Under the pieces are notes generated by a model that saw only the letters and a list, made by a program, of their open reading frames with translations, did no database searches and was not told where the DNA came from. From positions 1,268,750 to 1,332,749 of the forward strand of contig NZ_LT670846.1 in assembly GCF_900142435.1 (NCBI RefSeq): a DNA stretch of 64,000 nt, given 5' to 3'. The translations under genes were made by a program, and so were the position numbers. This DNA is from Thermocrinis minervae (GTDB lineage: Bacteria > Aquificota > Aquificia > Aquificales > Aquificaceae). Shown here one piece after another: positions 1 through 64,000 of this stretch (its first letter is position 1; every line of letters begins with the position of its first letter).

Positions 1-199
1 AGACAGGTTTACCTTTCCAGGAGACAACCCTCACCTGGCCCTCTGGTATCTGTGAACCATCCACCTCCACCTTAGCACCTGCCAAAGATGAGGCGCTAGG
101 GGCAAGGGTTTTTAAGAGAGGATACAAAACGCCTGCTACACCCACCAGGCCAAGCCCACCTATGGCAAGGCCAAGAAGGTCTCTCCTTGATGTTTCCAT
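1..199 (-). CDS. petA: Rieske iron-sulfur protein of cytochrome bc complex (N-terminal part)
   Basis: Partial: only the first 66 codons are in the window and the gene runs off the left edge. The start begins METSRRDLL, a twin-arginine-type signal, followed by a Gly/Val/Ala-rich membrane anchor and then a segment with IPEGQVRVV and WKGKPV, the usual opening of the Rieske domain. The [2Fe-2S] ligands lie outside the window. Rieske proteins pass electrons from quinol to cytochrome c in the bc1 complex at the cytoplasmic membrane. A perfect AAGGAGGTG ribosome binding site precedes the ATG. The gene diverges from dnaG; cytochrome b would be expected beyond the left edge. Confidence 0.85.
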   Translation of the reverse strand, partial: METSRRDLLGLAIGGLGLVGVAGVLYPLLKTLAPSASSLAGAKVEVDGSQIPEGQVRVVSWKGKPV

Positions 200-333
200 A
201 TTTACACCTCCTTAAGTGCTCCTTAAGAGGTTGATTATATAACAAAATCGTATGATTCTGCTCTATTATCCATATTCTGATCTTTAATTCATTCTTAAAC
301 GTCCCTAAATTTAAAAATTTAAAGGTTACCGCC

Positions 334-1812
334 ATGCAAAGTCTTAAAGACCTTATGTCTAAGATAGATATAGTAGATGTGATAGGGTCTTACATAGACC
401 TAAAAAGGTCTGGAAGTAACTACATGGCCAGATGCCCCTTCCACCCAGATGACACACCTTCCCTCTCTGTATCTCCTTCTAAAGGAATATGGAAGTGCTT
501 CGGTTGTGGAGTTGGTGGAGATGCTGTGAAGTTCGTAGCTATGTACGAAGGGATCTCTTACAGGGAGGCTTTGATCAAACTAGCAGAAAAGTACAGGATA
601 CCAATAAAGTTAAAGACCACTAAAGACGAAAAGATCTTCCTAATCATGGAGGAGGTAGCAAACTTCTACCATCAGCAGCTTAAAGGCAACGAAAGGGCAA
701 AGGAATACCTAAAGTTCAGAAAAGTCCCTTCTGCCATGGTAGAAAGGTTTATGCTTGGTTTTTCCCCTTCCACTGAGAAGCTTTTAGAGTTTCTGAGCAC
801 CAGAGGATACCTCAATGAGTACGAAAAGACAGGCAACCTATATAAGTACAAAGACGGCTCCTACAGAGACATCTTCTTGGAAAGGCTGATAATACCCATA
901 AGGGATGCCAAGGGAAGGCTGGTAGGTTTTGGCGGAAGGACTATCTCTGACGCACAACCCAAGTACATAAACTCCCCAGAAAGCAGTGTATTTAAGAAAG
1001 CTTCTGTACTCTTTGGTCTGTGGCAAGCCAAAGATTACATAAGAGAAAAGCAAGTTGCATACTTGGTAGAAGGATACTTTGATGTCATACGCATGCACTC
1101 AATAGGACTAAAGCAGACGGTAGCACCCCTTGGGACTGCCTTCACCCAGGAACACGCAGGCCTTCTTTCCAGGTACGCGAAGAGGGTTATTCTAGTGTTT
1201 GATGGCGACGAGGCCGGAAAGAAGGCTGTAAGAACGGCAGCCTCTCACTTACTATCCTACGGCATAGAGGTATTTGTGTGCTACCTTCCAGAAGGTGAAG
1301 ACCCAGACTCGATGGGAGAAAGGGACCCAAAGGCTTTAGAAAACCTAATAAACGGAGCCAAAAATCTCTTTGACCTTTTGATTGAGGAGGACAACTTAAA
1401 GGAGTACGTATACTTCGCGGGATTTTTACAAGATGGCATACTTAAGCATGAACTTCTTACAAAGCTCAGTCGTGCAAAAAACATCCCCATAGACAGCATA
1501 TACAGCATGCTACCTAAGAAAACTCAAAAGAAAGAGAGTAGTCATGGTTTAAGCTACTATGAAAAAGTGTTCCTTATAGGACTATACAGGTTAAAACCTA
1601 AGGATGTTGACCTAAGGCTGTTAAATCTATCACCGGAGGCTATGCTTTTGGCAGAAGAGATACTCTCCGGTGAGGAAGATTTGCCAGATTTTTTACAAAA
1701 CGAGCGTATACCCAACTTAGAAGAAGCTTTTCGGTTTGCTCTAGAGAATCTGAAGATAGAAAAAAAGAGTGTAAGTTTGAGATCTTTGCGCAAAAGGTTC
1801 TCTGAGTTATAA
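334..1812 (+). CDS. dnaG: DNA primase DnaG
   Basis: Synthesises RNA primers at the replication fork. The N-terminal CHC2 zinc ribbon is visible with ligands Cys34, His37, Cys55 and Cys58. The catalytic core carries the TOPRIM signatures VEGYFD (near residue 248) and DGDEAGKK (near residue 290). At 492 residues it is shorter than the E. coli protein (581), the difference lying in the C-terminal helicase-binding part, which is weakly conserved in thermophiles. The ATG at 334 has only a weak ribosome binding site. Diverges from petA across 134 bp; an unrelated exported protein follows after 90 bp. Confidence 0.96.
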   Translation: MQSLKDLMSKIDIVDVIGSYIDLKRSGSNYMARCPFHPDDTPSLSVSPSKGIWKCFGCGVGGDAVKFVAMYEGISYREALIKLAEKYRIPIKLKTTKDEKIFLIMEEVANFYHQQLKGNERAKEYLKFRKVPSAMVERFMLGFSPSTEKLLEFLSTRGYLNEYEKTGNLYKYKDGSYRDIFLERLIIPIRDAKGRLVGFGGRTISDAQPKYINSPESSVFKKASVLFGLWQAKDYIREKQVAYLVEGYFDVIRMHSIGLKQTVAPLGTAFTQEHAGLLSRYAKRVILVFDGDEAGKKAVRTAASHLLSYGIEVFVCYLPEGEDPDSMGERDPKALENLINGAKNLFDLLIEEDNLKEYVYFAGFLQDGILKHELLTKLSRAKNIPIDSIYSMLPKKTQKKESSHGLSYYEKVFLIGLYRLKPKDVDLRLLNLSPEAMLLAEEILSGEEDLPDFLQNERIPNLEEAFRFALENLKIEKKSVSLRSLRKRFSEL

Positions 1813-1902
1813 AACGAGTTTATACAGAGATTAGAAGATTTTATGTATATCGCACTTAAACATACATATATTTTGGTCTAAAAAGCAGCTGGAGGTTAAA
1901 AG

Positions 1903-2388
1903 ATGAAAAAGCTCCTAGGTTTTACCCTTCTAGGGATGGGGATTTCCTTCTCAGCACCCATCTTTATGGATGCAGAGTACGCCAAAGAGTTGTGCCATAT
2001 GTGGAACAAAACGCCACAGCTGGTGGAGGAGCTCGGCAAGAGTGAAAGCTGGATGGCCGCTCCAGAGAGGAAGATATTCATCTACAGGGAGGACTGTGGA
2101 GATAAAAAGCAGATCCAGCTGACCATAAAGAACGAGAACGGAAAGGCTGTGTGCGTGTACGGAGGATGGGCGAAGGACAAGAGGGGTAAGGATGACTTTC
2201 TCATGTACGCAGAGACGAAAAGATGGCTTGAGATGGGAAGGAAAGAGTATGGACCTATGAAGGCGATGATGCTGGGAAGGCTAAAGTTTGAAGGTCCCAA
2301 GTTTGTAGCTATGAAAAACATGGGACCCTTTGAAGCCTTCTTGGATATAGTAGACAACCCACCTCATGACAGCAGCAGGTGTCCTTAA
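1903..2388 (+). CDS. exported SCP2 sterol-binding-like domain protein
   Basis: A 161-residue protein with a typical Sec signal peptide (MKKLLGF..., cleavage likely after about residue 18). The rest resembles the SCP2/sterol-carrier fold: a beta-rich part with Asp/Lys-rich turns, then the helix-strand pattern around MMLGRLKFEGPKF (about residues 123-135) that matches the conserved LG-LK-EG stretch of that family. Four cysteines remain in the mature part. A GGAGGT ribosome binding site precedes the ATG. In bacteria such domains bind hydrophobic ligands; the ligand here is unknown. The gene converges with truA, the two stop codons overlapping by 4 bp. Confidence 0.65.
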   Translation: MKKLLGFTLLGMGISFSAPIFMDAEYAKELCHMWNKTPQLVEELGKSESWMAAPERKIFIYREDCGDKKQIQLTIKNENGKAVCVYGGWAKDKRGKDDFLMYAETKRWLEMGRKEYGPMKAMMLGRLKFEGPKFVAMKNMGPFEAFLDIVDNPPHDSSRCP

Positions 2389-3110
2389 AGGATAACCTCC
2401 TCTAGGGTCAGCCCCTTAGCCTTTGCCGAGTAGGGGCATTTGGCCCCTTTTAGATACTCTTCAACATTCTTTAGATCTATTTTACCGAGTCCCACATGTA
2501 CGATAGCACCTACCATACGCCTGACCATATACCTGAGAAAGTGTGAAGCTCTGAAGCTTATGGTTATAAGCTCTCCCTCCACCTTCATATTCACCTCCTT
2601 AAGATGTACAACCGTGTTTTTGTCTTCCTCTTCAAGCTTTGCAAAACCAGAAAAGTCGTGTTCACCCACGAGTATGTTACATGCTTCCTTCATGGCATCA
2701 AGGTCTAAAGTCCTGGGTAGCTGCCAAACGAACGGATAAAGGAAGGGATCTCTTCTGTAAGAGTTATGTATACGGTACGAATACACTTTTTCTTTTACAT
2801 GATAGCGCGCGTTGAAAGTGGGGTCTACCTTTAGAACTTCCTTTACTCCTATGTCCTTTGGTAACATGCCGTTGAGGGCCTTCAGTAGGGCTTCATCTTT
2901 TACATCCTTTTGGGATAGGAAGTTGGCCACGTAGTCCTTTGCGTGCACTCCTGCATCTGTTCTACAACAACCGATTAGCTTCACTGGATGTCCCAAAATG
3001 GTGTTTAAAGCCTCCGATAAAACTCCCTGTACAGTCCTTAGACCTGGCTGGACCTGCCACCCGTGGAAATCAGTCCCTACGTAAGAGAGCCTAAGGAGGT
3101 AGTTGATCAT
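2385..3110 (-). CDS. truA: tRNA pseudouridine(38-40) synthase TruA
   Basis: Isomerises uridines 38-40 in the tRNA anticodon stem. The catalytic aspartate is Asp52 in the motif GCCRTDAGVHA; the N-terminal YVGTDFHGWQ and the C-terminal RASHFLRYMVRRMVG stretches are typical of the family. Full length at 241 residues. Its ATG follows the stop codon of the lipoate-ligase fusion with no intervening base, so the two are almost certainly co-transcribed. Confidence 0.96.
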   Translation of the reverse strand: MINYLLRLSYVGTDFHGWQVQPGLRTVQGVLSEALNTILGHPVKLIGCCRTDAGVHAKDYVANFLSQKDVKDEALLKALNGMLPKDIGVKEVLKVDPTFNARYHVKEKVYSYRIHNSYRRDPFLYPFVWQLPRTLDLDAMKEACNILVGEHDFSGFAKLEEEDKNTVVHLKEVNMKVEGELITISFRASHFLRYMVRRMVGAIVHVGLGKIDLKNVEEYLKGAKCPYSAKAKGLTLEEVIL

Positions 3111-5291
3111 CTACAGTAGCTTTGTAAGGTCACGAATCTTCTCAGCATCAGTGAAGCTCGTGGAAGCATGAGCCTCTGGATGACCGTACAGACCGCAGAG
3201 GGTAACTATGGTAGTGGGTGTATGTTTTCTTAGCATCCTTATGACGAAGTCTGTCCTGTAGCAGTGGACTCCCACCAGAAGGGTTAGGTCGTTCTGTGTA
3301 TGCAATATAGTATGGTATGGATTGGGAGGATCCATCTCTACTGTTGGGTCGTACTTCTTGAGCTTGGGCCTGTAATCGGGGAGGATCTTTACCATGACCT
3401 TGTCTAACTTTTCCAATAGCTCTCTCACAGCTTGTGCCTTTTGCCTTAGTTCCTCCTCTCCAAAGTCCCACAGGAGCAATGGACCTACTACTAGGGTAGG
3501 CCTTTTAGACTCTTTTATAAGCTTTGCTATGTACTCAAGGGCTTCTTTGTAGCTTACGGCTCTATCTCCTATAGTGGCTTCACCTTTGAAGACTTCTTCC
3601 TGCATGGCTGTTCTAGTCCTATCCTCTTGTGGGGTAGGGACAGCCTTTGGTTTTTTGTAGTACGAGGGGATAAACTCCTTGAAGTATGGAGAAAAATCAA
3701 AGGATTGATTCTTCTTATGGTGTGAACCGTCTATAGACTCTTTTACCGATAGGCTCTTATAAAGGTCCTCCTTTATCAGATCCAGCTCTACTGTAAACTC
3801 TCCGTGATAGGCTTTTTCTTCTTCTTCAACTCCAAGACTGTAGCAAGTGGTACCCACTATGTCAAAAAGCACACCGTTAGCTCCTTCCTTGGAAGCCCTC
3901 TGGAATATCTCATACCTCTTTTCATAAAACTCATAGCAGCAGTGGCCTATGTACGTATAACCGTTTTTGGCACACCACAGGAGTGTATCCCTCAAGAGTT
4001 CAAAGGAAGTTATGGTTATGGGTATCATGCCCTTTTCATAAGCGAGCCTGTAGGCATCTCCTACAGTACATCCACCACACTCTCCACAGTCATCCAGATG
4101 TCTGTAGTCACACCACCTTGGCTTTGCACAGTAAGGTAATAGCATAACCTTGGCCTTTTTTATGTTCTCAATAAGCGGAGCACCTATGGAAGCTATTATG
4201 TTGTTAAGTCTTTTTTTTTCTATGCCAAGGTCAAGACCTTCCACCTTCCTTAAAGGAAAGATGACCGCCTCTACAAAGTCATCCACAGTAAGGTTAAGAC
4301 CTTCCCACTCTCTGTTCTCAAAGAACTCTCTTATCCTCTTTTCCACATCCCTGATGGGTGTATGCTTTAGGTACGCCTCCAGGTCGTATATGAGCCTTTG
4401 GGGTTTTACAAAAAGATCTCCGTTTATGATAACCTCCTGTAGGACCATCCTCTGAGTGTCCACCTTAGCAGAAACCCTAAAGGTTCCACCTGGACACCTG
4501 TATATACCATAGAGCATCTCCATACTTTCGGGAGCCTTCTTCACGTGGTATATCCATTCTTCGCTGGCAAAGTAATCTCTTTTCTCTTCAAGTAGATTTA
4601 GTTCTTCCTGTGTCAGCTCTCCCCACTGGTATTCTATGCCTAGCTCTTCAGACAGACCTTCCAGTATGGCATCAAAGACTTCCTTATCTTCAGGAAGTCT
4701 ACCTAAGTACCTCTTTACCCACTCTACCCTATCCTCAGCGCTCTTTATACCCTTTGAAGTGAGCTTTTCTACTGGAATCTGGAGGGACTTTAACATCCTT
4801 TCTACACTAAAGTCCATCAGTATGGTACCCTGGTAGAGGAAGGAATTACCTTCAAAGACTCCACCCGTTCCAGAAATCTTCCTACCTTCTACCTCTATAT
4901 CGTTCCTTGGTCTGAACTCCGCAGGAATGCCTAGCTTTCTTAAACCTCTGGCTACACCCTGACATATCTTCTTGGTTAGTTCTTCGTAACTACTAACTCC
5001 CAAATCCGCCGTAGACCCTATCACCTCCCATCCTATCTGTGACCTGTCAAAGTAGATGGCTCCTCCTCCTGTTATCCTCCTGCCTACCTGTATACCTTCC
5101 CTTTGGGTGTACTCGAGCCTCACTTCCTGCTCTATGGCTTGGTGAAAGCCTATGAGTACACACTCTGGATCAAACTTCAGAAACCTTATGGTATTTGGTA
5201 TCTTCCCCTCTGATCTTAGGTCCAACATTATCCTGTCTAGGGCTATGTTCTCGTAGTGTGGTCTGGGCCCTGTATAGACAACTCTCCACAT
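3111..5291 (-). CDS. lipoate-protein ligase A - DUF116 - CdhB-like triple fusion
   Basis: A 726-residue protein with three parts. Residues 1-335 are a complete LplA-type ligase: RRITGGGAIYFD (71-82), the catalytic lysine Lys138 in GRKISGTGG, and the small C-terminal accessory domain with PGGTFRV and INGDLF. Residues about 365-490 match DUF116, with Cys388, Cys394, Cys402, Cys405 and Cys408 in a cluster that looks metal- or Fe-S-binding, plus Cys440, Cys451, Cys452 and Cys483. After a charged linker, residues 578-726 resemble the small epsilon/CdhB subunit of archaeal CO dehydrogenase/acetyl-CoA synthase (KRPTLVVGPLLL, then a second half with VGVHCYRTDF). The ligase part should attach lipoate or octanoate to a carrier protein; the roles of the other two parts are not known to me. 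The ATG at 5291 has an AAGGAGG site; truA follows directly. Confidence 0.8.
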   Translation of the reverse strand: MWRVVYTGPRPHYENIALDRIMLDLRSEGKIPNTIRFLKFDPECVLIGFHQAIEQEVRLEYTQREGIQVGRRITGGGAIYFDRSQIGWEVIGSTADLGVSSYEELTKKICQGVARGLRKLGIPAEFRPRNDIEVEGRKISGTGGVFEGNSFLYQGTILMDFSVERMLKSLQIPVEKLTSKGIKSAEDRVEWVKRYLGRLPEDKEVFDAILEGLSEELGIEYQWGELTQEELNLLEEKRDYFASEEWIYHVKKAPESMEMLYGIYRCPGGTFRVSAKVDTQRMVLQEVIINGDLFVKPQRLIYDLEAYLKHTPIRDVEKRIREFFENREWEGLNLTVDDFVEAVIFPLRKVEGLDLGIEKKRLNNIIASIGAPLIENIKKAKVMLLPYCAKPRWCDYRHLDDCGECGGCTVGDAYRLAYEKGMIPITITSFELLRDTLLWCAKNGYTYIGHCCYEFYEKRYEIFQRASKEGANGVLFDIVGTTCYSLGVEEEEKAYHGEFTVELDLIKEDLYKSLSVKESIDGSHHKKNQSFDFSPYFKEFIPSYYKKPKAVPTPQEDRTRTAMQEEVFKGEATIGDRAVSYKEALEYIAKLIKESKRPTLVVGPLLLWDFGEEELRQKAQAVRELLEKLDKVMVKILPDYRPKLKKYDPTVEMDPPNPYHTILHTQNDLTLLVGVHCYRTDFVIRMLRKHTPTTIVTLCGLYGHPEAHASTSFTDAEKIRDLTKLL

Positions 5292-5292
5292 A

Positions 5293-5327
5293 CTTCTCCT
5301 CCTTTTTCAGGAAAATTTTGCTGAAAA
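5293..5327 (-). promoter_or_regulatory. small inverted repeat and strong RBS ahead of the lipoate-ligase fusion
   Basis: Between the nuclease stop and the ligase ATG there is a 7-bp inverted repeat, TTTTCAG (5304-5310) and CTGAAAA (5321-5327), enclosing GAAAATTTTG. On the minus strand it lies directly upstream of an AAGGAGGAG ribosome binding site. It could modulate translation or be a weak processing or attenuation hairpin; it lacks the GC-rich stem and trailing U-run of a standard terminator. Confidence 0.35.
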
Positions 5328-5350
5328 GACCTGTAGGGAAATGACTTATA

Positions 5351-5905
5351 TCACCTGCCCCAGAAGCCCTTTCTTTCTTCTCTTGCTTTTCTCTGAGCTT
5401 CCAAGAAGTGTTCCGCATACTTTACGTTTGGTGGTATCGTGTACACCTGTGCGTATCCTTCTCTTATCAAGATCTCATTCAGCATTCTTCCATCCTCTAA
5501 CCATACGTAAGCAAGTAGCCTTCCATACTTGTCTGTAGGTTGGACGTCTGTTTCAAGGTATACCTTTGTACCGGGCTTTAGTATACTGCTGGTAAACTTT
5601 TTAGCCTCTTGTCCCATCTTTATGATCTCATCTAGACTCTGACCTGTCTTTGCAGAATCCCTATAAGCCTTTTGGTTTGCTGAGCTTTCTGGAGTATCCA
5701 CACCTATCAGCCTAACCTTTATCTCTTCATTACCTCGTACACATACGAAGGTGTCACCGTCTACTACCCTCTTCACTATGCACTCATCTCCCTTTGGTTT
5801 AACGCTGACCTGCTGTGGTGCTTCTTGGACTTTCTTTGGAGCTTCTTGAACCTTGCAACCTGAAAGGATGAGCGCAAGCAAGAGCAGTAAAAATCTAACC
5901 ATCAT
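5351..5905 (-). CDS. thermonuclease-family (SNase-like) lipoprotein
   Basis: Calcium-type staphylococcal nuclease fold protein. The chosen start (ATGATG at 5905/5902) follows a GGGAGG ribosome binding site and gives a clean lipoprotein signal, MVRFLLLLLALILSGC, with the lipobox LSGC; an upstream in-frame ATG at 5920 is less likely. The nuclease core shows VVDGDTFVC, KVRLIGVDTPES and DKYGRLLAYV, which hold the family's catalytic Arg/Glu/Arg residues. It should be anchored on the outer face of a membrane and may degrade extracellular nucleic acid. It overlaps the end of the DUF89 gene by about 10 bp. Confidence 0.9.
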   Translation of the reverse strand: MMVRFLLLLLALILSGCKVQEAPKKVQEAPQQVSVKPKGDECIVKRVVDGDTFVCVRGNEEIKVRLIGVDTPESSANQKAYRDSAKTGQSLDEIIKMGQEAKKFTSSILKPGTKVYLETDVQPTDKYGRLLAYVWLEDGRMLNEILIREGYAQVYTIPPNVKYAEHFLEAQRKAREERKGFWGR

Positions 5906-6737
5906 ACATACCTCCCACAAAGAATGCTACTTTACCCTGAGGACTCTTTGCTTCCCCCTCTATCACTTTACATTTTACAGTAAGAAGGAAGAATACCTTT
6001 CTGTTGGAAGAGCTCAAAGTCTCATAGTTGGCCTGTCCTTTGCTTATGACTATATCAGACTCGTAGAAGGTCTTTCTAAACTCCTCCGAACAGTCCTCTA
6101 AGAAGGTCCCTACCTTATCAGAACCGTTCTCTATAACTCTGCATAGCTTGTCCATACCTACTTCTATGGCGTCTTCCATGAGGGCATCGTTAAGTATAGG
6201 ATAGCTTTTTACAGCGTAAACTACTTCCTTGCCTGCCTTTACGAGCTTTTCCACAAGAAGGGTGTCAAAAGCAATTTCTCCGGCGTTGTCTCCTACTATG
6301 AGTATAGATCTTGCCTTTAGGAACTCCTCCACAAAGCTTTCGTACTCAAACCTACCTACTCCTATGTTTAGTATGTCGTCCAAGTTTACAGAATCTTTTA
6401 TGGCAAAGTCTACAGCGTTCCCAGCTCCTGAGAGTATGAGCACTTCTCTAAGATCAAGATCCTTTTCCTTGAGGTTTTTTAGTATACTGTAAGCCTTTGC
6501 ATTGGAAAGCTTTTTTATTTCATAGAAAGGATCCTCCTGACCTGTTAACTCTTTGACCAACTTTTGTATGTAATAAGCGTAGTAAGCTGGACTTTTATCT
6601 ATTGTCTGAAGGCTGGAGAGGTATCTGACAAGCTCTAAAGCGATCTCTTTCTGTTTGTCGTCATCTAGATTTAACCTTTTGACGGCGTTTATACCCTGAT
6701 TTATGAGGCATGGTATGCACGGAGCTTTTGCTATCAT
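5895..6737 (-). CDS. DUF89 / ARMT1-like damage-control phosphatase
   Basis: 280 residues. The N-terminal CIPCL motif (Cys7, Cys10) and the central GDNAGEIAFDTLL and DIVISKGQANYE segments are hallmarks of the DUF89 metal-dependent phosphatases, which hydrolyse damaged phospho-metabolites such as sugar phosphates or oxidised cofactor intermediates. The CxxC-bearing form belongs to the subfamily found in archaea and thermophilic bacteria. It overlaps by 4 bp with the DHH phosphoesterase upstream. The substrate cannot be read from the sequence. Confidence 0.85.
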   Translation of the reverse strand: MIAKAPCIPCLINQGINAVKRLNLDDDKQKEIALELVRYLSSLQTIDKSPAYYAYYIQKLVKELTGQEDPFYEIKKLSNAKAYSILKNLKEKDLDLREVLILSGAGNAVDFAIKDSVNLDDILNIGVGRFEYESFVEEFLKARSILIVGDNAGEIAFDTLLVEKLVKAGKEVVYAVKSYPILNDALMEDAIEVGMDKLCRVIENGSDKVGTFLEDCSEEFRKTFYESDIVISKGQANYETLSSSNRKVFFLLTVKCKVIEGEAKSPQGKVAFFVGGMYDG

Positions 6738-7726
6738 ACTTGCACAACCTTCAACAGGCCAGCCTCCTTTAATCCCTCCCTTATGGCGTGTAGTAGTTTA
6801 TCCATAGCTTCTTGGTAGGAGCTTGCCCTTATCTTTGCACCCGAAGCATACTTGTGCCCACCACCACCAAGAAGGTTGGCTACTTTCGCCACGTCTACCT
6901 TACCCTTCGACCTTAGAGACACCTTCCAAACACCTTCATCAGGTTTCTCTATGAGAGCGTAGGCTACTTCAACACCCTCTATGGACCTTGGGAAGTTTAC
7001 AAGACCTTCGCTGTCTGGATACTCTGTACCTGTTTCTTTGAAAAACTTGTCAAATACAGTGACTCCTGCTACTAAACCTTCTTCGTGTAGGGTTATGGTT
7101 TCTAAGACCTTGGCTGTTAACTTTATCTTTGCTAGGGATTCTCTCTCTGAGAACATGGTGTAGGTCCAGTAGGGTTTGGCTCCCTTTTGGCATAGCTCCC
7201 TAGCTAGCTCAAAGGTTCGTTCGTCAGTGTTCGAATACCTGAAAAAGCCTGTATCGGTGGCAAGCCCTGCATATATACACTCAGCAATCTGCTCGTCTAT
7301 GAGATTCTCATCCCAAGCCTTCATGAGCTCATAAACCAACGTAGTGGTAGATGGTGCTGACGGATCTATGTAATCCCACTGTCCGTAAAAATCTCCACCT
7401 ACGTGATGGTCTATGCGTGCCTTCTTTATGGCCCTCACTTCGGCACCGGCTCTATAGAAGCCGCTAGCATCCACTATTATGCCAACGTCAAACACCTCCG
7501 GTAGGGGAAGCCTCTGCACGTGCTCCACACCTGGGAGGAAATCCAAGAAGTGGGGCACTTTATCCTTACAAGCTATGGTAACATCTTTGCCGAGCTTTTT
7601 AAGAAACATATAGAGGGCCAAGGCGCTGCCCAAAGTGTCCGCATCGGGGTTTTCGTGCGACACTATCAAAATCTTACCCTTTTCTTCTTTTAAAAGTTCT
7701 ATAATAGGAATACTTTCCTTAACCAT
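6734..7726 (-). CDS. nrnA: DHH/DHHA1 phosphoesterase, NrnA-like oligoribonuclease/pAp phosphatase
   Basis: 330 residues with all DHH motifs: HENPDADTLGSA near residue 25, IIVDASGF, RIDHHVGG, and TDTGFFRYSNT. The DHHA1 domain ends in GGGGHKYASGAKI. This architecture matches NrnA, which degrades nano-RNAs and dephosphorylates 3'-phosphoadenosine 5'-phosphate using Mn2+. It lies 25 bp downstream of ileS and overlaps the DUF89 gene, so a phosphohydrolase pair is co-expressed. The exact substrate preference is inferred from the family. Confidence 0.88.
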   Translation of the reverse strand: MVKESIPIIELLKEEKGKILIVSHENPDADTLGSALALYMFLKKLGKDVTIACKDKVPHFLDFLPGVEHVQRLPLPEVFDVGIIVDASGFYRAGAEVRAIKKARIDHHVGGDFYGQWDYIDPSAPSTTTLVYELMKAWDENLIDEQIAECIYAGLATDTGFFRYSNTDERTFELARELCQKGAKPYWTYTMFSERESLAKIKLTAKVLETITLHEEGLVAGVTVFDKFFKETGTEYPDSEGLVNFPRSIEGVEVAYALIEKPDEGVWKVSLRSKGKVDVAKVANLLGGGGHKYASGAKIRASSYQEAMDKLLHAIREGLKEAGLLKVVQV

Positions 7727-7751
7727 CCTCCTACCTCCGAACCTATTAAAT

Positions 7752-10532
7752 TTATTCCTTTATGCCTAAGCTTTCCAGAGCTTTAGCACACCTACTGCAT
7801 ACTTCTCCTTCAAATTCTTCCTCGTGATAGTAAAGCCAGCACCTTGGACACTTTTTCCCCTCTACCCTGCTGACACCTGTATAAAGACCTTCCAAATCCT
7901 CTGATTGGTACCTGTACTTGCCTCCTTCCGAAAGCTCTACCCGGCTTACGGTAAAGAAGTACTTAAGGTGATCCTCATACCGCTTTAGAACTTCCAGGAC
8001 ATCTTCTCTTCCCCATACAAAAACATGGGCTTCGTAAGGATGAGCTATCTCTTTCTGACTTCTTGCCATTTCAACGGCGCTCATGACAGCATCTCTTACC
8101 TTGAGTATAAGCTTAAAGTCTTCCTCCAAACCTTTGTTTACAAGGCTTTCATCTGGTTTTGGCATGCTATGAAGGAATACACTCTCTGGAAGGGAAGGGT
8201 CTAACCTTCTTATGTGCTGCCATGCCTCTTCGGCTGTAAAGCTTAAGAAGGGTGCTATACCCGTGGTGATAGCAAGGAGAAGCTGGTAAAGAACCGTTTG
8301 TGCTGATCTCCTCTCCCAGGAGCTGGGAGCGTACACGTAAAGCCTGTCCTTTAGCACGTCTAGATAAAAGGAGGAAAGCTCCACGGAGCAGAAGTTTCTT
8401 ATAAGCTGGTAGACTCTGTAAAACTGATAATTTTCGTAGTGTCTGTGTACTTCCTTAAGTATTCCTTGGAGGTAGGAGAGCATCCACCTGTCCAAAGGGT
8501 GGAGTTTGTCAACCGGTATGGCTGAAGATATCTCAAAGTCGTAAAGGTTACCTAGTAAGAACCTTATAGTGTTTCTTATCTTCTTGTAGTCTTCTACTAC
8601 GTTCCTTAGGATGTTCCTGCCAAGCCTCATATCCTCCGTGTAGTCTTCTGAAACCACCCAAAGCCTGAGTACGTCTGCACCGAACTCCTTTATTATCTCT
8701 TGAGGTGAGATGACATTCCCGAGAGACTTGGACATTTTTCTACCTTTCTCATCAACGGTAAAGCCATGCGTCAGTACAGCTTTATACGGAGCATCTAGGT
8801 AGCTTCCCACAGACTCAAGGAGGGATGACTGGAACCATCCCCTGTGCTGATCAGATCCCTCAAGGTAAAGATCTGCCTTCTGTATGCCTCTCTTCCTAAG
8901 AACATACGCATGGGTGGATCCAGAGTCAAACCACACGTCCAGTATGTCTTCTTCCTTCCTAAACTCCTTAGATCCGCAGTAAGGACATGAAAAGCCTTCT
9001 GGCAGAAGTTCCTCTTCCTTTAGTTCAAACCAGGCATCAGCCCCAAAAGGATGTTTTTCAAATATCTGCGCTACATGTTTGAAGATTTCTGAAGAGTGTA
9101 CTACATGGCCGCAGGACTTACAGTAGAACACAGTTATGGGAACACCCCAGTACCTCTGTCTTGATATACACCAATCTGGTCTCTGTTCTACCATAGACTT
9201 TATCCTGTTCTTGCCGTAAGGGGGTATCCATTGGACCTCTTCTATCTTCTCAAGGGCTAGCTGTCTTAGAGTTTTGCCTTCAAAGGGAGTGTCTAAACTT
9301 ATAAACCATTGAGGTGTTGCCCTGAAGATGACAGGGTTTTTACACCTCCAGCAGTGAGGGTAGGAGTGGACTATCTTTTCCTGATGGATAAGCAGTCCCT
9401 TCTCCTTTAAGTACTCTATTATCCTCTCGTTGGCCTCAAAGACTCTAAGACCTCTCAAGAACTCTGGAGCTTCATCTGTAAACCTCCCTTCATCGTCCAC
9501 TGGTGCGAAGGGTTCAAGTCCATACCGCAAGCCAACTATGTAGTCCTCCCTACCGTGCCCTGGTGCCATGTGTACCAGTCCGCTACCCGTTGATAGGTCT
9601 ACAAACTCCGAAGGGTAAACCTCTCCAACACCACCGAAGGGTCTTTCGTACTTTAGCCCTACTAGGTCCTTGCCCAAGACCTCTTTGACCACTTGAGCCT
9701 CGGCCTTTAGCTTAATTAGCAACTGCTGCAAAAGGGCCTTGGCTACTATGTAGACTTCTTCGCCTATCCTGGCAAAGACGTACTCGTAATCTGGGCCCAC
9801 CATAACGCCCATATTGGCGGGAAGGGTCCATGGGGTGGTAGTCCAGATTACCAGGTATGTTCCTTTTTCATTGAGAAGAGGGAGCTTTACATAGATGCTG
9901 GGGTCTTCCTTCTCGTAGTACTCCACTTCTGCTTCTGCTTCCGCCGTTTTGTCATATATGCACCAGTAAACAGGCTTCTTACTTCTTATAACCAGACCTC
10001 TCTCAAAGAGTCGTCCGAGTTCTCTTACTTCCTGCGCCTGAAAGCCAGGAGCCATAGTTATGTAAGGATTGTCCCAATCTCCCAAAACTCCGAGCCTTAT
10101 AAAGTCCTGCTTTTGTAACTGTATGTACTTCTCTGCATACTCTCTGCAGAGTCTTCTAAATTCAGCCTTAGACAAGTCTTCCTTCCGTAACTTTTTGGCC
10201 TTCAGCTCCTTCTCTACACCTTGCTCTATAGGAAGACCATGGCAATCCCAACCTGGTACGTAATCAACCCTATAGCCTGTAAGTAGCTTGTACTTCACTA
10301 TCACATCCTTTAGGATCTTGTTGAGAGCGTGGCCTATGTGAATAGTTCCGTTGGCGTAGGGTGGTCCGTCGTGAAGCACAAAGAGAGGAGCGTTCTTTTT
10401 TACCTCTTGTATTCTTCCGTAAAGACCTTTCCAAAGGTCTAAGATGTGTGGCTCCCTCTCTGGGAGGTTTGCCTTCATAGGAAAGTCTGTTTTAGGTAGG
10501 TTGAGCGTATCCTTGTAGTCTACCATAACCAA
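7752..10532 (-). CDS. ileS: isoleucyl-tRNA synthetase
   Basis: 926-residue class I aminoacyl-tRNA synthetase. HIGH is at residues 65-68, KMSKS near residue 598, the editing domain carries the [10 protein letters not shown] and DEGRFT segments, and the C-terminal zinc site shows CPRCW and CSRCA. Full length for the bacterial type. The start [10 protein letters not shown] overlaps the end of purK by about 40 bp; the second methionine (10526) is an equally possible start. Confidence 0.97.
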
Positions 10533-11607
10533 AAATTATACCTGTGTATATAGTCTGAAGCACTTTTTGAACCTTTTCTTTCAAGCTCTGGTAATCTTCT
10601 GAAACTACATTTACATGTCCCATTTTCCTCCTTGGTCTCTTTTCTTTGCCGTAGTAATAGAGTTTTGTACCTTCTATGGATAGAAGTTCGTGGATAGGGA
10701 TATCTTCTAGGGACAGCCCGAGTAGGTTTACCATGCCGGATGGAGCCTTAAGCTTGGTGGAGCCTAAAGGAAGACCACATATGGCCCTTACGTGGTTTTC
10801 AAACTGAGATGTGTAGGATCCGTCTAGGGTGTAATGGCCCGTGTTATGAACCCTTGGAGCTATTTCGTTTATCAACACTTTACCCTTAGCGTAGAAAAAC
10901 TCTATGGCTAGAATGCCTACGTACCTTAGGTCTTCCGCTAGCTGCATGAAAATTTCCTCTGCCTGTTTTACATCCTCCTCTAACGTGTAGTTGTATAGGA
11001 GTATCCCCGAGTGGTTGTAGTTGTAAGTAGGAGTATAGGTAAGTATGTTCCCTTCTTTGTCTCTTGCTCCCACTATGGAGATCTCAAAGTCAAAGTCTAT
11101 GAGCTCCTCCACCAAGAAGACTTCATCAGGCTTATGGTTTTGGATGATACTCTGTATATCCTCCAGGGTGTACACTCTGTAAAGACCCTTTCCGTCGTAG
11201 CCAAAGCTTTCGGATTTTACCACGGCTGGAAGACCAAACTCCTCAAGTTTATTCTTGAGGTCTTTCAGTGTGCAGTGGGTAAACCTTGGAACTGGATAGC
11301 CTAGCCTTTCAAGGAAGAGCTTTTCCTGGACCTTGCTACGCTTTATCTTTAGCACATCTATGCTTGGTAGCAGTTTAGGGCTTACAAAGTTTAAGACTTC
11401 TTCGTCTACATGTTCAAACTCGTAAGTTATCACATCACACAGACGGAAGAACTCCTCTAGCCTTTCCTTTGTAAAGCATCCATCGGCTACCTTACACGCT
11501 GGTGCTCTTGTGTTTTCCTCCAAGACCAAGAACTCAAACCCTAGCTTTTTTCCCTCAAGGATGGTCATCCATCCTAGCTGTCCGCCACCCAGTATGCCTA
11601 CTCTCAT
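10492..11607 (-). CDS. purK: N5-carboxyaminoimidazole ribonucleotide synthase PurK
   Basis: ATP-grasp enzyme of purine synthesis that carboxylates AIR at N5 with ATP and bicarbonate. The N-terminus [14 protein letters not shown] is typical, followed by the ATP-grasp segments [29 protein letters not shown] and [15 protein letters not shown]. 371 residues, full length. It starts 2 bp after the sdhA/frdA stop. The C-terminal end overlaps ileS. Confidence 0.95.
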
Positions 11608-11609
11608 CT

Positions 11610-13319
11610 CTAGTACTTCCGTTCGGCAGGCTGGTACTTGAGTATGCGAACAGGTATGTAGCTAAGTTCAAGCTTCTCACCGTCAAACCTAACGAGTGTG
11701 TGCTTCAAGAAGTTTTCGTCATCTCTGTACGGGTAGTCTTCCCTCGAGTGGCCACCCCTTGACTCCCTTCTATGAAGGGCGCAGAAGGCTACTACTCTAG
11801 CTAGTTCTAGCATATTCCTCAGTTCCATGACCTCTAGCAAGTTGGTGTTGAAAACCTTGCTCTTGTCCACTACAGGTATGGACTTCCATTGTTCTAGAAG
11901 ATCGGAGAGCTCTTCGTAGGCTTCCTTCAGAGACCTTTCATCCCTGAATATACCCACCTTCTCCCACATGATCTCGCCCATCTTCCTCCTTACCTCAGAA
12001 AGCTTTGCTTTTCCTTCTCTCTTTAAGAGTTCCTCCACGTAAGCCTGTCCCTTCTTCTCCTCTGAGGGTATTACCTTTGGCATGGGGGCATACTTGGCGT
12101 ACTCTCTTACTGCTATCCCGCAGTACTTGCCAAAGACCATAAGCTCCGTGAGAGAGTTACCCCCAAGTCTGTTAGCTCCATGTACAGAGACGCATGCACA
12201 CTCGCCTACAGCGTAAAGACCTTCCATGGGTGTTGATGAGGTCATGTAGTTTTCTATGTGTATACCACCCATGCAGTAGTGAGCTGTGGGTCTTATGGGT
12301 ACAAGGTCGTAGACAGGATCCACACCTTCAAAGTCTATGGCAAGCTGCCTGACCTGTGGCAGTCTTTGCTTTATCTTCTCTTCACCCAAGTGTCTCAGGT
12401 CAAGGTACACATAAGCGTACGTACCCTCACCTACTCCTCTGCCTTCCTTTATCTCCATTTCTATGGCTCGCGAGACGAGATCCCGTGGAGCCAGCTCCAT
12501 CTTTTCTGGTGCGTACCTCTGCATAAACCGCTCACCAAGAGCGTTCAAAAGGTATCCACCTTCTCCTCTACAAGCTTCAGAAAGTAGTATGCCCGTCTTG
12601 GCAAGGCCTGTAGGATGGAACTGGATGAACTCCATATCCTTCAGGGGTATCCCGTTCCTAAGGGCAACTGCCACACCATCTCCTGTGTTACCCACAGCGT
12701 TAGTGCTCCTCTGCCAATAAACTCTGGCAAAGCCGCCTGTAGCCAAGACTACCGCCTGAGCCCAGAGGTTTACCACCTCACCGTTCCTTATGTCGTACAG
12801 GCTAACTCCGTACACTCTTTGTCCATCGTGCAGGAGGTCAAGCAGGAAAAACTCGTTGTAAAAGTCTATGTTTTCCCTGGCTAGAGCCTGCTCAAAGAGA
12901 GTATGCAGTAGTACGTGCCCTGTCCTATCTGCTGAGAAGACGGTCCTAGGGAAGGATGCACCACCGAAAGGTCTTTGGGCTATCCTTCCATCTGGAAGCC
13001 TTGAGAAGGGAACTCCCCATCTATCAAGCTCATAAATGATCTCAGGAGCGTTCTGACACATAAACTCTACAGCATCTTGGTCAGCTAAGAAGTCAGAACC
13101 CTTTATAGTATCAAAGGCATGTTTTTCAGGACTGTCCTCCTCAGCTACGTGTCCCAAGGCCGCGTTCATACCACCCTGGGCAGCACCTGTATGGGAACGC
13201 GTAGGGTAAACCTTGGAAACTACGGCAACCTTCAGCTTTTCATCCCGTGCCACTTCTATGGCAGTGCGAAGGCCAGCACCACCACCACCTACTATGATCA
13301 CATGGTAAAAGTTGTTCAT
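11610..13319 (-). CDS. sdhA: succinate dehydrogenase / fumarate reductase flavoprotein subunit
   Basis: 569 residues. The dinucleotide fold GGGGAGLRTA at the N-terminus, the FAD-linking His43 in SHTGAAQGG, the FQFHPTG-like active-site segment EFIQFHPTGL, and the C-terminal HRRESRGGHSRED with catalytic Arg/His are all present. It interconverts succinate and fumarate. In an autotroph running the reductive TCA cycle it may act as a fumarate reductase (frdA); sequence alone does not decide. The iron-sulfur and anchor subunits are not adjacent: purK and ileS follow. Diverges from purC across 32 bp. Confidence 0.93.
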   Translation of the reverse strand: MNNFYHVIIVGGGGAGLRTAIEVARDEKLKVAVVSKVYPTRSHTGAAQGGMNAALGHVAEEDSPEKHAFDTIKGSDFLADQDAVEFMCQNAPEIIYELDRWGVPFSRLPDGRIAQRPFGGASFPRTVFSADRTGHVLLHTLFEQALARENIDFYNEFFLLDLLHDGQRVYGVSLYDIRNGEVVNLWAQAVVLATGGFARVYWQRSTNAVGNTGDGVAVALRNGIPLKDMEFIQFHPTGLAKTGILLSEACRGEGGYLLNALGERFMQRYAPEKMELAPRDLVSRAIEMEIKEGRGVGEGTYAYVYLDLRHLGEEKIKQRLPQVRQLAIDFEGVDPVYDLVPIRPTAHYCMGGIHIENYMTSSTPMEGLYAVGECACVSVHGANRLGGNSLTELMVFGKYCGIAVREYAKYAPMPKVIPSEEKKGQAYVEELLKREGKAKLSEVRRKMGEIMWEKVGIFRDERSLKEAYEELSDLLEQWKSIPVVDKSKVFNTNLLEVMELRNMLELARVVAFCALHRRESRGGHSREDYPYRDDENFLKHTLVRFDGEKLELSYIPVRILKYQPAERKY

Positions 13320-13351
13320 ACATAGTATTTTATCTTTTACAATAGTCAGTC
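13320..13351. promoter_or_regulatory. compact divergent promoter region sdhA | purC
   Basis: 32 bp between two start codons. On the plus strand TACAAT (13338-13343) ends 8 nt before the purC ATG, with a weak -35-like TTCATA at 13315-13320. On the minus strand TAAAAT (13332-13327) ends 7 nt before the sdhA ATG. Both geometries would put transcription start at or within a few bases of the start codon. Neither gene has a Shine-Dalgarno sequence here. Confidence 0.5.
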
Positions 13352-14050
13352 ATGCAGAAGCTTTACGAAGGAAAGGCAAAGGTAGTGTACCTGACCCAGG
13401 ACCCAGACAAGCTTATACTCTACTTTAAGGATACGGCCACAGCCTTTGATGCTACCAAGAAAGCAGAAGTCCAAGATAAGGGAGTGGTAAACAACACCAT
13501 ATCAAGCCTTCTCTTCGAATTGCTAAACATGTCTGGCATAAGGACCCACTTTATCCAAAAACTCTCAGACAGGGAGATGCTTGTATGGAAGACAGAGAGG
13601 ATAGACGTGGAGGTAGTGGTAAGGAACATAGCAGCTGGCAGCATATGCAAAAGGCTGGGCCTAGAAGAAGGCAAGCCCATAGATCCACCTCTGGTGGAGT
13701 TCTTTTACAAAAAGGATGAGCTTCACGATCCACTCATATGTAAAGATCACATACTCATGCTTGGTTTAATGAAAGAGGAAGAAGTAAAACATGTGAAGAG
13801 TGTAGCCTTGAAGGTAAACGAAATCCTAAGGAAGTTCTTCCTAGAGCATAGGCTCATACTTGTAGACTTTAAGCTAGAGTTTGGACGAAAGGGTGAAGAA
13901 ATAATCCTCATAGACGAGATATCACCAGACACATGCAGGCTTTGGGATGCAGAGACTAAGGAAAAACTAGACAAAGATCGCTTTAGGTTCGACCTTGGAG
14001 ACCTTATGGAAGGCTACAAAAAAGTACTAGAAAGAATAAAGAATGAGTGA
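13352..14050 (+). CDS. purC: SAICAR synthetase PurC
   Basis: Phosphoribosylaminoimidazole-succinocarboxamide synthase, 232 residues, the usual length. LYEGKAKVVY at the start, the conserved RNIAAGSICKRLG segment and LVDFKLEFGRKG...LIDEISPDTCRLWD at the C-terminal side are diagnostic. It joins CAIR and aspartate in purine synthesis; purK is encoded divergently a few kb away. Ends 8 bp inside the following permease gene. Confidence 0.97.
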   Translation: MQKLYEGKAKVVYLTQDPDKLILYFKDTATAFDATKKAEVQDKGVVNNTISSLLFELLNMSGIRTHFIQKLSDREMLVWKTERIDVEVVVRNIAAGSICKRLGLEEGKPIDPPLVEFFYKKDELHDPLICKDHILMLGLMKEEEVKHVKSVALKVNEILRKFFLEHRLILVDFKLEFGRKGEEIILIDEISPDTCRLWDAETKEKLDKDRFRFDLGDLMEGYKKVLERIKNE

Positions 14051-14783
14051 GCATAAAGAGCTTTTGGTCATACTTTCTTCTTTTGTGGCCGGTTTAGTGA
14101 ACGCTATAGCAGGTGGTGGGACCCTCCTTACCTTTCCAACCCTTGTGTTTGCAGGCCTTGACCCTATATCTGCCAACGTGACCAACACGGTAGCTTTGTG
14201 GCTTGGACCCCTCTTTGGTGCCCTTGGCTTCCGTAAACACCTGGAAAGGTCTTATCTAAAAAAGCTTGTGGTTCCTTCCTTACTGGGTGGTTTGGTGGGT
14301 GCAGTTCTCCTGATACTTACTCCGCAGAAGACCTTTGAGCTCATAGTTCCCTTCCTTATACTCTTTGCCAGCATCATACTGGCACTGAAAAGTAAGATAA
14401 CAAAGTTAGTAGAGAGGTACAGACTGCCCTATCCCATCGTCTTTGTAGCAGTTTTCCTAAGCGCCGTATACGGTGGGTACTTTGGAGCCGGTCTAGGTAT
14501 ACTCATGCTCGCAAGCCTTTCCCTTCTTGGTATAGTAAACATCCACGCAGCCAACGCCATAAAGAACCTCTTGGGCTTTCTGATAAACCTCGTTGCCTCC
14601 GTATACTTTGCCTTTAGTGGTAAGGTATACTGGCACTACGTCTTTGTGATGATGGGTACCTTTGCGTTGGGTGGGTATATTGGAGCCCTTCTGGCCCAAA
14701 AGATGGATAAGAAGAAGGTAGAAGCCTTTATAATCCTATGGGGATTCTTCCTATCCGTGATCTTCTTCCTCAGGTTGGTGTAG
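14043..14783 (+). CDS. TauE/SafE family sulfite/anion exporter-like membrane protein
   Basis: 246 residues with about seven or eight hydrophobic segments. The two repeated signatures of the family are visible: AGLVNAIAGGGTLLTFPTLVFAG near the N-terminus and GGYFGAGLGILMLASL in the middle, with NAIKNLLGFLINLVA. Such proteins move small organic or inorganic sulfur anions across the cytoplasmic membrane; direction and substrate are unknown here. Overlaps purC by 8 bp, so it is likely co-transcribed. Confidence 0.87.
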   Translation: MSEHKELLVILSSFVAGLVNAIAGGGTLLTFPTLVFAGLDPISANVTNTVALWLGPLFGALGFRKHLERSYLKKLVVPSLLGGLVGAVLLILTPQKTFELIVPFLILFASIILALKSKITKLVERYRLPYPIVFVAVFLSAVYGGYFGAGLGILMLASLSLLGIVNIHAANAIKNLLGFLINLVASVYFAFSGKVYWHYVFVMMGTFALGGYIGALLAQKMDKKKVEAFIILWGFFLSVIFFLRLV

Positions 14784-14912
14784 TCTTCCTTCCAAAGACC
14801 TCCTCCCTAGCGGTTCCTATGTCTCTAGCTATATCCTCGTGGGTAAGTTTCAGCACCTTTCCAACCCTTGCGTTGAGGTACTCGTAAAGTCTCTGGTCAG
14901 TTTTTCTCGCTT
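14773..14912 (-). pseudogene. remnant of a Crp/Fnr-family regulator (C-terminal HTH only)
   Basis: On the minus strand an open stretch of about 45 codons, bounded by in-frame stops TAA upstream and TGA at its end, reads RLYEYLNARVGKVL followed by KLTHEDIARDIGTAREEV. The LTHEDIA-x-x-IGTARE pattern is the helix-turn-helix signature of Crp/Fnr regulators. No start codon, no cyclic-nucleotide-like domain and no recognition-helix continuation are present, so it looks like a decayed tail. It ends inside the 3' end of the tauE-like gene. Confidence 0.7.
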
Positions 14913-14948
14913 ATACCTAGTCAGTGTTTAAGTCACAGACCTTAGGGA

Positions 14949-14977
14949 TTGCATCCACTGATGTGGAAGTGTATAAT
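14949..14977 (+). promoter_or_regulatory. promoter of tRNA-Met
   Basis: TTGCAT (14949-14954), a 17-bp spacer and a perfect TATAAT (14972-14977). The mature tRNA begins 16 bp after the -10 box, which fits a short 5' leader removed by RNase P. The adjacent TatD-radical SAM gene is probably read from the same promoter. Confidence 0.65.
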
Positions 14978-14992
14978 ATATATTCCTGTAGT

Positions 14993-15064
14993 GGGTGCGT
15001 AGCTCAATGGCAGAGCGGGCGGCTCATAACCGCCCGGTTGGGGGTTCGAGTCCTCCCGCACCCA
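14993..15064 (+). tRNA. tRNA with CAT anticodon (probably elongator Met)
   Basis: Full cloverleaf: acceptor GGGTGCG/CGCACCC, D arm beginning TAGCTC, anticodon stem GGCGG/CCGCC with loop CTCATAA, T stem GGGGG/CCTCC with loop TTCGAGT, discriminator A. No CCA is encoded. The paired first base and the lack of three consecutive G-C pairs next to the anticodon loop argue against the initiator. A CAT anticodon can also belong to the lysidine-modified tRNA-Ile; I favour Met but cannot exclude it. Confidence 0.9.
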
Positions 15065-15078
15065 TTCAAAAGAGAATC

Positions 15079-16443
15079 ATGATAGATACACACTGTCATC
15101 TTGACCTCCTTAGGAAGGAAGATCTTGAGGAAACTCTAAGAGACCAAAGCCTTGAGTACTTGATAACCGTAGGATACGACAAGAAGACCATACAGAACGC
15201 CCTAAAGCTCTCTGGGGAAAACCAGAAGGTCTACTGCGCCATAGGCTTCCATCCCCACGAAGCTGACAAGGTAAAAGATGAAGACTTGCTGTGGCTAAAG
15301 GACCTGGCGCAAAAGAATCCAAAGGTAAGGGCCATAGGTGAGATAGGGCTTGATTATTACAAGAACTACTCAGATAAGAAAAACCAGGAGGACGTATTTC
15401 GTAAGCAGATAGCCATAGCTAGAGAACTGGGGCTACCCATAGTGGTACACTCGAGAGACGCAGAGGAAGATACCATAAGGATACTGAGGGAGGAAAGAGC
15501 CTACGAGGTGGGTGGTGTAATACATTGCTTTACAGGCTCTTACGACTTTATGAAAAAGGCAGTAGACCTTGGCTTTTACATATCCTACTCGGGGATAATA
15601 ACCTATCCCAACGCCCAAGCCCTTAGGGAAGTGGTAAAGAAGACTCCTACCAACAGACTCCTTATAGAAACGGACAGTCCCTTTTTGGCACCTCAGCCCG
15701 TTAGGGGTAAACCTAACAAACCCCCCTACATATGGCATACAGCCAAGGTTATGGCCTCCTTGGTTGAAAACTGCTCCCTAGAAGACATAGACAGGCTCAC
15801 CTCTTCCAACGCAAAACTTCTTTTCAACCTAGGTCTTAACGGTAAAAAGGGTACGGTGACTTATGTAATAAACAACAAGCTTTACATAAACCTTACCAAC
15901 AAATGCAACCTGCACTGCGTCTTCTGCCAAAGAGAAAGAGAAAGGGACTTTTGGATAAAAGGCTACTGGGTCTGGGTAGATAGGGATCCCTCTGTAGAAG
16001 AGGTCATATCTCAGATAGATGATCCCAAAAAGTACGAAGAGATAGTCTTTGTAGGATACGGAGAGCCTACCCTTAGGTTTGAAGCTCTAAAAGCTATAGC
16101 CAAGTGGATAAAGGAAAGAGGTGGAAGGGTAAGGGTAGACACCAACGGTCTTATGTTTCACTTCCTACCAAAGGAAAAGCTAAAAGAGCTCAAGGGCTTG
16201 GTAGATGTCTGGTCGGTAAGCCTGAACGCACCCGATAGAGAAACTTACAACAGGATCTGCAGGCCAGTCATAGAGGATGCCTTTGACTATGTGGTGGATT
16301 TCATAAAAACGGCTTTGCAGGAGGGCTTTGAAGTTATAGCCACTGCAGTAGACTACCCAGGTGTAGACATAGAAAGGACAAGGCAGCTTGCCCTTTCCTT
16401 AGGAGCCAAGTGGAGGCTAAGGCACTACGATGTGTTAGGATAG
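15079..16443 (+). CDS. TatD-family hydrolase fused to a TatD-associated radical SAM domain
   Basis: 454 residues. The real start is the ATG at 15079, 14 nt after tRNA-Met; longer frames begin inside the tRNA. Residues 1-260 are a TatD metal-dependent (deoxyribo)nuclease: DTHCHLD (His4, His6), GEIGLDYYK, VVHSRDA, ETDSPFLAP. Residues from about 265 form a radical SAM domain whose [4Fe-4S] motif is CNLHCVFC near 276-283, followed by VGYGEPTLR. A radical SAM family linked to TatD is known as a separate neighbour gene in many genomes; here the two are one chain. The radical reaction is unknown. Confidence 0.88.
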   Translation: MIDTHCHLDLLRKEDLEETLRDQSLEYLITVGYDKKTIQNALKLSGENQKVYCAIGFHPHEADKVKDEDLLWLKDLAQKNPKVRAIGEIGLDYYKNYSDKKNQEDVFRKQIAIARELGLPIVVHSRDAEEDTIRILREERAYEVGGVIHCFTGSYDFMKKAVDLGFYISYSGIITYPNAQALREVVKKTPTNRLLIETDSPFLAPQPVRGKPNKPPYIWHTAKVMASLVENCSLEDIDRLTSSNAKLLFNLGLNGKKGTVTYVINNKLYINLTNKCNLHCVFCQRERERDFWIKGYWVWVDRDPSVEEVISQIDDPKKYEEIVFVGYGEPTLRFEALKAIAKWIKERGGRVRVDTNGLMFHFLPKEKLKELKGLVDVWSVSLNAPDRETYNRICRPVIEDAFDYVVDFIKTALQEGFEVIATAVDYPGVDIERTRQLALSLGAKWRLRHYDVLG

Positions 16444-16447
16444 AAGC

Positions 16448-16657
16448 ATGGACGTGAAGAAGGTTCTCAGGTACACCTGGCAGGGGATATCTTTTCTTCT
16501 TATACTGTATGGCCTTTATCTTCTCTTCCTCCTCTTCCTGGATACATTCCTAAGGGTATTACCTGGACTGGCATATCCCCTCTCCTTTCTGCTCACACTG
16601 GGACTGCTTGCCTTCGTGGTGCTCTACTGGATAAAGAACAAGAGGCTCCCTCTATAG
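16448..16657 (+). CDS. small two-helix membrane protein
   Basis: 69 residues with two hydrophobic helices (about 15-35 and 42-62) and a basic C-terminus (WIKNKRLPL). It starts 4 nt after the TatD-radical SAM stop with a GGAT-A-GAAG purine stretch as ribosome binding site. I do not recognise the family. It converges with fetB, the 3' ends overlapping by 6 bp. Confidence 0.6.
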   Translation: MDVKKVLRYTWQGISFLLILYGLYLLFLLFLDTFLRVLPGLAYPLSFLLTLGLLAFVVLYWIKNKRLPL

Positions 16658-17395
16658 GGTTACGTACCTGTAGGAGAGGTTAAGCACAAGAAAGGAGGTT
16701 AAGAATCCCACAGAGAGGAGTATGTACATGACTACTACCTGGTAGAGCATGGCGCTTACCGGATCAGCACCTGCGAGTATCATACCTACACCTACCCCTG
16801 GTATATGAACAACACCCGCAGACTTTAGCATGTTGTACTTGGGCAACATAGCTGCATGCAAGGCCTTCTTCATGGATTCCTTTAGGGCTAACTTCAAAGG
16901 AGCACCCAAGGCTACCATAGCCTCTATCTCCCATCTTCTTAGTTGGGTTTCAGCTTTGAGTCTCTCCACAGCCAAGGCTACGTTTGAGAGGGAGTTTCCC
17001 AACACAAGACCCCAGAGACTTATGGTCTGTATGCTCTCGTGCTTTACCACGCCAAGGAGATAGACAACCAAGAACACAAAGCCGGCAGATACGTTTAGAG
17101 CAACGCTTGCTATGAGAAACTTTCTAAGAAAGCCTACGTTCAAACCGAGCCTCTCAGAAGCTATGAAGGAGCCAAACACTGACATGGAAGCAAGAACCAT
17201 CCAAGTGGTGAAGCCACCCTTTATATGTAAGAGGAAGTTAAGAAAGTGACCGATAAGGAGAAGCTGCACAGTAGTCCTTATGGAGCTCTCTAATGTATGC
17301 CACTCCGCACCTAGCTTCTCCTTGTAGGACAATAAAACAACAAACAGGACTAAAAGGTAGGACAAAAGAAGCTTGTAATCAACAGGATCCGCCAT
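16652..17395 (-). CDS. fetB: FetB/UPF0014-family ABC transporter permease
   Basis: 247 residues with about seven membrane segments. The conserved LPKYNMLKSAGVVHIPG... region followed by GMILAGADPVSAMLYQVVV is the signature of the FetB family, the permease of an iron/metal exporter. The ATPase partner fetA is not adjacent in the window: tlpA lies upstream (17-bp overlap). Substrate is inferred from the family only. Confidence 0.82.
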   Translation of the reverse strand: MADPVDYKLLLSYLLVLFVVLLSYKEKLGAEWHTLESSIRTTVQLLLIGHFLNFLLHIKGGFTTWMVLASMSVFGSFIASERLGLNVGFLRKFLIASVALNVSAGFVFLVVYLLGVVKHESIQTISLWGLVLGNSLSNVALAVERLKAETQLRRWEIEAMVALGAPLKLALKESMKKALHAAMLPKYNMLKSAGVVHIPGVGVGMILAGADPVSAMLYQVVVMYILLSVGFLTSFLVLNLSYRYVTL

Positions 17396-17903
17396 CTTTA
17401 ATTATCTTCTTTATGTCCTCCTCTATCTCCCTGTATACTCCAAACCTTACTTTGCACACCTTACCGTCCTTGCCCAACAGGTAAGAGGTAGGGAAGCCCA
17501 TAAGACCCGTCTTCTTGGCTACTTCCTCGTTACCCAGGAGCACCTCAAAGGATATCCTCTCTTTACTAAGGTAATCCTTAAGGTTTTCCTTGTTCTCATC
17601 CATGTTCACGGCAAGTATGACAAAACCGTCTTCCTTGTATCTTTGATAGACTTTTTCAAACATGGGCATCTCTTCCCTACAAGGCGGGCACCATGTTGCC
17701 CAAAAGTTAAGCAAGACAACCTTACCCCTGTAGTCGTTAAGGGATACCTTTCTACCCTGGAGGTCTGTAAAGGTCAAGTCTTGCAGGTTTGGAATGTTAC
17801 CCTGCGTAGGTGCAATTGCTGTATCCTCCCTTTCATGCAGGTATCCAGCTACAAGTATGAGCACTATTAAAATACCGCCCAGCAAAAGGCTTAGCTTCCT
17901 CAT
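17379..17903 (-). CDS. TlpA/ResA-type thiol-disulfide oxidoreductase
   Basis: 174 residues: N-terminal membrane anchor (LLLGGILIVLILVAGYL), then a thioredoxin fold with the active site WCPPC in FWATWCPPCREEMP and the cis-proline segment GFPTSYL. Such proteins reduce apocytochrome c cysteines before heme attachment, or other exported thiols. ResB and CcdA, partners in that pathway, are encoded elsewhere in the window. Overlaps fetB by 17 bp. Confidence 0.88.
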   Translation of the reverse strand: MRKLSLLLGGILIVLILVAGYLHEREDTAIAPTQGNIPNLQDLTFTDLQGRKVSLNDYRGKVVLLNFWATWCPPCREEMPMFEKVYQRYKEDGFVILAVNMDENKENLKDYLSKERISFEVLLGNEEVAKKTGLMGFPTSYLLGKDGKVCKVRFGVYREIEEDIKKIIKDGGSC

Positions 17904-17945
17904 AGGTGTTTAATATAAGACCATTAGAATAAAATACTTTAGGCC
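17904..17945. promoter_or_regulatory. divergent promoter region tlpA | yicC
   Basis: 42 bp between start codons. On the minus strand TATATT (17917-17912) ends 8 nt before the tlpA ATG, giving an almost leaderless transcript. On the plus strand TAGAAT (17925-17930) lies 15 nt before the yicC ATG. No convincing -35 box is seen. Confidence 0.4.
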
Positions 17946-18794
17946 ATGCAAAGTATGACGGGATTCGGCAAGGCAACCTTGGAGGGAACTTCTTGGAACG
18001 TTTCTGTTCTCATAAGGAGCCTAAACGGAAAGGGTCTTGAGCTCTTCTTCAAATCGAACATAAACCTCCTTCCTCTAGAGATGGAGCTAAGAAACAGGAC
18101 AAAGGAACGCATAAGGAGAGGAAGCCTCACGGTACAGGTAGAAGCACTAGCTAAGAGGATACCTCTAGAGCTAAACCCTGAAGCCGTAAAGGAAGGAGTC
18201 AGGTTCGTAAGGGCACTAAGCCAGGACATAGGTCTTAACCTCTCCGATGATGTTATCTTTCAAGTAGTCCTAAGGCTTATGGAAAGGACGAGGGAAGAAT
18301 TGGACGAAGAGCTAAAAGAGTTGATCTTACAAGCCTTTGATCTTGCCCTTGAGGAGCTCATAATCTCACGGAAAAAGGAGGGAGAAGAGTTAAAGAAGGA
18401 CATCCAGGAGAAGTTAAGCCAGATAGTAGAGGAGTTTGAGAAGATAAAGGAAAAGAGGCATGAAGTCTTTGAAGCCCTAAAGAAAAGGCTCCTGGAGAAG
18501 GCTCAAGAGCTATCCCTTGACGAAAAAGATCCACTGCTCATAAACGAAATGACCTTCCTACTATCCCGCATAGATGTGGAAGAAGAAGTATCACGCTTTG
18601 AGATACACCTTAGGAGATTTCAAGAGCTTCTAGATGCAGATGGTGAAGTAGGAAAACGCATGGAGTTCTTGCTCCAGGAGCTTCACAGGGAGATAAACAC
18701 CCTAGGCAACAAAATGCCAGAGCTTTCTCCACACGTAGTGAACATAAAAGTCAACATAGACAGGCTAAAGCAGCAGTGTGCAAACGTAGAGTAA
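17946..18794 (+). CDS. yicC: YicC-family endoribonuclease
   Basis: 282 residues. The N-terminus MQSMTGFGKATLEG and the segment SLNGKGLELFFK match the conserved start of the YicC family; the C-terminal DUF1732 part shows LLQELHREINTLGNKM. Members have been reported as endoribonucleases acting on RNA in stress and stationary phase. Full length; followed after 19 bp by prxQ. Confidence 0.92.
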   Translation: MQSMTGFGKATLEGTSWNVSVLIRSLNGKGLELFFKSNINLLPLEMELRNRTKERIRRGSLTVQVEALAKRIPLELNPEAVKEGVRFVRALSQDIGLNLSDDVIFQVVLRLMERTREELDEELKELILQAFDLALEELIISRKKEGEELKKDIQEKLSQIVEEFEKIKEKRHEVFEALKKRLLEKAQELSLDEKDPLLINEMTFLLSRIDVEEEVSRFEIHLRRFQELLDADGEVGKRMEFLLQELHREINTLGNKMPELSPHVVNIKVNIDRLKQQCANVE

Positions 18795-18813
18795 AAGTTT
18801 TATACTTTTCATC

Positions 18814-19290
18814 ATGGGAGAGTTAAAGGAAGGTCAAAAGGCTCCAGATTTCTGTCTTAAGGGTATAGATAAGGAAGGGAAAGAGATAGAGTTCTGCTTG
18901 TCTAAACACCTTGGTAAGAAGCTAATCGTCTACTTTTACCCTAAGGATAACACTCCAGGATGCACGCAGGAAGCCTGCGACTTTAGGGACAGCTTGTCCA
19001 CCTTGGAAAGCATGGGCTACACGGTAGTAGGTATAAGCCCAGACAGCCTTGATTCACATAGGAAGTTTAAAGAGAAGTACGGGCTTAACTTCATCCTCTT
19101 GTCAGACGAAGACAAGCAAGTGGCCAAACTATACGGTGCATACGGTAAGAAGAAGATGTACGGTAAAGAAACAGAAGGTATCATAAGGAGTACCTTTGTC
19201 ATAGACGAGAAAGGTAACATAGTTCTGGCCCTATACAACGTAAAGGCAAAGGGTCATGTTCAGGATCTTCTAAAAAGGCTACCTAAATGA
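18814..19290 (+). CDS. bcp: thioredoxin-dependent peroxiredoxin (Bcp/PrxQ)
   Basis: 158 residues. Peroxidatic Cys50 and resolving Cys55 sit in NTPGCTQEAC, the one-subunit two-cysteine arrangement of PrxQ. It reduces hydroperoxides in the cytoplasm with thioredoxin. TATACT (18801-18806) ends 7 nt before the ATG, suggesting its own near-leaderless promoter. Overlaps sppA by 4 bp. Confidence 0.95.
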   Translation: MGELKEGQKAPDFCLKGIDKEGKEIEFCLSKHLGKKLIVYFYPKDNTPGCTQEACDFRDSLSTLESMGYTVVGISPDSLDSHRKFKEKYGLNFILLSDEDKQVAKLYGAYGKKKMYGKETEGIIRSTFVIDEKGNIVLALYNVKAKGHVQDLLKRLPK

Positions 19291-20117
19291 GATGGATCAA
19301 AAGGATACTGCTGTTCCTTATAATCCTTCTGATGGGCATCTTCCTAGGTTCCATACTGTCCCGCATACCTGTAGGAGAAAGGATAGCTGTTCTGGAGATA
19401 AAGGGAGTTATAACAGACTCTACTTATTATGTGCAGAAGCTTGAAGAGTTAAGGAAAGATCAGAGTGTGAAAGCCATAGTCCTTAGAGTTGACTCTCCAG
19501 GTGGTTCTGTGGGAGCTTCTCAGGAAATATACAGGGCTGTGGAGAGGGTTAGGAAAGATGGAAAGCCTGTGGTAGTCTCCATGGGCAGCGTGGCGGCTTC
19601 GGGGGGTTATTACGTTTCAGCTCCTGCCAACTACATACTGGCCAACCCCGGCACCATAACGGGAAGCATAGGGGTAATAGTCCAGCATATAGAGTACAAA
19701 CAGCTCCTGGAAAAGCTTGGCATAAAGGCATCGGCCATAAAAACGGGCCAATTTAAGGATACCCTTTCTCCCTTTAGGGAGCTAACACCTCAGGAAAGAG
19801 AGTACCTACAGAAGACCATAGAGGATACCTACCAGCAGTTTCTGGATGCCATCTTACGCTACAGAAAGATAGAGAAAGAAAAGCTCCTTGAGGTCGCAGA
19901 CGGAAGGATACTCACGGGAAGGCAAGCCAAAGAGTTAGGGCTCGTGGACGACTTAGGAAACATCCAGGACGCTATAGACAAGGCAAAGGAGCTGGCTAAA
20001 GTACCACAGGCCAGGGTCTTTTATGTAGGAGAAAGCAAGGGTATTCTGAAAAAGCTGATGGGGAACGACATGGATTCCATCTTTAACGGCTTCATGTTTT
20101 ACTATCTTATGAGGTAA
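19287..20117 (+). CDS. sppA: signal peptide peptidase SppA (short form)
   Basis: 276 residues, the half-length form of Gram-positive and thermophile SppA. One N-terminal membrane anchor, then a serine/lysine protease: nucleophile Ser105 in SVAASGGYYV, oxyanion glycines in DSPGGSVGAS, and the general-base lysine in the AIKTGQFKD segment. It degrades leftover signal peptides in the membrane. Operon with bcp and resB. Confidence 0.93.
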   Translation: MRWIKRILLFLIILLMGIFLGSILSRIPVGERIAVLEIKGVITDSTYYVQKLEELRKDQSVKAIVLRVDSPGGSVGASQEIYRAVERVRKDGKPVVVSMGSVAASGGYYVSAPANYILANPGTITGSIGVIVQHIEYKQLLEKLGIKASAIKTGQFKDTLSPFRELTPQEREYLQKTIEDTYQQFLDAILRYRKIEKEKLLEVADGRILTGRQAKELGLVDDLGNIQDAIDKAKELAKVPQARVFYVGESKGILKKLMGNDMDSIFNGFMFYYLMR

Positions 20118-20120
20118 AGA

Positions 20121-21749
20121 ATGCTAAAAGGCTATCCCCTCTTCATAGTTTCCTTCCTGCTTTTCATAGGTACTCTTATAGTAGGACTTTTCCACCTTAA
20201 GGAGCGTGGAAGTCTTTACTACCTTGTCCTTTCTTTAACTGGCGCATTCTTTCTGTACGGCGTGGGAAGTTTCTTGGTTGAAGCCTTCAAAAGTCTTCTG
20301 GAGGACTACAGGAAACACCGCAGCATCCTGTCCTTCCTTTATGACTTTTTCGCATCCTTAAAGCTAGCCATATTCTTGATGATAGCCCTAGGTTTGCTCT
20401 CCATGCTTGGCTCTACGTACATACAGCAGGGTCAACCTTTTGAGTTCTACATTAACCGCTATGGTAAGGAGTTAGGTCTTTGGTTCTGGAAGCTTTGGCT
20501 TACGGATGTCTTTCACTCTTGGTATTACATACTTTTCTTGGTACTTCTTGCCTTAAACCTTATCGTATGTTCCATAAAGAGGCTTCCACCCATCTGGAGA
20601 CAAACCTTTAGTCCTGAGAGGTTCCAAAAACTTGACGAAAGGATGGAAAAGCATCTAAAGGCTCTCTCCTTTAGGGTCTACCCTTCTGAAGAGAAGATAG
20701 TTAACCTACTGCATAGGTTAGGCTTTAGGGTCTTTGTGCAAAAAGAAGGTGATAGGACTTATCTGTACGGAGAAAAAGGCAAATATTCAAGGCTGGGCGT
20801 GTATGTAGTTCATATTGGCCTTCTTGTGATAATGGCCGGTGCCCTTGTAGACGCACTTTTCGGTGTGAGAGGATCCCTAGTGGTGGCAGAAGGCTCAAGC
20901 TCCAACAGTCTTGTAATACCCTCTAAAGGGAAAACCTTAGACTTACCCTTTAGAGTAGAGCTTGAAAAGTTTCACATAGTCACCTACGAGGAGGAGGCAC
21001 AAAGACAGGGTAAGAAGGTGGACCCAAGGATAAAGGACAACATCGCCAGCTTTGAGAGCAGGATAAGGATAATAGATGGAGGTAGGGTAGTAAAGGAGGG
21101 TCTTGTGGCTGTCAACCACCCCATAACCTACAAGGGTTACAGAATATATCAAGCTACGTATGGTCTCACTGGAGAGGTGGGAAGGGCAAAACTCGCCGTG
21201 TTTGACAGCAAGATCCTTAGAGAAGAGAAGAACCCACAGAAGGCCTTCTTAGGTGAAGTGGAGCTTGTAGCAGGAAAGGTGTCAGAGTACAGAAACATGC
21301 TCATAGCCATAGACAGATCTGTGCTAAATCTGGAGAACCCTCAGTCCCAGGAGCTAAAGCCTGCGTTGATGCTTAAGGTCCTGATGGACGGAAAATCCTA
21401 CGATGTTCCAGTCATCTACAACCCACAGCTTACAGCAATAGCCTACGCTCAGCTGGGTCTTAGAGACTTTCCCTACTTCTTCATAATGCTTGATGCTGAA
21501 CCTAGATACTTTAGTGGCTTTCAGGTGTCCAGATACCCTGGCACCTGGCTCATATGGCTGGGCTCCATCCTCGTAGTGGGTGGCATGCTCCTAGCTTTCT
21601 ACACGGTCCACAGAAAGGTCTGGATGCGTTTAGAGGGTTCTACACTTGTGGTGGCCTTCTGGTCTCATAAGTTTAAGGAGGAGTTCAGGAAGCAGTTTAT
21701 AAAAGCCTTGGAGGAGGTACACGTAAAGGATGAAGGTGTTGTTGGTTGA
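20121..21749 (+). CDS. resB: ResB/Ccs1-type cytochrome c biogenesis protein
   Basis: 542 residues. Three N-terminal hydrophobic segments, the ResB hallmark FFASLKLAIFLMIALGLLSMLGS, a large external domain (about 200-480) and a fourth membrane segment near the C-terminus. ResB with CcsA forms the System II heme exporter and cytochrome c synthetase. CcsA is not in the window. The last bases overlap the receiver-like gene. Confidence 0.88.
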   Translation: MLKGYPLFIVSFLLFIGTLIVGLFHLKERGSLYYLVLSLTGAFFLYGVGSFLVEAFKSLLEDYRKHRSILSFLYDFFASLKLAIFLMIALGLLSMLGSTYIQQGQPFEFYINRYGKELGLWFWKLWLTDVFHSWYYILFLVLLALNLIVCSIKRLPPIWRQTFSPERFQKLDERMEKHLKALSFRVYPSEEKIVNLLHRLGFRVFVQKEGDRTYLYGEKGKYSRLGVYVVHIGLLVIMAGALVDALFGVRGSLVVAEGSSSNSLVIPSKGKTLDLPFRVELEKFHIVTYEEEAQRQGKKVDPRIKDNIASFESRIRIIDGGRVVKEGLVAVNHPITYKGYRIYQATYGLTGEVGRAKLAVFDSKILREEKNPQKAFLGEVELVAGKVSEYRNMLIAIDRSVLNLENPQSQELKPALMLKVLMDGKSYDVPVIYNPQLTAIAYAQLGLRDFPYFFIMLDAEPRYFSGFQVSRYPGTWLIWLGSILVVGGMLLAFYTVHRKVWMRLEGSTLVVAFWSHKFKEEFRKQFIKALEEVHVKDEGVVG

Positions 21750-22029
21750 ACCAAACCTTCTTATGCAGAGCAGGATAAAGAACGCCTTAAAGAACTTTGA
21801 TGTAAGAGTGGGTAAAGACTACAGTGGAGAGGATATAGTTCTCATAAACGCAGAACTCTCAGACCCTAACCTCATAAAGGAATTCAGAGAAAAAGGTGCC
21901 AAGGTGATAGCTTACTGCGGTCACAAGAACACAGACCTTATAAAAAAGTGTTACGAACTTGGAGCCCATATGGTGGTGCCGAACAGCAGGATGACAAATC
22001 CAGAAGAAGTTATCAAAAGCTTAATCTAA
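21730..22029 (+). CDS. degenerate CheY-like receiver domain protein
   Basis: 99 residues folding like a receiver: VLLVEPNLLMQSRIKNALKN at the start and KVIAYCGHKNTDLIKKCYELGAHMVV at the end. The acidic pair of strand 1 is reduced to Glu-Pro, and the phospho-accepting Asp of strand 3 is replaced (IVLINAEL). It therefore probably is not phosphorylated and may act as a binding module. The family is an inference from the fold pattern. Overlaps the end of resB; converges with argB (3' ends overlap by 9 bp). Confidence 0.6.
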   Translation: MKVLLVEPNLLMQSRIKNALKNFDVRVGKDYSGEDIVLINAELSDPNLIKEFREKGAKVIAYCGHKNTDLIKKCYELGAHMVVPNSRMTNPEEVIKSLI

Positions 22030-22920
22030 CACTATCTGTGTTCCTATACCCTCGTCTGTGAAGACTTCAAGGAGTATAGAGTGAGGAATCCTACCGTCTA
22101 TTATGTGGACCTTTTTAACACCTTGCCTAAGGGCTTCTAGAGAACTCTTTACCTTTGGAAGCATACCACCCTTTATAGTTCCCTCGTCTATAAGCTTTTT
22201 GGCTAGGCTCTCTGTAAGGGTTGATATGAGATTCCCTTGTGAATCTTTAACTCCTGGCGTGTCCGTTAAGAATATGAGCTTTTCTGCTTTTAAAGCCGTG
22301 GCTATACTGCATGCGGCGAGGTCTGCGTTTATGTTATAAGCTTCACCCTTTTCCCCCACACCCACCGGTGCTATAACGGGTATGTAGTTTTTCTCCATAA
22401 GAGTCTTAAGTAGGTCCGTGTTTACCTCCTCTACTTGGCCCACGTAACCTATGTCCTGATCTGGCACTTCCATACCAAGGCTTGAGAAATACTCTTCCTT
22501 ATTGAGTTTTCTAGCCCTTATAAGCCATCCATCCCTACCCGAGAGACCGACCGCATATATGCTCTTTCCCGAGTGGATGTTTATAAGAGAGGTTATGTCC
22601 TTGTTTATATCTCCGCTCAGAACCATCTCCACTACATGCATGGTTTTTTCATCCGTCTTCCTTATACCACCTACAAACTCTGGTTTTATGCCAAAAATCT
22701 CAAGGGTTTGGCTTATCTGAGGTCCACCACCGTGAACCACCACTACCTTTATACCTACGTATTTTAGAAGTACCACATCTTTAGCAAAGCTCTCCCGTAG
22801 CTCCTGCTGTAACATAGCAGAACCGCCGTACTTGATTACGAACACCTTGCCGTAGAATTCCCTTATGTAGGGTAAAGCTGATTGTAGAGTCCTTGCCTTC
22901 TGTATGAGATCTTCCATCAT
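22021..22920 (-). CDS. argB: N-acetylglutamate kinase ArgB
   Basis: About 299 residues from the ATG at 22920, whose ATGA overlaps the fabD stop. Upstream in-frame extension reads through fabD and is not real. Amino-acid-kinase motifs: FVIKYGGSAM, VVVHGGGPQIS, GLSGRDGWLI, NINADLAAC, FLTDTPGV, and KGGMLPKV. It phosphorylates N-acetylglutamate in arginine synthesis; argD lies at 57-58 kb. Confidence 0.96.
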   Translation of the reverse strand: MMEDLIQKARTLQSALPYIREFYGKVFVIKYGGSAMLQQELRESFAKDVVLLKYVGIKVVVVHGGGPQISQTLEIFGIKPEFVGGIRKTDEKTMHVVEMVLSGDINKDITSLINIHSGKSIYAVGLSGRDGWLIRARKLNKEEYFSSLGMEVPDQDIGYVGQVEEVNTDLLKTLMEKNYIPVIAPVGVGEKGEAYNINADLAACSIATALKAEKLIFLTDTPGVKDSQGNLISTLTESLAKKLIDEGTIKGGMLPKVKSSLEALRQGVKKVHIIDGRIPHSILLEVFTDEGIGTQIVLD

Positions 22921-23849
22921 GTTAGAACCTTCAGAACTTGCTCTACGTGTTCTACCTTCTCCACGTTCAAAACTCTGACATGAGGAACCGTCTGCTGGAT
23001 TAGCTTGCTGAGCACGTTCTTTGGACCTATCTCCACAAAGGTGTCTACACCTTGTTGTACCATGTAGAGCACACTCTGGTACCATCTCACCGGTGAAAAG
23101 ATCTGTCTGTATAGGTTTTCCCTTATCTCGGGTGCCATACGGTGTTCCCTTGCCGTGTAGTTCTGGACTATAGGTATGCTCACATTCTGGATGGGTGTTT
23201 GTGCCAGCTTTATCCGGAAAGCATCCGCTGCACTCTTCATAAGGGAACAGTGTGAAGGGACTGAGACCTTTAGAGGTATTACCTTGCCACCCATCTGTTT
23301 TGCTATCTCAGATGCCTTCTCTACAGCCTTCTTCTCACCAGCTATAACAGTTTGTTCTGGTGAGTTGTAATTGGCTGGCTCTACAATACCCTCATCTTGA
23401 GCAAGCCTACATATCTCTTCCACTTTCTCAGGTGGGAGCTTTAGGATAGCCGCCATCATACCCTTTCCTTCCTCTACAGCTTCCTGCATATACTTTCCCC
23501 TAAGGTGTGCCAGCCTTACAGCTTGAAACAGTTCTACACCACCCGCCACAAGAAGAGCTGTATACTCTCCCAGAGAGTGTCCAGCTACATAATCGGGCTT
23601 AGGAAGGCCAAGGCTGGTAAGTACCGAGTATATGGCATAGGAGACGGTGAGTATGGCAGGCTGTGTGTTTACCGTCCTGTTTAGCTCTTCCTCTGGACCT
23701 CTGAATATGATGTCCGATAGGTTGTACCTAAGGGCCGTCTCGGCCGAATGGAACACGTCAGAAGCCTGCGAAAACTCTCGGTAAAAGTCGTACCCCATAC
23801 CTACGTACTGAGAACCTTGTCCAGGAAAAACGTAGGCTATCTTCCTCAT
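22917..23849 (-). CDS. fabD: malonyl-CoA:ACP transacylase FabD
   Basis: 310 residues. Nucleophile Ser92 in GHSLGEYTAL, N-terminal FPGQGSQYVGMG, and the catalytic His in VPSHCSLM near residue 197. Transfers malonyl groups to acyl carrier protein for fatty acid synthesis. No other fab gene is adjacent; it sits between the Ski2-like helicase and argB. Confidence 0.97.
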   Translation of the reverse strand: MRKIAYVFPGQGSQYVGMGYDFYREFSQASDVFHSAETALRYNLSDIIFRGPEEELNRTVNTQPAILTVSYAIYSVLTSLGLPKPDYVAGHSLGEYTALLVAGGVELFQAVRLAHLRGKYMQEAVEEGKGMMAAILKLPPEKVEEICRLAQDEGIVEPANYNSPEQTVIAGEKKAVEKASEIAKQMGGKVIPLKVSVPSHCSLMKSAADAFRIKLAQTPIQNVSIPIVQNYTAREHRMAPEIRENLYRQIFSPVRWYQSVLYMVQQGVDTFVEIGPKNVLSKLIQQTVPHVRVLNVEKVEHVEQVLKVLT

Positions 23850-23856
23850 GGCTTAC

Positions 23857-26055
23857 TTATTTTAGCATCTCCTTAGCATACTCCAACAGCTCCGACTTTT
23901 TCATCTTCACAGCCTTCTCCCCTAAGGTAAAGAGCCCATAAGCTAGGAGTATATGGTCATCCATAAGGTAAGAGTCTTTTTGTAAATAGAGTTGTCTCAA
24001 TATGTTTTCCACTTCCCTTCTAGCGTCTCCATCTTTTAGCTTTCTGTATTCTGCATAAACTTCCACAAGCCTATTTTTGTCTAGCCTTTCCAAGAGATAC
24101 TCCACCTTGTCTAAGAATCCTGGGGGTCTTATACCCTCTTCGTGTAAAAATCTTTTTATGGCGTTTGCTCTAAAGTGTCCTATGCCTTTGACTCCACCTA
24201 TGGCAGCGTATTCTGGGCTTATACCATACTTAACCGAATGGCATACAGCCACTACATCCCTATGACTTATGTTCATAAGACCCTTAGCTCTTAGATCAAT
24301 AAGGTGTCTGAGTAAATGAAGGGCATCGGTACCTAAGGAAGAAAACTCTCCCGGCGGGTTCTTCAGGTTAGGGTACTTAAAGGTAAGACCTTCTACAAAA
24401 AACAGAAACTGGTCTGTGTTGTCTTGAAAACAGTTGTCACACGTAGCTAATAGCTTTCCTTGTACATACCATCGATCATCCTGAAAGCCTTCAAACTTTT
24501 CCAGGAAGCTAAAAAGAGAGTCGAACTTTTTAGGTATGAGTGGCCTTACAACAGCAGCAATAGGGAGATAAAGCCTGTACCTTTCTATACACCTTTCCAA
24601 CCTTCTTGGAGTCACACTAGCGCTTATACAAAAGATGCCCTTAGGTGTTAACTTCCAACCTTCAACATAACCCGATCGTAACAGAAAGTTAAGCTCATCC
24701 TCTATATGTCCTCTTTTTAACCATCTGTAAGAGTAAAACTTTTCAAGAAAGCTTATAAACCTTGCTCCTTGGTAGTGTATAGCAAGAAGTAGAAGCAAAC
24801 CTATACTATCCAAATCTCCCAGCTTTTCATCGCTTACGAGTGTCTGGCTGTTGAAGTGCTGCACCTTCTGTTCGGAAATCCCATAGGCTAGTCTCACAGA
24901 ATATCCCTTTTCCCTTATACCAAAGCGTCCAGCTCTACCTTCCATCTGCAGGATGTCTAGAGGATCTGGAGATAAATGAATTCTTGACCCTTCTCTCCTC
25001 GGCCTTATAAGGATGATCACCCTGTCGGCAGGGAGGTTTACACCATAAGCGAGCGTCTGAGTGGCTATAAGCACATCCAGCAAACCATCCCTGAAGGCAT
25101 GCTCTATTTCTTCTCTTTCTTCCTTAGGAACGTCTGCGTTGTGGAAGGCCATCTCTGCTTCTTTAGTCTGGTTTTGCTTCTCAAAGGGAACTGTTTCGTT
25201 CAATATCCCTATCTTTTCCTCGTTTGCTACGCGCAAAAGCTCCCAACCTATCCTCTTTGATGGAACAAAGACTATGACCTTTTCTCCAGGCCTCTTATAG
25301 TGATACAGAGCTTCTAAGAGCCCACGGGCAATTCTTTCAGTGTTATCCATAGACGTGCCCTTTGGCGTGTACTTAGAAAGCGTGTCCACTTGGATCTCAA
25401 GCTCTGTAGGTCTCCAAAAACATTCCACGAATAGTCTGGCAGAAATGTACTCGGCCAACTTATAAGCTTCGGGAAGTGTTCCAGACATACCGAGCAAGTC
25501 TATGCCCATCTGTAGAGCATATGCTAGTATCTCCTCTACTACCCACTTTTTGCGCATCTGGTGTATCTCGTCTACCACTAGACAGGAAACATCACCAAGC
25601 CAACCTGCCCTGTTTCTCATGGAACTGACCAGGTACTCATAAGTGCATACTATTAGCTGGCCCTTTATAGGTTTGTAAGCTTCAAGTATCTTATCTCCTG
25701 TCCTTAGCTCTACCTCCGTGTAATACCTTCTAAACTCTACAGCCTTCTCGTTGACGAGGGCCTTGGTAGGTGCACAGTATACCTTTAACCCTTCCTTGTT
25801 CATCATAAACAGATATGCCAAAAGGCTTTTGCCAGCAGATGTAGGTGCACTAACCAGGGCGCTACCAGAAGTGTAGTAGTGATAGAAAGCCGTTTGAAGG
25901 GGGTTCAACGCTGGATAGGGAATTTTAGGATCTACCACGTAAGAAGGTACTGGTTCAAACTCAACCTTCTGGTTGTTTACCTCCAGAATCACCTTTCCGT
26001 ATGGAGGCTTTATAAAGAACCTGCTCTCGGGCAAAACCCTTACAGTTTTTGCCAT
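23857..26055 (-). CDS. Ski2/Hel308-like superfamily 2 helicase
   Basis: 732 residues. Walker A in APTSAGKSLLA, motif II VVDEIHQM (DEIH), motif III SGTLPEA, motif V TLAYGVNLPADRVI, motif VI QMEGRAGRFG. The C-terminal part has a winged-helix-like stretch and a helix-hairpin-helix-like segment (GIGHFRANAIKRFL) with CDNC near residue 545. The order of motifs matches Ski2-like helicases such as Hel308, which unwind forked DNA, or RNA helicases of the same group. Its neighbour rbfA (16-bp overlap) hints at, but does not prove, an RNA role. Confidence 0.85.
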   Translation of the reverse strand: MAKTVRVLPESRFFIKPPYGKVILEVNNQKVEFEPVPSYVVDPKIPYPALNPLQTAFYHYYTSGSALVSAPTSAGKSLLAYLFMMNKEGLKVYCAPTKALVNEKAVEFRRYYTEVELRTGDKILEAYKPIKGQLIVCTYEYLVSSMRNRAGWLGDVSCLVVDEIHQMRKKWVVEEILAYALQMGIDLLGMSGTLPEAYKLAEYISARLFVECFWRPTELEIQVDTLSKYTPKGTSMDNTERIARGLLEALYHYKRPGEKVIVFVPSKRIGWELLRVANEEKIGILNETVPFEKQNQTKEAEMAFHNADVPKEEREEIEHAFRDGLLDVLIATQTLAYGVNLPADRVIILIRPRREGSRIHLSPDPLDILQMEGRAGRFGIREKGYSVRLAYGISEQKVQHFNSQTLVSDEKLGDLDSIGLLLLLAIHYQGARFISFLEKFYSYRWLKRGHIEDELNFLLRSGYVEGWKLTPKGIFCISASVTPRRLERCIERYRLYLPIAAVVRPLIPKKFDSLFSFLEKFEGFQDDRWYVQGKLLATCDNCFQDNTDQFLFFVEGLTFKYPNLKNPPGEFSSLGTDALHLLRHLIDLRAKGLMNISHRDVVAVCHSVKYGISPEYAAIGGVKGIGHFRANAIKRFLHEEGIRPPGFLDKVEYLLERLDKNRLVEVYAEYRKLKDGDARREVENILRQLYLQKDSYLMDDHILLAYGLFTLGEKAVKMKKSELLEYAKEMLK

Positions 26056-26360
26056 ATCTTTTCAAAGTACTTGAGGTCTTTGTCAACCTTAAAGTTTATG
26101 TCAGGCACTTTTCTTAGGCTTAGGTTTTTCGCCAGGTACCATCTTATCTCCTTTTTGCTAGATTCCAACCTTTTCTTGGCCTCCTCTTCCTTTCCCTCCT
26201 CAAGAGTAGTGAAAAAAACTAAAAGATTCTGAAGGTCTGGAGTTATCTCAACCCGCGTTATGACTACGGATCTTAAAAGAGAATCTTCAGTCTCATAGAG
26301 TAGGTAGTTGGCTAATTCTTCCTTTATCTGCGATCTTAATCTTTCTATTCTTATGTTCAT
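26040..26360 (-). CDS. rbfA: ribosome-binding factor A
   Basis: 106 residues with the RbfA KH-like pattern: RSQIKEELANYLL, VVITRVEITPDLQNLLVFF, and RWYLAKNLSLRKVPDINFKVD. Helps mature the 30S subunit 5' end of 16S rRNA. The ATG lies 7 nt after the encoded CCA end of tRNA-Ala with no ribosome binding site, so its mRNA 5' end is probably made by tRNA 3' processing. Confidence 0.93.
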   Translation of the reverse strand: MNIRIERLRSQIKEELANYLLYETEDSLLRSVVITRVEITPDLQNLLVFFTTLEEGKEEEAKKRLESSKKEIRWYLAKNLSLRKVPDINFKVDKDLKYFEKIWQKL

Positions 26361-26367
26361 GACTTTT

Positions 26368-26442
26368 TGGTGGAGCGGAGGGGATTTGAACCCCCGACCT
26401 CCTACACGCCAAGCAGGCGCTCTCCCGCTGAGCTACCGCCCC
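26368..26442 (-). tRNA. tRNA-Ala (GGC)
   Basis: Cloverleaf on the minus strand: acceptor GGGGCGG/CCGCTCC with one G-T pair, D arm TAGCTCAGCGGGAGAGC, anticodon stem CCTGC/GTAGG with loop TTGGCGT (anticodon GGC), T stem GGGGG/TCCCC-type pairing with loop TTCAAAT, discriminator A, and an encoded CCA (26370-26368). First gene of the rbfA operon. Confidence 0.95.
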
Positions 26443-26485
26443 TTGACATATATAATTATATAATCTTTTTCCGGAGGGTGGAAGT

Positions 26486-27475
26486 ATGAAAAAAATCCTA
26501 ATAGCTTGCCTTAGCTCCTTACTCTTTGCGTCTGCACAAGACGGAGATAGGTTTTACGTCTCCGACTACCTTTACCAAGCTCAGAAAGGTATACAGCAAG
26601 CCTATAGAGAAGGAGCTGCTGAAAAGAATCCGTACTCTTATGAGAAGGCAAGGGCTTACTTTAACATCGCTCAAATGTTTACCTACAATATGGACTTTGT
26701 AGGTGGCCAAGTGTTCTCTTTAAGAAGCTTGAACGAGTCTATGAAGATGGTGGAGGATATCAAGTCTAATGAGAAAAAGATAGAAAAGCCAGAGTCTCCG
26801 CAACTAGAAGAGTTTTACACAAAGCTTGTGTACCTCAAAGAAAATAAGGCAGACAGATGTGCACCGAGAGATCTCGCGTGGGCGGAAGCTTACTATGAAG
26901 GTCTTGTATACGAGCTCAAAAAGGAAGATTACAACAAAACGCTTGTCGATTTGATGATGGATAGTCTAAAGAGATATATAACAACAGCTCAGGACAAGGT
27001 AGAAAAAGCCGCAAAGGAGAATCTCTATTGCTACACTCAAAGATTGGAACCTGTAGCTGAAAAAACTCCTGAAGTGAAACAGGAAGAGGCTAAAATACAG
27101 GTAGAAAAGAGGAGGGTTATAGAAGAACCGATAAAGGTAGTTGCACGTGTCCACTTTGACTTCAACAAAGCTACTATAAAGAAGGAGTACATACCAGTCC
27201 TTGATGAAGTGGTAAAGTTCCTCAAGGAGAACCCCAATGTGAAGGTAAGGATAGAAGGTTTTACCGATGATATAGGTTCTAAGAAATACAACAACGAGCT
27301 AGCTCTAAAGAGAGCAAAGACGGTAGCAGACTATCTTATAAGCAACGGTATCTCTCGTGACAGGATACAGACGGTAGGTTACGGTAAAGAGAGGTACATA
27401 GCACCAAACAACTCGTCCATCGGACGTCTTACCAACAGAAGGGTAGAGTTCATAACCATAAAGGTGGAGGAATAG
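26486..27475 (+). CDS. OmpA-family outer-membrane/peptidoglycan-binding protein
   Basis: 329 residues. Signal peptide MKKILIACLSSLLFASA, then an alpha-helical region of about 190 residues (helix-forming, charged), then a C-terminal OmpA domain: VHFDFNKATIKK, IEGFTDDIGSKKYNNELALKRAKTV and GRLTNRRVEF. The domain anchors proteins to peptidoglycan; the N-terminal part is helical rather than a beta-barrel and I do not recognise it. GGAGGGTGG ribosome binding site. Converges with the HlyD-type gene with 2 bp between stops. Confidence 0.88.
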   Translation: MKKILIACLSSLLFASAQDGDRFYVSDYLYQAQKGIQQAYREGAAEKNPYSYEKARAYFNIAQMFTYNMDFVGGQVFSLRSLNESMKMVEDIKSNEKKIEKPESPQLEEFYTKLVYLKENKADRCAPRDLAWAEAYYEGLVYELKKEDYNKTLVDLMMDSLKRYITTAQDKVEKAAKENLYCYTQRLEPVAEKTPEVKQEEAKIQVEKRRVIEEPIKVVARVHFDFNKATIKKEYIPVLDEVVKFLKENPNVKVRIEGFTDDIGSKKYNNELALKRAKTVADYLISNGISRDRIQTVGYGKERYIAPNNSSIGRLTNRRVEFITIKVEE

Positions 27476-27477
27476 TA

Positions 27478-28605
27478 CTACTTCCTTTCTATCTCCACCT
27501 CGCCCCCCATTCCTACTCTAAGGAGTTCTACAGGGCCTTCTACTATCCTTATCTTCACGGGTATCCTCTGTACCACCTTGGTAAACTCTCCAGCAGACAC
27601 ATCTCTGGGTACCAGGGCAAAGGTAGCAGCGCTTGCAGGGCTTATAGCTTCCACTACTCCTACAAAGGTGATGTTGGGATAGGCATCAAGTTTCACGTAA
27701 GCCTTGTTTCCCACTTTTACACCCTTTAGCTTTGTCTCTTCAAGGAGCACCTCCACGTACATACTTTTAGGATTTACCAAGGCATAGACGGGCTTTCCTG
27801 CCTGGACTACATCACCCACGCTTACGTATTTTTTGGCCACAAAGCCATCAAAGGGTGATCTAAGCTCCGTATACTCAAGCTGTCTTTTGAGCAAGTCCCT
27901 CTGCTTTTCCAAGGATGCTATCTCCTTATCCAAAGATTCTATCTGATAGGAGAGTTCTTTGAGTTGAAGGAGTTTTGACTTGGATGCGTAGACACCCTCA
28001 AGAGCCCTCCCTTCCTCTTGCTCTAAAGATCTTATATCTCTCAGAATACTCTCTTTTTGATCTTTCAACACCTTGTAGCGTGTTTGATACTCTTCAAGTG
28101 TCCTAGCTGGTACAAGACCATGTCTGTAGAGGTTTTCGTACCTTTCTAGGTCCTTCCTGGCCTGCTCTAAGTTTGTCTCTACCTGCGAGAGTTGATACTT
28201 CAACGCCTCTACCTTTTGTCTTACACCTTTGAGAGAGTATTCGGAGGCACCCAGAGAGCTACCAAGTTCTCCTCCGAGTCTACTCCTCTGAACCTCCAGC
28301 ATCTGCTTTTGAGCCTTTAGGCTCTCTATTCTGTTTTCAATCTCTTGTAGTTTAAGTCTGTAATCCTCCGGGTCTATAAGGGCTAAAAGCTCTCCTTTCT
28401 TTACCGTATCTCCGGACATTTTGTACATGCCTATTACCCTTCCAGAGACCATAAAGCCCAGGTTTGTGAGTTCTTCAGCCTTCACAAAGACCGCGTCTGT
28501 TATAGCGTATTCCATCCTGTGCTTTATCCACCTAAAAGCGAACAAAGAAAACACGAAAATAAGAGCTATTAGAAGGAGTATGCCCAGCTTTTGCTGTCTA
28601 CTCAT
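27478..28605 (-). CDS. HlyD/EmrA-type membrane fusion protein
   Basis: 375 residues. Single N-terminal membrane helix (LGILLLIALIFVFSLFAF), biotinyl-lipoyl-like halves (GRVIGMYKMSGDTVKKGELLALIDPEDY and RSPFDGFVAKKYVSVGDVVQAG) flanking a long coiled coil (about 85-215), then a beta-barrel domain. Links an inner-membrane exporter to a TolC channel. Last gene of a TetR-containing operon; no pump gene follows. Confidence 0.9.
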   Translation of the reverse strand: MSRQQKLGILLLIALIFVFSLFAFRWIKHRMEYAITDAVFVKAEELTNLGFMVSGRVIGMYKMSGDTVKKGELLALIDPEDYRLKLQEIENRIESLKAQKQMLEVQRSRLGGELGSSLGASEYSLKGVRQKVEALKYQLSQVETNLEQARKDLERYENLYRHGLVPARTLEEYQTRYKVLKDQKESILRDIRSLEQEEGRALEGVYASKSKLLQLKELSYQIESLDKEIASLEKQRDLLKRQLEYTELRSPFDGFVAKKYVSVGDVVQAGKPVYALVNPKSMYVEVLLEETKLKGVKVGNKAYVKLDAYPNITFVGVVEAISPASAATFALVPRDVSAGEFTKVVQRIPVKIRIVEGPVELLRVGMGGEVEIERK

Positions 28606-29858
28606 GGAAATACCCCCATGGACCTAAGGAGTTTGTAATAAGCCTTCAGGTAGTTATAGTAGGACACGGTCTTGTCAACCCGCGCTTTCGTAAGGCTTGC
28701 CTCTGCAAGAAGAAGGTCTGTGGAGCTTATTATCTGGTTCTTATACTGCTCCAGAGAAAGCCTGTAGTATTCTTCTGCATACCTGAGAGAATCTTCAGCC
28801 ACTCTAAAGTTGTCCCTTGCAGTAAGGTACTCCTGGTACGCACTCTTAACCTCCAAAGTTACCTTCTGTTTTATGTCCTCTAACTCAGACAAGGCCTTTT
28901 TTTCCTCCTCTAGGAGGGCGAGCCTTCTGTAGTAGCTTTCAAAACCTTGCCACTGAAGGCTTACGCCAAGGGCCAAAGAGTAAAACCCTTTTGGGCTTAC
29001 AATGGGATTCTGATCTGAGTAAGTGTACTTACCTTGGAGAATCACAGAAGGTAGTAACAAGCTAAGCTGAGCCTTTGCCTGCTGTCTAGCCTGGTAGACG
29101 GACTCTGCGTAAGCCTTGATGATGGGTCTTTCTGCGAGTGCTGTTTGTATAGCTTGCTCTAAGGACACATCTTGAGGGGATACCTTTAGGGGCTCTACCT
29201 TCCCAAGATTCTCCTCGGGTACGTAAAGGAGGGATGCAAGGTTTGCCTTGGCTACATCCAGCTTTCCCTGAGTGTCCCTTAAGTCTCTCTTTACCTCAGA
29301 TAGTCTTACCCTTGCCTGGAGCACGTCCGTTATGGCCACAAGTCCCTGCTTGAAGAAAGCTTCCGTCCTAAGAAGTTGTTCTTGAATAGCCTGTTCTTGC
29401 TTACGGTAGGCTTGAAGGACCTCCTCCATGGAAAGTACGTCTAAGTAAGCCTGAGCTATCCTTAAGGCTACATCCTGTTTTTTCTCTGCAAGCAGGTATT
29501 GACCTACTTTTACACTGCTCTCTGCTATAGAAACCCTTGCACCTCTTAGTCCGCCATCAAAAAGCACCTCTGTCAGGCTTGCTTCAAAGTTTTTAAAGTC
29601 TCTCTTGGTGGCTGGGATGCTTCCAAAGATGGGTACGTTCATATACTGTTTGTCGGAAAGGGTATTGTAAGAGAAGTTAAGGGAAAACTTAGGAAGGTAG
29701 AGGTTTCTTTCAGCTTTGAGTTCGTAGAGGTACCTTTTAAGTTGGTATCTTTGAGCCTGGACTTCTTGGTTGTTTTCCAGACCTAACCTTATAGCATCCT
29801 CTAGAGTCAAACCAATACCAAACCAGAAGAAACTCAAAAGTAAAAGCACCGCTAGCAT
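28602..29858 (-). CDS. TolC-family outer-membrane efflux protein
   Basis: 418 residues. Signal peptide, then duplicated TolC repeat halves opening with LTLEDAIRLGLENNQEV and SLEQAIQTALAERPII, with long helices and a short beta segment in each. Forms the trimeric outer-membrane exit duct. Overlaps the HlyD-type adaptor gene by 4 bp and the TetR gene by 7 bp. Confidence 0.92.
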   Translation of the reverse strand: MLAVLLLLSFFWFGIGLTLEDAIRLGLENNQEVQAQRYQLKRYLYELKAERNLYLPKFSLNFSYNTLSDKQYMNVPIFGSIPATKRDFKNFEASLTEVLFDGGLRGARVSIAESSVKVGQYLLAEKKQDVALRIAQAYLDVLSMEEVLQAYRKQEQAIQEQLLRTEAFFKQGLVAITDVLQARVRLSEVKRDLRDTQGKLDVAKANLASLLYVPEENLGKVEPLKVSPQDVSLEQAIQTALAERPIIKAYAESVYQARQQAKAQLSLLLPSVILQGKYTYSDQNPIVSPKGFYSLALGVSLQWQGFESYYRRLALLEEEKKALSELEDIKQKVTLEVKSAYQEYLTARDNFRVAEDSLRYAEEYYRLSLEQYKNQIISSTDLLLAEASLTKARVDKTVSYYNYLKAYYKLLRSMGVFP

Positions 29859-30427
29859 CTTATACCTCGCATAACTATTTCTACTCCCTTCTGTACCTTT
29901 TCTTTAGATGCTTCTAAGGTAAGGTCTTGCCTGAGAAGTAGGTCAAGGTACACTACCCTTATAAGCCCCAAGAGTAAGCTTGCTATCACTTCTGGGTCAA
30001 CACCCTTACAGATACTGCCCTTTTGAGCTTCCTCTTCTATCAACCTCTGGAATAAAGAACGTATGTATTTGCTCTTTTCAAAGTAGAGTTTTCTAAACTC
30101 TTCGCTGGAACCTACAAGCTGGAAGAAGAAGATAAAGCCCACCTCCTTGTCCTCATAGAGGCTCTCAAGCATGGTTTTAAGTATCTCCTTGAGCTTTTCT
30201 TCTAGAGGAAGATCCGTCCTTCTGTATTCTTCCAGTTTTTTGAAAAGCTTCTGTACATTTGCTTGAAGTAGCTCCTTAAACATGTGTTCCTTGCTTTTGA
30301 AGTAGAAATAAAAGCCACCTTTTGAAATGCCAGCCTCTTTTACTATCTCCTCCACGCTGGTGTTAAAGTAACCCCTTTCCATGAAGAGCTTTTTTGCGCT
30401 TTGGAAGATCTTCTCCTTTGTATTCAT
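29852..30427 (-). CDS. TetR/AcrR-family transcriptional regulator
   Basis: 191 residues. The N-terminal helix-turn-helix is clear: NTKEKIFQSAKKLFMERGY, TSVEEIVKEAGISKGGFYFYF, KSKEHMF. The C-terminal ligand domain is typical in length. Lies in the middle of the efflux operon and is the likely repressor acting on the palindrome inside the operon promoter at 32.7 kb (inference). Confidence 0.93.
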   Translation of the reverse strand: MNTKEKIFQSAKKLFMERGYFNTSVEEIVKEAGISKGGFYFYFKSKEHMFKELLQANVQKLFKKLEEYRRTDLPLEEKLKEILKTMLESLYEDKEVGFIFFFQLVGSSEEFRKLYFEKSKYIRSLFQRLIEEEAQKGSICKGVDPEVIASLLLGLIRVVYLDLLLRQDLTLEASKEKVQKGVEIVMRGIRC

Positions 30428-31653
30428 CTCGTTAGCCTCTCTATAAGGGCAAGCGTGCTGTTGTAGTTGTAATAAAGAAGGTAGAGGTTTTGGAGTGTAG
30501 TGTTGTAATTGTTCCTGGCGTCTAACACCTCGAGGAGCGTGGTTATGCCGTACCTGTACCTTTCAGTGGAGAGCCTGAGAGCCTCCTTAGAAGCCTCTAG
30601 AGATTTAAGGGTTGCATCTATCTGAGTTTTCAAGGATTGTAGATCGTCGTAGGCCTTACGCAGAAGTGTAAGCTGAGTACTCTCTACGTCTTTTAAGTTC
30701 TGAGCTTCCTTAAGGAGGTCTATCTGTGCCTGTGCTACGTTTGCATCCCTTGCAAAGCCGTCAAAGATCTTATAGTTAAGAGATACGCCCGCCGTGTACC
30801 CCTCTATCCACTGAGTACCTCCCGAGAAGCTCTTCTTTCCGGTACTTCCTTGGTATCCTAGGTTTGCACTCAGAGTAGGATAGTAGCTCGCCTTTGCTAG
30901 TTCCACCTGTCTTTGTAAAACCCTGTAATTGACCCTTTCAACCTTTAGGGTACTGTTGTTCTTCAGCAACTCTTCCTGAAGGATATCAAGAGGTTTGTCA
31001 AAGGGTGAGTAGGAAAGCTCTCCTTCAGGCTCCGTTATTGAGTCCACCTTCAAGAGATTTTTAAAATCCTCTAAACTTTTTATGTAGTCCGTTTTTGCCT
31101 GCTCTAAGGCTGCCTTTGCGCTTTCAAGCTGTGCTTGGGTACGTATAAGGTCCACCTTTGTAAGGATGCCAGCCTGGTACTTAGCTTGGGCAAGTTTGTA
31201 GTTCTCCTCCCAATAAGAGAGGTTCTCCTTCAGAAGCTCTACCACTTTTTTCTTATAAAGGAGCGCATAAAAAAGGCTCTTCACCTGATACTCTACCGTC
31301 CTTTTAACATCCTCATGGACGAGCTTCTTTAGCTCCATGGAATCCTTGGCCAGGGTTATTGCTGTGAAAATAGATCTGTCAAATATGGTCTGGTTTAGAC
31401 CAATAAGGTAGCTCTGTCTGTCCTTGGGAGTAAAACCGTATGCAAGGGAGTCAGAAAGCCTGGTGTAAGAGTAGGATAAGTTGACCTGTGGAAGTATTCC
31501 TGCTCTTGCTTGTCTTATGGCCTGTTCTGCCTTCCTTATATCAAGCTCTGAGATCCTAACACTAGTGTTGTTCTTTAGGGCTACCTCCACAGCTTCCTCT
31601 AAGCTTATGGCATAGGAAATTCCAAGAAGGAATAAAAGCAATAAGAACATCAT
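30424..31653 (-). CDS. TolC-family outer-membrane efflux protein
   Basis: 409 residues. Signal peptide MMFLLLLFLLGISYA, first repeat ISLEEAVEVALKNNTSV, long helices with many Gln/Lys/Leu, C-terminal ERYRYGITTLLEVLDARNNYN. Second outer-membrane duct of this operon and clearly distinct in sequence from the other one. Overlaps its neighbours by 4 bp each. Confidence 0.92.
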   Translation of the reverse strand: MMFLLLLFLLGISYAISLEEAVEVALKNNTSVRISELDIRKAEQAIRQARAGILPQVNLSYSYTRLSDSLAYGFTPKDRQSYLIGLNQTIFDRSIFTAITLAKDSMELKKLVHEDVKRTVEYQVKSLFYALLYKKKVVELLKENLSYWEENYKLAQAKYQAGILTKVDLIRTQAQLESAKAALEQAKTDYIKSLEDFKNLLKVDSITEPEGELSYSPFDKPLDILQEELLKNNSTLKVERVNYRVLQRQVELAKASYYPTLSANLGYQGSTGKKSFSGGTQWIEGYTAGVSLNYKIFDGFARDANVAQAQIDLLKEAQNLKDVESTQLTLLRKAYDDLQSLKTQIDATLKSLEASKEALRLSTERYRYGITTLLEVLDARNNYNTTLQNLYLLYYNYNSTLALIERLTR

Positions 31654-32696
31654 CTTACTTCCACCTGCACACCTTCCTGCAGCATGTAAGCGTTATCCGT
31701 AACTATGCTATCAGAATCCTTGAGTGGAGCTTCAACGTAAGCGTATCCTTCCTCCTGCTTTACTATCCTAGTGACGGGTACCATCTTTGCCTTAGAGTTC
31801 TCCACCTTCCACAGGATGTATCTGTTGCCGAAGAGCACGAGGCTTTTTTCCGGTACTTTAAAGGCAATCCTTTGTTCTAAGGGTATCTGTACCTGAGCAT
31901 ACATGCCTGGCTTTAGCTTTCCTTCTGGGTTTTCCATCTGTGCCTTAACGGTGAGCTGTCTGCTTTGATCTGCAGCAGGGGAAACAAAGTAAACCTTTGC
32001 TTTGTACTTGCCTATTCCTTCCACATCCACTTCAACCACCGAACCCTCCTTTACGTAGGGATATATCTCCTGTGGAACTTGGAAGACTATCCTTATAGGG
32101 TTTAGGGTGACAAGCCTAAAGGTTTGACTTGCCGGAGTCACATAGTCTCCTACGTTTACTAGCCTTTGGGCTATAAAACCAGAGAAGGGTGCTTTCACTT
32201 GAGTTCTTGACAGCATAAGCTTAGCGTTGTTTAGTTGAGCCCGTATGCTTTTTATGGTATCTTCGTATACCTTAAGCTGCGTAAGAGCGTTTTCATAATC
32301 CTCTTTGGAAATGAGCTCCTTATCGTACAGGAATTTCCTTCTTTCCACTATAGCCTTCTGGTTTTGGTAGTTGGCCATAGCTTGAGAAAGCTGAGCGTTC
32401 AGTTGGGAGAGGGTGTTTTGGTAATCGGAAGGGTCTATGGCGAGTAAAGGTTGTCCTGCTTTGACAAAGCTTCCTTCATCCACATAGAGCTTCAATATTC
32501 TTCCGCTTACTTCGGGTTTTACATAAACGTCCTTCACGGCTTCTAGGTAAGCTTTCTGTTGATATGAAACCTCTACAGGCTCAGATCTGACTGTGTACAC
32601 GCTGACTGTTACGGCTTTTTTGACCTGTTTTACCTCCTCCTTCTTTTGACAGGAGCCTAAAAGGAGGACTACTATAAGGAACAGGTATATCCACAT
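31650..32696 (-). CDS. RND-type periplasmic adaptor lipoprotein (AcrA-like)
   Basis: About 348 residues from the ATG at 32696. The longer frame to 32744 would place its start upstream of the promoter and is rejected. Lipoprotein signal MWIYLFLIVVLLLGSC with lipobox LGSC, then the lipoyl-like hairpin VKPEVSGRILKLYVDEGSFVKAG, a short coiled coil and a beta-barrel domain (VKAQMENPEGKLKPGMYAQV). Normally partners an AcrB-type pump, absent here. First gene of the operon. Confidence 0.9.
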   Translation of the reverse strand: MWIYLFLIVVLLLGSCQKKEEVKQVKKAVTVSVYTVRSEPVEVSYQQKAYLEAVKDVYVKPEVSGRILKLYVDEGSFVKAGQPLLAIDPSDYQNTLSQLNAQLSQAMANYQNQKAIVERRKFLYDKELISKEDYENALTQLKVYEDTIKSIRAQLNNAKLMLSRTQVKAPFSGFIAQRLVNVGDYVTPASQTFRLVTLNPIRIVFQVPQEIYPYVKEGSVVEVDVEGIGKYKAKVYFVSPAADQSRQLTVKAQMENPEGKLKPGMYAQVQIPLEQRIAFKVPEKSLVLFGNRYILWKVENSKAKMVPVTRIVKQEEGYAYVEAPLKDSDSIVTDNAYMLQEGVQVEVR

Positions 32697-32705
32697 AGTG
32701 CTGTA

Positions 32706-32735
32706 ATTATACAGACTGACCGGTCGGTATGTCAA
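32706..32735 (-). promoter_or_regulatory. consensus promoter with embedded TetR-type operator
   Basis: On the minus strand TTGACA (32735-32730), an 18-bp spacer and TATAAT (32711-32706). The spacer holds a palindrome with the perfect core GACCGGTC (32718-32725); allowing two mismatched pairs the symmetry runs from 32711 to 32732. Position and form fit an AcrR/TetR operator that blocks polymerase. The -10 box ends 9 nt before the adaptor ATG, so the transcript should start within 2-4 nt of it. Confidence 0.8.
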
Positions 32736-32740
32736 TCTTT

Positions 32741-34084
32741 TCAAGCAGACTTTATGGGTATGTTGTAGTTTCTTATCTTTCTGTAGAGGTTGGACAAGTC
32801 TATGCCTATAACCTCAGAAACCTTTTTAACGTCGTAGTTGTACTCCTTAAGCTTAGCCTCTATAAACATCTTCTCAAACTCTTGGCGTGCCTTCTTAAGA
32901 TCGTTGTACGAAAGAAGAGACTCTAGGTTGGGTCTGTTTAAAGGGTTTAAGAGCCCAGACAGGAACCTCTCATCTATCTTATCACCTGGATGCAGTATGA
33001 CTATTCTCTCCATGAGGTTCTTGAGCTCCCTGACGTTTCCCTTCCAGGGGTAGGAGAGGAGTATCTCCTTGGCGTTCTCTGTAAGGTAAGGTGTAGGCCT
33101 TGCATATTTTGTGGAGAAGTAATTCAAGAAGTGTTCAGCCAGGAGTATTATGTCCTTGCCCCTTTCCCTTAGAGGGGGTAGTGTTATGGTAAAGACGGCT
33201 ATACGGTAGTACAGGTCTTCCCTAAAGCTTCCCTCTTGCATCTGCTTCTTTATGTCCTTGTTGGAAGCACTTACCAGCCTAAAGTCTGAATGTATTACTT
33301 GTGTGCCACCAAGCCTTGTAAAGCTCTTCGTCTCTAACACTCTCAGCAGCTTAGCCTGAGCTTTAAGACTCATATCTCCTATTTCATCCAGGAAGAGGGT
33401 TCCACCGTGGGAGAGCTCAAGCTTGCCCTGTTTCCTACTAGTTGCCGATGTAAAAGCTCCTTTTTCATAGCCAAAGAGCTCTGCCTCAAGGAGTTCATCA
33501 GGTAGGGATGCACAGTTTATGTCTACAAAGGGTCCGTCTTTTCTGTTTGAAAGCTTGTGGATGAGTCTGGCTACAAGCTCCTTACCAGTCCCGCTTTCAC
33601 CCAGAATCAGCACACTCGCATCCGATTGGGATACTTTCCTTATGAGTTCCTTTACTTGCAGCATCTGCGGACTTTCTCCTATGAGCTGATCCATCTCCTG
33701 GAACATCTGGCGCTTCTTTAGCACATCCTCTACAGCTCTCCTTAGGCTTAAGAGTAGTCTCTCTGTAGAGAAGGGCTTTTCTATAAAGTCGTAAGCCCCT
33801 TCTCTGATAGCTTTTACGGCGTCCTCTATCTTACCATGGCCTGTGATGACTATTATGTTCGCATCTGGAAGGTTCTTCTTGGTGTATTCTATTAGTTCAA
33901 AACCAAGACCATCGGGCAACCAAAGATCAAGTATGAGTGTATGAAAGTAAGCTTTGGATATCTTCTCCTTCGCTTCCTTTATATCCTGGGCTGTCTCTAC
34001 AAGGTATCCCTCTTCTTCTAGTATTTCCTTTAGGGTCAGCCTTATAGACTTTTCGTCATCTATTACGAGCACAGAGGCAAGCAT
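32741..34084 (-). CDS. NtrC-family sigma-54-dependent response regulator
   Basis: 447 residues: receiver (acidic pocket IDDEKS, phospho-acceptor Asp53, VITGHG, IEKPF), AAA+ domain (Walker A GESGTGKE, GGTLFLDEIGDM) and a C-terminal Fis-type helix-turn-helix (VSEVIGIDLSNLYRKI). The sigma-54 contact loop reads GAFTSA where GAFTGA is usual. No histidine kinase is adjacent. It is read toward the efflux operon but separated from it by that operon's own promoter. Confidence 0.92.
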   Translation of the reverse strand: MLASVLVIDDEKSIRLTLKEILEEEGYLVETAQDIKEAKEKISKAYFHTLILDLWLPDGLGFELIEYTKKNLPDANIIVITGHGKIEDAVKAIREGAYDFIEKPFSTERLLLSLRRAVEDVLKKRQMFQEMDQLIGESPQMLQVKELIRKVSQSDASVLILGESGTGKELVARLIHKLSNRKDGPFVDINCASLPDELLEAELFGYEKGAFTSATSRKQGKLELSHGGTLFLDEIGDMSLKAQAKLLRVLETKSFTRLGGTQVIHSDFRLVSASNKDIKKQMQEGSFREDLYYRIAVFTITLPPLRERGKDIILLAEHFLNYFSTKYARPTPYLTENAKEILLSYPWKGNVRELKNLMERIVILHPGDKIDERFLSGLLNPLNRPNLESLLSYNDLKKARQEFEKMFIEAKLKEYNYDVKKVSEVIGIDLSNLYRKIRNYNIPIKSA

Positions 34085-34086
34085 CT

Positions 34087-35481
34087 TTAAAGGTCAAACA
34101 CCTTCCCAGGATTGAAGAGGTTTTTAGGATCAAAGCTTCTCTTGATGTCCCTTAAAAGCTCCATGCCTACCTGACCAAACTGCCAGCTTAGGAACTTTTT
34201 CTTGGTAAGCCCCACACCGTGCTCTCCTGTTATAGAGCCATCGTAGGACAGGGTGAGTTCAAAGAGCTCATCTACAGCTTGTTCTGCCCTTTCCTCTTCT
34301 TCTGGGTTGGACTTATCGTACAGGAAGTTTACATGCAAGTTTCCGTCACCTATGTGACCAAAAACTGCCACCATAAGGTTATACTTTTGAGCTATCTGCC
34401 TTACCCGTGGAAGGAACTCAGCCAGGCAGCTTCTGGGTACTACAATGTCTTCGTTTATCTTGCCGCTTTTGAGGTTTCCAAGGGCTGGACCTAAGCTCTT
34501 TCTAGCTGTCCAGAGCTTTTCGGAGCTTTCCTTGTCGTAGGAAACTTTTACCTCAACACCCATAGACTTCAGTATACCTTCTACCATTCCTATTTCTTCC
34601 CTTACGCCGCTTGGTGTCCCATCCACCTCTATTAAGAGTAGTCCCTCTGCATCCCTTGGTAGACCTACTCCTTTAAAGTCCTCCACTGCCCTTATAGCAT
34701 CCCTGTCCATAAACTCAAGAGCTGAAGGGAACACACCGGAGGTAAGTATTTTGGTCACAGCTTTTCCTACGTCCTCCAAGCTTTGAAACACAGCTAGAGC
34801 TGTAAGTCTCTCTTGAGGCTTTGGTATAAGCTTCAGGGTTGCACCTGTTATAAGACCAAGAGTTCCCTCCGAACCTACAAACAGACCCATAAGATCATAA
34901 CCTGCCACGTTCTTTATGACTGGACTACCAAGCTTTATAACCTTACCTTCCTTTATGACTGCTTCCAGTCCTAGCACGTAGTTGCGAGTCACTCCGTACT
35001 TTAAACACCTCGGTCCACCTGCGTTCTCGGCTAAGTTACCCCCTATGGTAGAGTACTTATAGGAGGAAGGGTCTGGAGGGTAAAAAAGGCCAAGCTTTTC
35101 CACATACTCCTGCAGATGCGCAGTTACAACTCCGGGCTCTGCGTACACTACACTGTTCTCAAGGTCCACTTTGAAGGAATCCATCTTTTCAAAGGAGACG
35201 ACAAAACTCTTTTCCACTGTAGGTACAGCCCCACCTGTTAGACCAGAACCAGCACCTCTTGGGAATATGGCTATGTTCTCCTCATAGCAGAACTCCACGA
35301 GCTTTATCACATCTTCTTTGTTTTCTGGAAACACCACTCCTAGCGGAACAGACCTTTCTATGGGTATAGGAGTAGCATCGTAAGAGTAGAGCTTTCTTTC
35401 TACTATAGAGGTGTTTACCTTTCTATCACCCAGTAGGGCTCTAAGCCTGTTTACAGGATCCCTTTTCAAAATCGCAAACAT
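34087..35481 (-). CDS. glcD: GlcD-type FAD-linked oxidase (glycolate/lactate dehydrogenase-like)
   Basis: 464 residues. FAD PCMH-type domain with FPRGAGSGLTGGAVP, GGNLAENAGGPRCLKYGVT and NVAGYDLMGLFVGSEGTLG; C-terminal FAD-oxidase domain with VFGHIGDGNLHVNFL and GEHGVGLTKKKFL. Oxidises a 2-hydroxy acid such as glycolate or D-lactate. In an autotroph a glycolate-salvage role is plausible, but the substrate is not shown by the sequence. Starts 2 bp before the ntrC-type gene begins in the same direction. Confidence 0.88.
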   Translation of the reverse strand: MFAILKRDPVNRLRALLGDRKVNTSIVERKLYSYDATPIPIERSVPLGVVFPENKEDVIKLVEFCYEENIAIFPRGAGSGLTGGAVPTVEKSFVVSFEKMDSFKVDLENSVVYAEPGVVTAHLQEYVEKLGLFYPPDPSSYKYSTIGGNLAENAGGPRCLKYGVTRNYVLGLEAVIKEGKVIKLGSPVIKNVAGYDLMGLFVGSEGTLGLITGATLKLIPKPQERLTALAVFQSLEDVGKAVTKILTSGVFPSALEFMDRDAIRAVEDFKGVGLPRDAEGLLLIEVDGTPSGVREEIGMVEGILKSMGVEVKVSYDKESSEKLWTARKSLGPALGNLKSGKINEDIVVPRSCLAEFLPRVRQIAQKYNLMVAVFGHIGDGNLHVNFLYDKSNPEEEERAEQAVDELFELTLSYDGSITGEHGVGLTKKKFLSWQFGQVGMELLRDIKRSFDPKNLFNPGKVFDL

Positions 35482-35485
35482 AGTT

Positions 35486-35491
35486 TATAAT
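35486..35491 (+). promoter_or_regulatory. -10 element of tRNA-Gly
   Basis: Perfect TATAAT, ending 12 nt before the mature tRNA 5' end. The region between it and the glcD start on the opposite strand is only a few bases, so the tRNA promoter overlaps the glcD 5' end. The -35 region (TTTTCA at 35463-35468) is weak. Confidence 0.5.
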
Positions 35492-35503
35492 ATAAATCTG
35501 AAA

Positions 35504-35578
35504 GCGGGCGTAGCTCAGTGGTAGAGCGGCTGCTTGCCATGCAGCAGGTCGCGGGTTCGAGTCCCGTCGCCCGCTCCA
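35504..35578 (+). tRNA. tRNA-Gly (GCC)
   Basis: Acceptor GCGGGCG/CGCCCGC, D arm TAGCTCAGTGGTAGAGC, anticodon stem GCTGC/GCAGC with loop TTGCCAT (anticodon GCC), T stem GCGGG/CCCGT with loop TTCGAGT, discriminator T and an encoded CCA. Lies 23 nt upstream of the diheme cytochrome gene. Confidence 0.96.
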
Positions 35579-35601
35579 AGAAAAAAAAGGAGTTACAAGC
35601 C

Positions 35602-36576
35602 ATGAGAAAAAAGCTCCTACTCCTATTGTCCATGTCTGGCATAGCCTTAGGTCAGCCTTTGATAGACCCTAACTTTGCAGACAGATTATTTCCTTATATA
35701 ACCTACTCTACAGTTTGGAGTGGAACACCTGCCACACTCTCTGACGTAGCTGTTCCAAACGTGCTTATAGTTTACGGCAAGAAGGAAGATCCAGATGTGG
35801 TTGCCTTGGCTGGTAAGATAGCCTACTACCTAGGCCAGTGGACTGATGACATTGGTTTTTCAGTGGAGGACGTAAAGCAGTCTAGAATTCCTGAGCTTCT
35901 CGTAAACGATGAAAGACTAAAATCCCTTGATTACAAAAACCTTATAGTAGTGGGTACCAACAACTCCGTAGTGAAAGAGCTAGGCCTTAAGTTTGAAGGG
36001 CCCACCATAAAGGTAATCCAGAAGGATGGCAAGAACATAATGTTAGTAGGTGGGAAGACCAAGGAGGATGTTATCAAAGCTGGTAAATATCTTGCAGATG
36101 TGAGGCTCAACTTCAAAGCGGGTGCATACAAGACTTTCTTCTCCTTCGTAGCTCTGCGTGGTTACATAGAAAAAGGAGAGTTTGATGCAGCTCTTAGGCT
36201 GATAAGAAGTCCTCAAGGGCTTTCTGCATGTGGGAAAAACATGGCTTTGGCGGCTCCAATGGTGGCAAACTGGAACGATGACATAAAGGCCGTGGTGAAA
36301 AAGAGGAACAGCATACTCTATTCGGAACTACCAAAAGCGATAGAATCAAAGGATAAGAACAAAGCTGTAGAACTCTGGAAGGAGGCCATGTTTACATGCT
36401 ATCAATGCCACCAGGGTATAGACATACCTCAACTCAGGAAGTTCAAGCCCCTTGAAAGCATCCACTCAAAACATCAACGTATAGCTGAAAGCTTTGGTTT
36501 AATAGTTAAGGCAGGTAATGAAGTATCTTGTGTTGCATGTCACAGCGGTAAAACAAGCATAAGGGGTTATCAATGA
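35602..36576 (+). CDS. exported diheme c-type cytochrome with unrecognised N-terminal domain
   Basis: 324 residues from the ATG at 35602 (AAGGAG 9 nt upstream). Signal peptide MRKKLLLLLSMSGIALG. Two heme-c motifs lie in the C-terminal quarter: CYQCH near 266-270 and CVACH near 310-314. The preceding ~220 residues form an alpha/beta domain (NVLIVYGKKEDPDVVALAGKIA..., NLIVVGTNNSVVKELG) that I do not recognise, somewhat like the substrate-free repeats of surface-layer proteins. A role in periplasmic electron transfer is inferred. Overlaps the dehydrogenase gene by 4 bp. Confidence 0.82.
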   Translation: MRKKLLLLLSMSGIALGQPLIDPNFADRLFPYITYSTVWSGTPATLSDVAVPNVLIVYGKKEDPDVVALAGKIAYYLGQWTDDIGFSVEDVKQSRIPELLVNDERLKSLDYKNLIVVGTNNSVVKELGLKFEGPTIKVIQKDGKNIMLVGGKTKEDVIKAGKYLADVRLNFKAGAYKTFFSFVALRGYIEKGEFDAALRLIRSPQGLSACGKNMALAAPMVANWNDDIKAVVKKRNSILYSELPKAIESKDKNKAVELWKEAMFTCYQCHQGIDIPQLRKFKPLESIHSKHQRIAESFGLIVKAGNEVSCVACHSGKTSIRGYQ

Positions 36577-37430
36577 AAGTAGGTTTCATAGGCTTAGGTT
36601 CTTTGGGTAAAGAGATAGCCAAGAGATTATCGTCCCAGGGCGTAGAGCTTTTAGTCTGGAACAGAACCAAGAAGAAAGCCCAAGAGCTTGGCTTCCAAGT
36701 AGCTGACTCGCCCAAGGAGCTCATATCCCAAGTGGATAGGGTGTTCCTGATAGTGTTTGACAGTCAAGCATCAGAAGAAGTTATATTCGGCAAGGATGGC
36801 CTGGTGGAAGGACCCATTGAAGGAAAGACAATAATAGACATGACCACAAACCACTACAGGTACGTGGTAGAAGCTCAGCAGGAACTGGAGAAAAGAGGTG
36901 CCTTCTATCTGGATGCCCCTATACTCGGAAGCGTCATACCAGCACGGAAGGGAGAGCTTACTATACTTGTGGGTGGTGACAAGGAGAAGTTTGAAGAGAA
37001 CAGACCTGTCTTTGAAAAGTTCTGTAAGGTCATCATGTATGTAGGTCCTGTAGGTAACGCCACCAAGCTCAAGCTTATAAATAACATAGTACTCGGTGGT
37101 TTCATGGAGATTCTTTCCGAAGCCATAGCCGTGGGAGAAAGGGCTGGCCTTCCCAAGGACCTTATCATAGAGGTGCTTTCCAACGGAGCAGGGAAGTCAT
37201 ACATACTAGACGTAAAAAAGCAGAAGCTTCTGGAAGAAGACTTTGAAACCCACTTCTCCGTGGACCTTATATACAAGGATCTACACTATGCCCAGGACTT
37301 GGTAAAGGATATAAAAGCTTTCACCATGACCCTTCAGAATGTAAAAGAAGCCTACGGCTTGGCCAGGTTTAAAGGTTTAGGGGAGTTAGACTTCTCAGCA
37401 GTCTACAAGATGTTTAAAGATGAAGATTGA
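36573..37430 (+). CDS. 3-hydroxyisobutyrate dehydrogenase-family NAD(P)-dependent oxidoreductase
   Basis: 285 residues. N-terminal Rossmann motif MKVGFIGLGSLGKEIA, conserved DAPILGSVIPARKGELTILVGG, and the catalytic-lysine segment GNATKLKLINN. The family reduces or oxidises small beta-hydroxy acids or semialdehydes (glyoxylate, succinic semialdehyde, tartronate semialdehyde); the substrate is undetermined. Proximity to a GlcD-type oxidase is suggestive only. Confidence 0.87.
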   Translation: MKVGFIGLGSLGKEIAKRLSSQGVELLVWNRTKKKAQELGFQVADSPKELISQVDRVFLIVFDSQASEEVIFGKDGLVEGPIEGKTIIDMTTNHYRYVVEAQQELEKRGAFYLDAPILGSVIPARKGELTILVGGDKEKFEENRPVFEKFCKVIMYVGPVGNATKLKLINNIVLGGFMEILSEAIAVGERAGLPKDLIIEVLSNGAGKSYILDVKKQKLLEEDFETHFSVDLIYKDLHYAQDLVKDIKAFTMTLQNVKEAYGLARFKGLGELDFSAVYKMFKDED

Positions 37431-37686
37431 CTTTATTCTCCCCTCAAGCAACTACCTGGATACTGTAAAAAGGGACAAGAAGGAGTTGGCAAAGGAGTTT
37501 GAAGCCATCCTACTTAAGGAGTTTCTAAAGGAGGGTCTTAAGCCGGTGCTAGAAAATAAGAGCTTTCAAGAGAGGATGTACTACGATAGCTTTATAGACA
37601 GCCTAAGCAGAAAGCTGGCCGAAGCCGGTGGAGTGGGTATAGCAAAGATGATACTAAAGAGTATAAAGGATGAGAAGGATAGATAA
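37420..37686 (+). CDS. flgJ: rod-binding protein (FlgJ N-terminal domain only)
   Basis: 88 residues. The pattern AKEFEAILLKEFLKEGLKPV, RMYYDSFIDSLSRKLAEAGGVGIAKMIL matches the FlgJ rod-binding domain that helps cap the growing flagellar rod. The peptidoglycan hydrolase half of enteric FlgJ is absent, as in many non-enteric bacteria. No other flagellar gene is in the window. Overlaps both neighbours. Confidence 0.8.
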   Translation: MKIDFILPSSNYLDTVKRDKKELAKEFEAILLKEFLKEGLKPVLENKSFQERMYYDSFIDSLSRKLAEAGGVGIAKMILKSIKDEKDR

Positions 37687-38785
37687 GATCTCATCCTTCA
37701 TAGTGATGGACATCTACCAAGAAGCGCAGCGAATTGATGATGTAATACACATGGAGATAGGAGAGCCGGATCTAGATCCACCACCTGGAGTCATAGAAAA
37801 CCTAAACAGAGCCATAAGGGAAAGGAAGTACTTTTATACACCCTCCCTTGGTATATGGGAGCTAAGAGAGAAGATAGCTGAACACTACAAGGTGTATTAC
37901 GGTGTTGAGGTATCGCCTGAGAGGATAGTGATAACCACGGGAACCTCAGGTGCTTTCCTAGTTGCCTACGCTATACTCACATCTCAAGGCGATAAAGTAG
38001 TTTTGGCGGATCCTTCCTATCCTTGCTATAAGAACTTTGCTCACCTTCTTGACGTAGAACCAGTGTTTGTGCCAGTGGATGCATCCACTAACTATCAAAT
38101 ACTGCCAGAGATGATAGAAGACCTAGACTTCAATGTCCTTCATATCTCTTCTCCTTCAAACCCTACAGGAACCATATACTCGGAGGAAAACCTAAAGAAA
38201 CTTATCGAACTCTGCGAGAGAAAGGGGGCATACTTTATATCGGATGAGATTTACCACGGACTTGTTTATGAAGGAAAGGAGACAACTGCTTTGCAGTTTT
38301 CAGACAGTGCTATAGTTATAAGTGGTTTTTCTAAATTCTTCTGCATGCCAGGTTTTAGACTAGGCTGGATGGTACTACCAGAACATCTGGTAAGAAGTGC
38401 AGACGTGGTAATACAAAACGTTTACATATCCGCACCTGCGCTAAGCCAGTATGCTGCGCTTGGGGCCTTTGACTACGAGTACCTTTCTAGAGTGAGAGAG
38501 ATATACAGAAGGAGGAAAGACATACTATACGAAGGTTTGAAGGACGTTTTCAACATAGAGGTTAAACCTGAAGGAGCCTTCTACATCTGGGCACGCATAG
38601 ACAGGTACTCCACAGACTCTTATAACTTTTCGTTGGAACTTCTAAGAAAGGCCAGAGTTGCTGTAACTCCAGGTGTAGACTTCGGTTTTAACAAGACAAA
38701 CCTTTACATTAGGTTTTCATACACAAAGGATGAGGATGCCCTTAGAGAGGGCATCCAGAGGATAAAGGATTACTTAACAAGATAG
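37670..38785 (+). CDS. class I/II PLP-dependent aminotransferase
   Basis: 371 residues. MEIGEPDLDPP at the start, SNPTGTIYSEENL, SDEIYHGLVYEG and the PLP lysine near residue 222 in SGFSKFFCMPGFRLGW. Belongs to the aspartate/alanine aminotransferase group. Exact substrate not decidable. Converges with the OmpA-like gene, 3' ends overlapping by 16 bp. Confidence 0.9.
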   Translation: MRRIDKISSFIVMDIYQEAQRIDDVIHMEIGEPDLDPPPGVIENLNRAIRERKYFYTPSLGIWELREKIAEHYKVYYGVEVSPERIVITTGTSGAFLVAYAILTSQGDKVVLADPSYPCYKNFAHLLDVEPVFVPVDASTNYQILPEMIEDLDFNVLHISSPSNPTGTIYSEENLKKLIELCERKGAYFISDEIYHGLVYEGKETTALQFSDSAIVISGFSKFFCMPGFRLGWMVLPEHLVRSADVVIQNVYISAPALSQYAALGAFDYEYLSRVREIYRRRKDILYEGLKDVFNIEVKPEGAFYIWARIDRYSTDSYNFSLELLRKARVAVTPGVDFGFNKTNLYIRFSYTKDEDALREGIQRIKDYLTR

Positions 38786-39423
38786 ATCTCTACAGCTCTC
38801 TGCGCCCTAAACTCTTTTCCAAACTTCTGGGCAAGCTCTTTACCGTAGGCGGTTATTCTTATCCTACTTTCGTCCACACCAAGCTTTACAAGCTCACTGG
38901 CAACCATCTGTGCCCTGTGCATAGAGAGATCAAAGTTATACTTGCTTGTACCTCTTTTATCTGCAAAGCCTACAACTAGAACTTCTCCTTTCTCATCTTT
39001 CAGCTTTTGTGCCACATTTTTAAGCTCATCAACAGCCTTCTTGGATAGCGTAAACTTATTGAAAGCAAAGTGAACAGTACCCACCTTTGTTGCTTCAAAG
39101 CTACGTGCAGTAGCTTGTTCTGTAGTTGACTTGGTTTCTTGAACTGGTCTTCCTTCAAGAGCCCTTATCCTTTTCTCATGATCATCAGCTATGTTTTCAA
39201 GCTTGCCTACTCTCTTTTCAAGATCGTTTACCTTAGATATGGCTTCGTCAGCTTTTTTACTTGCTCCAGTTATAGCATCAAAGTAGTTCTTGTAGCACTT
39301 GTCCAGAAGGTACTTACTGAAGACTTCCTTTGGGCTTCCACAAGGGTCTGTAAGTTCCTGAGCGTTGCCCAGGGATAAGGTAAGACCAACGAAGAGTGCG
39401 GATGCTAGAGCTATTTTCTTCAT
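38770..39423 (-). CDS. OmpA-family protein with coiled-coil stem
   Basis: 217 residues. Signal peptide MKKIALASALFVGLTLSLGNA, a coiled coil (about 60-95, heptads around KVNDLEKRVGKLENI), then an OmpA domain with TVHFAFNKFTLSKKAVDELK and VGFADKRGTSKYNFDLSMHRAQ. Probably a peptidoglycan-linked outer-membrane or periplasmic structural protein. Strong promoter and an AAGGAGGTG ribosome binding site suggest abundance. Confidence 0.9.
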   Translation of the reverse strand: MKKIALASALFVGLTLSLGNAQELTDPCGSPKEVFSKYLLDKCYKNYFDAITGASKKADEAISKVNDLEKRVGKLENIADDHEKRIRALEGRPVQETKSTTEQATARSFEATKVGTVHFAFNKFTLSKKAVDELKNVAQKLKDEKGEVLVVGFADKRGTSKYNFDLSMHRAQMVASELVKLGVDESRIRITAYGKELAQKFGKEFRAQRAVEIYLVK

Positions 39424-39444
39424 CTTTTACACCTCCTTATCTCG

Positions 39445-39473
39445 ATTATAGTACACAATAAAATATACGCCAA
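39445..39473 (-). promoter_or_regulatory. promoter of the coiled-coil OmpA gene
   Basis: On the minus strand TTGGCG (39473-39468), a 17-bp spacer and a perfect TATAAT (39450-39445). The -10 box is 21 nt from the ATG, leaving a real leader with AAGGAGGTG: a contrast to the leaderless-looking promoters elsewhere in the window. Confidence 0.7.
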
Positions 39474-39496
39474 CACTGTGAAGATTTCATGAAAAG

Positions 39497-39823
39497 TTAG
39501 CTTACCTTTGATCCTTCTTTTACATCTACATCCGGTACTATCAAGGAGAGCTTCTCTCCGTCTGACAGAGCAAGAACCATTCCTTGAGATTCTATCCCGA
39601 ATATCTTCCTTGGTTTTAGGTTTGCCAGGAAAAGTATCTTCTTGTTTATTAGTTCTTCAGGTGTGTAGTGCTTTGCTATACCAGCTACTACTGTTCTTTC
39701 TTCATCTCCTATGGATAGTCTTAGTTTAAGAAGCTTTTCCGAGCCTTCTACACGTTCTGCAGACAATACCTTTGCTAGCCTTATGTCAAGCTTTTGGAAA
39801 TCCTCTATCGTTATAAGCTCCAT
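39497..39823 (-). CDS. methionyl-tRNA synthetase beta subunit (tRNA-binding domain)
   Basis: 108 residues forming a complete EMAPII/Arc1p-like OB fold: IEDFQKLDIRLAKVLSAERVEGSEKLLKLRLSIGDE..., LANLKPRKIFGIESQGMVLAL. In most bacteria this domain is the C-terminus of MetG; Aquifex is known to carry it as a separate beta subunit. No alpha subunit is adjacent. An alternative is a CsaA-type chaperone, which has the same fold. Confidence 0.85.
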   Translation of the reverse strand: MELITIEDFQKLDIRLAKVLSAERVEGSEKLLKLRLSIGDEERTVVAGIAKHYTPEELINKKILFLANLKPRKIFGIESQGMVLALSDGEKLSLIVPDVDVKEGSKVS

Positions 39824-39879
39824 AAGGGTGTATTATACCAACGAATTCTTCTCAATTTAATCTTAAGAAGAGGTACCCA

Positions 39880-41250
39880 CTAAAGGCTAAACAAAGGTAT
39901 ATCATGACTGGGATTTGCTAAAGATCTGAGAGCACCGTTTTTTATCACAGATAGAACCTTCTGAGTTACTTTTCTGTCCCTGTAGCGCATAAAGTGATGC
40001 ATGAGAACACCTGAAGCTTCAAGCCCTTGGCCAGTAAACTTAAAGGTAATAGAATCTTTAAGGAAAGGATTATTCTTGTTTACACTTAGAACCTTCGGCA
40101 ATCCTACAAATTGATAACCTATAAGAACACCATCCCTTAGGAAAATTTTTATTATCTGGTTATCAAGCTCAAAGGTATGGGATTCGTCCGCTTCCTCAAA
40201 GAGGCCACCGCTACCCGCAGTCACCATCCTTGTCTTGACTGCGTTGTAGTCTACTAGACCAGGGTTCTTTACCTTCAAGCCTGCCATGTTATAGCCTGCT
40301 ATGGCTCCGGCCTGCTGAGCCGTTGGAAATAGGGCTATCCACCTGTGCCTTCCAAAGACATCTATCCCCGAGCAGATGTCACCAGCTGCATACACGTCCG
40401 GATCCGAGGTCCTCTGGTACTCATCTACTAGTACTCCACCTACCACCCTACCCTTTATCTCATCCACGTGGAGCCTTATGTCTGTTCCTTCAACGAGGTA
40501 CGTTCTTGGTCTTACACCGGTAGAGAGTATGACCATATCGGCCGGAAGGTATATACTCCTGTCGGAGCCTAGCTTCTTTATCTCTACGGCCTCTACCCAA
40601 CCGTCCTCACCATGGAAAGCTACCACTTGCGAGTTTAGGTAAAATCTTATGCCTTCCTCTTCTAAAGGTTTCATGTAAAGATCTGCCATATGTTTGTCCA
40701 ACATTCTAGGAAGTACTCTATCAAAGACTTCAACCACAGAGACTTCAAGTCCCATATACCTTAGAGTTTCGGCATCCTCTATACCTATGGGTCCGGCCCC
40801 CACTATCACTACCCTTCTTACCCTACCCTCTAAGATCCATTTTCTTATCCTCTTGGCATCGTCCAGACTCTTAGCTGTGGTCACACCACCCAGTTCAACA
40901 CCTGGTATGGGTGGTATAAAGGCAGAGGCACCTGCAGCCAGAAGGCACTTATCGTAGCTTACCTCCTCCCCACCTTTTACATAGATAATCTTCTTCTTGT
41001 TGTCTATGCTTACCACCTCTTTGCCGAGTCTGAGGTCTACCTTATACTTCTCGTAGAAGGAAAAGCCTCCAGCGTAAAAAAGGGCATCATCACCTATGTC
41101 CCCTCTTATGACGTTTTCCATACAGTTTGGGGCGTACGCAGGATACTCTTCCGCAGAGAGTACTACTATGTCAGAGTCCTTGTCTACTTTTCTGAAAGCC
41201 TTTATAGCACTTACTGCGGCAGGTCCGTTCCCTACTATGACTACCTTCAC
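39880..41250 (-). CDS. FAD-dependent pyridine nucleotide-disulfide oxidoreductase (NADH oxidase / CoA-disulfide reductase-like)
   Basis: 456 residues from a GTG start. First FAD motif VIVGNGPAAVSAIKAF, NAD motif VVIVGAGPIGIEDAETL, and the second FAD motif DVYAAGDIC. A cysteine at about residue 42 (APNCMENVI) sits where NADH oxidases and CoA-disulfide reductases have their single redox cysteine. Partner and substrate unknown. Diverges from the MscS gene across 20 bp; TATAAT ends 10 nt before the GTG. Confidence 0.85.
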   Translation of the reverse strand: MKVVIVGNGPAAVSAIKAFRKVDKDSDIVVLSAEEYPAYAPNCMENVIRGDIGDDALFYAGGFSFYEKYKVDLRLGKEVVSIDNKKKIIYVKGGEEVSYDKCLLAAGASAFIPPIPGVELGGVTTAKSLDDAKRIRKWILEGRVRRVVIVGAGPIGIEDAETLRYMGLEVSVVEVFDRVLPRMLDKHMADLYMKPLEEEGIRFYLNSQVVAFHGEDGWVEAVEIKKLGSDRSIYLPADMVILSTGVRPRTYLVEGTDIRLHVDEIKGRVVGGVLVDEYQRTSDPDVYAAGDICSGIDVFGRHRWIALFPTAQQAGAIAGYNMAGLKVKNPGLVDYNAVKTRMVTAGSGGLFEEADESHTFELDNQIIKIFLRDGVLIGYQFVGLPKVLSVNKNNPFLKDSITFKFTGQGLEASGVLMHHFMRYRDRKVTQKVLSVIKNGALRSLANPSHDIPLFSL

Positions 41251-41270
41251 CGTGTTGTAAATTATATACC
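41251..41270. promoter_or_regulatory. 20-bp divergent promoter region NADH-oxidase-like | mscS
   Basis: On the minus strand TATAAT (41266-41261) ends 10 nt before the GTG start. On the plus strand TAAATT (41258-41263) ends 7 nt before the mscS ATG. The two -10 candidates share bases, so a single AT-rich core may serve both directions. No Shine-Dalgarno sequence fits in the space. Confidence 0.45.
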
Positions 41271-42278
41271 ATGAGAGATCTGTTACCTGTAGTAGCTTTT
41301 TTGCTCAGCTTTTTGGCTCTTCTTCTTTTGAGGTACACCCTACTAAAATATCTAACTAATAGATCTGAAAACGCTGTTTACAATTTGATGTTAAAGACTA
41401 TAAGATTTCCATCTCTCTTTTTGGTATTTGCTATTCCTCTTTACGTTAGCTTACAGTTTTTAAGACACACTCAAAAAGAGTACATAGTTCATGTAGAAAA
41501 GATCGTACTAGCTAGCTTTATCCTCTCTGTATCTATATTTTTGGCAAATCTAGCGGTTGAGGCTTTGAAACTTTATGCAGGAAGAGCTGGACTAAAACTA
41601 CCTTCTGCTAATGTAGTCTTTGCTTTAATAAAGGGCTTTATAGTCCTGCTTGGTGTTATAAGCGTCTTAAACTTGTTTGGTATACCCGTTGTTCACCTTG
41701 TGACCACCTTAGGTGTGGGAGCTTTGGCTGTATCCTTGGCACTACAGAGTACCTTGAGCAACTTCTTCTCAGGCTTGAGTATAATCTCCTCAAGGCAGAT
41801 AGAGATCGGAGACTTTGTAAGGCTTGAAAACGGAGAGGAAGGTTACGTTATAGACATAACCTGGATGAACACAGTCATAAAGCGTGCGGATAATAATCTA
41901 GTGATAGTTCCCAGCTCAAGGATGGTAAACATGATAGTGATAAACTACAGAAAGCCTATAGAAAGCATGAACATTACTATTCCAGTAAACGTGAGTTATA
42001 ACTCAGACCTTGATAAAGTAGAGAGGATTACATTTGGGGTGGCTAAAGAGGTGCAAAAGTCTGTAGAAGGTGCGGATCCCAACTTTGAACCTGTTGTAAG
42101 GTTTACAGAATTTGGAGAAAATAGTATAAAACTAAACGTAACACTGAGAGTGTTGAATTCAGATTATCAGGGTATTGTAAGACATGAGTTCATAAGAAGA
42201 CTAAAACAGGCTTACGACGCAGAGGGCGTAAGGATGAACTTTCTTACAGTATCTACTACATGTCTAGGAATCACCTGA
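41271..42278 (+). CDS. MscS-family mechanosensitive channel
   Basis: 335 residues. Three or four hydrophobic segments, then the pore-lining helix and start of the beta domain: GVGALAVSLALQSTLSNFFSGL and IEIGDFVRLENGEEGYVIDITWMNTVI. Releases solutes on osmotic downshock. Its 3' end overlaps comEC by 19 bp. Confidence 0.93.
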   Translation: MRDLLPVVAFLLSFLALLLLRYTLLKYLTNRSENAVYNLMLKTIRFPSLFLVFAIPLYVSLQFLRHTQKEYIVHVEKIVLASFILSVSIFLANLAVEALKLYAGRAGLKLPSANVVFALIKGFIVLLGVISVLNLFGIPVVHLVTTLGVGALAVSLALQSTLSNFFSGLSIISSRQIEIGDFVRLENGEEGYVIDITWMNTVIKRADNNLVIVPSSRMVNMIVINYRKPIESMNITIPVNVSYNSDLDKVERITFGVAKEVQKSVEGADPNFEPVVRFTEFGENSIKLNVTLRVLNSDYQGIVRHEFIRRLKQAYDAEGVRMNFLTVSTTCLGIT

Positions 42279-43474
42279 GGGCCTTACTTTTCCTGATTTT
42301 TTCTTTGATCTTTTCGCTTTTCGTTAACCTGAAGGATAAACTACCGGATCTTTCCGATGAGGGTGTTTTTTATCTGAGGGTTGACGGCATTCCGCAGGCA
42401 GAAGACTCAGGTTTAAAGGTTAAGGTGCTAGTGGAAGGCGGGGACCTTATGGACTTACAGGGTAAAATGGCTTATCTCACACTCAGAGGTGTTCACAATC
42501 TAGGTAAAGATCACCTCGAAGTGGATGCAAGGGTGAAGATAAAGGATGGAAGGATATACCTTAGTGCGAACTCCGAGGACATACTAGATGCATGGGACGA
42601 GGACGGAATAAGGAAAAGGCTTATAAGCAAGCTTGAAGAGAAGGTAAAGGATCCGCTCGTGAGGGACTTTACAAAAGCGTACATCTTCGGAGAGGATGCA
42701 GACCTTCTACCCCTAGAGGTACAAAGGTCTTTTTGGGAGAGTGGCCTTCTTCACATCCTAGTGGTAAGCGGATCTCACATAGCCTTGATATTCATGGTTT
42801 TCTACAGATTTCTACCCTACCCTTATGGGCATATACTTTCCCTAATACTTTCCTTTTTTTACACCTTCTATGTGGTAAGGACAGAACCACCTGTGCTGAG
42901 AGCCTTCCTTATGTTCCTTCTTTACGTGATGGCCAAGCTTTCAGACCACAGGCCCGATTACGTTTCTATACTCTTTGTGTCCGGAGCTATTATACTCTTT
43001 GTGTTTCCTGAATATCTCCAGTCTTACTCCTTCTGGCTTTCCTTTTTTGCCACCCTCTTCATACTTTTATCGATCAAAGAAGCACCCATCCAGAACAAGG
43101 TTTTTATGTCCTTTTGGGTGTCTATATTTGCCTTCCTGGGCACGGCACCATTAGTAGCAAGCTTTTCACTGACTACACCCATGAGCATACTGCTCACCGC
43201 TCCGGCTTCTCTTATCCTTACGCCTTACACCGTTTATTCCTTCCTTGACCTTTTTACACTGTTTAGCCTCCCTTCCTTTCCCTTGGAAATACTCGGTAAG
43301 CTCGCCATAGAGAGCATAAGGGTTATGTCAAACCTCGGGTTTCTATTAAATTTAAAAGCTTCTGCCCTTGGATCCTTCTTCTGCACGACTGCTTCTGCCC
43401 TAGTGCTTTACTTTACCAGTGGCTGGTGGAAACTCCTTGCCTTTGTACCACTTTTGCTGATTGTTATAATATAG
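42260..43474 (+). CDS. comEC: ComEC/Rec2-family DNA uptake channel
   Basis: 404 residues: N-terminal OB-like external part (about 40-130), then a polytopic membrane domain with the competence signature LLHILVVSGSHIALIFMVF and several further helices. Lacks the C-terminal metallo-beta-lactamase domain of longer ComEC proteins, a common short form. Transports single-stranded DNA into the cytoplasm during transformation. Confidence 0.88.
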   Translation: MSRNHLRALLFLIFSLIFSLFVNLKDKLPDLSDEGVFYLRVDGIPQAEDSGLKVKVLVEGGDLMDLQGKMAYLTLRGVHNLGKDHLEVDARVKIKDGRIYLSANSEDILDAWDEDGIRKRLISKLEEKVKDPLVRDFTKAYIFGEDADLLPLEVQRSFWESGLLHILVVSGSHIALIFMVFYRFLPYPYGHILSLILSFFYTFYVVRTEPPVLRAFLMFLLYVMAKLSDHRPDYVSILFVSGAIILFVFPEYLQSYSFWLSFFATLFILLSIKEAPIQNKVFMSFWVSIFAFLGTAPLVASFSLTTPMSILLTAPASLILTPYTVYSFLDLFTLFSLPSFPLEILGKLAIESIRVMSNLGFLLNLKASALGSFFCTTASALVLYFTSGWWKLLAFVPLLLIVII

Positions 43475-43508
43475 GTCATAAGTTTTTGAAAACCTAAGGA
43501 GGAATTCT

Positions 43509-45488
43509 ATGGCGAAGGGTACAGTGGCATACAAGATACTACAAAGTCATTTAGTAAGCGGTAAGCTCATACCAGGAGAAGAGATAGCCATAAAGATAGA
43601 CCAAACTCTGACGCAGGATGCGACGGGTACTATGGCCTACCTTCAGTTCGAAGCAATGGGCGTTGACAGAGTAAAGACGGAGTTATCTGTAAGCTACATA
43701 GACCACAACATGCTCCAGACGGACTTTAAAAACCCTGACGATCACAAGTATCTTATGACGGTGGCCAAAAGGTATGGAATATACCTATCCAAACCTGGAA
43801 ACGGTATATGCCACCAAGTACACTTGGAAAGGTTTGCAAAACCCGGTAAGACCCTGCTTGGATCAGATTCTCATACACCCACAGCAGGTGGTATGGGCAT
43901 GCTTGCCATAGGCGCTGGTGGCCTTGACGTTGCAGCGGCTATGGCAGGAGAACCCTTCTACTTAAAGATGCCTAGGATAGTAGGAGTCAAGCTAACAGGG
44001 AAGCTACCAGACTGGGTGACGGCAAAGGACATAATACTTGAGCTCCTACGAAGACTTTCTGTGAAGGGTGGAGTGGGCAAGATATTCGAATACTTTGGAG
44101 AGGGTATAAAAGAACTCTCGGTACCGGAGAGAGCCACAATAACCAACATGGGAGCTGAACTAGGAGCTACCACCTCCATATTTCCCTCCGATGAGATAAC
44201 AAGGGCTTACCTTAGAGCACAAGGGAGAGAGCATGATTGGATAGAGCTTCTACCAGATCCAGATGCTGAATACGATGAGATTATAGAGATAAACCTCTCA
44301 GAGCTTGAACCGCTTATAGCATGTCCTCACTCCCCTGACAACGTAGTCCCTGTAAGAGAGGTAGAAGGCATAAAGGTGGACCAGGTGGTCATAGGCTCAT
44401 GCACCAACTCATCCTTCGTGGATCTTACCCGAGCGGGCAAACTCTTGGAGGGAAGGAAAGTACACCCAGACGTCATCTTCGCAGTAGCTCCAGGTTCCAA
44501 ACAAGCCCTTGAGCTCATCACTCAGAACGGTATACTTCTTAACTTCCTTAAGGCTGGAGCCAGGATACTAGAAAGCGCGTGTGGTCCATGTATAGGTATG
44601 GGTTTTGCACCACCAAGCGGTGGAGTATCACTCAGGAGCTTCAACAGAAACTTTGAAGGTAGGTCTGGAACACCGGATGCAAAGGTCTACCTTGCATCAC
44701 CAGAGGTTTGCGTCGCCGCTGCCATAGCAGGCCATATAATAGACCCAAGGAAGCTAGCAGAGAAGGAAGGTATAAAGTGGATAAGGGTTGAGATGCCCGA
44801 AAGGTTCCCGTACGGAGACGAGGCCATAATCGAACCACTATCCGAGGAAGAAGCCAAGAAGGTAGAGATATACAGGGGGCCAAACATAAAGCCTCTACCC
44901 GAGTTTGACAGTCTCCCAGAAAGCATAGACGGTGTAGCCTCTCTTATAGTTGGAGACAATATAACCACCGACCACATAATGCCAGCTGGTGCAAAGATAC
45001 TACCGCTGAGGTCCAACATCTACGCCATAAGCGAGTACGTGTACCATTACGTGGATCCAGAGTTTGTAAGCAGAGCAAAGCAGGTAAGGGACTCTGGAAG
45101 GGCAAATGTGATAATAGGCGGTGAGAACTACGGACAAGGTTCTTCTAGGGAACATGCAGCGTTGGCACCTAGATTCTTGGGCGTCAGGGTGGTAATAGCT
45201 AAGTCCTTCGCACGTATACACCATGCTAACCTAGTAAACTTTGGCGTGTTACCCCTAGAGTTCGTGGACAAGAAGGACTATGAAAAGTTTACTCTTGGTG
45301 ATGAGGTGTTAATACCGGACCTTATACAAAGGTTGCAAGAAGGTAAAGAGATCATCGTAGTAAACAAGACCACAGGAGAGGAAATAGTATGCAAGTACAA
45401 CCTGACACCCAAGCAGATCTCTGTCCTGATGGCTGGTGGACTGCTTAACTGGATAAAGAACAAGCAGAAGGTGGGGGTACAGACATGA
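43509..45488 (+). CDS. acnA: aconitate hydratase
   Basis: 659 residues. SDSHTPTAGGMGMLAIGAGG, the [4Fe-4S] ligand Cys in VIGSCTNSS and the other two in ESACGPCIG, then RSFNRNFEGRSG and the C-terminal swivel domain with NYGQGSSREHAA. Interconverts citrate and isocitrate; in this group it serves the reductive TCA cycle. AAGGAGG ribosome binding site precedes the ATG. First gene of an operon with mdh and fumA. Confidence 0.95.
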   Translation: MAKGTVAYKILQSHLVSGKLIPGEEIAIKIDQTLTQDATGTMAYLQFEAMGVDRVKTELSVSYIDHNMLQTDFKNPDDHKYLMTVAKRYGIYLSKPGNGICHQVHLERFAKPGKTLLGSDSHTPTAGGMGMLAIGAGGLDVAAAMAGEPFYLKMPRIVGVKLTGKLPDWVTAKDIILELLRRLSVKGGVGKIFEYFGEGIKELSVPERATITNMGAELGATTSIFPSDEITRAYLRAQGREHDWIELLPDPDAEYDEIIEINLSELEPLIACPHSPDNVVPVREVEGIKVDQVVIGSCTNSSFVDLTRAGKLLEGRKVHPDVIFAVAPGSKQALELITQNGILLNFLKAGARILESACGPCIGMGFAPPSGGVSLRSFNRNFEGRSGTPDAKVYLASPEVCVAAAIAGHIIDPRKLAEKEGIKWIRVEMPERFPYGDEAIIEPLSEEEAKKVEIYRGPNIKPLPEFDSLPESIDGVASLIVGDNITTDHIMPAGAKILPLRSNIYAISEYVYHYVDPEFVSRAKQVRDSGRANVIIGGENYGQGSSREHAALAPRFLGVRVVIAKSFARIHHANLVNFGVLPLEFVDKKDYEKFTLGDEVLIPDLIQRLQEGKEIIVVNKTTGEEIVCKYNLTPKQISVLMAGGLLNWIKNKQKVGVQT

Positions 45489-46489
45489 AGATGCGTAAGG
45501 TAGTCTCGGTAATAGGTGCTGGGAATGTAGGAGAACACGTAGCAAGCCTTCTGGCACTCAGAGGTCTTGTAGACGTTCGTATGTTTGACATACCAAAGAA
45601 GGACGGAGATAGAATCATAGAACCCGTCAAGGGTAAAGCCTTAGATATAAGACAGATGCTCGCCGCTATAGACATAGATGCCAAGGTAGAAGGGTACACG
45701 GTGACACCCGAGGGTGAAGGTTATGAAGCTCTAGAAGGCAGCGATATAGTAGTCATCACAGCAGGCTTTCCTAGAAGACCAGGTATGAGCAGAGAAGACC
45801 TCCTTGAAAAGAACATATCTATACTCGCCATCATAGCTGAAAGGATAAAGAAGTATGCACCAGACTCTGTGGTGATAGTGGTCACTAACCCCGTAGACCT
45901 TATGACGTACGCCGTCTATAGGATACTCGGATTCCCCAGAAACAGAGTGATGGGAATGGCTGGAGTGCTTGACTCTGCACGTTTTAAGACCTTCATATCC
46001 CAGGAGATAAAGGTTTCGCCTAAAGACATACATGCCTACGTCATAGGTGGACACGGTGACGAGATGGTACCACTCATCTCCATATCCAACGTAGGTGGCA
46101 TACCCCTGATAAACATGCTGCCTAGAGAAAAGATAGAGGAGCTCATCAGAAGAACGCGCTTTGGAGGTGGTGAGATAGTGGACCTAATGGGAACGTCCGC
46201 TTATTATGCTCCGGCTGCCGCCATAGTGGAGATGGTAGAGGCCATAGTGACGGATAACAAGAGGATCCTTCCCTGCTCTGTCTTTTTGGATGAGGAAGAT
46301 GGGGAGTACTATGGAGCCAAGAACGTATGCGTGGGAGTTCCTGTAAAGTTGGGCAACTGTGGGGTGGAAGAGGTTATTAAAATACCCATGTTGCCTGAAG
46401 AAAGACAGATGTGGGAAAGGTCAGTAGAGTCTGTGAAGAGAAACCTCAAGACAGTGGAGGAGCTTTTAAATGCGAGAAGTAAGGTATGA
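45485..46489 (+). CDS. mdh: malate dehydrogenase (LDH-like type)
   Basis: 334 residues. NAD motif VVSVIGAGNVGEHVA, substrate-specificity loop FPRRPGM with the arginine typical of malate dehydrogenases, VTNPVDLMTY, and the catalytic histidine in VIGGHGDEMVP. Interconverts oxaloacetate and malate. Overlaps acnA by 4 bp and fumA by 20 bp. It is slightly longer than typical members, with an insertion after the central sheet. Confidence 0.93.
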   Translation: MKMRKVVSVIGAGNVGEHVASLLALRGLVDVRMFDIPKKDGDRIIEPVKGKALDIRQMLAAIDIDAKVEGYTVTPEGEGYEALEGSDIVVITAGFPRRPGMSREDLLEKNISILAIIAERIKKYAPDSVVIVVTNPVDLMTYAVYRILGFPRNRVMGMAGVLDSARFKTFISQEIKVSPKDIHAYVIGGHGDEMVPLISISNVGGIPLINMLPREKIEELIRRTRFGGGEIVDLMGTSAYYAPAAAIVEMVEAIVTDNKRILPCSVFLDEEDGEYYGAKNVCVGVPVKLGNCGVEEVIKIPMLPEERQMWERSVESVKRNLKTVEELLNARSKV

Positions 46490-47315
46490 AGATATAGTTC
46501 AAGCCGTCAGAAGTATAGCCATAAAGGCCAACTACGAGCTTCCAGAGGATGTAGTGCATGCTTTTGAAAGGGCTCTCAAAGAAGAAGAGTCTGAGGTGGG
46601 AAGGGAAGTCCTAAGCCAGATACTTTTAAACGCCAAGCTAGCTAGAGAAGAGCAGATGGCTTACTGTCAGGACACGGGCGTGGCCGTGGTTTTTGTTGAT
46701 TTGGGGCAAGATGTACACGTGGTGGGTGGATCCTTAGAAGATGCCATAAACGAAGGCATAAGGAGAGCCTACACAGAAGGCTACCTGAGGGCTTCTATGG
46801 TGTACGACCCTGTGTTTGAAAGGAAGAACACCAAGGATAACACACCCGCCATAATCCACTACAGGGTTGTACCAGGAGATAGGATAAGGATAACCTTTGC
46901 ACCGAAAGGTGCAGGTTCAGAAAACATGTCCCGCCTAGCTATGCTCAAGCCTGCAGACAGTTGGGAGGGTGTAAAAAAGTTTGTCCTAGAGACGGTAAAG
47001 CTTGCAGGACCTAATGCATGTCCTCCGCTAACCGTAGGTGTGGGTATAGGCGGTAACTTTGAATACTGTGCTCTACTTGCCAAGAGGGCCCTTCTTAGAC
47101 CCATAGGAGAGAGAAGTTCTGACCCAGTCGCAAGAAGGATAGAGGAAGAACTCCTTGAGGAAATAAACAAGCTTGGACTAGGTCCTATGGGATTTGGAGG
47201 AACAGTCACTGCTGTGGACGTCAAGGTAGAGCTCTACCCTTGCCATATAGCATCCCTACCCGTTGCTGTAAACATCCAGTGCCACGCTTCAAGACATGCG
47301 GAGATAGAGCTTTGA
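46470..47315 (+). CDS. fumA: class I fumarate hydratase, alpha subunit
   Basis: 281 residues. YCQDTGVAVVF, GAGSENMS and GPNACPPLTVGVGIGGNFEYC carry the [4Fe-4S] cysteines of heterodimeric class I fumarases. Interconverts malate and fumarate. The beta subunit gene is not adjacent in the window. Translationally coupled to mdh. Confidence 0.92.
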   Translation: MREVRYEDIVQAVRSIAIKANYELPEDVVHAFERALKEEESEVGREVLSQILLNAKLAREEQMAYCQDTGVAVVFVDLGQDVHVVGGSLEDAINEGIRRAYTEGYLRASMVYDPVFERKNTKDNTPAIIHYRVVPGDRIRITFAPKGAGSENMSRLAMLKPADSWEGVKKFVLETVKLAGPNACPPLTVGVGIGGNFEYCALLAKRALLRPIGERSSDPVARRIEEELLEEINKLGLGPMGFGGTVTAVDVKVELYPCHIASLPVAVNIQCHASRHAEIEL

Positions 47316-47428
47316 AGTACATACTCTTTCTAGCTTTTGTTGGTTTGATCACCATCCTTTTCCTCTTTGGGATACCTCTTAGGCTTTCACGTAGCTATAA
47401 TATGAAGAAACAGAAATGGAAGGTTTAA
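47312..47428 (+). CDS. possible small single-helix membrane protein
   Basis: A 38-codon frame with a TTG start that overlaps the fumA TGA (TTGA). It encodes LKYILFLAFVGLITILFLFG and a basic tail (RLSRSYNMKKQKWKV), a plausible small membrane protein. The longer frame beginning at 47240 runs inside fumA and is less likely. The stop overlaps the GGDEF gene start by 13 bp, fitting a coupled operon. No family recognised. Confidence 0.4.
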   Translation: MKYILFLAFVGLITILFLFGIPLRLSRSYNMKKQKWKV

Positions 47429-48495
47429 GGGAACAGCTTAAGCTCTTTGAAGGCTACGAAGGTTTTGAGATTCTAAAAAAAGCCATTCAAGATTTAGTAG
47501 AAAACAGGTGGGACAGAGAGGAACTAAAAAGCTTGGGTGAAATTCTTTACCAGAACGGTGTTCCGTACGCACTGATTATCAGCCTGTACTCTAACCTGAA
47601 GGAGTACTTTGATCAGAGTACACTTTCCGACTTTTTCTACTACCTTCTCCTACCTTACATGAAGCACGCGCAAGAGACCTTTAAAGAAGAACTTCATATG
47701 GAGAATCTTATAGACAGTGTGTACCGTTTGAAAAGGTTCTACATGGAATTCTTTCAAAGGTTTTTGGAAGAAAGGTCAGAGGAACTTCTGGAGGCCAACA
47801 AAACACCACCCTTCAGAAAAGAATTGTACCTCCTTAATACTTCCATTAAAGAAAAACATATAGAATATTTAGAGGAACAACGCGAAAAGCTCATAGACCT
47901 CCTGCAGGAAGTACTCCATCAAAAAGACCTTATGTACGTTGATTGGTTTATAAGAAAGGCGCGCGATCTAGTACTGTTAATTCAATCATGGTTGGACAAA
48001 CTACTTATAGATAGTCTGAAGGAAAACGTATACAAAGATCCTCTTACCGGCCTTTACAACAGACTTTACCTGGAGGAAGCCCTTCCTAGGGAAGCGGCAA
48101 GAGCCAAAAGGTACGGTATGGCCTTGTCTATAATACTCCTAGACTTAGACAACTTCAAGCTTATAAACGACACTTACGGACACCTTTATGGAGACTCGGT
48201 GTTAAAAAAGGTAGCGGAGATTATAGTCGGATCTTTGAGGAAGTCCGATGTGGCCTTTAGGTACGGAGGTGAGGAGTTCGTCATACTACTGCCTTACACA
48301 GATATAAGAAGCGCAAAAGTGGTAGCCGAAAGGATAAAGAAGCTGTGTGAAGAGATGCTTCATATAACTCTTAGTGCAGGTATTAAACAGATAAGCAACT
48401 TTGAAGACCCTATGAAGGATGTGGAGTGCGCAGACATGGCCCTTTACACGGCCAAGAGGGAAGGTAGGAACAGAGTAGTCGTCTTTGATGGATAG
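47416..48495 (+). CDS. GGDEF-domain diguanylate cyclase
   Basis: 359 residues. A helical N-terminal sensor-like region (about 1-195) that I do not recognise, then a GGDEF domain: DPLTGLYNRLYLEEALPREAA, DLDNFKLINDTYGHLYGD, active site GGEEF, with the inhibitory-site motif RKSD five residues before it. Makes cyclic di-GMP with likely product feedback. Cytoplasmic, with no membrane segment. Sits in the fumA operon. Confidence 0.92.
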   Translation: MEGLREQLKLFEGYEGFEILKKAIQDLVENRWDREELKSLGEILYQNGVPYALIISLYSNLKEYFDQSTLSDFFYYLLLPYMKHAQETFKEELHMENLIDSVYRLKRFYMEFFQRFLEERSEELLEANKTPPFRKELYLLNTSIKEKHIEYLEEQREKLIDLLQEVLHQKDLMYVDWFIRKARDLVLLIQSWLDKLLIDSLKENVYKDPLTGLYNRLYLEEALPREAARAKRYGMALSIILLDLDNFKLINDTYGHLYGDSVLKKVAEIIVGSLRKSDVAFRYGGEEFVILLPYTDIRSAKVVAERIKKLCEEMLHITLSAGIKQISNFEDPMKDVECADMALYTAKREGRNRVVVFDG

Positions 48496-48901
48496 GCTGT
48501 TGCTTTCCCTGTACACTGGCTCCTTATTTCTTCTGGTGTTCGTAGTGGCTCCTGTTCTGACACGAAGTACCGATTATAAGAACCTTGCAGGACGTCTGTA
48601 CGGAAGGATACTGTGGCGCTTTTACCTCCTTGCCCTTTTTCTACTTCTTGCTTATCTTATACTCTCTGATGAAAAACTTTATTCAACTTTGCTCATTATG
48701 GGTCTTTTGAGTAACGTCCTTCTTTCTCATTACATTAAGCTTTACAAAAGGACTGAAGTAGGTGACATAGACCTGTTGTCCTACAATGACCCTAAAAGGG
48801 CACGCTTTAGGAAACTTTCTTATCTTTCTACTTTCCTTCTTTTCTGTAACTTTATACTGGCCGTATTTGTTCTATTTACTATTACTAAAACTAAAAACTG
48901 A
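48488..48901 (+). CDS. DUF4149-like integral membrane protein
   Basis: About 137 residues with four hydrophobic helices. The start LSLYTGSLFLLVFVVAPVLT matches the opening of DUF4149/TMEM205-like proteins; function unknown. An in-frame TTG three bases earlier is an alternative start. Overlaps the GGDEF gene by 8 bp. Confidence 0.65.
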   Translation: MDRLLLSLYTGSLFLLVFVVAPVLTRSTDYKNLAGRLYGRILWRFYLLALFLLLAYLILSDEKLYSTLLIMGLLSNVLLSHYIKLYKRTEVGDIDLLSYNDPKRARFRKLSYLSTFLLFCNFILAVFVLFTITKTKN

Positions 48902-48912
48902 TGGAGGTGTAA

Positions 48913-49431
48913 ATGCAGAACTACAGGGTTAACAGACAGATAAGAGGTGTAAAGGAGGTAAGGCTAATAGACGAGAATGGCAAGCAGATAGGTATAGTGG
49001 ACATTGAGACAGCTCTGCGTATGGCTGAAGAAAGGGGGCTTGACCTCGTGGAGATAGCCCCGCAGGCTAATCCACCTGTATGCAAGCTCTTGGACTATGG
49101 AAAGTTCCTCTACGAGCTCAAAAAGAAAGAGAAGGAAGCAAAGAAGAAGCAGAAAGAGCATGCTATAGAAGTAAAGGATATACAGTTGAGTACTCGCATA
49201 GACGAACACGACCTTCAGGTTAAGCTAAAACACATGAGGGAGTTTTTGCAGGACGGAGATAAAGTAAAGGTGAGGATAAAGTTTAAGGGTAGAGAGATCA
49301 TGTATCCTGAACTTGGTGAAAAACTCGCCAACAGGATAATATCCGAGCTGTCTGATGTGGGAGTCTTGGAAGCTCCTCCCAAGAAGGAAGGCCAGTTTTT
49401 AATCTTTGCCCTATTGCCTAAAAAGAAATGA
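48913..49431 (+). CDS. infC: translation initiation factor IF-3
   Basis: 172 residues. YRVNRQIRGVKEVRLIDENGKQIG at the start, EIAPQANPPVCKLLDYGKFLYE, and KVKVRIKFKGREI. Prevents 50S joining and checks initiator tRNA. Starts with ATG after GGAGGTG, unlike the rare start codons of infC in many bacteria. In this genome rpmI and rplT do not follow; ttuA does. Confidence 0.97.
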   Translation: MQNYRVNRQIRGVKEVRLIDENGKQIGIVDIETALRMAEERGLDLVEIAPQANPPVCKLLDYGKFLYELKKKEKEAKKKQKEHAIEVKDIQLSTRIDEHDLQVKLKHMREFLQDGDKVKVRIKFKGREIMYPELGEKLANRIISELSDVGVLEAPPKKEGQFLIFALLPKKK

Positions 49432-50342
49432 GAAAATGCGTTAAGTGTAACAAAAAAGCTGAAGTCTATCTACCTCAGTACAGGCTCTCCCTGTGTAGAG
49501 AGCATTACATCGAGTGGTTTGAAAACAGGGTAGAGGGCACAATAAGAGAGTTTAGGATGTTCTCCAAAAAGGACAGGATACTTGTTGCTGTATCTGGTGG
49601 TAAAGATAGCCTATCCCTGTGGAACACACTACACAAGCTAGGCTATCAAGCTGATGGACTCTATATAGACTTGGGTATAGGTCAATACTCGGAGGATTCA
49701 AAGAACTTGGCCATAAAGTTTGCAAACAACATAGGAAGAGAGCTTCATACAGTAAGCCTTAAGGAAGAGGTTCTTAGCATACCTGAGATAAAAAAGGAAG
49801 ACCCAAGACCTGCATGCTCCTTCTGCGGGACTCTAAAGAGGTACTACATGAACCACTACGCCAAAAAACTAGGCTACAACGTGGTGGCCACGGGCCACAA
49901 CCTGGACGATGAAGTAGCTGTGCTCTTCTCCAACGTCCTTAGCTGGAACCTTGATTACTTGAAAAGGCAGTACCCTGTTTTGGAAGAGGGGAAGGGTTTT
50001 GTGAGGAAGGTAAAGCCTCTGTGTAAAATGAGCGAAAAGGAAAGTGCCCTGTATGCTTTTATGGCAGGCATTGAGTATATAGAGTACGAATGTCCCTTTT
50101 CGGAAGGTTCGACCAGCATAGAGTACAAAAAGCTCTTGTCGGAGCTTGAAGAAAGGCATCCTGGTACAAAACTTAGGTTCTACATGGAATTCCTCAGAAA
50201 GATCTATCCACTGTTAAACCAAGAGCAAGAGCAAACCAATCTAAGACCGTGTAAGGTATGCGGAGAGCCTACATCAAGGGATGTGTGCCCTGTATGTGCT
50301 TTAAAGGCTAAAGTCGGCAAGGTTACGGAGCCTAACGTATAA
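49428..50342 (+). CDS. ttuA: TtuA-type tRNA 2-thiouridine synthase
   Basis: 304 residues. N-terminal zinc ribbon (CVKCNKKA and LCREHY), PP-loop VAVSGGKDSLSL, central cysteines CSFCG and a later Cys that bind an Fe-S cluster, and a C-terminal zinc ribbon (CKVCGEP and CPVCALK). TtuA sulfurates m5U54 in tRNA, which stabilises tRNA in thermophiles. The ubiquitin-like donor TtuB is not in the window. The reader should note that TtcA-like relatives lack the double zinc ribbon. Confidence 0.88.
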   Translation: MRKCVKCNKKAEVYLPQYRLSLCREHYIEWFENRVEGTIREFRMFSKKDRILVAVSGGKDSLSLWNTLHKLGYQADGLYIDLGIGQYSEDSKNLAIKFANNIGRELHTVSLKEEVLSIPEIKKEDPRPACSFCGTLKRYYMNHYAKKLGYNVVATGHNLDDEVAVLFSNVLSWNLDYLKRQYPVLEEGKGFVRKVKPLCKMSEKESALYAFMAGIEYIEYECPFSEGSTSIEYKKLLSELEERHPGTKLRFYMEFLRKIYPLLNQEQEQTNLRPCKVCGEPTSRDVCPVCALKAKVGKVTEPNV

Positions 50343-50903
50343 ATCACGTACTTGCCTCTCGGTCCTTTCAAGGGAGTCTGAGTTGTCCACTATAAAGTGA
50401 GCATACCTGAGCTTTTCTTCTATGGGCATCTGCCTTTTCCATCTTCTCTCAAAGTCTTCTTCCTCCATACCTTTGAGGATGGCTCGTCTCTTACACACTT
50501 CGTAAGGAGCATAAACTACCACCAGAAAATCGTAGTTTTTGTAAGTTCCCTTTTCTACAAGGAGGCTAGCTTCTACAACCACTATGCTACCTTTTGGTAA
50601 CTTGGAAAACTCCTCATCCAGCTTCCTATACAGAGCATTGTGGGTTATCTCCTCCAAGATTCTTAGCTTTTCCTCGTCCGAAAAGACAAGATCTGCTAGC
50701 TTTTTTCTGTCTATGTTCCCCTCTTGGTCTAACACTTCTCTTCCAAAGATGGAAACTATTCTTTGATACACCTCTCCCTTCTCTTCGTAAAAGCTCCTTA
50801 TGATTTGGTCTGCATCAAAGACAACACACGACAGATCTTTTAAGAATCTGGCTACAGTAGACTTTCCACACCCTATGTTTCCTGTAAGGCCTACCTTTAA
50901 CAT
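50301..50903 (-). CDS. coaE: dephospho-CoA kinase CoaE
   Basis: About 200 residues from the ATG at 50903, giving the normal start MLKVGLTGNIGCGKST with the P-loop; the longer frame to 50939 overlaps pdhA's start and is unlikely. Also visible: FDADQIIRSFY, VVEASLLVEKGTY, IVDNSDSLE. Performs the last step of coenzyme A synthesis. Overlaps the ttuA 3' end by 42 bp in convergent orientation. Confidence 0.94.
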   Translation of the reverse strand: MLKVGLTGNIGCGKSTVARFLKDLSCVVFDADQIIRSFYEEKGEVYQRIVSIFGREVLDQEGNIDRKKLADLVFSDEEKLRILEEITHNALYRKLDEEFSKLPKGSIVVVEASLLVEKGTYKNYDFLVVVYAPYEVCKRRAILKGMEEEDFERRWKRQMPIEEKLRYAHFIVDNSDSLERTERQVRDLYVRLRNLADFSL

Positions 50904-50930
50904 CCGTACGTATTTATTATAATTGTTGGC
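50904..50930. promoter_or_regulatory. 27-bp bidirectional promoter coaE | pdhA
   Basis: The octamer ATTATAAT (50916-50923) reads TATAAT on the plus strand (50918-50923, 7 nt before the pdhA ATG) and TATAAT on the minus strand (50921-50916, 12 nt before the coaE ATG). The two -10 boxes therefore share four base pairs. Neither direction has a good -35 box or a Shine-Dalgarno sequence. Confidence 0.55.
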
Positions 50931-51902
50931 ATGAGTCAACTTTTGGCCGAAAAGTTTTATTTTCTTATGAAGCTTGGGAGGGAGTTTGAACTCAGGGCAA
51001 AGGAAAAGTACCTAAAAGGAAACATATCGGGCTTCCTACACCTAGACATAGGACAAGAGGCTGTGAGCGTCGGGGCTGTCATTGGTTTTGGTAAGGGAGA
51101 TCTTTTCTGTCCTTACAGAGAACACGTGCTTGCTTTGGCTAGAGGTATGGATCCTAAGCTGATAATGGCAGAACTATTCGGCAAGGTCACAGGTGTATCA
51201 AAGGGGAAAGGTGGATCCATGCATCTGTACGAGCCCAAGCTTGACTTCTACGGTGGGAACGCTATAGTGGGTGCTCATCTTCCACACGCTGTAGGTGCTG
51301 CATACGCAAGGAAGGTTAGGGGTGAAAAGGCTGGAGTCTTAGCTATCTTTGGAGATGGTGCTACAAACGGTGGGAGCTTCTTTGAGTCCATAAACCTAGC
51401 CACAGTCTGGGAAGTACCTGTCCTTTTCCTATGCGTGAACAACTTTTATGCCATAGGTACGAGGATAGAAAGGGTATCCGCTTTTAAAGACACCTACCTC
51501 AAGGTAAAAGACTACATGCCTGCTGTTCAAGTGGATGGTATGGACGTGTTTGCCGTTTACGAAGCAGTGGTAAAGGCTAAAGAGTACATACAGGAGCATT
51601 CAAAGCCTTACTACATAGAGGCCATAACCTACAGGTTTGAAGGTCACTCCATGGCTGACAAACCCGATTACAGACCACCGAGGGAAGTGGAGATGTTCAG
51701 AAGGAGGGATCCCATAGAGCTGCTTAGGCAGAAAGCTTTGCAGATGGGATGGCTCACAGAAGAGCAGATAAACATCATAGACAGGAGGGTAGAACAGATA
51801 GTAGAAGAGGCTGTAGAGTTTGCCTTGAACTCTCCAGACCCAGATGTAGAGGAGCTTTACAGGGACGTATACTGCGGGGTGTGTGCTGATGCTCTACCGT
51901 GA
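50931..51902 (+). CDS. pdhA: 2-oxoacid (pyruvate) dehydrogenase E1 component, alpha subunit
   Basis: 323 residues. Thiamine-diphosphate motif GDGATNGGSFFESINLA...VNN, CPYREH, and the phosphorylation-loop-like RFEGHSMADKPDYR. Decarboxylates a 2-oxoacid, most likely pyruvate; acetoin dehydrogenase is the main alternative. First gene of a three-gene operon with E1 beta and E2; E3 is not in the window. Confidence 0.9.
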   Translation: MSQLLAEKFYFLMKLGREFELRAKEKYLKGNISGFLHLDIGQEAVSVGAVIGFGKGDLFCPYREHVLALARGMDPKLIMAELFGKVTGVSKGKGGSMHLYEPKLDFYGGNAIVGAHLPHAVGAAYARKVRGEKAGVLAIFGDGATNGGSFFESINLATVWEVPVLFLCVNNFYAIGTRIERVSAFKDTYLKVKDYMPAVQVDGMDVFAVYEAVVKAKEYIQEHSKPYYIEAITYRFEGHSMADKPDYRPPREVEMFRRRDPIELLRQKALQMGWLTEEQINIIDRRVEQIVEEAVEFALNSPDPDVEELYRDVYCGVCADALP

Positions 51903-52863
51903 TGCTTTAAACCTTGCCCTTGACCACGCTATGGAAAAGGACCCTACGGTGGTCATCTTAGGGGAGGATGTGGGCTTTTATGGAGGAAACTACAAGGTAA
52001 CAGAAGGACTTTATGCCAAGTACGGGGACAAGAGAGTTATAGACACTCCCATAGCGGAGAATTCTATAGTGGGCACGGCCATAGGCATGGCTACGGTAGG
52101 TCTAAGGCCAGTGGCCGAGATAATGACAGCCAACTTCGCCATGCTAGCCATGGACCAGATAGTCAACAACATGGCGAAGATAAGGTACATGAGCGGTGGT
52201 AAGATAGCCTTACCTATAGTGGTACGCATGCCTCAGGGTGCGGCTAAACAGCTAGCAGCTCAACACTCTCAAAGCTTGGAGCACATGTTTGCATCCGTCC
52301 CAGGTCTTTATGTCTTTTGTGCCTCGGATTCCATAAGCGCCTACCATGGGCTTCTGTACGCCATAAGGCTTGACGATCCTGTCATATTCCTTGAGCATCC
52401 ACTCCTTTATCCTATGGACTTTCCCTTTGAGTACGTCAAAGACTTTGATCCTTTCAAGGTAAGAAGGATCAAAGAAGGCAAGGACGTGACCATAGTGTCT
52501 TATCTAAAGATGGTGCACGACGTTATGGCGGCGGTAGATGAGCTCGAAAAAGAAGGCATCTCCTGTGAAGTCCTAGATCTTGTATCCTTAAGACCTATAG
52601 ACTTTGAGGGTATATACGAATCGGTAAGGAAGACAAAAAGGCTTGTGGTAGTTTACGAAGCACCAAAGACTTTAGGGCTTGGAGCGGAGATATCTGCAAG
52701 AGTTAGTGAAGAGCTCTTCTACTACCTGGATGCTCCACCCTTGAGGGTAGCCGGTGAGGATGTTCCCATACCCTACAACAGGAAGCTAGAGCTTATGGCC
52801 ATTCCAACACCTGAGAGGATATACAGGGAAATACTACAGTGGAGTAGAAGACATGGACTATGA
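51889..52863 (+). CDS. pdhB: 2-oxoacid (pyruvate) dehydrogenase E1 component, beta subunit
   Basis: About 324 residues. The ATG at 51889 is chosen because GGGGTG lies 7 nt upstream; an in-frame GTG at 51883 is possible. GEDVGFYGGNYKVTEGL, DTPIAENSIVGTAIGMA and the transketolase C-terminal part (DLVSLRPIDFEGI, GEDVPIPYNRKLE) are typical. Forms the alpha2beta2 E1 enzyme with PdhA. Overlaps both neighbours. Confidence 0.92.
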   Translation: MLYRDALNLALDHAMEKDPTVVILGEDVGFYGGNYKVTEGLYAKYGDKRVIDTPIAENSIVGTAIGMATVGLRPVAEIMTANFAMLAMDQIVNNMAKIRYMSGGKIALPIVVRMPQGAAKQLAAQHSQSLEHMFASVPGLYVFCASDSISAYHGLLYAIRLDDPVIFLEHPLLYPMDFPFEYVKDFDPFKVRRIKEGKDVTIVSYLKMVHDVMAAVDELEKEGISCEVLDLVSLRPIDFEGIYESVRKTKRLVVVYEAPKTLGLGAEISARVSEELFYYLDAPPLRVAGEDVPIPYNRKLELMAIPTPERIYREILQWSRRHGL

Positions 52864-54097
52864 AATAGTTATGCCTCAGTTTTCGGATACCATGGAAAGG
52901 GGCAAGGTGGTAAGGTGGCTAAAAAAGGAGGGTGAGTTTGTACAGAAGGGGGATGTGATAGCTGAAATAGAAGCTGAAAAAGCCGTTATGGAGCTTCAGG
53001 CCTTCAAGAGCGGCATACTCAAGGCTATCCTTGTTGAGGAGGGTCAAGAGGTAGAGGTAGGAAAACCTATAGCACTGCTGGAGCTAAAAGGAGAGGCAAC
53101 TCAAGAGAAGGAACCTACGGTCAAGGAAGTTACCAAACAACCCAAAGAAGAAAAACCTGTCTTTGAAAAACCCAAGATAAACGTAGAGAGGTTGGAGCTT
53201 CCCAGTGGATTTGCATCACCATACGCCAAGGTTCTAGCGAAGGAATACAACATCAACCTGGAGGAGCTTCAAAAGGAAGGCAGGCTTCCTTCACCTGCGC
53301 ATGCCAAAGATGTGCAAGAGTTTTTAACAGAGAGGTACTTTACACCCAAGGCTTTAGAGCTCTTAAAAGAATACGAGCTGAACATAAAGGAAGTTCTGGA
53401 GGAATTTGGCGAGGTCAAGATAACCGAGGACATGCTTCTGGCCTTCATAGAGAAGAGGGGAATACCCAGAAAAGTTCCCGTATCTAGTGTTCAAAAGGCT
53501 CTCATAGCGAACCTTACAAAAAGTGTACTCAGCTTCCCCTATTTTCACATACACGAAGTGTTTGACTTTTCCTTCATACCCAAGATAGAAGGTATTACTC
53601 TCACTCACTGGATAGTGAAGATAGTAGGGGACTCCATGCAGGTATTTGAAAGGCTAAGGGCCATATACAGAGAAGATCACTACCTTATCCTTCCTTCATC
53701 TAACGTATCAGTGGCTGTGGCAGTGGGAGAAGATCTATACAACCCGGTAGTGAAGTCTGTAGAGAAGAAAAACTTAAGACAGATAGCAAACGAACTAAAT
53801 CAGCTGAGAAAGAGGGCAGAAGAGAAAAAACTCTCCTTAGAGGAAATACAGGGTGCTACTCTGACTGTCTCAAACCTTGGCATGCTTGGAATAAGATCTT
53901 TCGATGCTGTCCTGCCTTACGGACATGCATGCATAGTAGCCGTAGGAGCCATGGACCAAGAGGGTAAAGCACACCTCACCTTTACCTTCAACCACGTTGT
54001 GCTTAACGGTTTTACCGCTGCTCTTTTCGTCAAGCATCTAAAGGAAAGGTTTTCAGACAGAGACTATATTAACTTCCTCCTTAGAGAGGTTTCTTAG
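52853..54097 (+). CDS. pdhC: dihydrolipoamide acyltransferase (E2)
   Basis: 414 residues. N-terminal lipoyl domain with the lipoylated lysine in EAEKAVMEL (about residue 44); acidic linker; a subunit-binding domain around FASPYAKVLAKEYNINLEEL and a second, degenerate copy-like segment (TPKALELLKEYELNIKEVL); then the catalytic domain. The active-site motif HxxxDG reads HVVLNG, with Asn for Asp. Should carry acetyl groups to CoA, if still active. Converges with ygfZ, overlapping by 17 bp. Confidence 0.88.
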   Translation: MDYEIVMPQFSDTMERGKVVRWLKKEGEFVQKGDVIAEIEAEKAVMELQAFKSGILKAILVEEGQEVEVGKPIALLELKGEATQEKEPTVKEVTKQPKEEKPVFEKPKINVERLELPSGFASPYAKVLAKEYNINLEELQKEGRLPSPAHAKDVQEFLTERYFTPKALELLKEYELNIKEVLEEFGEVKITEDMLLAFIEKRGIPRKVPVSSVQKALIANLTKSVLSFPYFHIHEVFDFSFIPKIEGITLTHWIVKIVGDSMQVFERLRAIYREDHYLILPSSNVSVAVAVGEDLYNPVVKSVEKKNLRQIANELNQLRKRAEEKKLSLEEIQGATLTVSNLGMLGIRSFDAVLPYGHACIVAVGAMDQEGKAHLTFTFNHVVLNGFTAALFVKHLKERFSDRDYINFLLREVS

Positions 54098-55031
54098 GAC
54101 CTAAAAGTAAGGTTCCCGCTTTTGGCTTTGGCTTTTCTTCTTGACACTCGTATACCTTAAGCAGTCTTACCCTTTTGTCTCCAGCTGTGTAGGTAACACC
54201 TTCCTTTACCTTTTCTCTCAGTATGTAACCTAAAGCTAAACTACTCTTTGGACTTACAGAGGTTATAAGGCCAACTCTCTGACCTTCTTGGTCTACTATC
54301 TCCTGCCCTTCTTGAACACCCTTATCCACCTCAAGCTGAGCCAAAGCTCGTGGAAGCCTTCCCTTGTAGTAGACTCTAGCTATAGCCTCCTGACCCACAT
54401 AGCAGCCTTTAGTAAAGCTTATGGCAATACCACCAAGGCATGCCTCAAGGGGAGAAAATCCTTCCTTAAGCTCTTTACCTATAGCCGGTATACCTTTGGC
54501 TATCCTGAGGTCTTCCAAATCTTCCTCATCTATGTACTGAGCTGGTACCTCTGGAAGGTTCTGACCCATGATTTCATAAGCCTCTTCCTTTATCCTAAGG
54601 TCATTCCTGGCCACTATAAGATTGTCTAAAGACTTTAGACTCTGAGGTTCAAGCTCCAGGCCAAAGGTTTCCTTTATGTACTCCCTAGCCCCATTGCCGA
54701 AGATAAGCAGATGCTCGTATGGGAGTTTCTCAAAGTATACACGCAGAGAGAGCTTTAGCTTTTCCAACTCTGGGATAAGACTGTTAGGATGTTCATCGGT
54801 GTCAAGTATGTAGTAATTTCCGAGCTTGTAGACGAAGAAGTCTCTTATGGGTGAGCCATTCTGCCTTAGCATGAGGTTGTAGGTAAGGGTGCCATCCTTC
54901 ATAGACTTTATGTCGTTGGTAAGAAGGTTGTGTAAAAAGGCAGTATGTTCCTCAGAAAGGCCCTTACCCAAAACCTTACCCTGGCTTCCAAAGACCTTTA
55001 TCTTAAACCTCTTTAGCTTTATACCCTTCAC
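54081..55031 (-). CDS. ygfZ: YgfZ/GcvT-like folate-binding protein
   Basis: About 316 residues from a GTG at 55031 preceded by AAGGAGG; longer frames begin inside tRNA-Pro. The conserved KGCYVGQEAIARVYYKG motif with its cysteine marks the YgfZ/IBA57 family, which uses tetrahydrofolate in assembling or repairing certain Fe-S enzymes. That fits a genome rich in [4Fe-4S] enzymes. Last gene of the secD operon. Confidence 0.88.
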   Translation of the reverse strand: MKGIKLKRFKIKVFGSQGKVLGKGLSEEHTAFLHNLLTNDIKSMKDGTLTYNLMLRQNGSPIRDFFVYKLGNYYILDTDEHPNSLIPELEKLKLSLRVYFEKLPYEHLLIFGNGAREYIKETFGLELEPQSLKSLDNLIVARNDLRIKEEAYEIMGQNLPEVPAQYIDEEDLEDLRIAKGIPAIGKELKEGFSPLEACLGGIAISFTKGCYVGQEAIARVYYKGRLPRALAQLEVDKGVQEGQEIVDQEGQRVGLITSVSPKSSLALGYILREKVKEGVTYTAGDKRVRLLKVYECQEEKPKPKAGTLLLGPKKPL

Positions 55032-55050
55032 GGCTAACCTCCTTTTTTCA

Positions 55051-55123
55051 TCGGGGCGAGGGGACTCGAACCCCCGACCTTCGGCTCCCGAAGCCGACGC
55101 TCTACCACCTGAGCCACGCCCCG
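55051..55123 (-). tRNA. tRNA-Pro (CGG)
   Basis: Minus-strand cloverleaf: acceptor CGGGGCG/CGCCCCG, D arm TGGCTCAG, anticodon stem TCGGC/GCCGA with loop TTCGGGA (anticodon CGG), T stem GGGGG/CCCCT with loop TTCGAGT, discriminator A, no encoded CCA. Its first base directly follows the atpZ stop codon, so it is embedded in a protein-coding operon and must be excised from it. Confidence 0.95.
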
Positions 55124-55333
55124 TCAAAGTCTTTTAAGATCTCTGTAAGCGTTCCTTATACCGGATACTATACCTATGATAAAGAAAAAGATAAGCCCAA
55201 AGGGAAAAGTTTTAACCTTGAACAGGCCTTCCATGAGCCATTTGTCAAAGGCATAACCCACCATGAGGCCCGCTATCACTCCCCCCGCTAGGTTAAAACC
55301 CACCGTCAAGGCCAAAAAGTCTTTACCTTTCAT
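55124..55333 (-). CDS. atpZ: AtpZ/AtpI-like ATP synthase accessory membrane protein
   Basis: 69 residues with two membrane helices. The pattern LAGGVIAGLMVGYAFDKWL and FFFIIGIVSGIRNAYRDLKRL is the AtpZ/AtpI signature, proteins that help assemble the c-ring or transport Mg2+/Ca2+. ATP synthase genes are not in the window. Overlaps pyrF by 11 bp. Confidence 0.85.
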   Translation of the reverse strand: MKGKDFLALTVGFNLAGGVIAGLMVGYAFDKWLMEGLFKVKTFPFGLIFFFIIGIVSGIRNAYRDLKRL

Positions 55334-55988
55334 GGAGTATCTCCAGAGCTCTGTCTATCCTTCTTAGGTTCTCCAGGAGAGACCTACCCATCACTACCAT
55401 GTCCACCACACCTTTAGGCAGGTCCTCCAAGAACAAGACCCTCTTCTGGTCCTGCACCTCATCACCCCTGAACCTTACTCCAGGGACTACCACAAAGGCA
55501 TGCGGGAAGAGATCCTTTATCTTAGGAGCTTCAAGACCAGAGCATACCACACCGTCAATACCCTCAGACATACCTAAAGATACAAGTCTAACCACTTCCT
55601 CTTCTAAGCTGCTGCAAAAGCCAAGATCCTCGAGGTCTTCCTCTGTGAGGCTAGTGAGCACGCTGACACCCAGGAGCTTTGTGTTTCCCTTTACCTTTAC
55701 AGCTTCCCTCAAGGCCTGTTTTCCAGAGAGTATATGCAGTGTAAGGTAGTCAGCTCCAAGGTCCCTGGCAGACAGTACACCTTCTTTGACCGTGTTGGGA
55801 ATGTCATGAAGCTTTAAGTCAAGAAAGAGTTCAAAGCCTAGCTCTTTGACAAGATCCGTTATGGCCCTATGATGGGAGATGAAGAGTTTGTAACCTACCT
55901 TGATCACTAGAGGGTAGCCCTTCAGACTAAAGAGGACTTCCTTGGCCTTTTCAGAAGGAAGGTCCAAAGCTAAGCAAAGCTTAGCCAT
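55323..55988 (-). CDS. pyrF: orotidine 5'-phosphate decarboxylase
   Basis: 221 residues. Catalytic motif DLKLHDIPNTV with the Asp-Lys-Asp array, and the C-terminal phosphate-binding PGVRFRGDEVQDQKRV. Makes UMP. Overlaps hisH by 8 bp and atpZ by 11 bp. Confidence 0.96.
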   Translation of the reverse strand: MAKLCLALDLPSEKAKEVLFSLKGYPLVIKVGYKLFISHHRAITDLVKELGFELFLDLKLHDIPNTVKEGVLSARDLGADYLTLHILSGKQALREAVKVKGNTKLLGVSVLTSLTEEDLEDLGFCSSLEEEVVRLVSLGMSEGIDGVVCSGLEAPKIKDLFPHAFVVVPGVRFRGDEVQDQKRVLFLEDLPKGVVDMVVMGRSLLENLRRIDRALEILHER

Positions 55989-56598
55989 TTAGAACTACCC
56001 TTTTGAAGTTCTCCAAGAGTTTTAGACCTGCCTTTTGGCTTTTTTCCGGATGGAACTGCACCGAGAATATGTTTTCATACTCTATAGCAGACACGAAATC
56101 TATACCGTAGTCTGTGGTACCCACGACTATGCTCATGTCTTTTGGGAGAACGTGGTAAGAGTGGACAAAGTAAAAGTACTCTCCATCCTTGATGTCTTCC
56201 AAGAGCTTAGACTCCCTCTTCTTCCAGACCTGGTTCCAACCTATGTGAGGTACCTTTACCTTCGTGGGCAGGAGCACCACCTCACCCTCAAACACACCAA
56301 GACCCCTTTCCTCTCCAAACTCGTAGCTCCTCTCAAACAGAAGCTGATGCCCCAGACACACGCCTAAAAAGGGCCTTCCAGATTCTATGAACCTGAGTAT
56401 CTCATCCCAGAGGGACAGAGCCTTTAGGTTCCTTACTGCATCCCTAAAGGCACCAACCCCGGGCAGTACCAAAGCTCTCGCCTTCCTGATGACATCGCTG
56501 TCCTGGGTAATGACTACGTTAAGACCTACGTGCTCAAGTGCCTTGGATACGCTCCTTAGGTTGCCCATGAAGTAGTCTACTATCGCCACGAACATCAT
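55981..56598 (-). CDS. hisH: imidazole glycerol phosphate synthase, glutaminase subunit HisH
   Basis: 205 residues. Class I glutamine amidotransferase with the nucleophile in GVCLGHQLLFE, PGVGAFRDAV, and the His-Glu pair in VQFHPEKSQ. Supplies ammonia to HisF in histidine synthesis; hisF is not adjacent. Two consecutive ATG codons begin the gene; the first overlaps the ccdA stop as ATGA. Confidence 0.95.
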   Translation of the reverse strand: MMFVAIVDYFMGNLRSVSKALEHVGLNVVITQDSDVIRKARALVLPGVGAFRDAVRNLKALSLWDEILRFIESGRPFLGVCLGHQLLFERSYEFGEERGLGVFEGEVVLLPTKVKVPHIGWNQVWKKRESKLLEDIKDGEYFYFVHSYHVLPKDMSIVVGTTDYGIDFVSAIEYENIFSVQFHPEKSQKAGLKLLENFKRVVLNG

Positions 56599-57428
56599 GC
56601 ACCCAGGAGAGTAGAGATTTCGGCGAGTTTACCGCTTGCAAGCAGGTAGCCCAAAAGGACCAGGAGCAGACCGCCTATCACCTCAACGGCATGGAAGAAC
56701 CTGCTGAACTTCTTTATGAACTCCAGGAAGATGGACAAGAAAGCTCCTCCTACCACAAAAGGTATACCTAGGCCCAGGGAATAAAAGAAGAGGAGGCTTG
56801 CACCTTTCAAAGCCGTTTCCTGCTGGCTTGCGTACAAGAGTATGGTGCCAAGCACGGGGCCTATACACGGGCTCCAACCGAAGGCAAACAGAAGGCCCAT
56901 CAGAAAAGCCCCCACAAAGGAAGTGCTGCCCTTCACTTCAACCCTCATCTGCCTGTAGAGAACCTCATGAAGGGAAAAGCTGTAAAGAAAAAAGACCACG
57001 CCCACTATACCCAACAGGGTAAAAAGAGTCTCTTGGCTTATCACCTTCAAGAAGTACAAGGACAAGAAGAGAGCAGCTACTCCAAAAAGCTCCATCAGAA
57101 AGTTCTTCCGCAGAAAGACTCCGGCAAAGTGAAGACCAAAGAAAACCACAACACCACCGCCCACCTTTACCACTAAGTCTTGGTAGTCCCTGAAGGACTG
57201 TCCCAGAAGGGTAGCACCTGCACCCATGAGGGTAAAGGCTATAGAAAAGCCCATCACGAACAGGAGCGCCGACAGGAATACAGGAAAGTTAAAGCCCTTT
57301 GTCTCCTTTTGAGAGGCTCCTACCCCTGAAAGGTAAGAAAGGTAGCCCGGTACTATGGGAAGCACACACGGAGAAAGGAAGGACAGAAGACCACCCAAGA
57401 AGGCACCTATAAGGGAAATATCACTCAT
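56595..57428 (-). CDS. ccdA: CcdA/DsbD-type thiol-electron transporter
   Basis: 277 residues, six to eight membrane helices. The two redox cysteines lie in SPCVLPIVPGYLS and WSPCIGPVLGT. Passes electrons from thioredoxin across the membrane to TlpA/ResA-type proteins for cytochrome c maturation; such a protein is encoded at 17.4 kb. Slightly longer than the minimal CcdA. Confidence 0.92.
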   Translation of the reverse strand: MSDISLIGAFLGGLLSFLSPCVLPIVPGYLSYLSGVGASQKETKGFNFPVFLSALLFVMGFSIAFTLMGAGATLLGQSFRDYQDLVVKVGGGVVVFFGLHFAGVFLRKNFLMELFGVAALFLSLYFLKVISQETLFTLLGIVGVVFFLYSFSLHEVLYRQMRVEVKGSTSFVGAFLMGLLFAFGWSPCIGPVLGTILLYASQQETALKGASLLFFYSLGLGIPFVVGGAFLSIFLEFIKKFSRFFHAVEVIGGLLLVLLGYLLASGKLAEISTLLGA

Positions 57429-58551
57429 GTATAATCCTCCCCAGCACTTCCATTGCTTCGTCCACGTGTTCCTCCCTTATTATCAAGGGAGGTAAGAGCC
57501 TTATAACACTGCCTGCCGTGCAGTTAACAACCAGACCCATCTTTAGCGCCTTTTCTACAATATGTGTACAATCTCTTCCCAGTTCAAGACCCCACATGAG
57601 ACCCTTCCCCCTAAGCTCTTTGACCTCCAGCTCCCTTAACCTCATCTCCAGGTAGCTACCTACCCTTTGTATCTGAGGCAGTAGGTCTATCACCTTCCTG
57701 ACCACCACCGAAGCAGCCTTGCATGCCAACGGATTGCCGCCGAAGGTAGAGCCATGGGAACCAGGTACGAAGGCCTTGGCCACTTCACCCGAGGCTATAA
57801 GGGCACCTATGGGCACTCCACCACCCAAGCCCTTTGCAAGAGTTACTATGTCTGGCTTTATGGGATAATGTTCGTAGGCGTAAAACCTTCCAGTCCTTCC
57901 TACACCCGTCTGTACTTCATCCACTATAAGTAGAAGACCTTCCTTTTTGCAGAGTTCTCCAACCTTACCCAAAAACTCCTCCGTGGCTGGGTTTACACCG
58001 CCTTCACCCTGGATAACCTCAAGCATGATGCCAGCCGTATCCTTCTTTAGAGCTTTGAGCACTGAGTCAAAGTTGTTGAGTTCTGCATAGTCAAAACCCT
58101 CTAAGAGAGGCTCAAAACCCTTATGTATCTTCTCTTGCGCTGTGGCAGACATACTTCCGTAAGTCCTTCCATGAAAACCTTTGTAGAAGGTAATGATCCT
58201 GTACCTCTTTCCGTCGAAGTACTTCCTTGCGAGCTTTATGGCTCCTTCGTTAGCTTCTGTACCGCTGTTGGCAAAGAAGACCTTACCTCCCTTATCCCAG
58301 AACCTGTCTATCAGGAGCCCTGCCAGCTCTTCTTGCCAGGGATTTTCAAAGAGGTTAGACACGTGAAGGAGTTCCTTTGCCTGCTGGCATATAGCATGCA
58401 CAAGGTCCGGATCCGAATACCCTAGAGAGTTTACAGCTATGCCAGAGAGGAAATCCAAGTACCTCCTACCCTGCTCATCGTAGAGGTATACTCCCTCACC
58501 CCTTACAAACTTAACAGGCAGCCTTTTATAGGTGTTCATAAGGTAACTCAT
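57421..58551 (-). CDS. argD: acetylornithine aminotransferase
   Basis: 376 residues. PLP lysine in DIVTLAKGLGGGVPIGA, ANSGTEANEGAIKLARK, FHGRTYGSMSAT and DEVQTGVGRTGRF. Arginine synthesis, with argB at 22 kb. Overlaps secD by 4 bp and ccdA by 8 bp. Confidence 0.95.
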   Translation of the reverse strand: MSYLMNTYKRLPVKFVRGEGVYLYDEQGRRYLDFLSGIAVNSLGYSDPDLVHAICQQAKELLHVSNLFENPWQEELAGLLIDRFWDKGGKVFFANSGTEANEGAIKLARKYFDGKRYRIITFYKGFHGRTYGSMSATAQEKIHKGFEPLLEGFDYAELNNFDSVLKALKKDTAGIMLEVIQGEGGVNPATEEFLGKVGELCKKEGLLLIVDEVQTGVGRTGRFYAYEHYPIKPDIVTLAKGLGGGVPIGALIASGEVAKAFVPGSHGSTFGGNPLACKAASVVVRKVIDLLPQIQRVGSYLEMRLRELEVKELRGKGLMWGLELGRDCTHIVEKALKMGLVVNCTAGSVIRLLPPLIIREEHVDEAMEVLGRIIHE

Positions 58552-60035
58552 AGCTTAAAGAGCCTTAGCTTATGCAGCACTTCCAGGAAGAACTTGGCAT
58601 AGTAAACGTTGGATATGAAGGAGGCTATAGTTCCAAGGGTGAGGGTCGTGGCAAAACCTTTTACAGGACCACTTCCAAACTGGAAGAGTATTAGAGCTGC
58701 CACCAACAGTGTTATGTGCGTATCCCATACAGCTCCAAGTGTCCGCCTGTAGCCTAGTTCTATAGCCTTCCGTGGGCTGTTTCCTAGCCTTAGCTCTTCC
58801 CTTATCCTCTCGTATATGAGTACGTTAGAGTCTACGGCTATGCCCATGTTTAGGATTATGCCTGCTATGCCAGGAAGGGTTAGAGTTGCACCCAGCAGGA
58901 CAAGAGAACTAAGGAGAAGAAGCACGTTGAAAATTATGCTCACTACAGCACTCACTCCCGTAGTTTTGTACCTAGCTATAAGCAAAGCAAAGAGAAGCAT
59001 AGAACCTAAAAAGCCTGCCTTCTTGGCTTGCTCTATAGCATCCCTACCCAAAGAAGGTCCTACGACACTCTCTTGGAGGAATTTAACCTCTGTAGGAAGG
59101 CTTCCAGACCTTAGCACCAAAGCCAGATCCCTAGCTTCCTCGGGCGTGAACCTCCCCGTTATCTGACCTTTGTCTGAGATCTTGCTCCTTATAACAGGAG
59201 CAGACATGACCACACCATCCAAAACTATGGCAAGCCTTTTTCCTATGTTCTTCTCTGTAGCTTCTGCAAAGGCCTTGGCACCTTCAGAGGTAAGCTCAAA
59301 GCTCACAGCAGGAGCTCCAAACTCATCTTGGCTCGTGTAGGCAGTCCTTATATCCTTTCCTGTTATGACAGGTGTCTTCTCCACAAGGAACCAAACACCT
59401 TCTTTGGAGGGTAAAAGCTCAAGATCCTTAGTAAGTCTCTTCTGTAACTCCTCCTTGGGACCAGAATCTACCACTAGCTTGAGTTCAAGGACCGCCGTCC
59501 TACCTATTATGGACTTTGCCCTTTGTATGTCAAGAACTCCTGGTAGTTCTACAAGTATCCTATCCCTACCAAGCTTTGTTATTACAGGCTGGACCACACC
59601 AAGCTCGTCTATCCTCCTGCGTAGCACCTCCACCGTCTGAGACACTATGCCGTTTACCAAGTCTTCTTCCTTAGCGTCCTTCAGCCTTAGGAGTATGTTA
59701 CCATCGCTTACCGTAAGCTCATAATCCCTTAGGTTTTCTTCTAGTACCTTAACCGCCTGTTTTAGCTGATCCTTGTCCAAAAGCTCCACCTTTATACTTT
59801 CCTTAGAGGCTGACACATCAAGCACCTTTATACCCTTATCGCTTAGGAGCTTTTCCACATAGCTGGACTGTCTTTCATATAGGTCCTTTATGGCCTTTTG
59901 TATGTCTGGTTCCAAGACTATTGAACTTCCACCCTTCAGATCAAGTCCGAGGTTTATGGGTTTTAGGGCGAGCACAATCAGGCAAGCAAACACTAGGGCA
60001 AAGAATATACCCAAGTTAAGCCACAGGTTTTTCAT
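58548..60035 (-). CDS. secD: protein translocase subunit SecD
   Basis: 495 residues. N-terminal membrane helix, LGLDLKGGSSIVLEPD, large external P1 domain, and five C-terminal helices with GIAGIILNMGIAVDSNVLIYERIREE. Uses the proton gradient to assist Sec export. secF does not follow; argD does, so the pair is split here. First gene of an eight-member operon that includes a tRNA. Confidence 0.96.
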   Translation of the reverse strand: MKNLWLNLGIFFALVFACLIVLALKPINLGLDLKGGSSIVLEPDIQKAIKDLYERQSSYVEKLLSDKGIKVLDVSASKESIKVELLDKDQLKQAVKVLEENLRDYELTVSDGNILLRLKDAKEEDLVNGIVSQTVEVLRRRIDELGVVQPVITKLGRDRILVELPGVLDIQRAKSIIGRTAVLELKLVVDSGPKEELQKRLTKDLELLPSKEGVWFLVEKTPVITGKDIRTAYTSQDEFGAPAVSFELTSEGAKAFAEATEKNIGKRLAIVLDGVVMSAPVIRSKISDKGQITGRFTPEEARDLALVLRSGSLPTEVKFLQESVVGPSLGRDAIEQAKKAGFLGSMLLFALLIARYKTTGVSAVVSIIFNVLLLLSSLVLLGATLTLPGIAGIILNMGIAVDSNVLIYERIREELRLGNSPRKAIELGYRRTLGAVWDTHITLLVAALILFQFGSGPVKGFATTLTLGTIASFISNVYYAKFFLEVLHKLRLFKL

Positions 60036-60054
60036 CTATCTTATATATTCTACT
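60036..60054. promoter_or_regulatory. 19-bp bidirectional promoter secD | methyltransferase
   Basis: The palindromic TATATA (60042-60047) lies 6 nt from the secD ATG on one side and 7 nt from the methyltransferase ATG on the other. It could serve as the -10 box on both strands. No Shine-Dalgarno sequence fits in the remaining space. Confidence 0.4.
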
Positions 60055-60687
60055 ATGCGTGTTTTTGATGAGTACTCTCAGAAGTACGACGAGTGGTACG
60101 AAAAGCCCTTCGGAAGGTCAGCCTTTGAGCTTGAGCTTACCTGCCTAAAAGGACTCTTTGAAGGTGGTTTGTCCCTAGAGGTTGGAGTAGGAAGCGGAAG
60201 GTTCGCCCAAGCCCTTGGAATAAGGTACGGAGTGGACACATCCATGGAGCTTCTCAAGATTGCCAGGAGGAGGGGAACGTTTGGCATCTTGGCAAAGGCC
60301 GAAGAACTTCCCTTTAAAGAAGGAACCTTTAAGACCGTCCTTATGGTGGTGTCCATCTGCTTTTTTGAAGATCCTATTCAAGCCTTTAAGGAAGCCAGAA
60401 GGGTCTTAAAAAGAGAAGGTTCCCTACTTCTAGGCCTTGTCCTCTCAGAAAGTCCTTGGGCAGAGTTTTACAGGAGAAAGTCTCAAGAAGGCCACCCTAT
60501 ATACCAACATGCAAGGTTTTACTCCTACAATGAGCTAAGGTACATGCTGGAAAAAGCCGGTTTTAGGATAGACACGGTAAGGACCACACTCTTTGACGAG
60601 CCACAGGATGTTAAACCTGTCAAAGACAGGAGGATAGAGGATGGATATTACCCCGATGGTGGGTTCTTCTGCGTGAGGGCTATCTAA
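60055..60687 (+). CDS. class I SAM-dependent methyltransferase
   Basis: About 210 residues from the ATG at 60055; an in-frame extension upstream runs against secD and is rejected. SAM-binding motif LEVGVGSGRFA, then AKAEELPFKEGTF and EARRVLKREGSLLLG. Matches the Methyltransf_11 group, small-molecule or quinone methylation among the options; no substrate can be read. Converges with the FNR-type gene, overlapping by 4 bp. Confidence 0.88.
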   Translation: MRVFDEYSQKYDEWYEKPFGRSAFELELTCLKGLFEGGLSLEVGVGSGRFAQALGIRYGVDTSMELLKIARRRGTFGILAKAEELPFKEGTFKTVLMVVSICFFEDPIQAFKEARRVLKREGSLLLGLVLSESPWAEFYRRKSQEGHPIYQHARFYSYNELRYMLEKAGFRIDTVRTTLFDEPQDVKPVKDRRIEDGYYPDGGFFCVRAI

Positions 60688-61418
60688 TCGTATTTTTCCT
60701 TCTTTATCTGGCTTTTGTCCACGGAAAGCTCCAACAGTATTCTTTCCATGTCGTCCACGAATTGAGGAGGTCCACACAGGTAGTATAGGTTTGCAGGAAT
60801 GTCCTCTACTTCATTCAGTATCATCTGAGTGTTTATCCTTCCCGTGTAACCCTTCCAGTCTTCCGGCCAGGACCTTGTCAACGTATGCACCACCTTTATG
60901 TTAGGAAGTTTGTCTAGATCTTCTAACTCCTGTCTATAAATGATCTCTTCGAAGTGAGTGTTTGAATACAAAAGGGTAGCCTTCACATGATGAAGACCCG
61001 CAAGAGCTATATGTCTTAGTATGCTCATAAGAGGCACTATACCACTTCCTGCACCGATGAGCACAAGGCTTGTACCCATCTGAGGAACCCAGTAGAACTT
61101 TCCATAAGGCCCCTTTATGGTAAACTCATCCCCCACCTTGGTGTGTTCTGTAAGTATCACAGACGCTTTACCGTTAGGTGTCCTCTTTACAGTGAGCTCC
61201 AGAACACCCTTCTTTAAGGGTGAGTTAGCTATTGAATAAGCCCTGCGCAAAATCTCTCCAGTGGGTGGATACGGAACCTGGAGCATGACATACTGTCCAG
61301 GATAAAAGTCAAAGTCTATCCCCTGAAGGTCAAAAACCAACGTCTTTGTGGTAGGTGTCTCGGTTATTATCTGTTTGATTTTTGCCCTAAACTCTACTAC
61401 AGGCTTTTTTTCTTCCAT
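60684..61418 (-). CDS. ferredoxin/flavodoxin-NADP reductase-family oxidoreductase
   Basis: 244 residues. FAD-binding YPGQYVMLQ and RRAYSIANSP, NAD(P)-binding GAGSGIVPLMSIL, and C-terminal CGPPQFVDDMERIL. There is no [2Fe-2S] domain, so it must use a separate electron partner. Related proteins serve in dioxygenase, toluate or sulfhydrogenase systems. Follows the glycosyltransferase gene by 3 bp. Confidence 0.88.
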   Translation of the reverse strand: MEEKKPVVEFRAKIKQIITETPTTKTLVFDLQGIDFDFYPGQYVMLQVPYPPTGEILRRAYSIANSPLKKGVLELTVKRTPNGKASVILTEHTKVGDEFTIKGPYGKFYWVPQMGTSLVLIGAGSGIVPLMSILRHIALAGLHHVKATLLYSNTHFEEIIYRQELEDLDKLPNIKVVHTLTRSWPEDWKGYTGRINTQMILNEVEDIPANLYYLCGPPQFVDDMERILLELSVDKSQIKKEKYD

Positions 61419-61421
61419 CCT

Positions 61422-62210
61422 TTAAAAAGTATAACTGTTAAAGTAATAAAGGAACCTATCAAGCAACATGTTTACGTCCAAGCATTCCCTTGCTTCACAT
61501 ACGTTAGGAAAGCATGGAGAACACTCAAGGTTTAGACTTATCTGAAAGACCCTTTTACCTATTGGCCTCCATACTATAGGATCTGTAGGCCCATAGAAGA
61601 TAAAGGTTGGTACACCCAAGTAGGCCGAAAGGTGAGAAATACCGCTGTCTAACCCTACAAAAAGCTTGGCAGCTTTTAGAGCTTTAGCTATCTCCACCAA
61701 GTTTAGACTCTCCCAGAAGTTGCTAACGTAGCCCTTTAGCCACTGGTCCGCTTCTCCTACAAAGTAGACAACCTTGTAGCCTTTTCTCTTGAGAACTTCC
61801 TCTACACTCAAAAAGAGTTCAAGCTTTGGGTTTTTCTTCCATGAACCACTTGAAGGATGAAGAACCGCCACACCTTCTAACGGACCACCCTTTGAAGCCT
61901 GTATGGGTAACTCTTGAGAGAAATCCTCCTTTAGTCCTAAGCTTTCCAGGTAGTGCTGAACTATCCAAATCCTCTTTTCGGGAAAAGGCTTTACGTTACC
62001 CTCGTAGGAAATTATTACCCTTTCTCCGTCCCACGGTGGGAGCTCAGACAGAACTAAATCAGCCCAACCTACTTCTTCAGCAAGCCTGTAATAGTCCGTG
62101 TTTCCAACTGCCACCACTCTATAACCCTTCTTATTGAAGATCTCAAGCAGAGGGAATACAAGGAGTGTATCTCCAAGACCCCCGCGCCTGTAGATGAGTA
62201 CAGATCTCAT
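61422..62210 (-). CDS. family 9 glycosyltransferase (heptosyltransferase-like)
   Basis: 262 residues. RRGGLGDTLLVFPLLEIF at the start, then VAVLHPSSGSWKKNP and the C-terminal VGLDSGISHLSAYLGVPTFIFYGPTDP, the GT9/ADP-heptose:LPS transferase signatures. Likely adds a core sugar to lipopolysaccharide. It lies about 60 nt downstream of the CRISPR array on the array's transcribed strand and shows no ribosome binding site. Confidence 0.9.
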   Translation of the reverse strand: MRSVLIYRRGGLGDTLLVFPLLEIFNKKGYRVVAVGNTDYYRLAEEVGWADLVLSELPPWDGERVIISYEGNVKPFPEKRIWIVQHYLESLGLKEDFSQELPIQASKGGPLEGVAVLHPSSGSWKKNPKLELFLSVEEVLKRKGYKVVYFVGEADQWLKGYVSNFWESLNLVEIAKALKAAKLFVGLDSGISHLSAYLGVPTFIFYGPTDPIVWRPIGKRVFQISLNLECSPCFPNVCEARECLDVNMLLDRFLYYFNSYTF

Positions 62211-62269
62211 GAGTATTTATTTTTTTTCTTCCAAATTTTGATGCATGATCCTACAAACTGCTTTTATTC

Positions 62270-62695
62270 CTTTTAACTCCACCAGGAAGATTAGAAACTA
62301 TTCAATTATGTGACTAAGTATGTTGAGAAAAATGACTTTCAACTCCACCAGGAAGATTAGAAACCTAACATCAAACTACCAAAGTAAATACTGAAAGCTT
62401 GCTTTCAACTCCACCAGGAAGATTAGAAACGATCCTGGTTTCCTTGTCTTTAAGCATATCAGCCACCTTTCAACTCCACCAGGAAGATTAGAAACATGGC
62501 CTAGTTGGTGCGGTGTCTACACACACCTTTACACTTTCAACTCCACCAGGAAGATTAGAAACGTTCTATATAGGAATTAACGATACTGACGTAATTGAAT
62601 CTTTCAACTCCACCAGGAAGATTAGAAACAATTTTTAAGTTACATTTAGAATTATGAAAAACTTCACTTTCAACTCCACCAGGAAGATTAGAAAC
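62270..62695 (-). CRISPR. CRISPR array, 7 repeats and 6 spacers
   Basis: 29-bp repeats at 62270, 62336, 62402, 62467, 62534, 62601 and 62667, spacers of 36-38 bp, period 65-67 bp. On the plus strand each repeat begins CTTTCAACTCC and ends GATTAGAAAC; read on the minus strand it begins GTTTCTAATC and ends GTTGAAAG, the classic end of type I/III repeats that makes the crRNA 5' handle. The leftmost repeat has one change (CTTTTAACTCC), as expected at the trailer end. No cas gene is in the window. Direction: minus, leader on the right. Confidence 0.97.
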
Positions 62696-63227
62696 CTCAA
62701 CCTTACCTATCTATCTATTATACACACTTCAAAGATTCTGTCAAGGGGGTACCCCCCTCAAATGAAGGTGCATTTCCGGAAACCGCCAGTGGGCCAGAAG
62801 GACCCTCAAAAACAGCACTTTCACCCTTCTAAAGTCATTGAGTATCAAGTCTCAGAAATGCATAAACATGAGAAATCCAGATATCTAAAAATTTAAAAAT
62901 AAAGACTCTCCATACCCTTCACAAGTCCTTGATTTTCAAGCTTTTTAAAAGATACACGTCAGTTTTAGACACCCATAAAGTCAAAAAGTGTAAAAATTGC
63001 GTTTTTCCAAAAGTATTCCCAAAAGTACCCCTACAAAACCCCTGTACTACAAACACCAGAAAGGCAAGAAATCAAAGAGCAGTTTTTACTTGGTATAAAG
63101 GTGAACTTTTTCGTTTTCTGCTCCAAAGACCCCACTGATCCTGGTGATTTCCAAAGACTTGAGAAGGGTAAAGTTTAAAGAACCACTCTAAAAAATCCCC
63201 TAAGCTAGTGTTGTATACTTTTACACT
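62696..63227. other. non-coding CRISPR leader and gyrA upstream region
   Basis: 532 bp without a supportable gene; small frames here lack codon logic and ribosome binding sites. It is AT-rich with several A/T runs. Next to the array promoter is the perfect palindrome GGGGGTACCCCC (62745-62756), touching the -35 box. At the right end TATACT (63214-63219) lies 8 nt before the gyrA ATG. No DnaA-box cluster or other repeat was seen by eye. Confidence 0.7.
62717..62744 (-). promoter_or_regulatory. leader promoter of the CRISPR array
   Basis: On the minus strand TTGACA (62744-62739), a 16-bp spacer and TATAAT (62722-62717), both perfect. Transcription would begin near 62710, about 15 nt before the first repeat. 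It supports the minus-strand direction independently of the repeat ends. Confidence 0.85.
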
Positions 63228-64000
63228 ATGGAAATCATAGAAGTTCCAATAGAAGAAGAAGTAAAACAGGCATACATAGATTACGCTATGTCCGTAATAG
63301 TGGGCAGGGCCATCCCAGATGTGAGGGATGGTCTTAAGCCCGTTCAGAGAAGAATACTCTACTCCATGTGGCAAATGGGACTCTTACCCAATAAAAACTT
63401 TGTCAAGAGTGCTAGGATAGTAGGTACTGTTCTTGGTTACTACCACCCTCACGGAGACCAAGCAGTTTATGAAGCCCTTGTGAGAATGGCACAAGACTTT
63501 AACATGCGCTATCCGTTGATAATAGGACAAGGAAACTTTGGTTCCATAGATGGTGATCCACCGGCAGCCATGAGGTACACAGAAGCAAAGCTTTCACAGG
63601 CTGCCCTCTACATGTTAGAGGAATTAGAAGAGGATACAGTAGACTTTGTTCTTAACTTTGACGGAACCACCACCGAGCCAGAGGTATTACCTTCTAAGTT
63701 TCCGAACCTTCTCTGCAATGGAACCATAGGTATAGCTGTAGGGTTGGCTACATCCATACCACCCCACAATTTAAGAGAGGTAGCCCAAGCACTCATAGAA
63801 CTGGCAAAAGACCCACAGATAACTACTCAAAAGATAATGGAGTACATAAAGGCTCCCGACTTTCCCACAGGTGGTATAGTGGAAAACAGAGATGAGCTTT
63901 TAGAGTATTACGAGAAGGGTAAGGGATACGTCCGTGTAAGGGCAAAGATGCACGTGGAGAAGGTTCATGGAGGAAGGGAAAGGATAGTGATAACTGAAAT
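63228..64000 (+). CDS. gyrA: DNA gyrase subunit A (N-terminal part)
   Basis: Partial; runs off the right edge after about 257 codons. [77 protein letters not shown] with the catalytic tyrosine of AMRYTE. ParC is the alternative, but the quality of match and single-copy context favour GyrA. No Shine-Dalgarno sequence; the -10 box is 8 nt from the ATG, suggesting a leaderless message. Confidence 0.93.

Follow-up and report, generated by a model that had tools for sequence, protein, structure and literature searches.

For sLpl(AB), the ligase of the LipS1/LipS2 lipoate-assembly pathway, the known gene arrangement is of the lbpA-lipS1-X-lipT-lipS2 type (PMC6067878, PMC10332631). LbpA carries the lipoyl group in sHdr sulfur oxidation. 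LipS2 inserts sulfur at C8 before LipS1 does so at C6, and both steps draw on auxiliary [4Fe-4S] clusters (PMC9585515). E. coli cells carrying lipS1-slpl(AB)-lipT-lipS2 form mainly the mercaptooctanoyl product with one sulfur, the last step being inefficient (PMC10332631). The main texts on the sLpl(AB) pathway make no mention of DUF116 (PMC6067878, PMC10332631), and a literature search of main texts returned no publication that joins DUF116 or PF01976 with lipoate. Two further systems bear on the gene described here: dnaX of T. thermophilus, from which two products are made by slippage on a run of nine adenines (A9; PMC1088944), and the delta subunits of A. aeolicus, which are CODH/ACS-epsilon-like and of unknown role in an organism for which no ACS genes are reported (PMC10052474). 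The Thermocrinis minervae gene that we analyzed encodes a lipoate ligase fused to DUF116 and to a PF02552 domain. On balance we favor the reading that it specifies the lipoate ligase of the LipS1/LipS2 pathway together with a probable Fe-S helper module, made as two products by dnaX-like slippage, where both the products and the chemistry of the helper are what we infer from the genes.

A ligase-DUF116-PF02552 gene in Thermocrinis minervae

The LplA(B)-DUF116-PF02552 fusion gene is a single intact ORF of 726 aa at 3111..5291 on the minus strand of the window (the whole 64,000-nucleotide stretch of DNA that was analyzed), in a genome that consists of one complete contig of 1.368 Mb. Profile matches on the 726-aa product confirm that the three-part ORF described in the initial annotation is real, and Lys138 and Cys388, 394, 402, 405 and 408 are at the positions given there. 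A structure model of the whole protein has a pLDDT of 85 and a pTM of 0.71.

Residues 1–345 (4257..5291, minus strand) form an sLpl(AB)-like lipoate:protein ligase with a catalytic and an accessory domain, as indicated by Pfam, NCBIfam, PDB and fold matches and by a tree. Pfam places LplA-B_cat at residues 12–213 (E 6.5e-44), the LplB-like accessory part lies at residues 262–343 (39 bits with the LplB model, below the 65-bit cut-off), and the structure model matches the complete lipoate ligase LplA1 (8cri) with a TM of 0.84 over the target. In the tree, in which deeper forks are weak, the fusion's ligase clusters with operon-borne LplA-DUF116 proteins of Nitrospirota (support 91/78) and the second LplA of the T. 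minervae genome falls in a separate group (100/100). The codon for the catalytic Lys138, NDIEVEGRKISGTGG (4878..4880, minus strand), is kept in every sequence that covers the region except the Hydrogenobaculum fusions, where the GGGA and Lys ligase motifs are destroyed and the DUF116 and PF02552 parts are still conserved; Hydrogenobaculum has a separate intact standalone LplA gene, which adjoins a fabZ-like gene. We also note that a second, shorter LplA/LipM-like protein of T. minervae (281 aa; G000:C1:768930-769580, L003), outside the fusion's ligase group, is encoded directly behind a methionyl-tRNA synthetase-like gene, that a further lipoate acceptor in this organism of the rTCA type is the 2-oxoacid dehydrogenase complex whose E1 alpha, E1 beta and lipoyl-domain E2 are encoded at 50931-54097 (plus strand) of the window, and that in one Aquificaceae genome (L096:5593-6933) the ORF is broken at a long A-run within the LplA domain (QKKKKKLLEE), in addition to the junction tract described below.

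The DUF116 module spans residues 365–520 (3732..4199, minus strand) and is recognized from Pfam, from conservation across many phyla and from a confident model of the isolated domain (pLDDT 91). With hmmscan, DUF116 (PF01976) matches residues 356–427 at 24.1 bits, just below the 25-bit cut-off; a six-frame search of the same gene gives 27 bits, over the cut-off, and the homologue L104 scores 45.9 bits. Eight cysteines are invariant in 59/59 DUF116-bearing sequences from bacteria and archaea: those of the cluster Cys388-x5-Cys394-x7-Cys402-x2-Cys405-x2-Cys408 (4068..4130), the pair Cys451-Cys452 (3936..3941) and Cys483 of a TCY motif (3843..3845), all on the minus strand. These invariant cysteines suggest that DUF116 is probably an Fe-S module. 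The domain has no convincing fold match in the PDB (best E 0.04), and a profile search was likewise without a convincing one.

A generic DUF116 encoded directly behind def-fmt in a Nitrospirota genome (L196:1408-1932) suggests another role for the parent family. It shares with the lipoate-linked form an LLPxC-x5-C-x(7-9)-C-x2-C-x2-C core and later Cys and CY motifs, whereas the lipoate-linked form is distinguished by an LLPYCAKP signature, by an extra Cys in the CC pair (of which the generic protein keeps one of two), by fusion to LplA and by linkage to LipS1/LipS2 rather than to fmt. Since generic members occur both in def-fmt contexts and in methanogens, the DUF116 superfamily appears to have other roles. 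At L134:8695-9177, not far from an LplA-DUF116 gene, another DUF116 of the lipoate-linked type stands on its own (160 aa).

Rather than assisting sulfur insertion as an Fe-S module, DUF116 might be an enzyme or carrier in its own right, its fusion to the ligase serving only for channeling; it might, for example, act on octanoate, on an sHdr-carrier persulfide or in a LipT-linked electron path. Consistent with this notion, the domain is predicted to be alpha/beta and Rossmann-like, the invariant CC pair and TCY motif exceed what a simple cluster site needs, and the family is linked to sulfur oxidizers; the failure to match any known enzyme in fold or sequence speaks against it, and we think it rather unlikely, if deserving of serious consideration.

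The A9 tract at the ligase/DUF116 junction

The ligase and DUF116 parts of the T. minervae gene meet at an A9 tract (4211..4219, minus strand; codons E358-K359-K360-R361), which we assessed by a comparison of 46 loci and against the homopolymer background. An A-run is present exactly at this junction in 46/46 Aquificaceae loci outside Hydrogenobaculum, with nine A's in 44, eight in one and ten in one. The initial annotation had raised the possibility that the frame is split in other strains, and this turned out to be partly so: the fusion is open and in frame in 38 of the 46 tract-bearing loci but split in eight at one fixed point, the A8–A9 run, where DUF116 lies in the −1 frame and one extra A is needed (one fewer is never needed). 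At every locus a stop follows the tract by no more than a few codons in each of the other registers, which would yield only LplA; in T. minervae an added A gives GIEKKKT-stop and a lost A gives GIEKKDLTT-stop.

What is conserved is the length of the tract and not the peptide, since reading phases 0, 1 and 2 are all used and the peptide contexts include IEKKR, IDKKKL, LKKKE and IGKKN. The tract at 4211-4219 is the sole homopolymer of at least nine in the 64-kb window, and the rest of the coding DNA at these loci, ~560 kb, contains no other A9; two runs that looked like background proved to belong to this same fusion gene. Given the peptide and codon usage, the chance of an A9 is 0.02–0.09 per genome, and the product over seven genera is 8e-9, a figure that is only indicative because it treats as independent seven genera whose loci are related. 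The tract is absent from all five Hydrogenobaculum-group loci examined, where the separate ligase gene exists. There is also no A-tract at the LplA-DUF116 junction in Nitrospirota, Chloroflexota and archaea, which suggests that in these groups the fusion alone suffices.

If the A9 were an incidental Lys-Lys linker, the split genes would be assembly errors or decayed copies and only one product would be made. Most loci do read through in frame, every split case comes from a MAG, and homopolymers are error-prone. However, the length stays at nine while phase and neighboring residues vary, the tract is also present in a complete genome (L253), and a run that has no counterpart in ~560 kb is gone precisely where the ligase has a gene of its own. 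Moreover, errors in a gene with A9 should show up as A8 or A10, yet seven of the eight split loci have exactly nine A's and all eight are shifted in the same direction; sequencing error as the origin of the split frames is for these reasons improbable, and we are inclined to reject the incidental-linker explanation as a whole. In the genomes with a split frame, conservation of the DUF116-side peptide extends, in most cases, further upstream than any usual start codon.

We consider it likely instead that the A9 serves dual decoding, in which RNA polymerase slippage or −1 ribosomal frameshifting would yield LplA alone (~362 aa) as well as the long fusion, that is, the pair of products that Pseudomonadota and Hydrogenobaculum encode as separate genes. 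Of the two mechanisms we prefer slippage because no conserved RNA structure was detected downstream of the tract in 18 genomes (z ~0 in most, near −2 in two).

Association with the LipS1/LipS2 pathway

A scan with the DUF116 part identified LplA-DUF116 proteins in Sulfuricella and other Pseudomonadota, Nitrospirota, Chloroflexota, Bacillota, Desulfarculus and archaea. Almost all of these are single ORFs of ~500–660 aa that lack the third part; among viral contigs no relative was found. The combination extends well beyond T. minervae, LplA-DUF116 being widespread, and it is the third part alone that is specific to the Aquificaceae. Operons of the form lbpA-lipS1-[lplA-DUF116]-lipT-lipS2, whole or in part, are present in Nitrospirota, Chloroflexota and Desulfarculus.

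Co-occurrence points in the same direction. LipS2 was found in 32/39 LplA-DUF116 genomes, and in a sample of 300 Burkholderiales genomes it is present in 25/26 of those with DUF116 versus 18/274 of the others (Fisher 8e-24; 9e-19 without the seed genomes). The corresponding association with LipS proteins in Nitrospirota is 3/5 versus 0/193. In Aquificota, where DUF116 always occurs together with LplA, 54/55 DUF116-bearing genomes have LipS1 or LipS2, and the three reverse cases (LipS without DUF116) are incomplete MAGs. LipA is distributed differently: genus g10 and the Hydrogenothermaceae, which lack the fusion, also lack LipS1 and LipS2 and keep LipA; Hydrogenobaculum displays the reverse pattern, with LipS1/LipS2 and the fusion present and no LipA over the cut-off. 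The lipoate-linked DUF116 is not universally required, since 18 of the 43 LipS2-positive Burkholderiales genomes are without one.

The T. minervae genome itself holds LipS1, LipS2, LipT and LbpA. LipS1 passes the equivalog cut-off in this genome and in L104, and for the LipS2 candidates LipS2 is the best family, though below its cut-off. Lip genes are scattered in Aquificaceae genomes, the LipS1 gene of T. minervae being in an operon with two LbpA genes and one for an sHdr-type CCG protein, and synteny around the fusion is not conserved within the Aquificaceae, except that gcvH lies three genes away in two genomes. LipT is present in the family, and we therefore rejected the idea that the C-terminal domain replaces it. 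Besides these genes and the fusion, the 1.37-Mb genome carries two LipA-like genes (G000:C1:1192730-1193530, minus strand, and 296896-297699, plus strand).

In Pseudomonadota most of the loci examined are canonical LbpA-LipS1-sLpl(AB)-LipT-LipS2 operons with a ligase of 344-396 aa without DUF116, and many such genomes also hold LplA-DUF116 outside the lip operon. The pairing of a free ligase with a DUF116-linked ligase (or scaffold) thus recurs, both Pseudomonadota and Hydrogenobaculum having the two genes. In Sulfuricella a short His-rich gene (cupin/WbuC-like by eye) follows LplA-DUF116 (L099:6590-7075; L105:6483-6968) and overlaps its stop in L105, and one genome of the Hydrogenobaculum group has a second, cut-off LplA-DUF116-like copy (L051:1-1107, G031:C100), likewise without the A-tract.

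The recurrence of this pairing bears on whether DUF116 is a redox or metal-sensing gate, its cluster sensing oxygen or the redox state and switching the ligase while taking no direct part in sulfur insertion; redox-gated lipoylation had been suggested in the initial annotation. The domain is Cys-rich and physically fused to the ligase, and its hosts are microaerophilic sulfur oxidizers. But gating in cis is not what has been conserved, as in Hydrogenobaculum, and to some extent in Pseudomonadota, the ligase domain that stays attached to DUF116 is dead or a duplicate and the working enzyme is encoded by another gene, and the co-occurrence is with LipS1/LipS2, not with LplA generally; we regard a gate as improbable. 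Delivery of sulfur for lipoyl synthesis, a role proposed in the initial annotation, is favored by the genomic context, in which this DUF116 subfamily co-occurs and co-localizes with LipS1, LipS2, LipT and LbpA, and is a plausible function that we infer from that context.

The third part of the fusion, residues 568–718 (3138..3590, minus strand), is a PF02552 (CO_dh) domain by Pfam (E 5.7e-34). The triple fusion is found throughout the Aquificaceae and elsewhere in the searched sets on just one contig (L071), which is labeled as the Acidobacteria MAG J001, carries an Aquificaceae triple fusion at 80% identity and is probably misbinned. In an early-branching genome of the Aquificaceae (L040/L098), LplA and DUF116 are present but PF02552 is not, and the third part for this reason looks like a later addition. 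Two standalone PF02552 proteins of T. minervae match the C-terminus at 36% and 31% identity, and both of their genes adjoin 2-oxoacid:ferredoxin oxidoreductase alpha-like genes; since, in addition, the cdhB equivalog TIGR00315 scores only 18.5 bits against a cut-off of 101.2 and PDB entries for the archaeal epsilon subunit match weakly (E 0.05-0.14), we assign the domain to the For/Por-delta type. The CODH/ACS-type C1 function first read into the C-terminus draws on the PF02552 match itself but is scarcely credible, given the distance from the cdhB cut-off, the nearer For/Por-delta relatives and the reported lack of ACS genes in A. aeolicus (PMC10052474).

Proposed function and comparison with known systems

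In the model that we favor, the sLpl(AB)-like part would activate octanoate or lipoate with ATP and attach it to LbpA, perhaps also to GcvH or E2, an activity that is well supported at the level of the family. More tentatively, DUF116 may bind an Fe-S cluster and re-supply cluster, sulfur or electrons to the radical-SAM enzymes LipS2 and LipS1 on the freshly octanoylated carrier; LipS1 and LipS2 use up an auxiliary [4Fe-4S] cluster with each sulfur insertion. More speculatively still, the For/Por-delta paralogue confined to the Aquificaceae could dock the enzyme to a partner, perhaps to reductant-producing oxidoreductases. That DUF116 is the missing Fe-S/sulfur-donor factor of LipS1/LipS2, its stoichiometry to free ligase being set in the Aquificaceae by A9 slippage, is a stronger version suggested by the sequences, and one we would for now doubt. 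It addresses a published weakness of the heterologous system, in which the second sulfur is inserted inefficiently, and if true it would account for the stalling of the reconstituted bacterial pathway after one sulfur. The E. coli result fits the donor model and does not prove it, as E. coli, being a foreign host, might be short of further factors and 18 LipS2-positive Burkholderiales genomes manage without this DUF116.

With this assignment DUF116, a family of unknown function, would gain a pathway, and the LipS1/LipS2 lipoate route, which sHdr sulfur oxidizers need, would gain a candidate component. Dual decoding conserved in this way, at the A9 junction, would be a rarity in central cofactor metabolism.

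Comparison with the For-delta and Por-delta subunits of five-subunit 2-oxoacid:ferredoxin oxidoreductases (PMC10052474) reveals shared PF02552, 30-36% identity and common DYRPK, GVHC and C..GH motifs; those subunits, however, are encoded beside the alpha subunit, whereas the present domain is fused to LplA-DUF116. The ligase resembles sLpl(AB) of the LipS1/LipS2 pathway (PMC6067878, PMC10332631) in its catalytic and accessory domains, its catalytic Lys, its position in lipS1-slpl-lipT-lipS2 operons of several phyla, its LbpA partners and its co-occurrence with LipS1/LipS2. It differs from the canonical Pseudomonadota enzyme of ~344-396 aa in carrying DUF116 and, in the Aquificaceae, the third domain, and its Aquificaceae gene is not beside lipS1 or lipS2, although its homologues in other phyla are. 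With T. thermophilus dnaX (PMC1088944) it shares an A9 within a gene of a thermophile at which either alternative register leads to an early stop and a short product; the gene itself is a different one, and at eight loci the arrangement is reversed, the short product being the predicted default and the long one presumably dependent on slippage. What is new, then, is an uncharacterized module and a candidate for dual decoding on the known sLpl(AB)/LipS1-LipS2 system.
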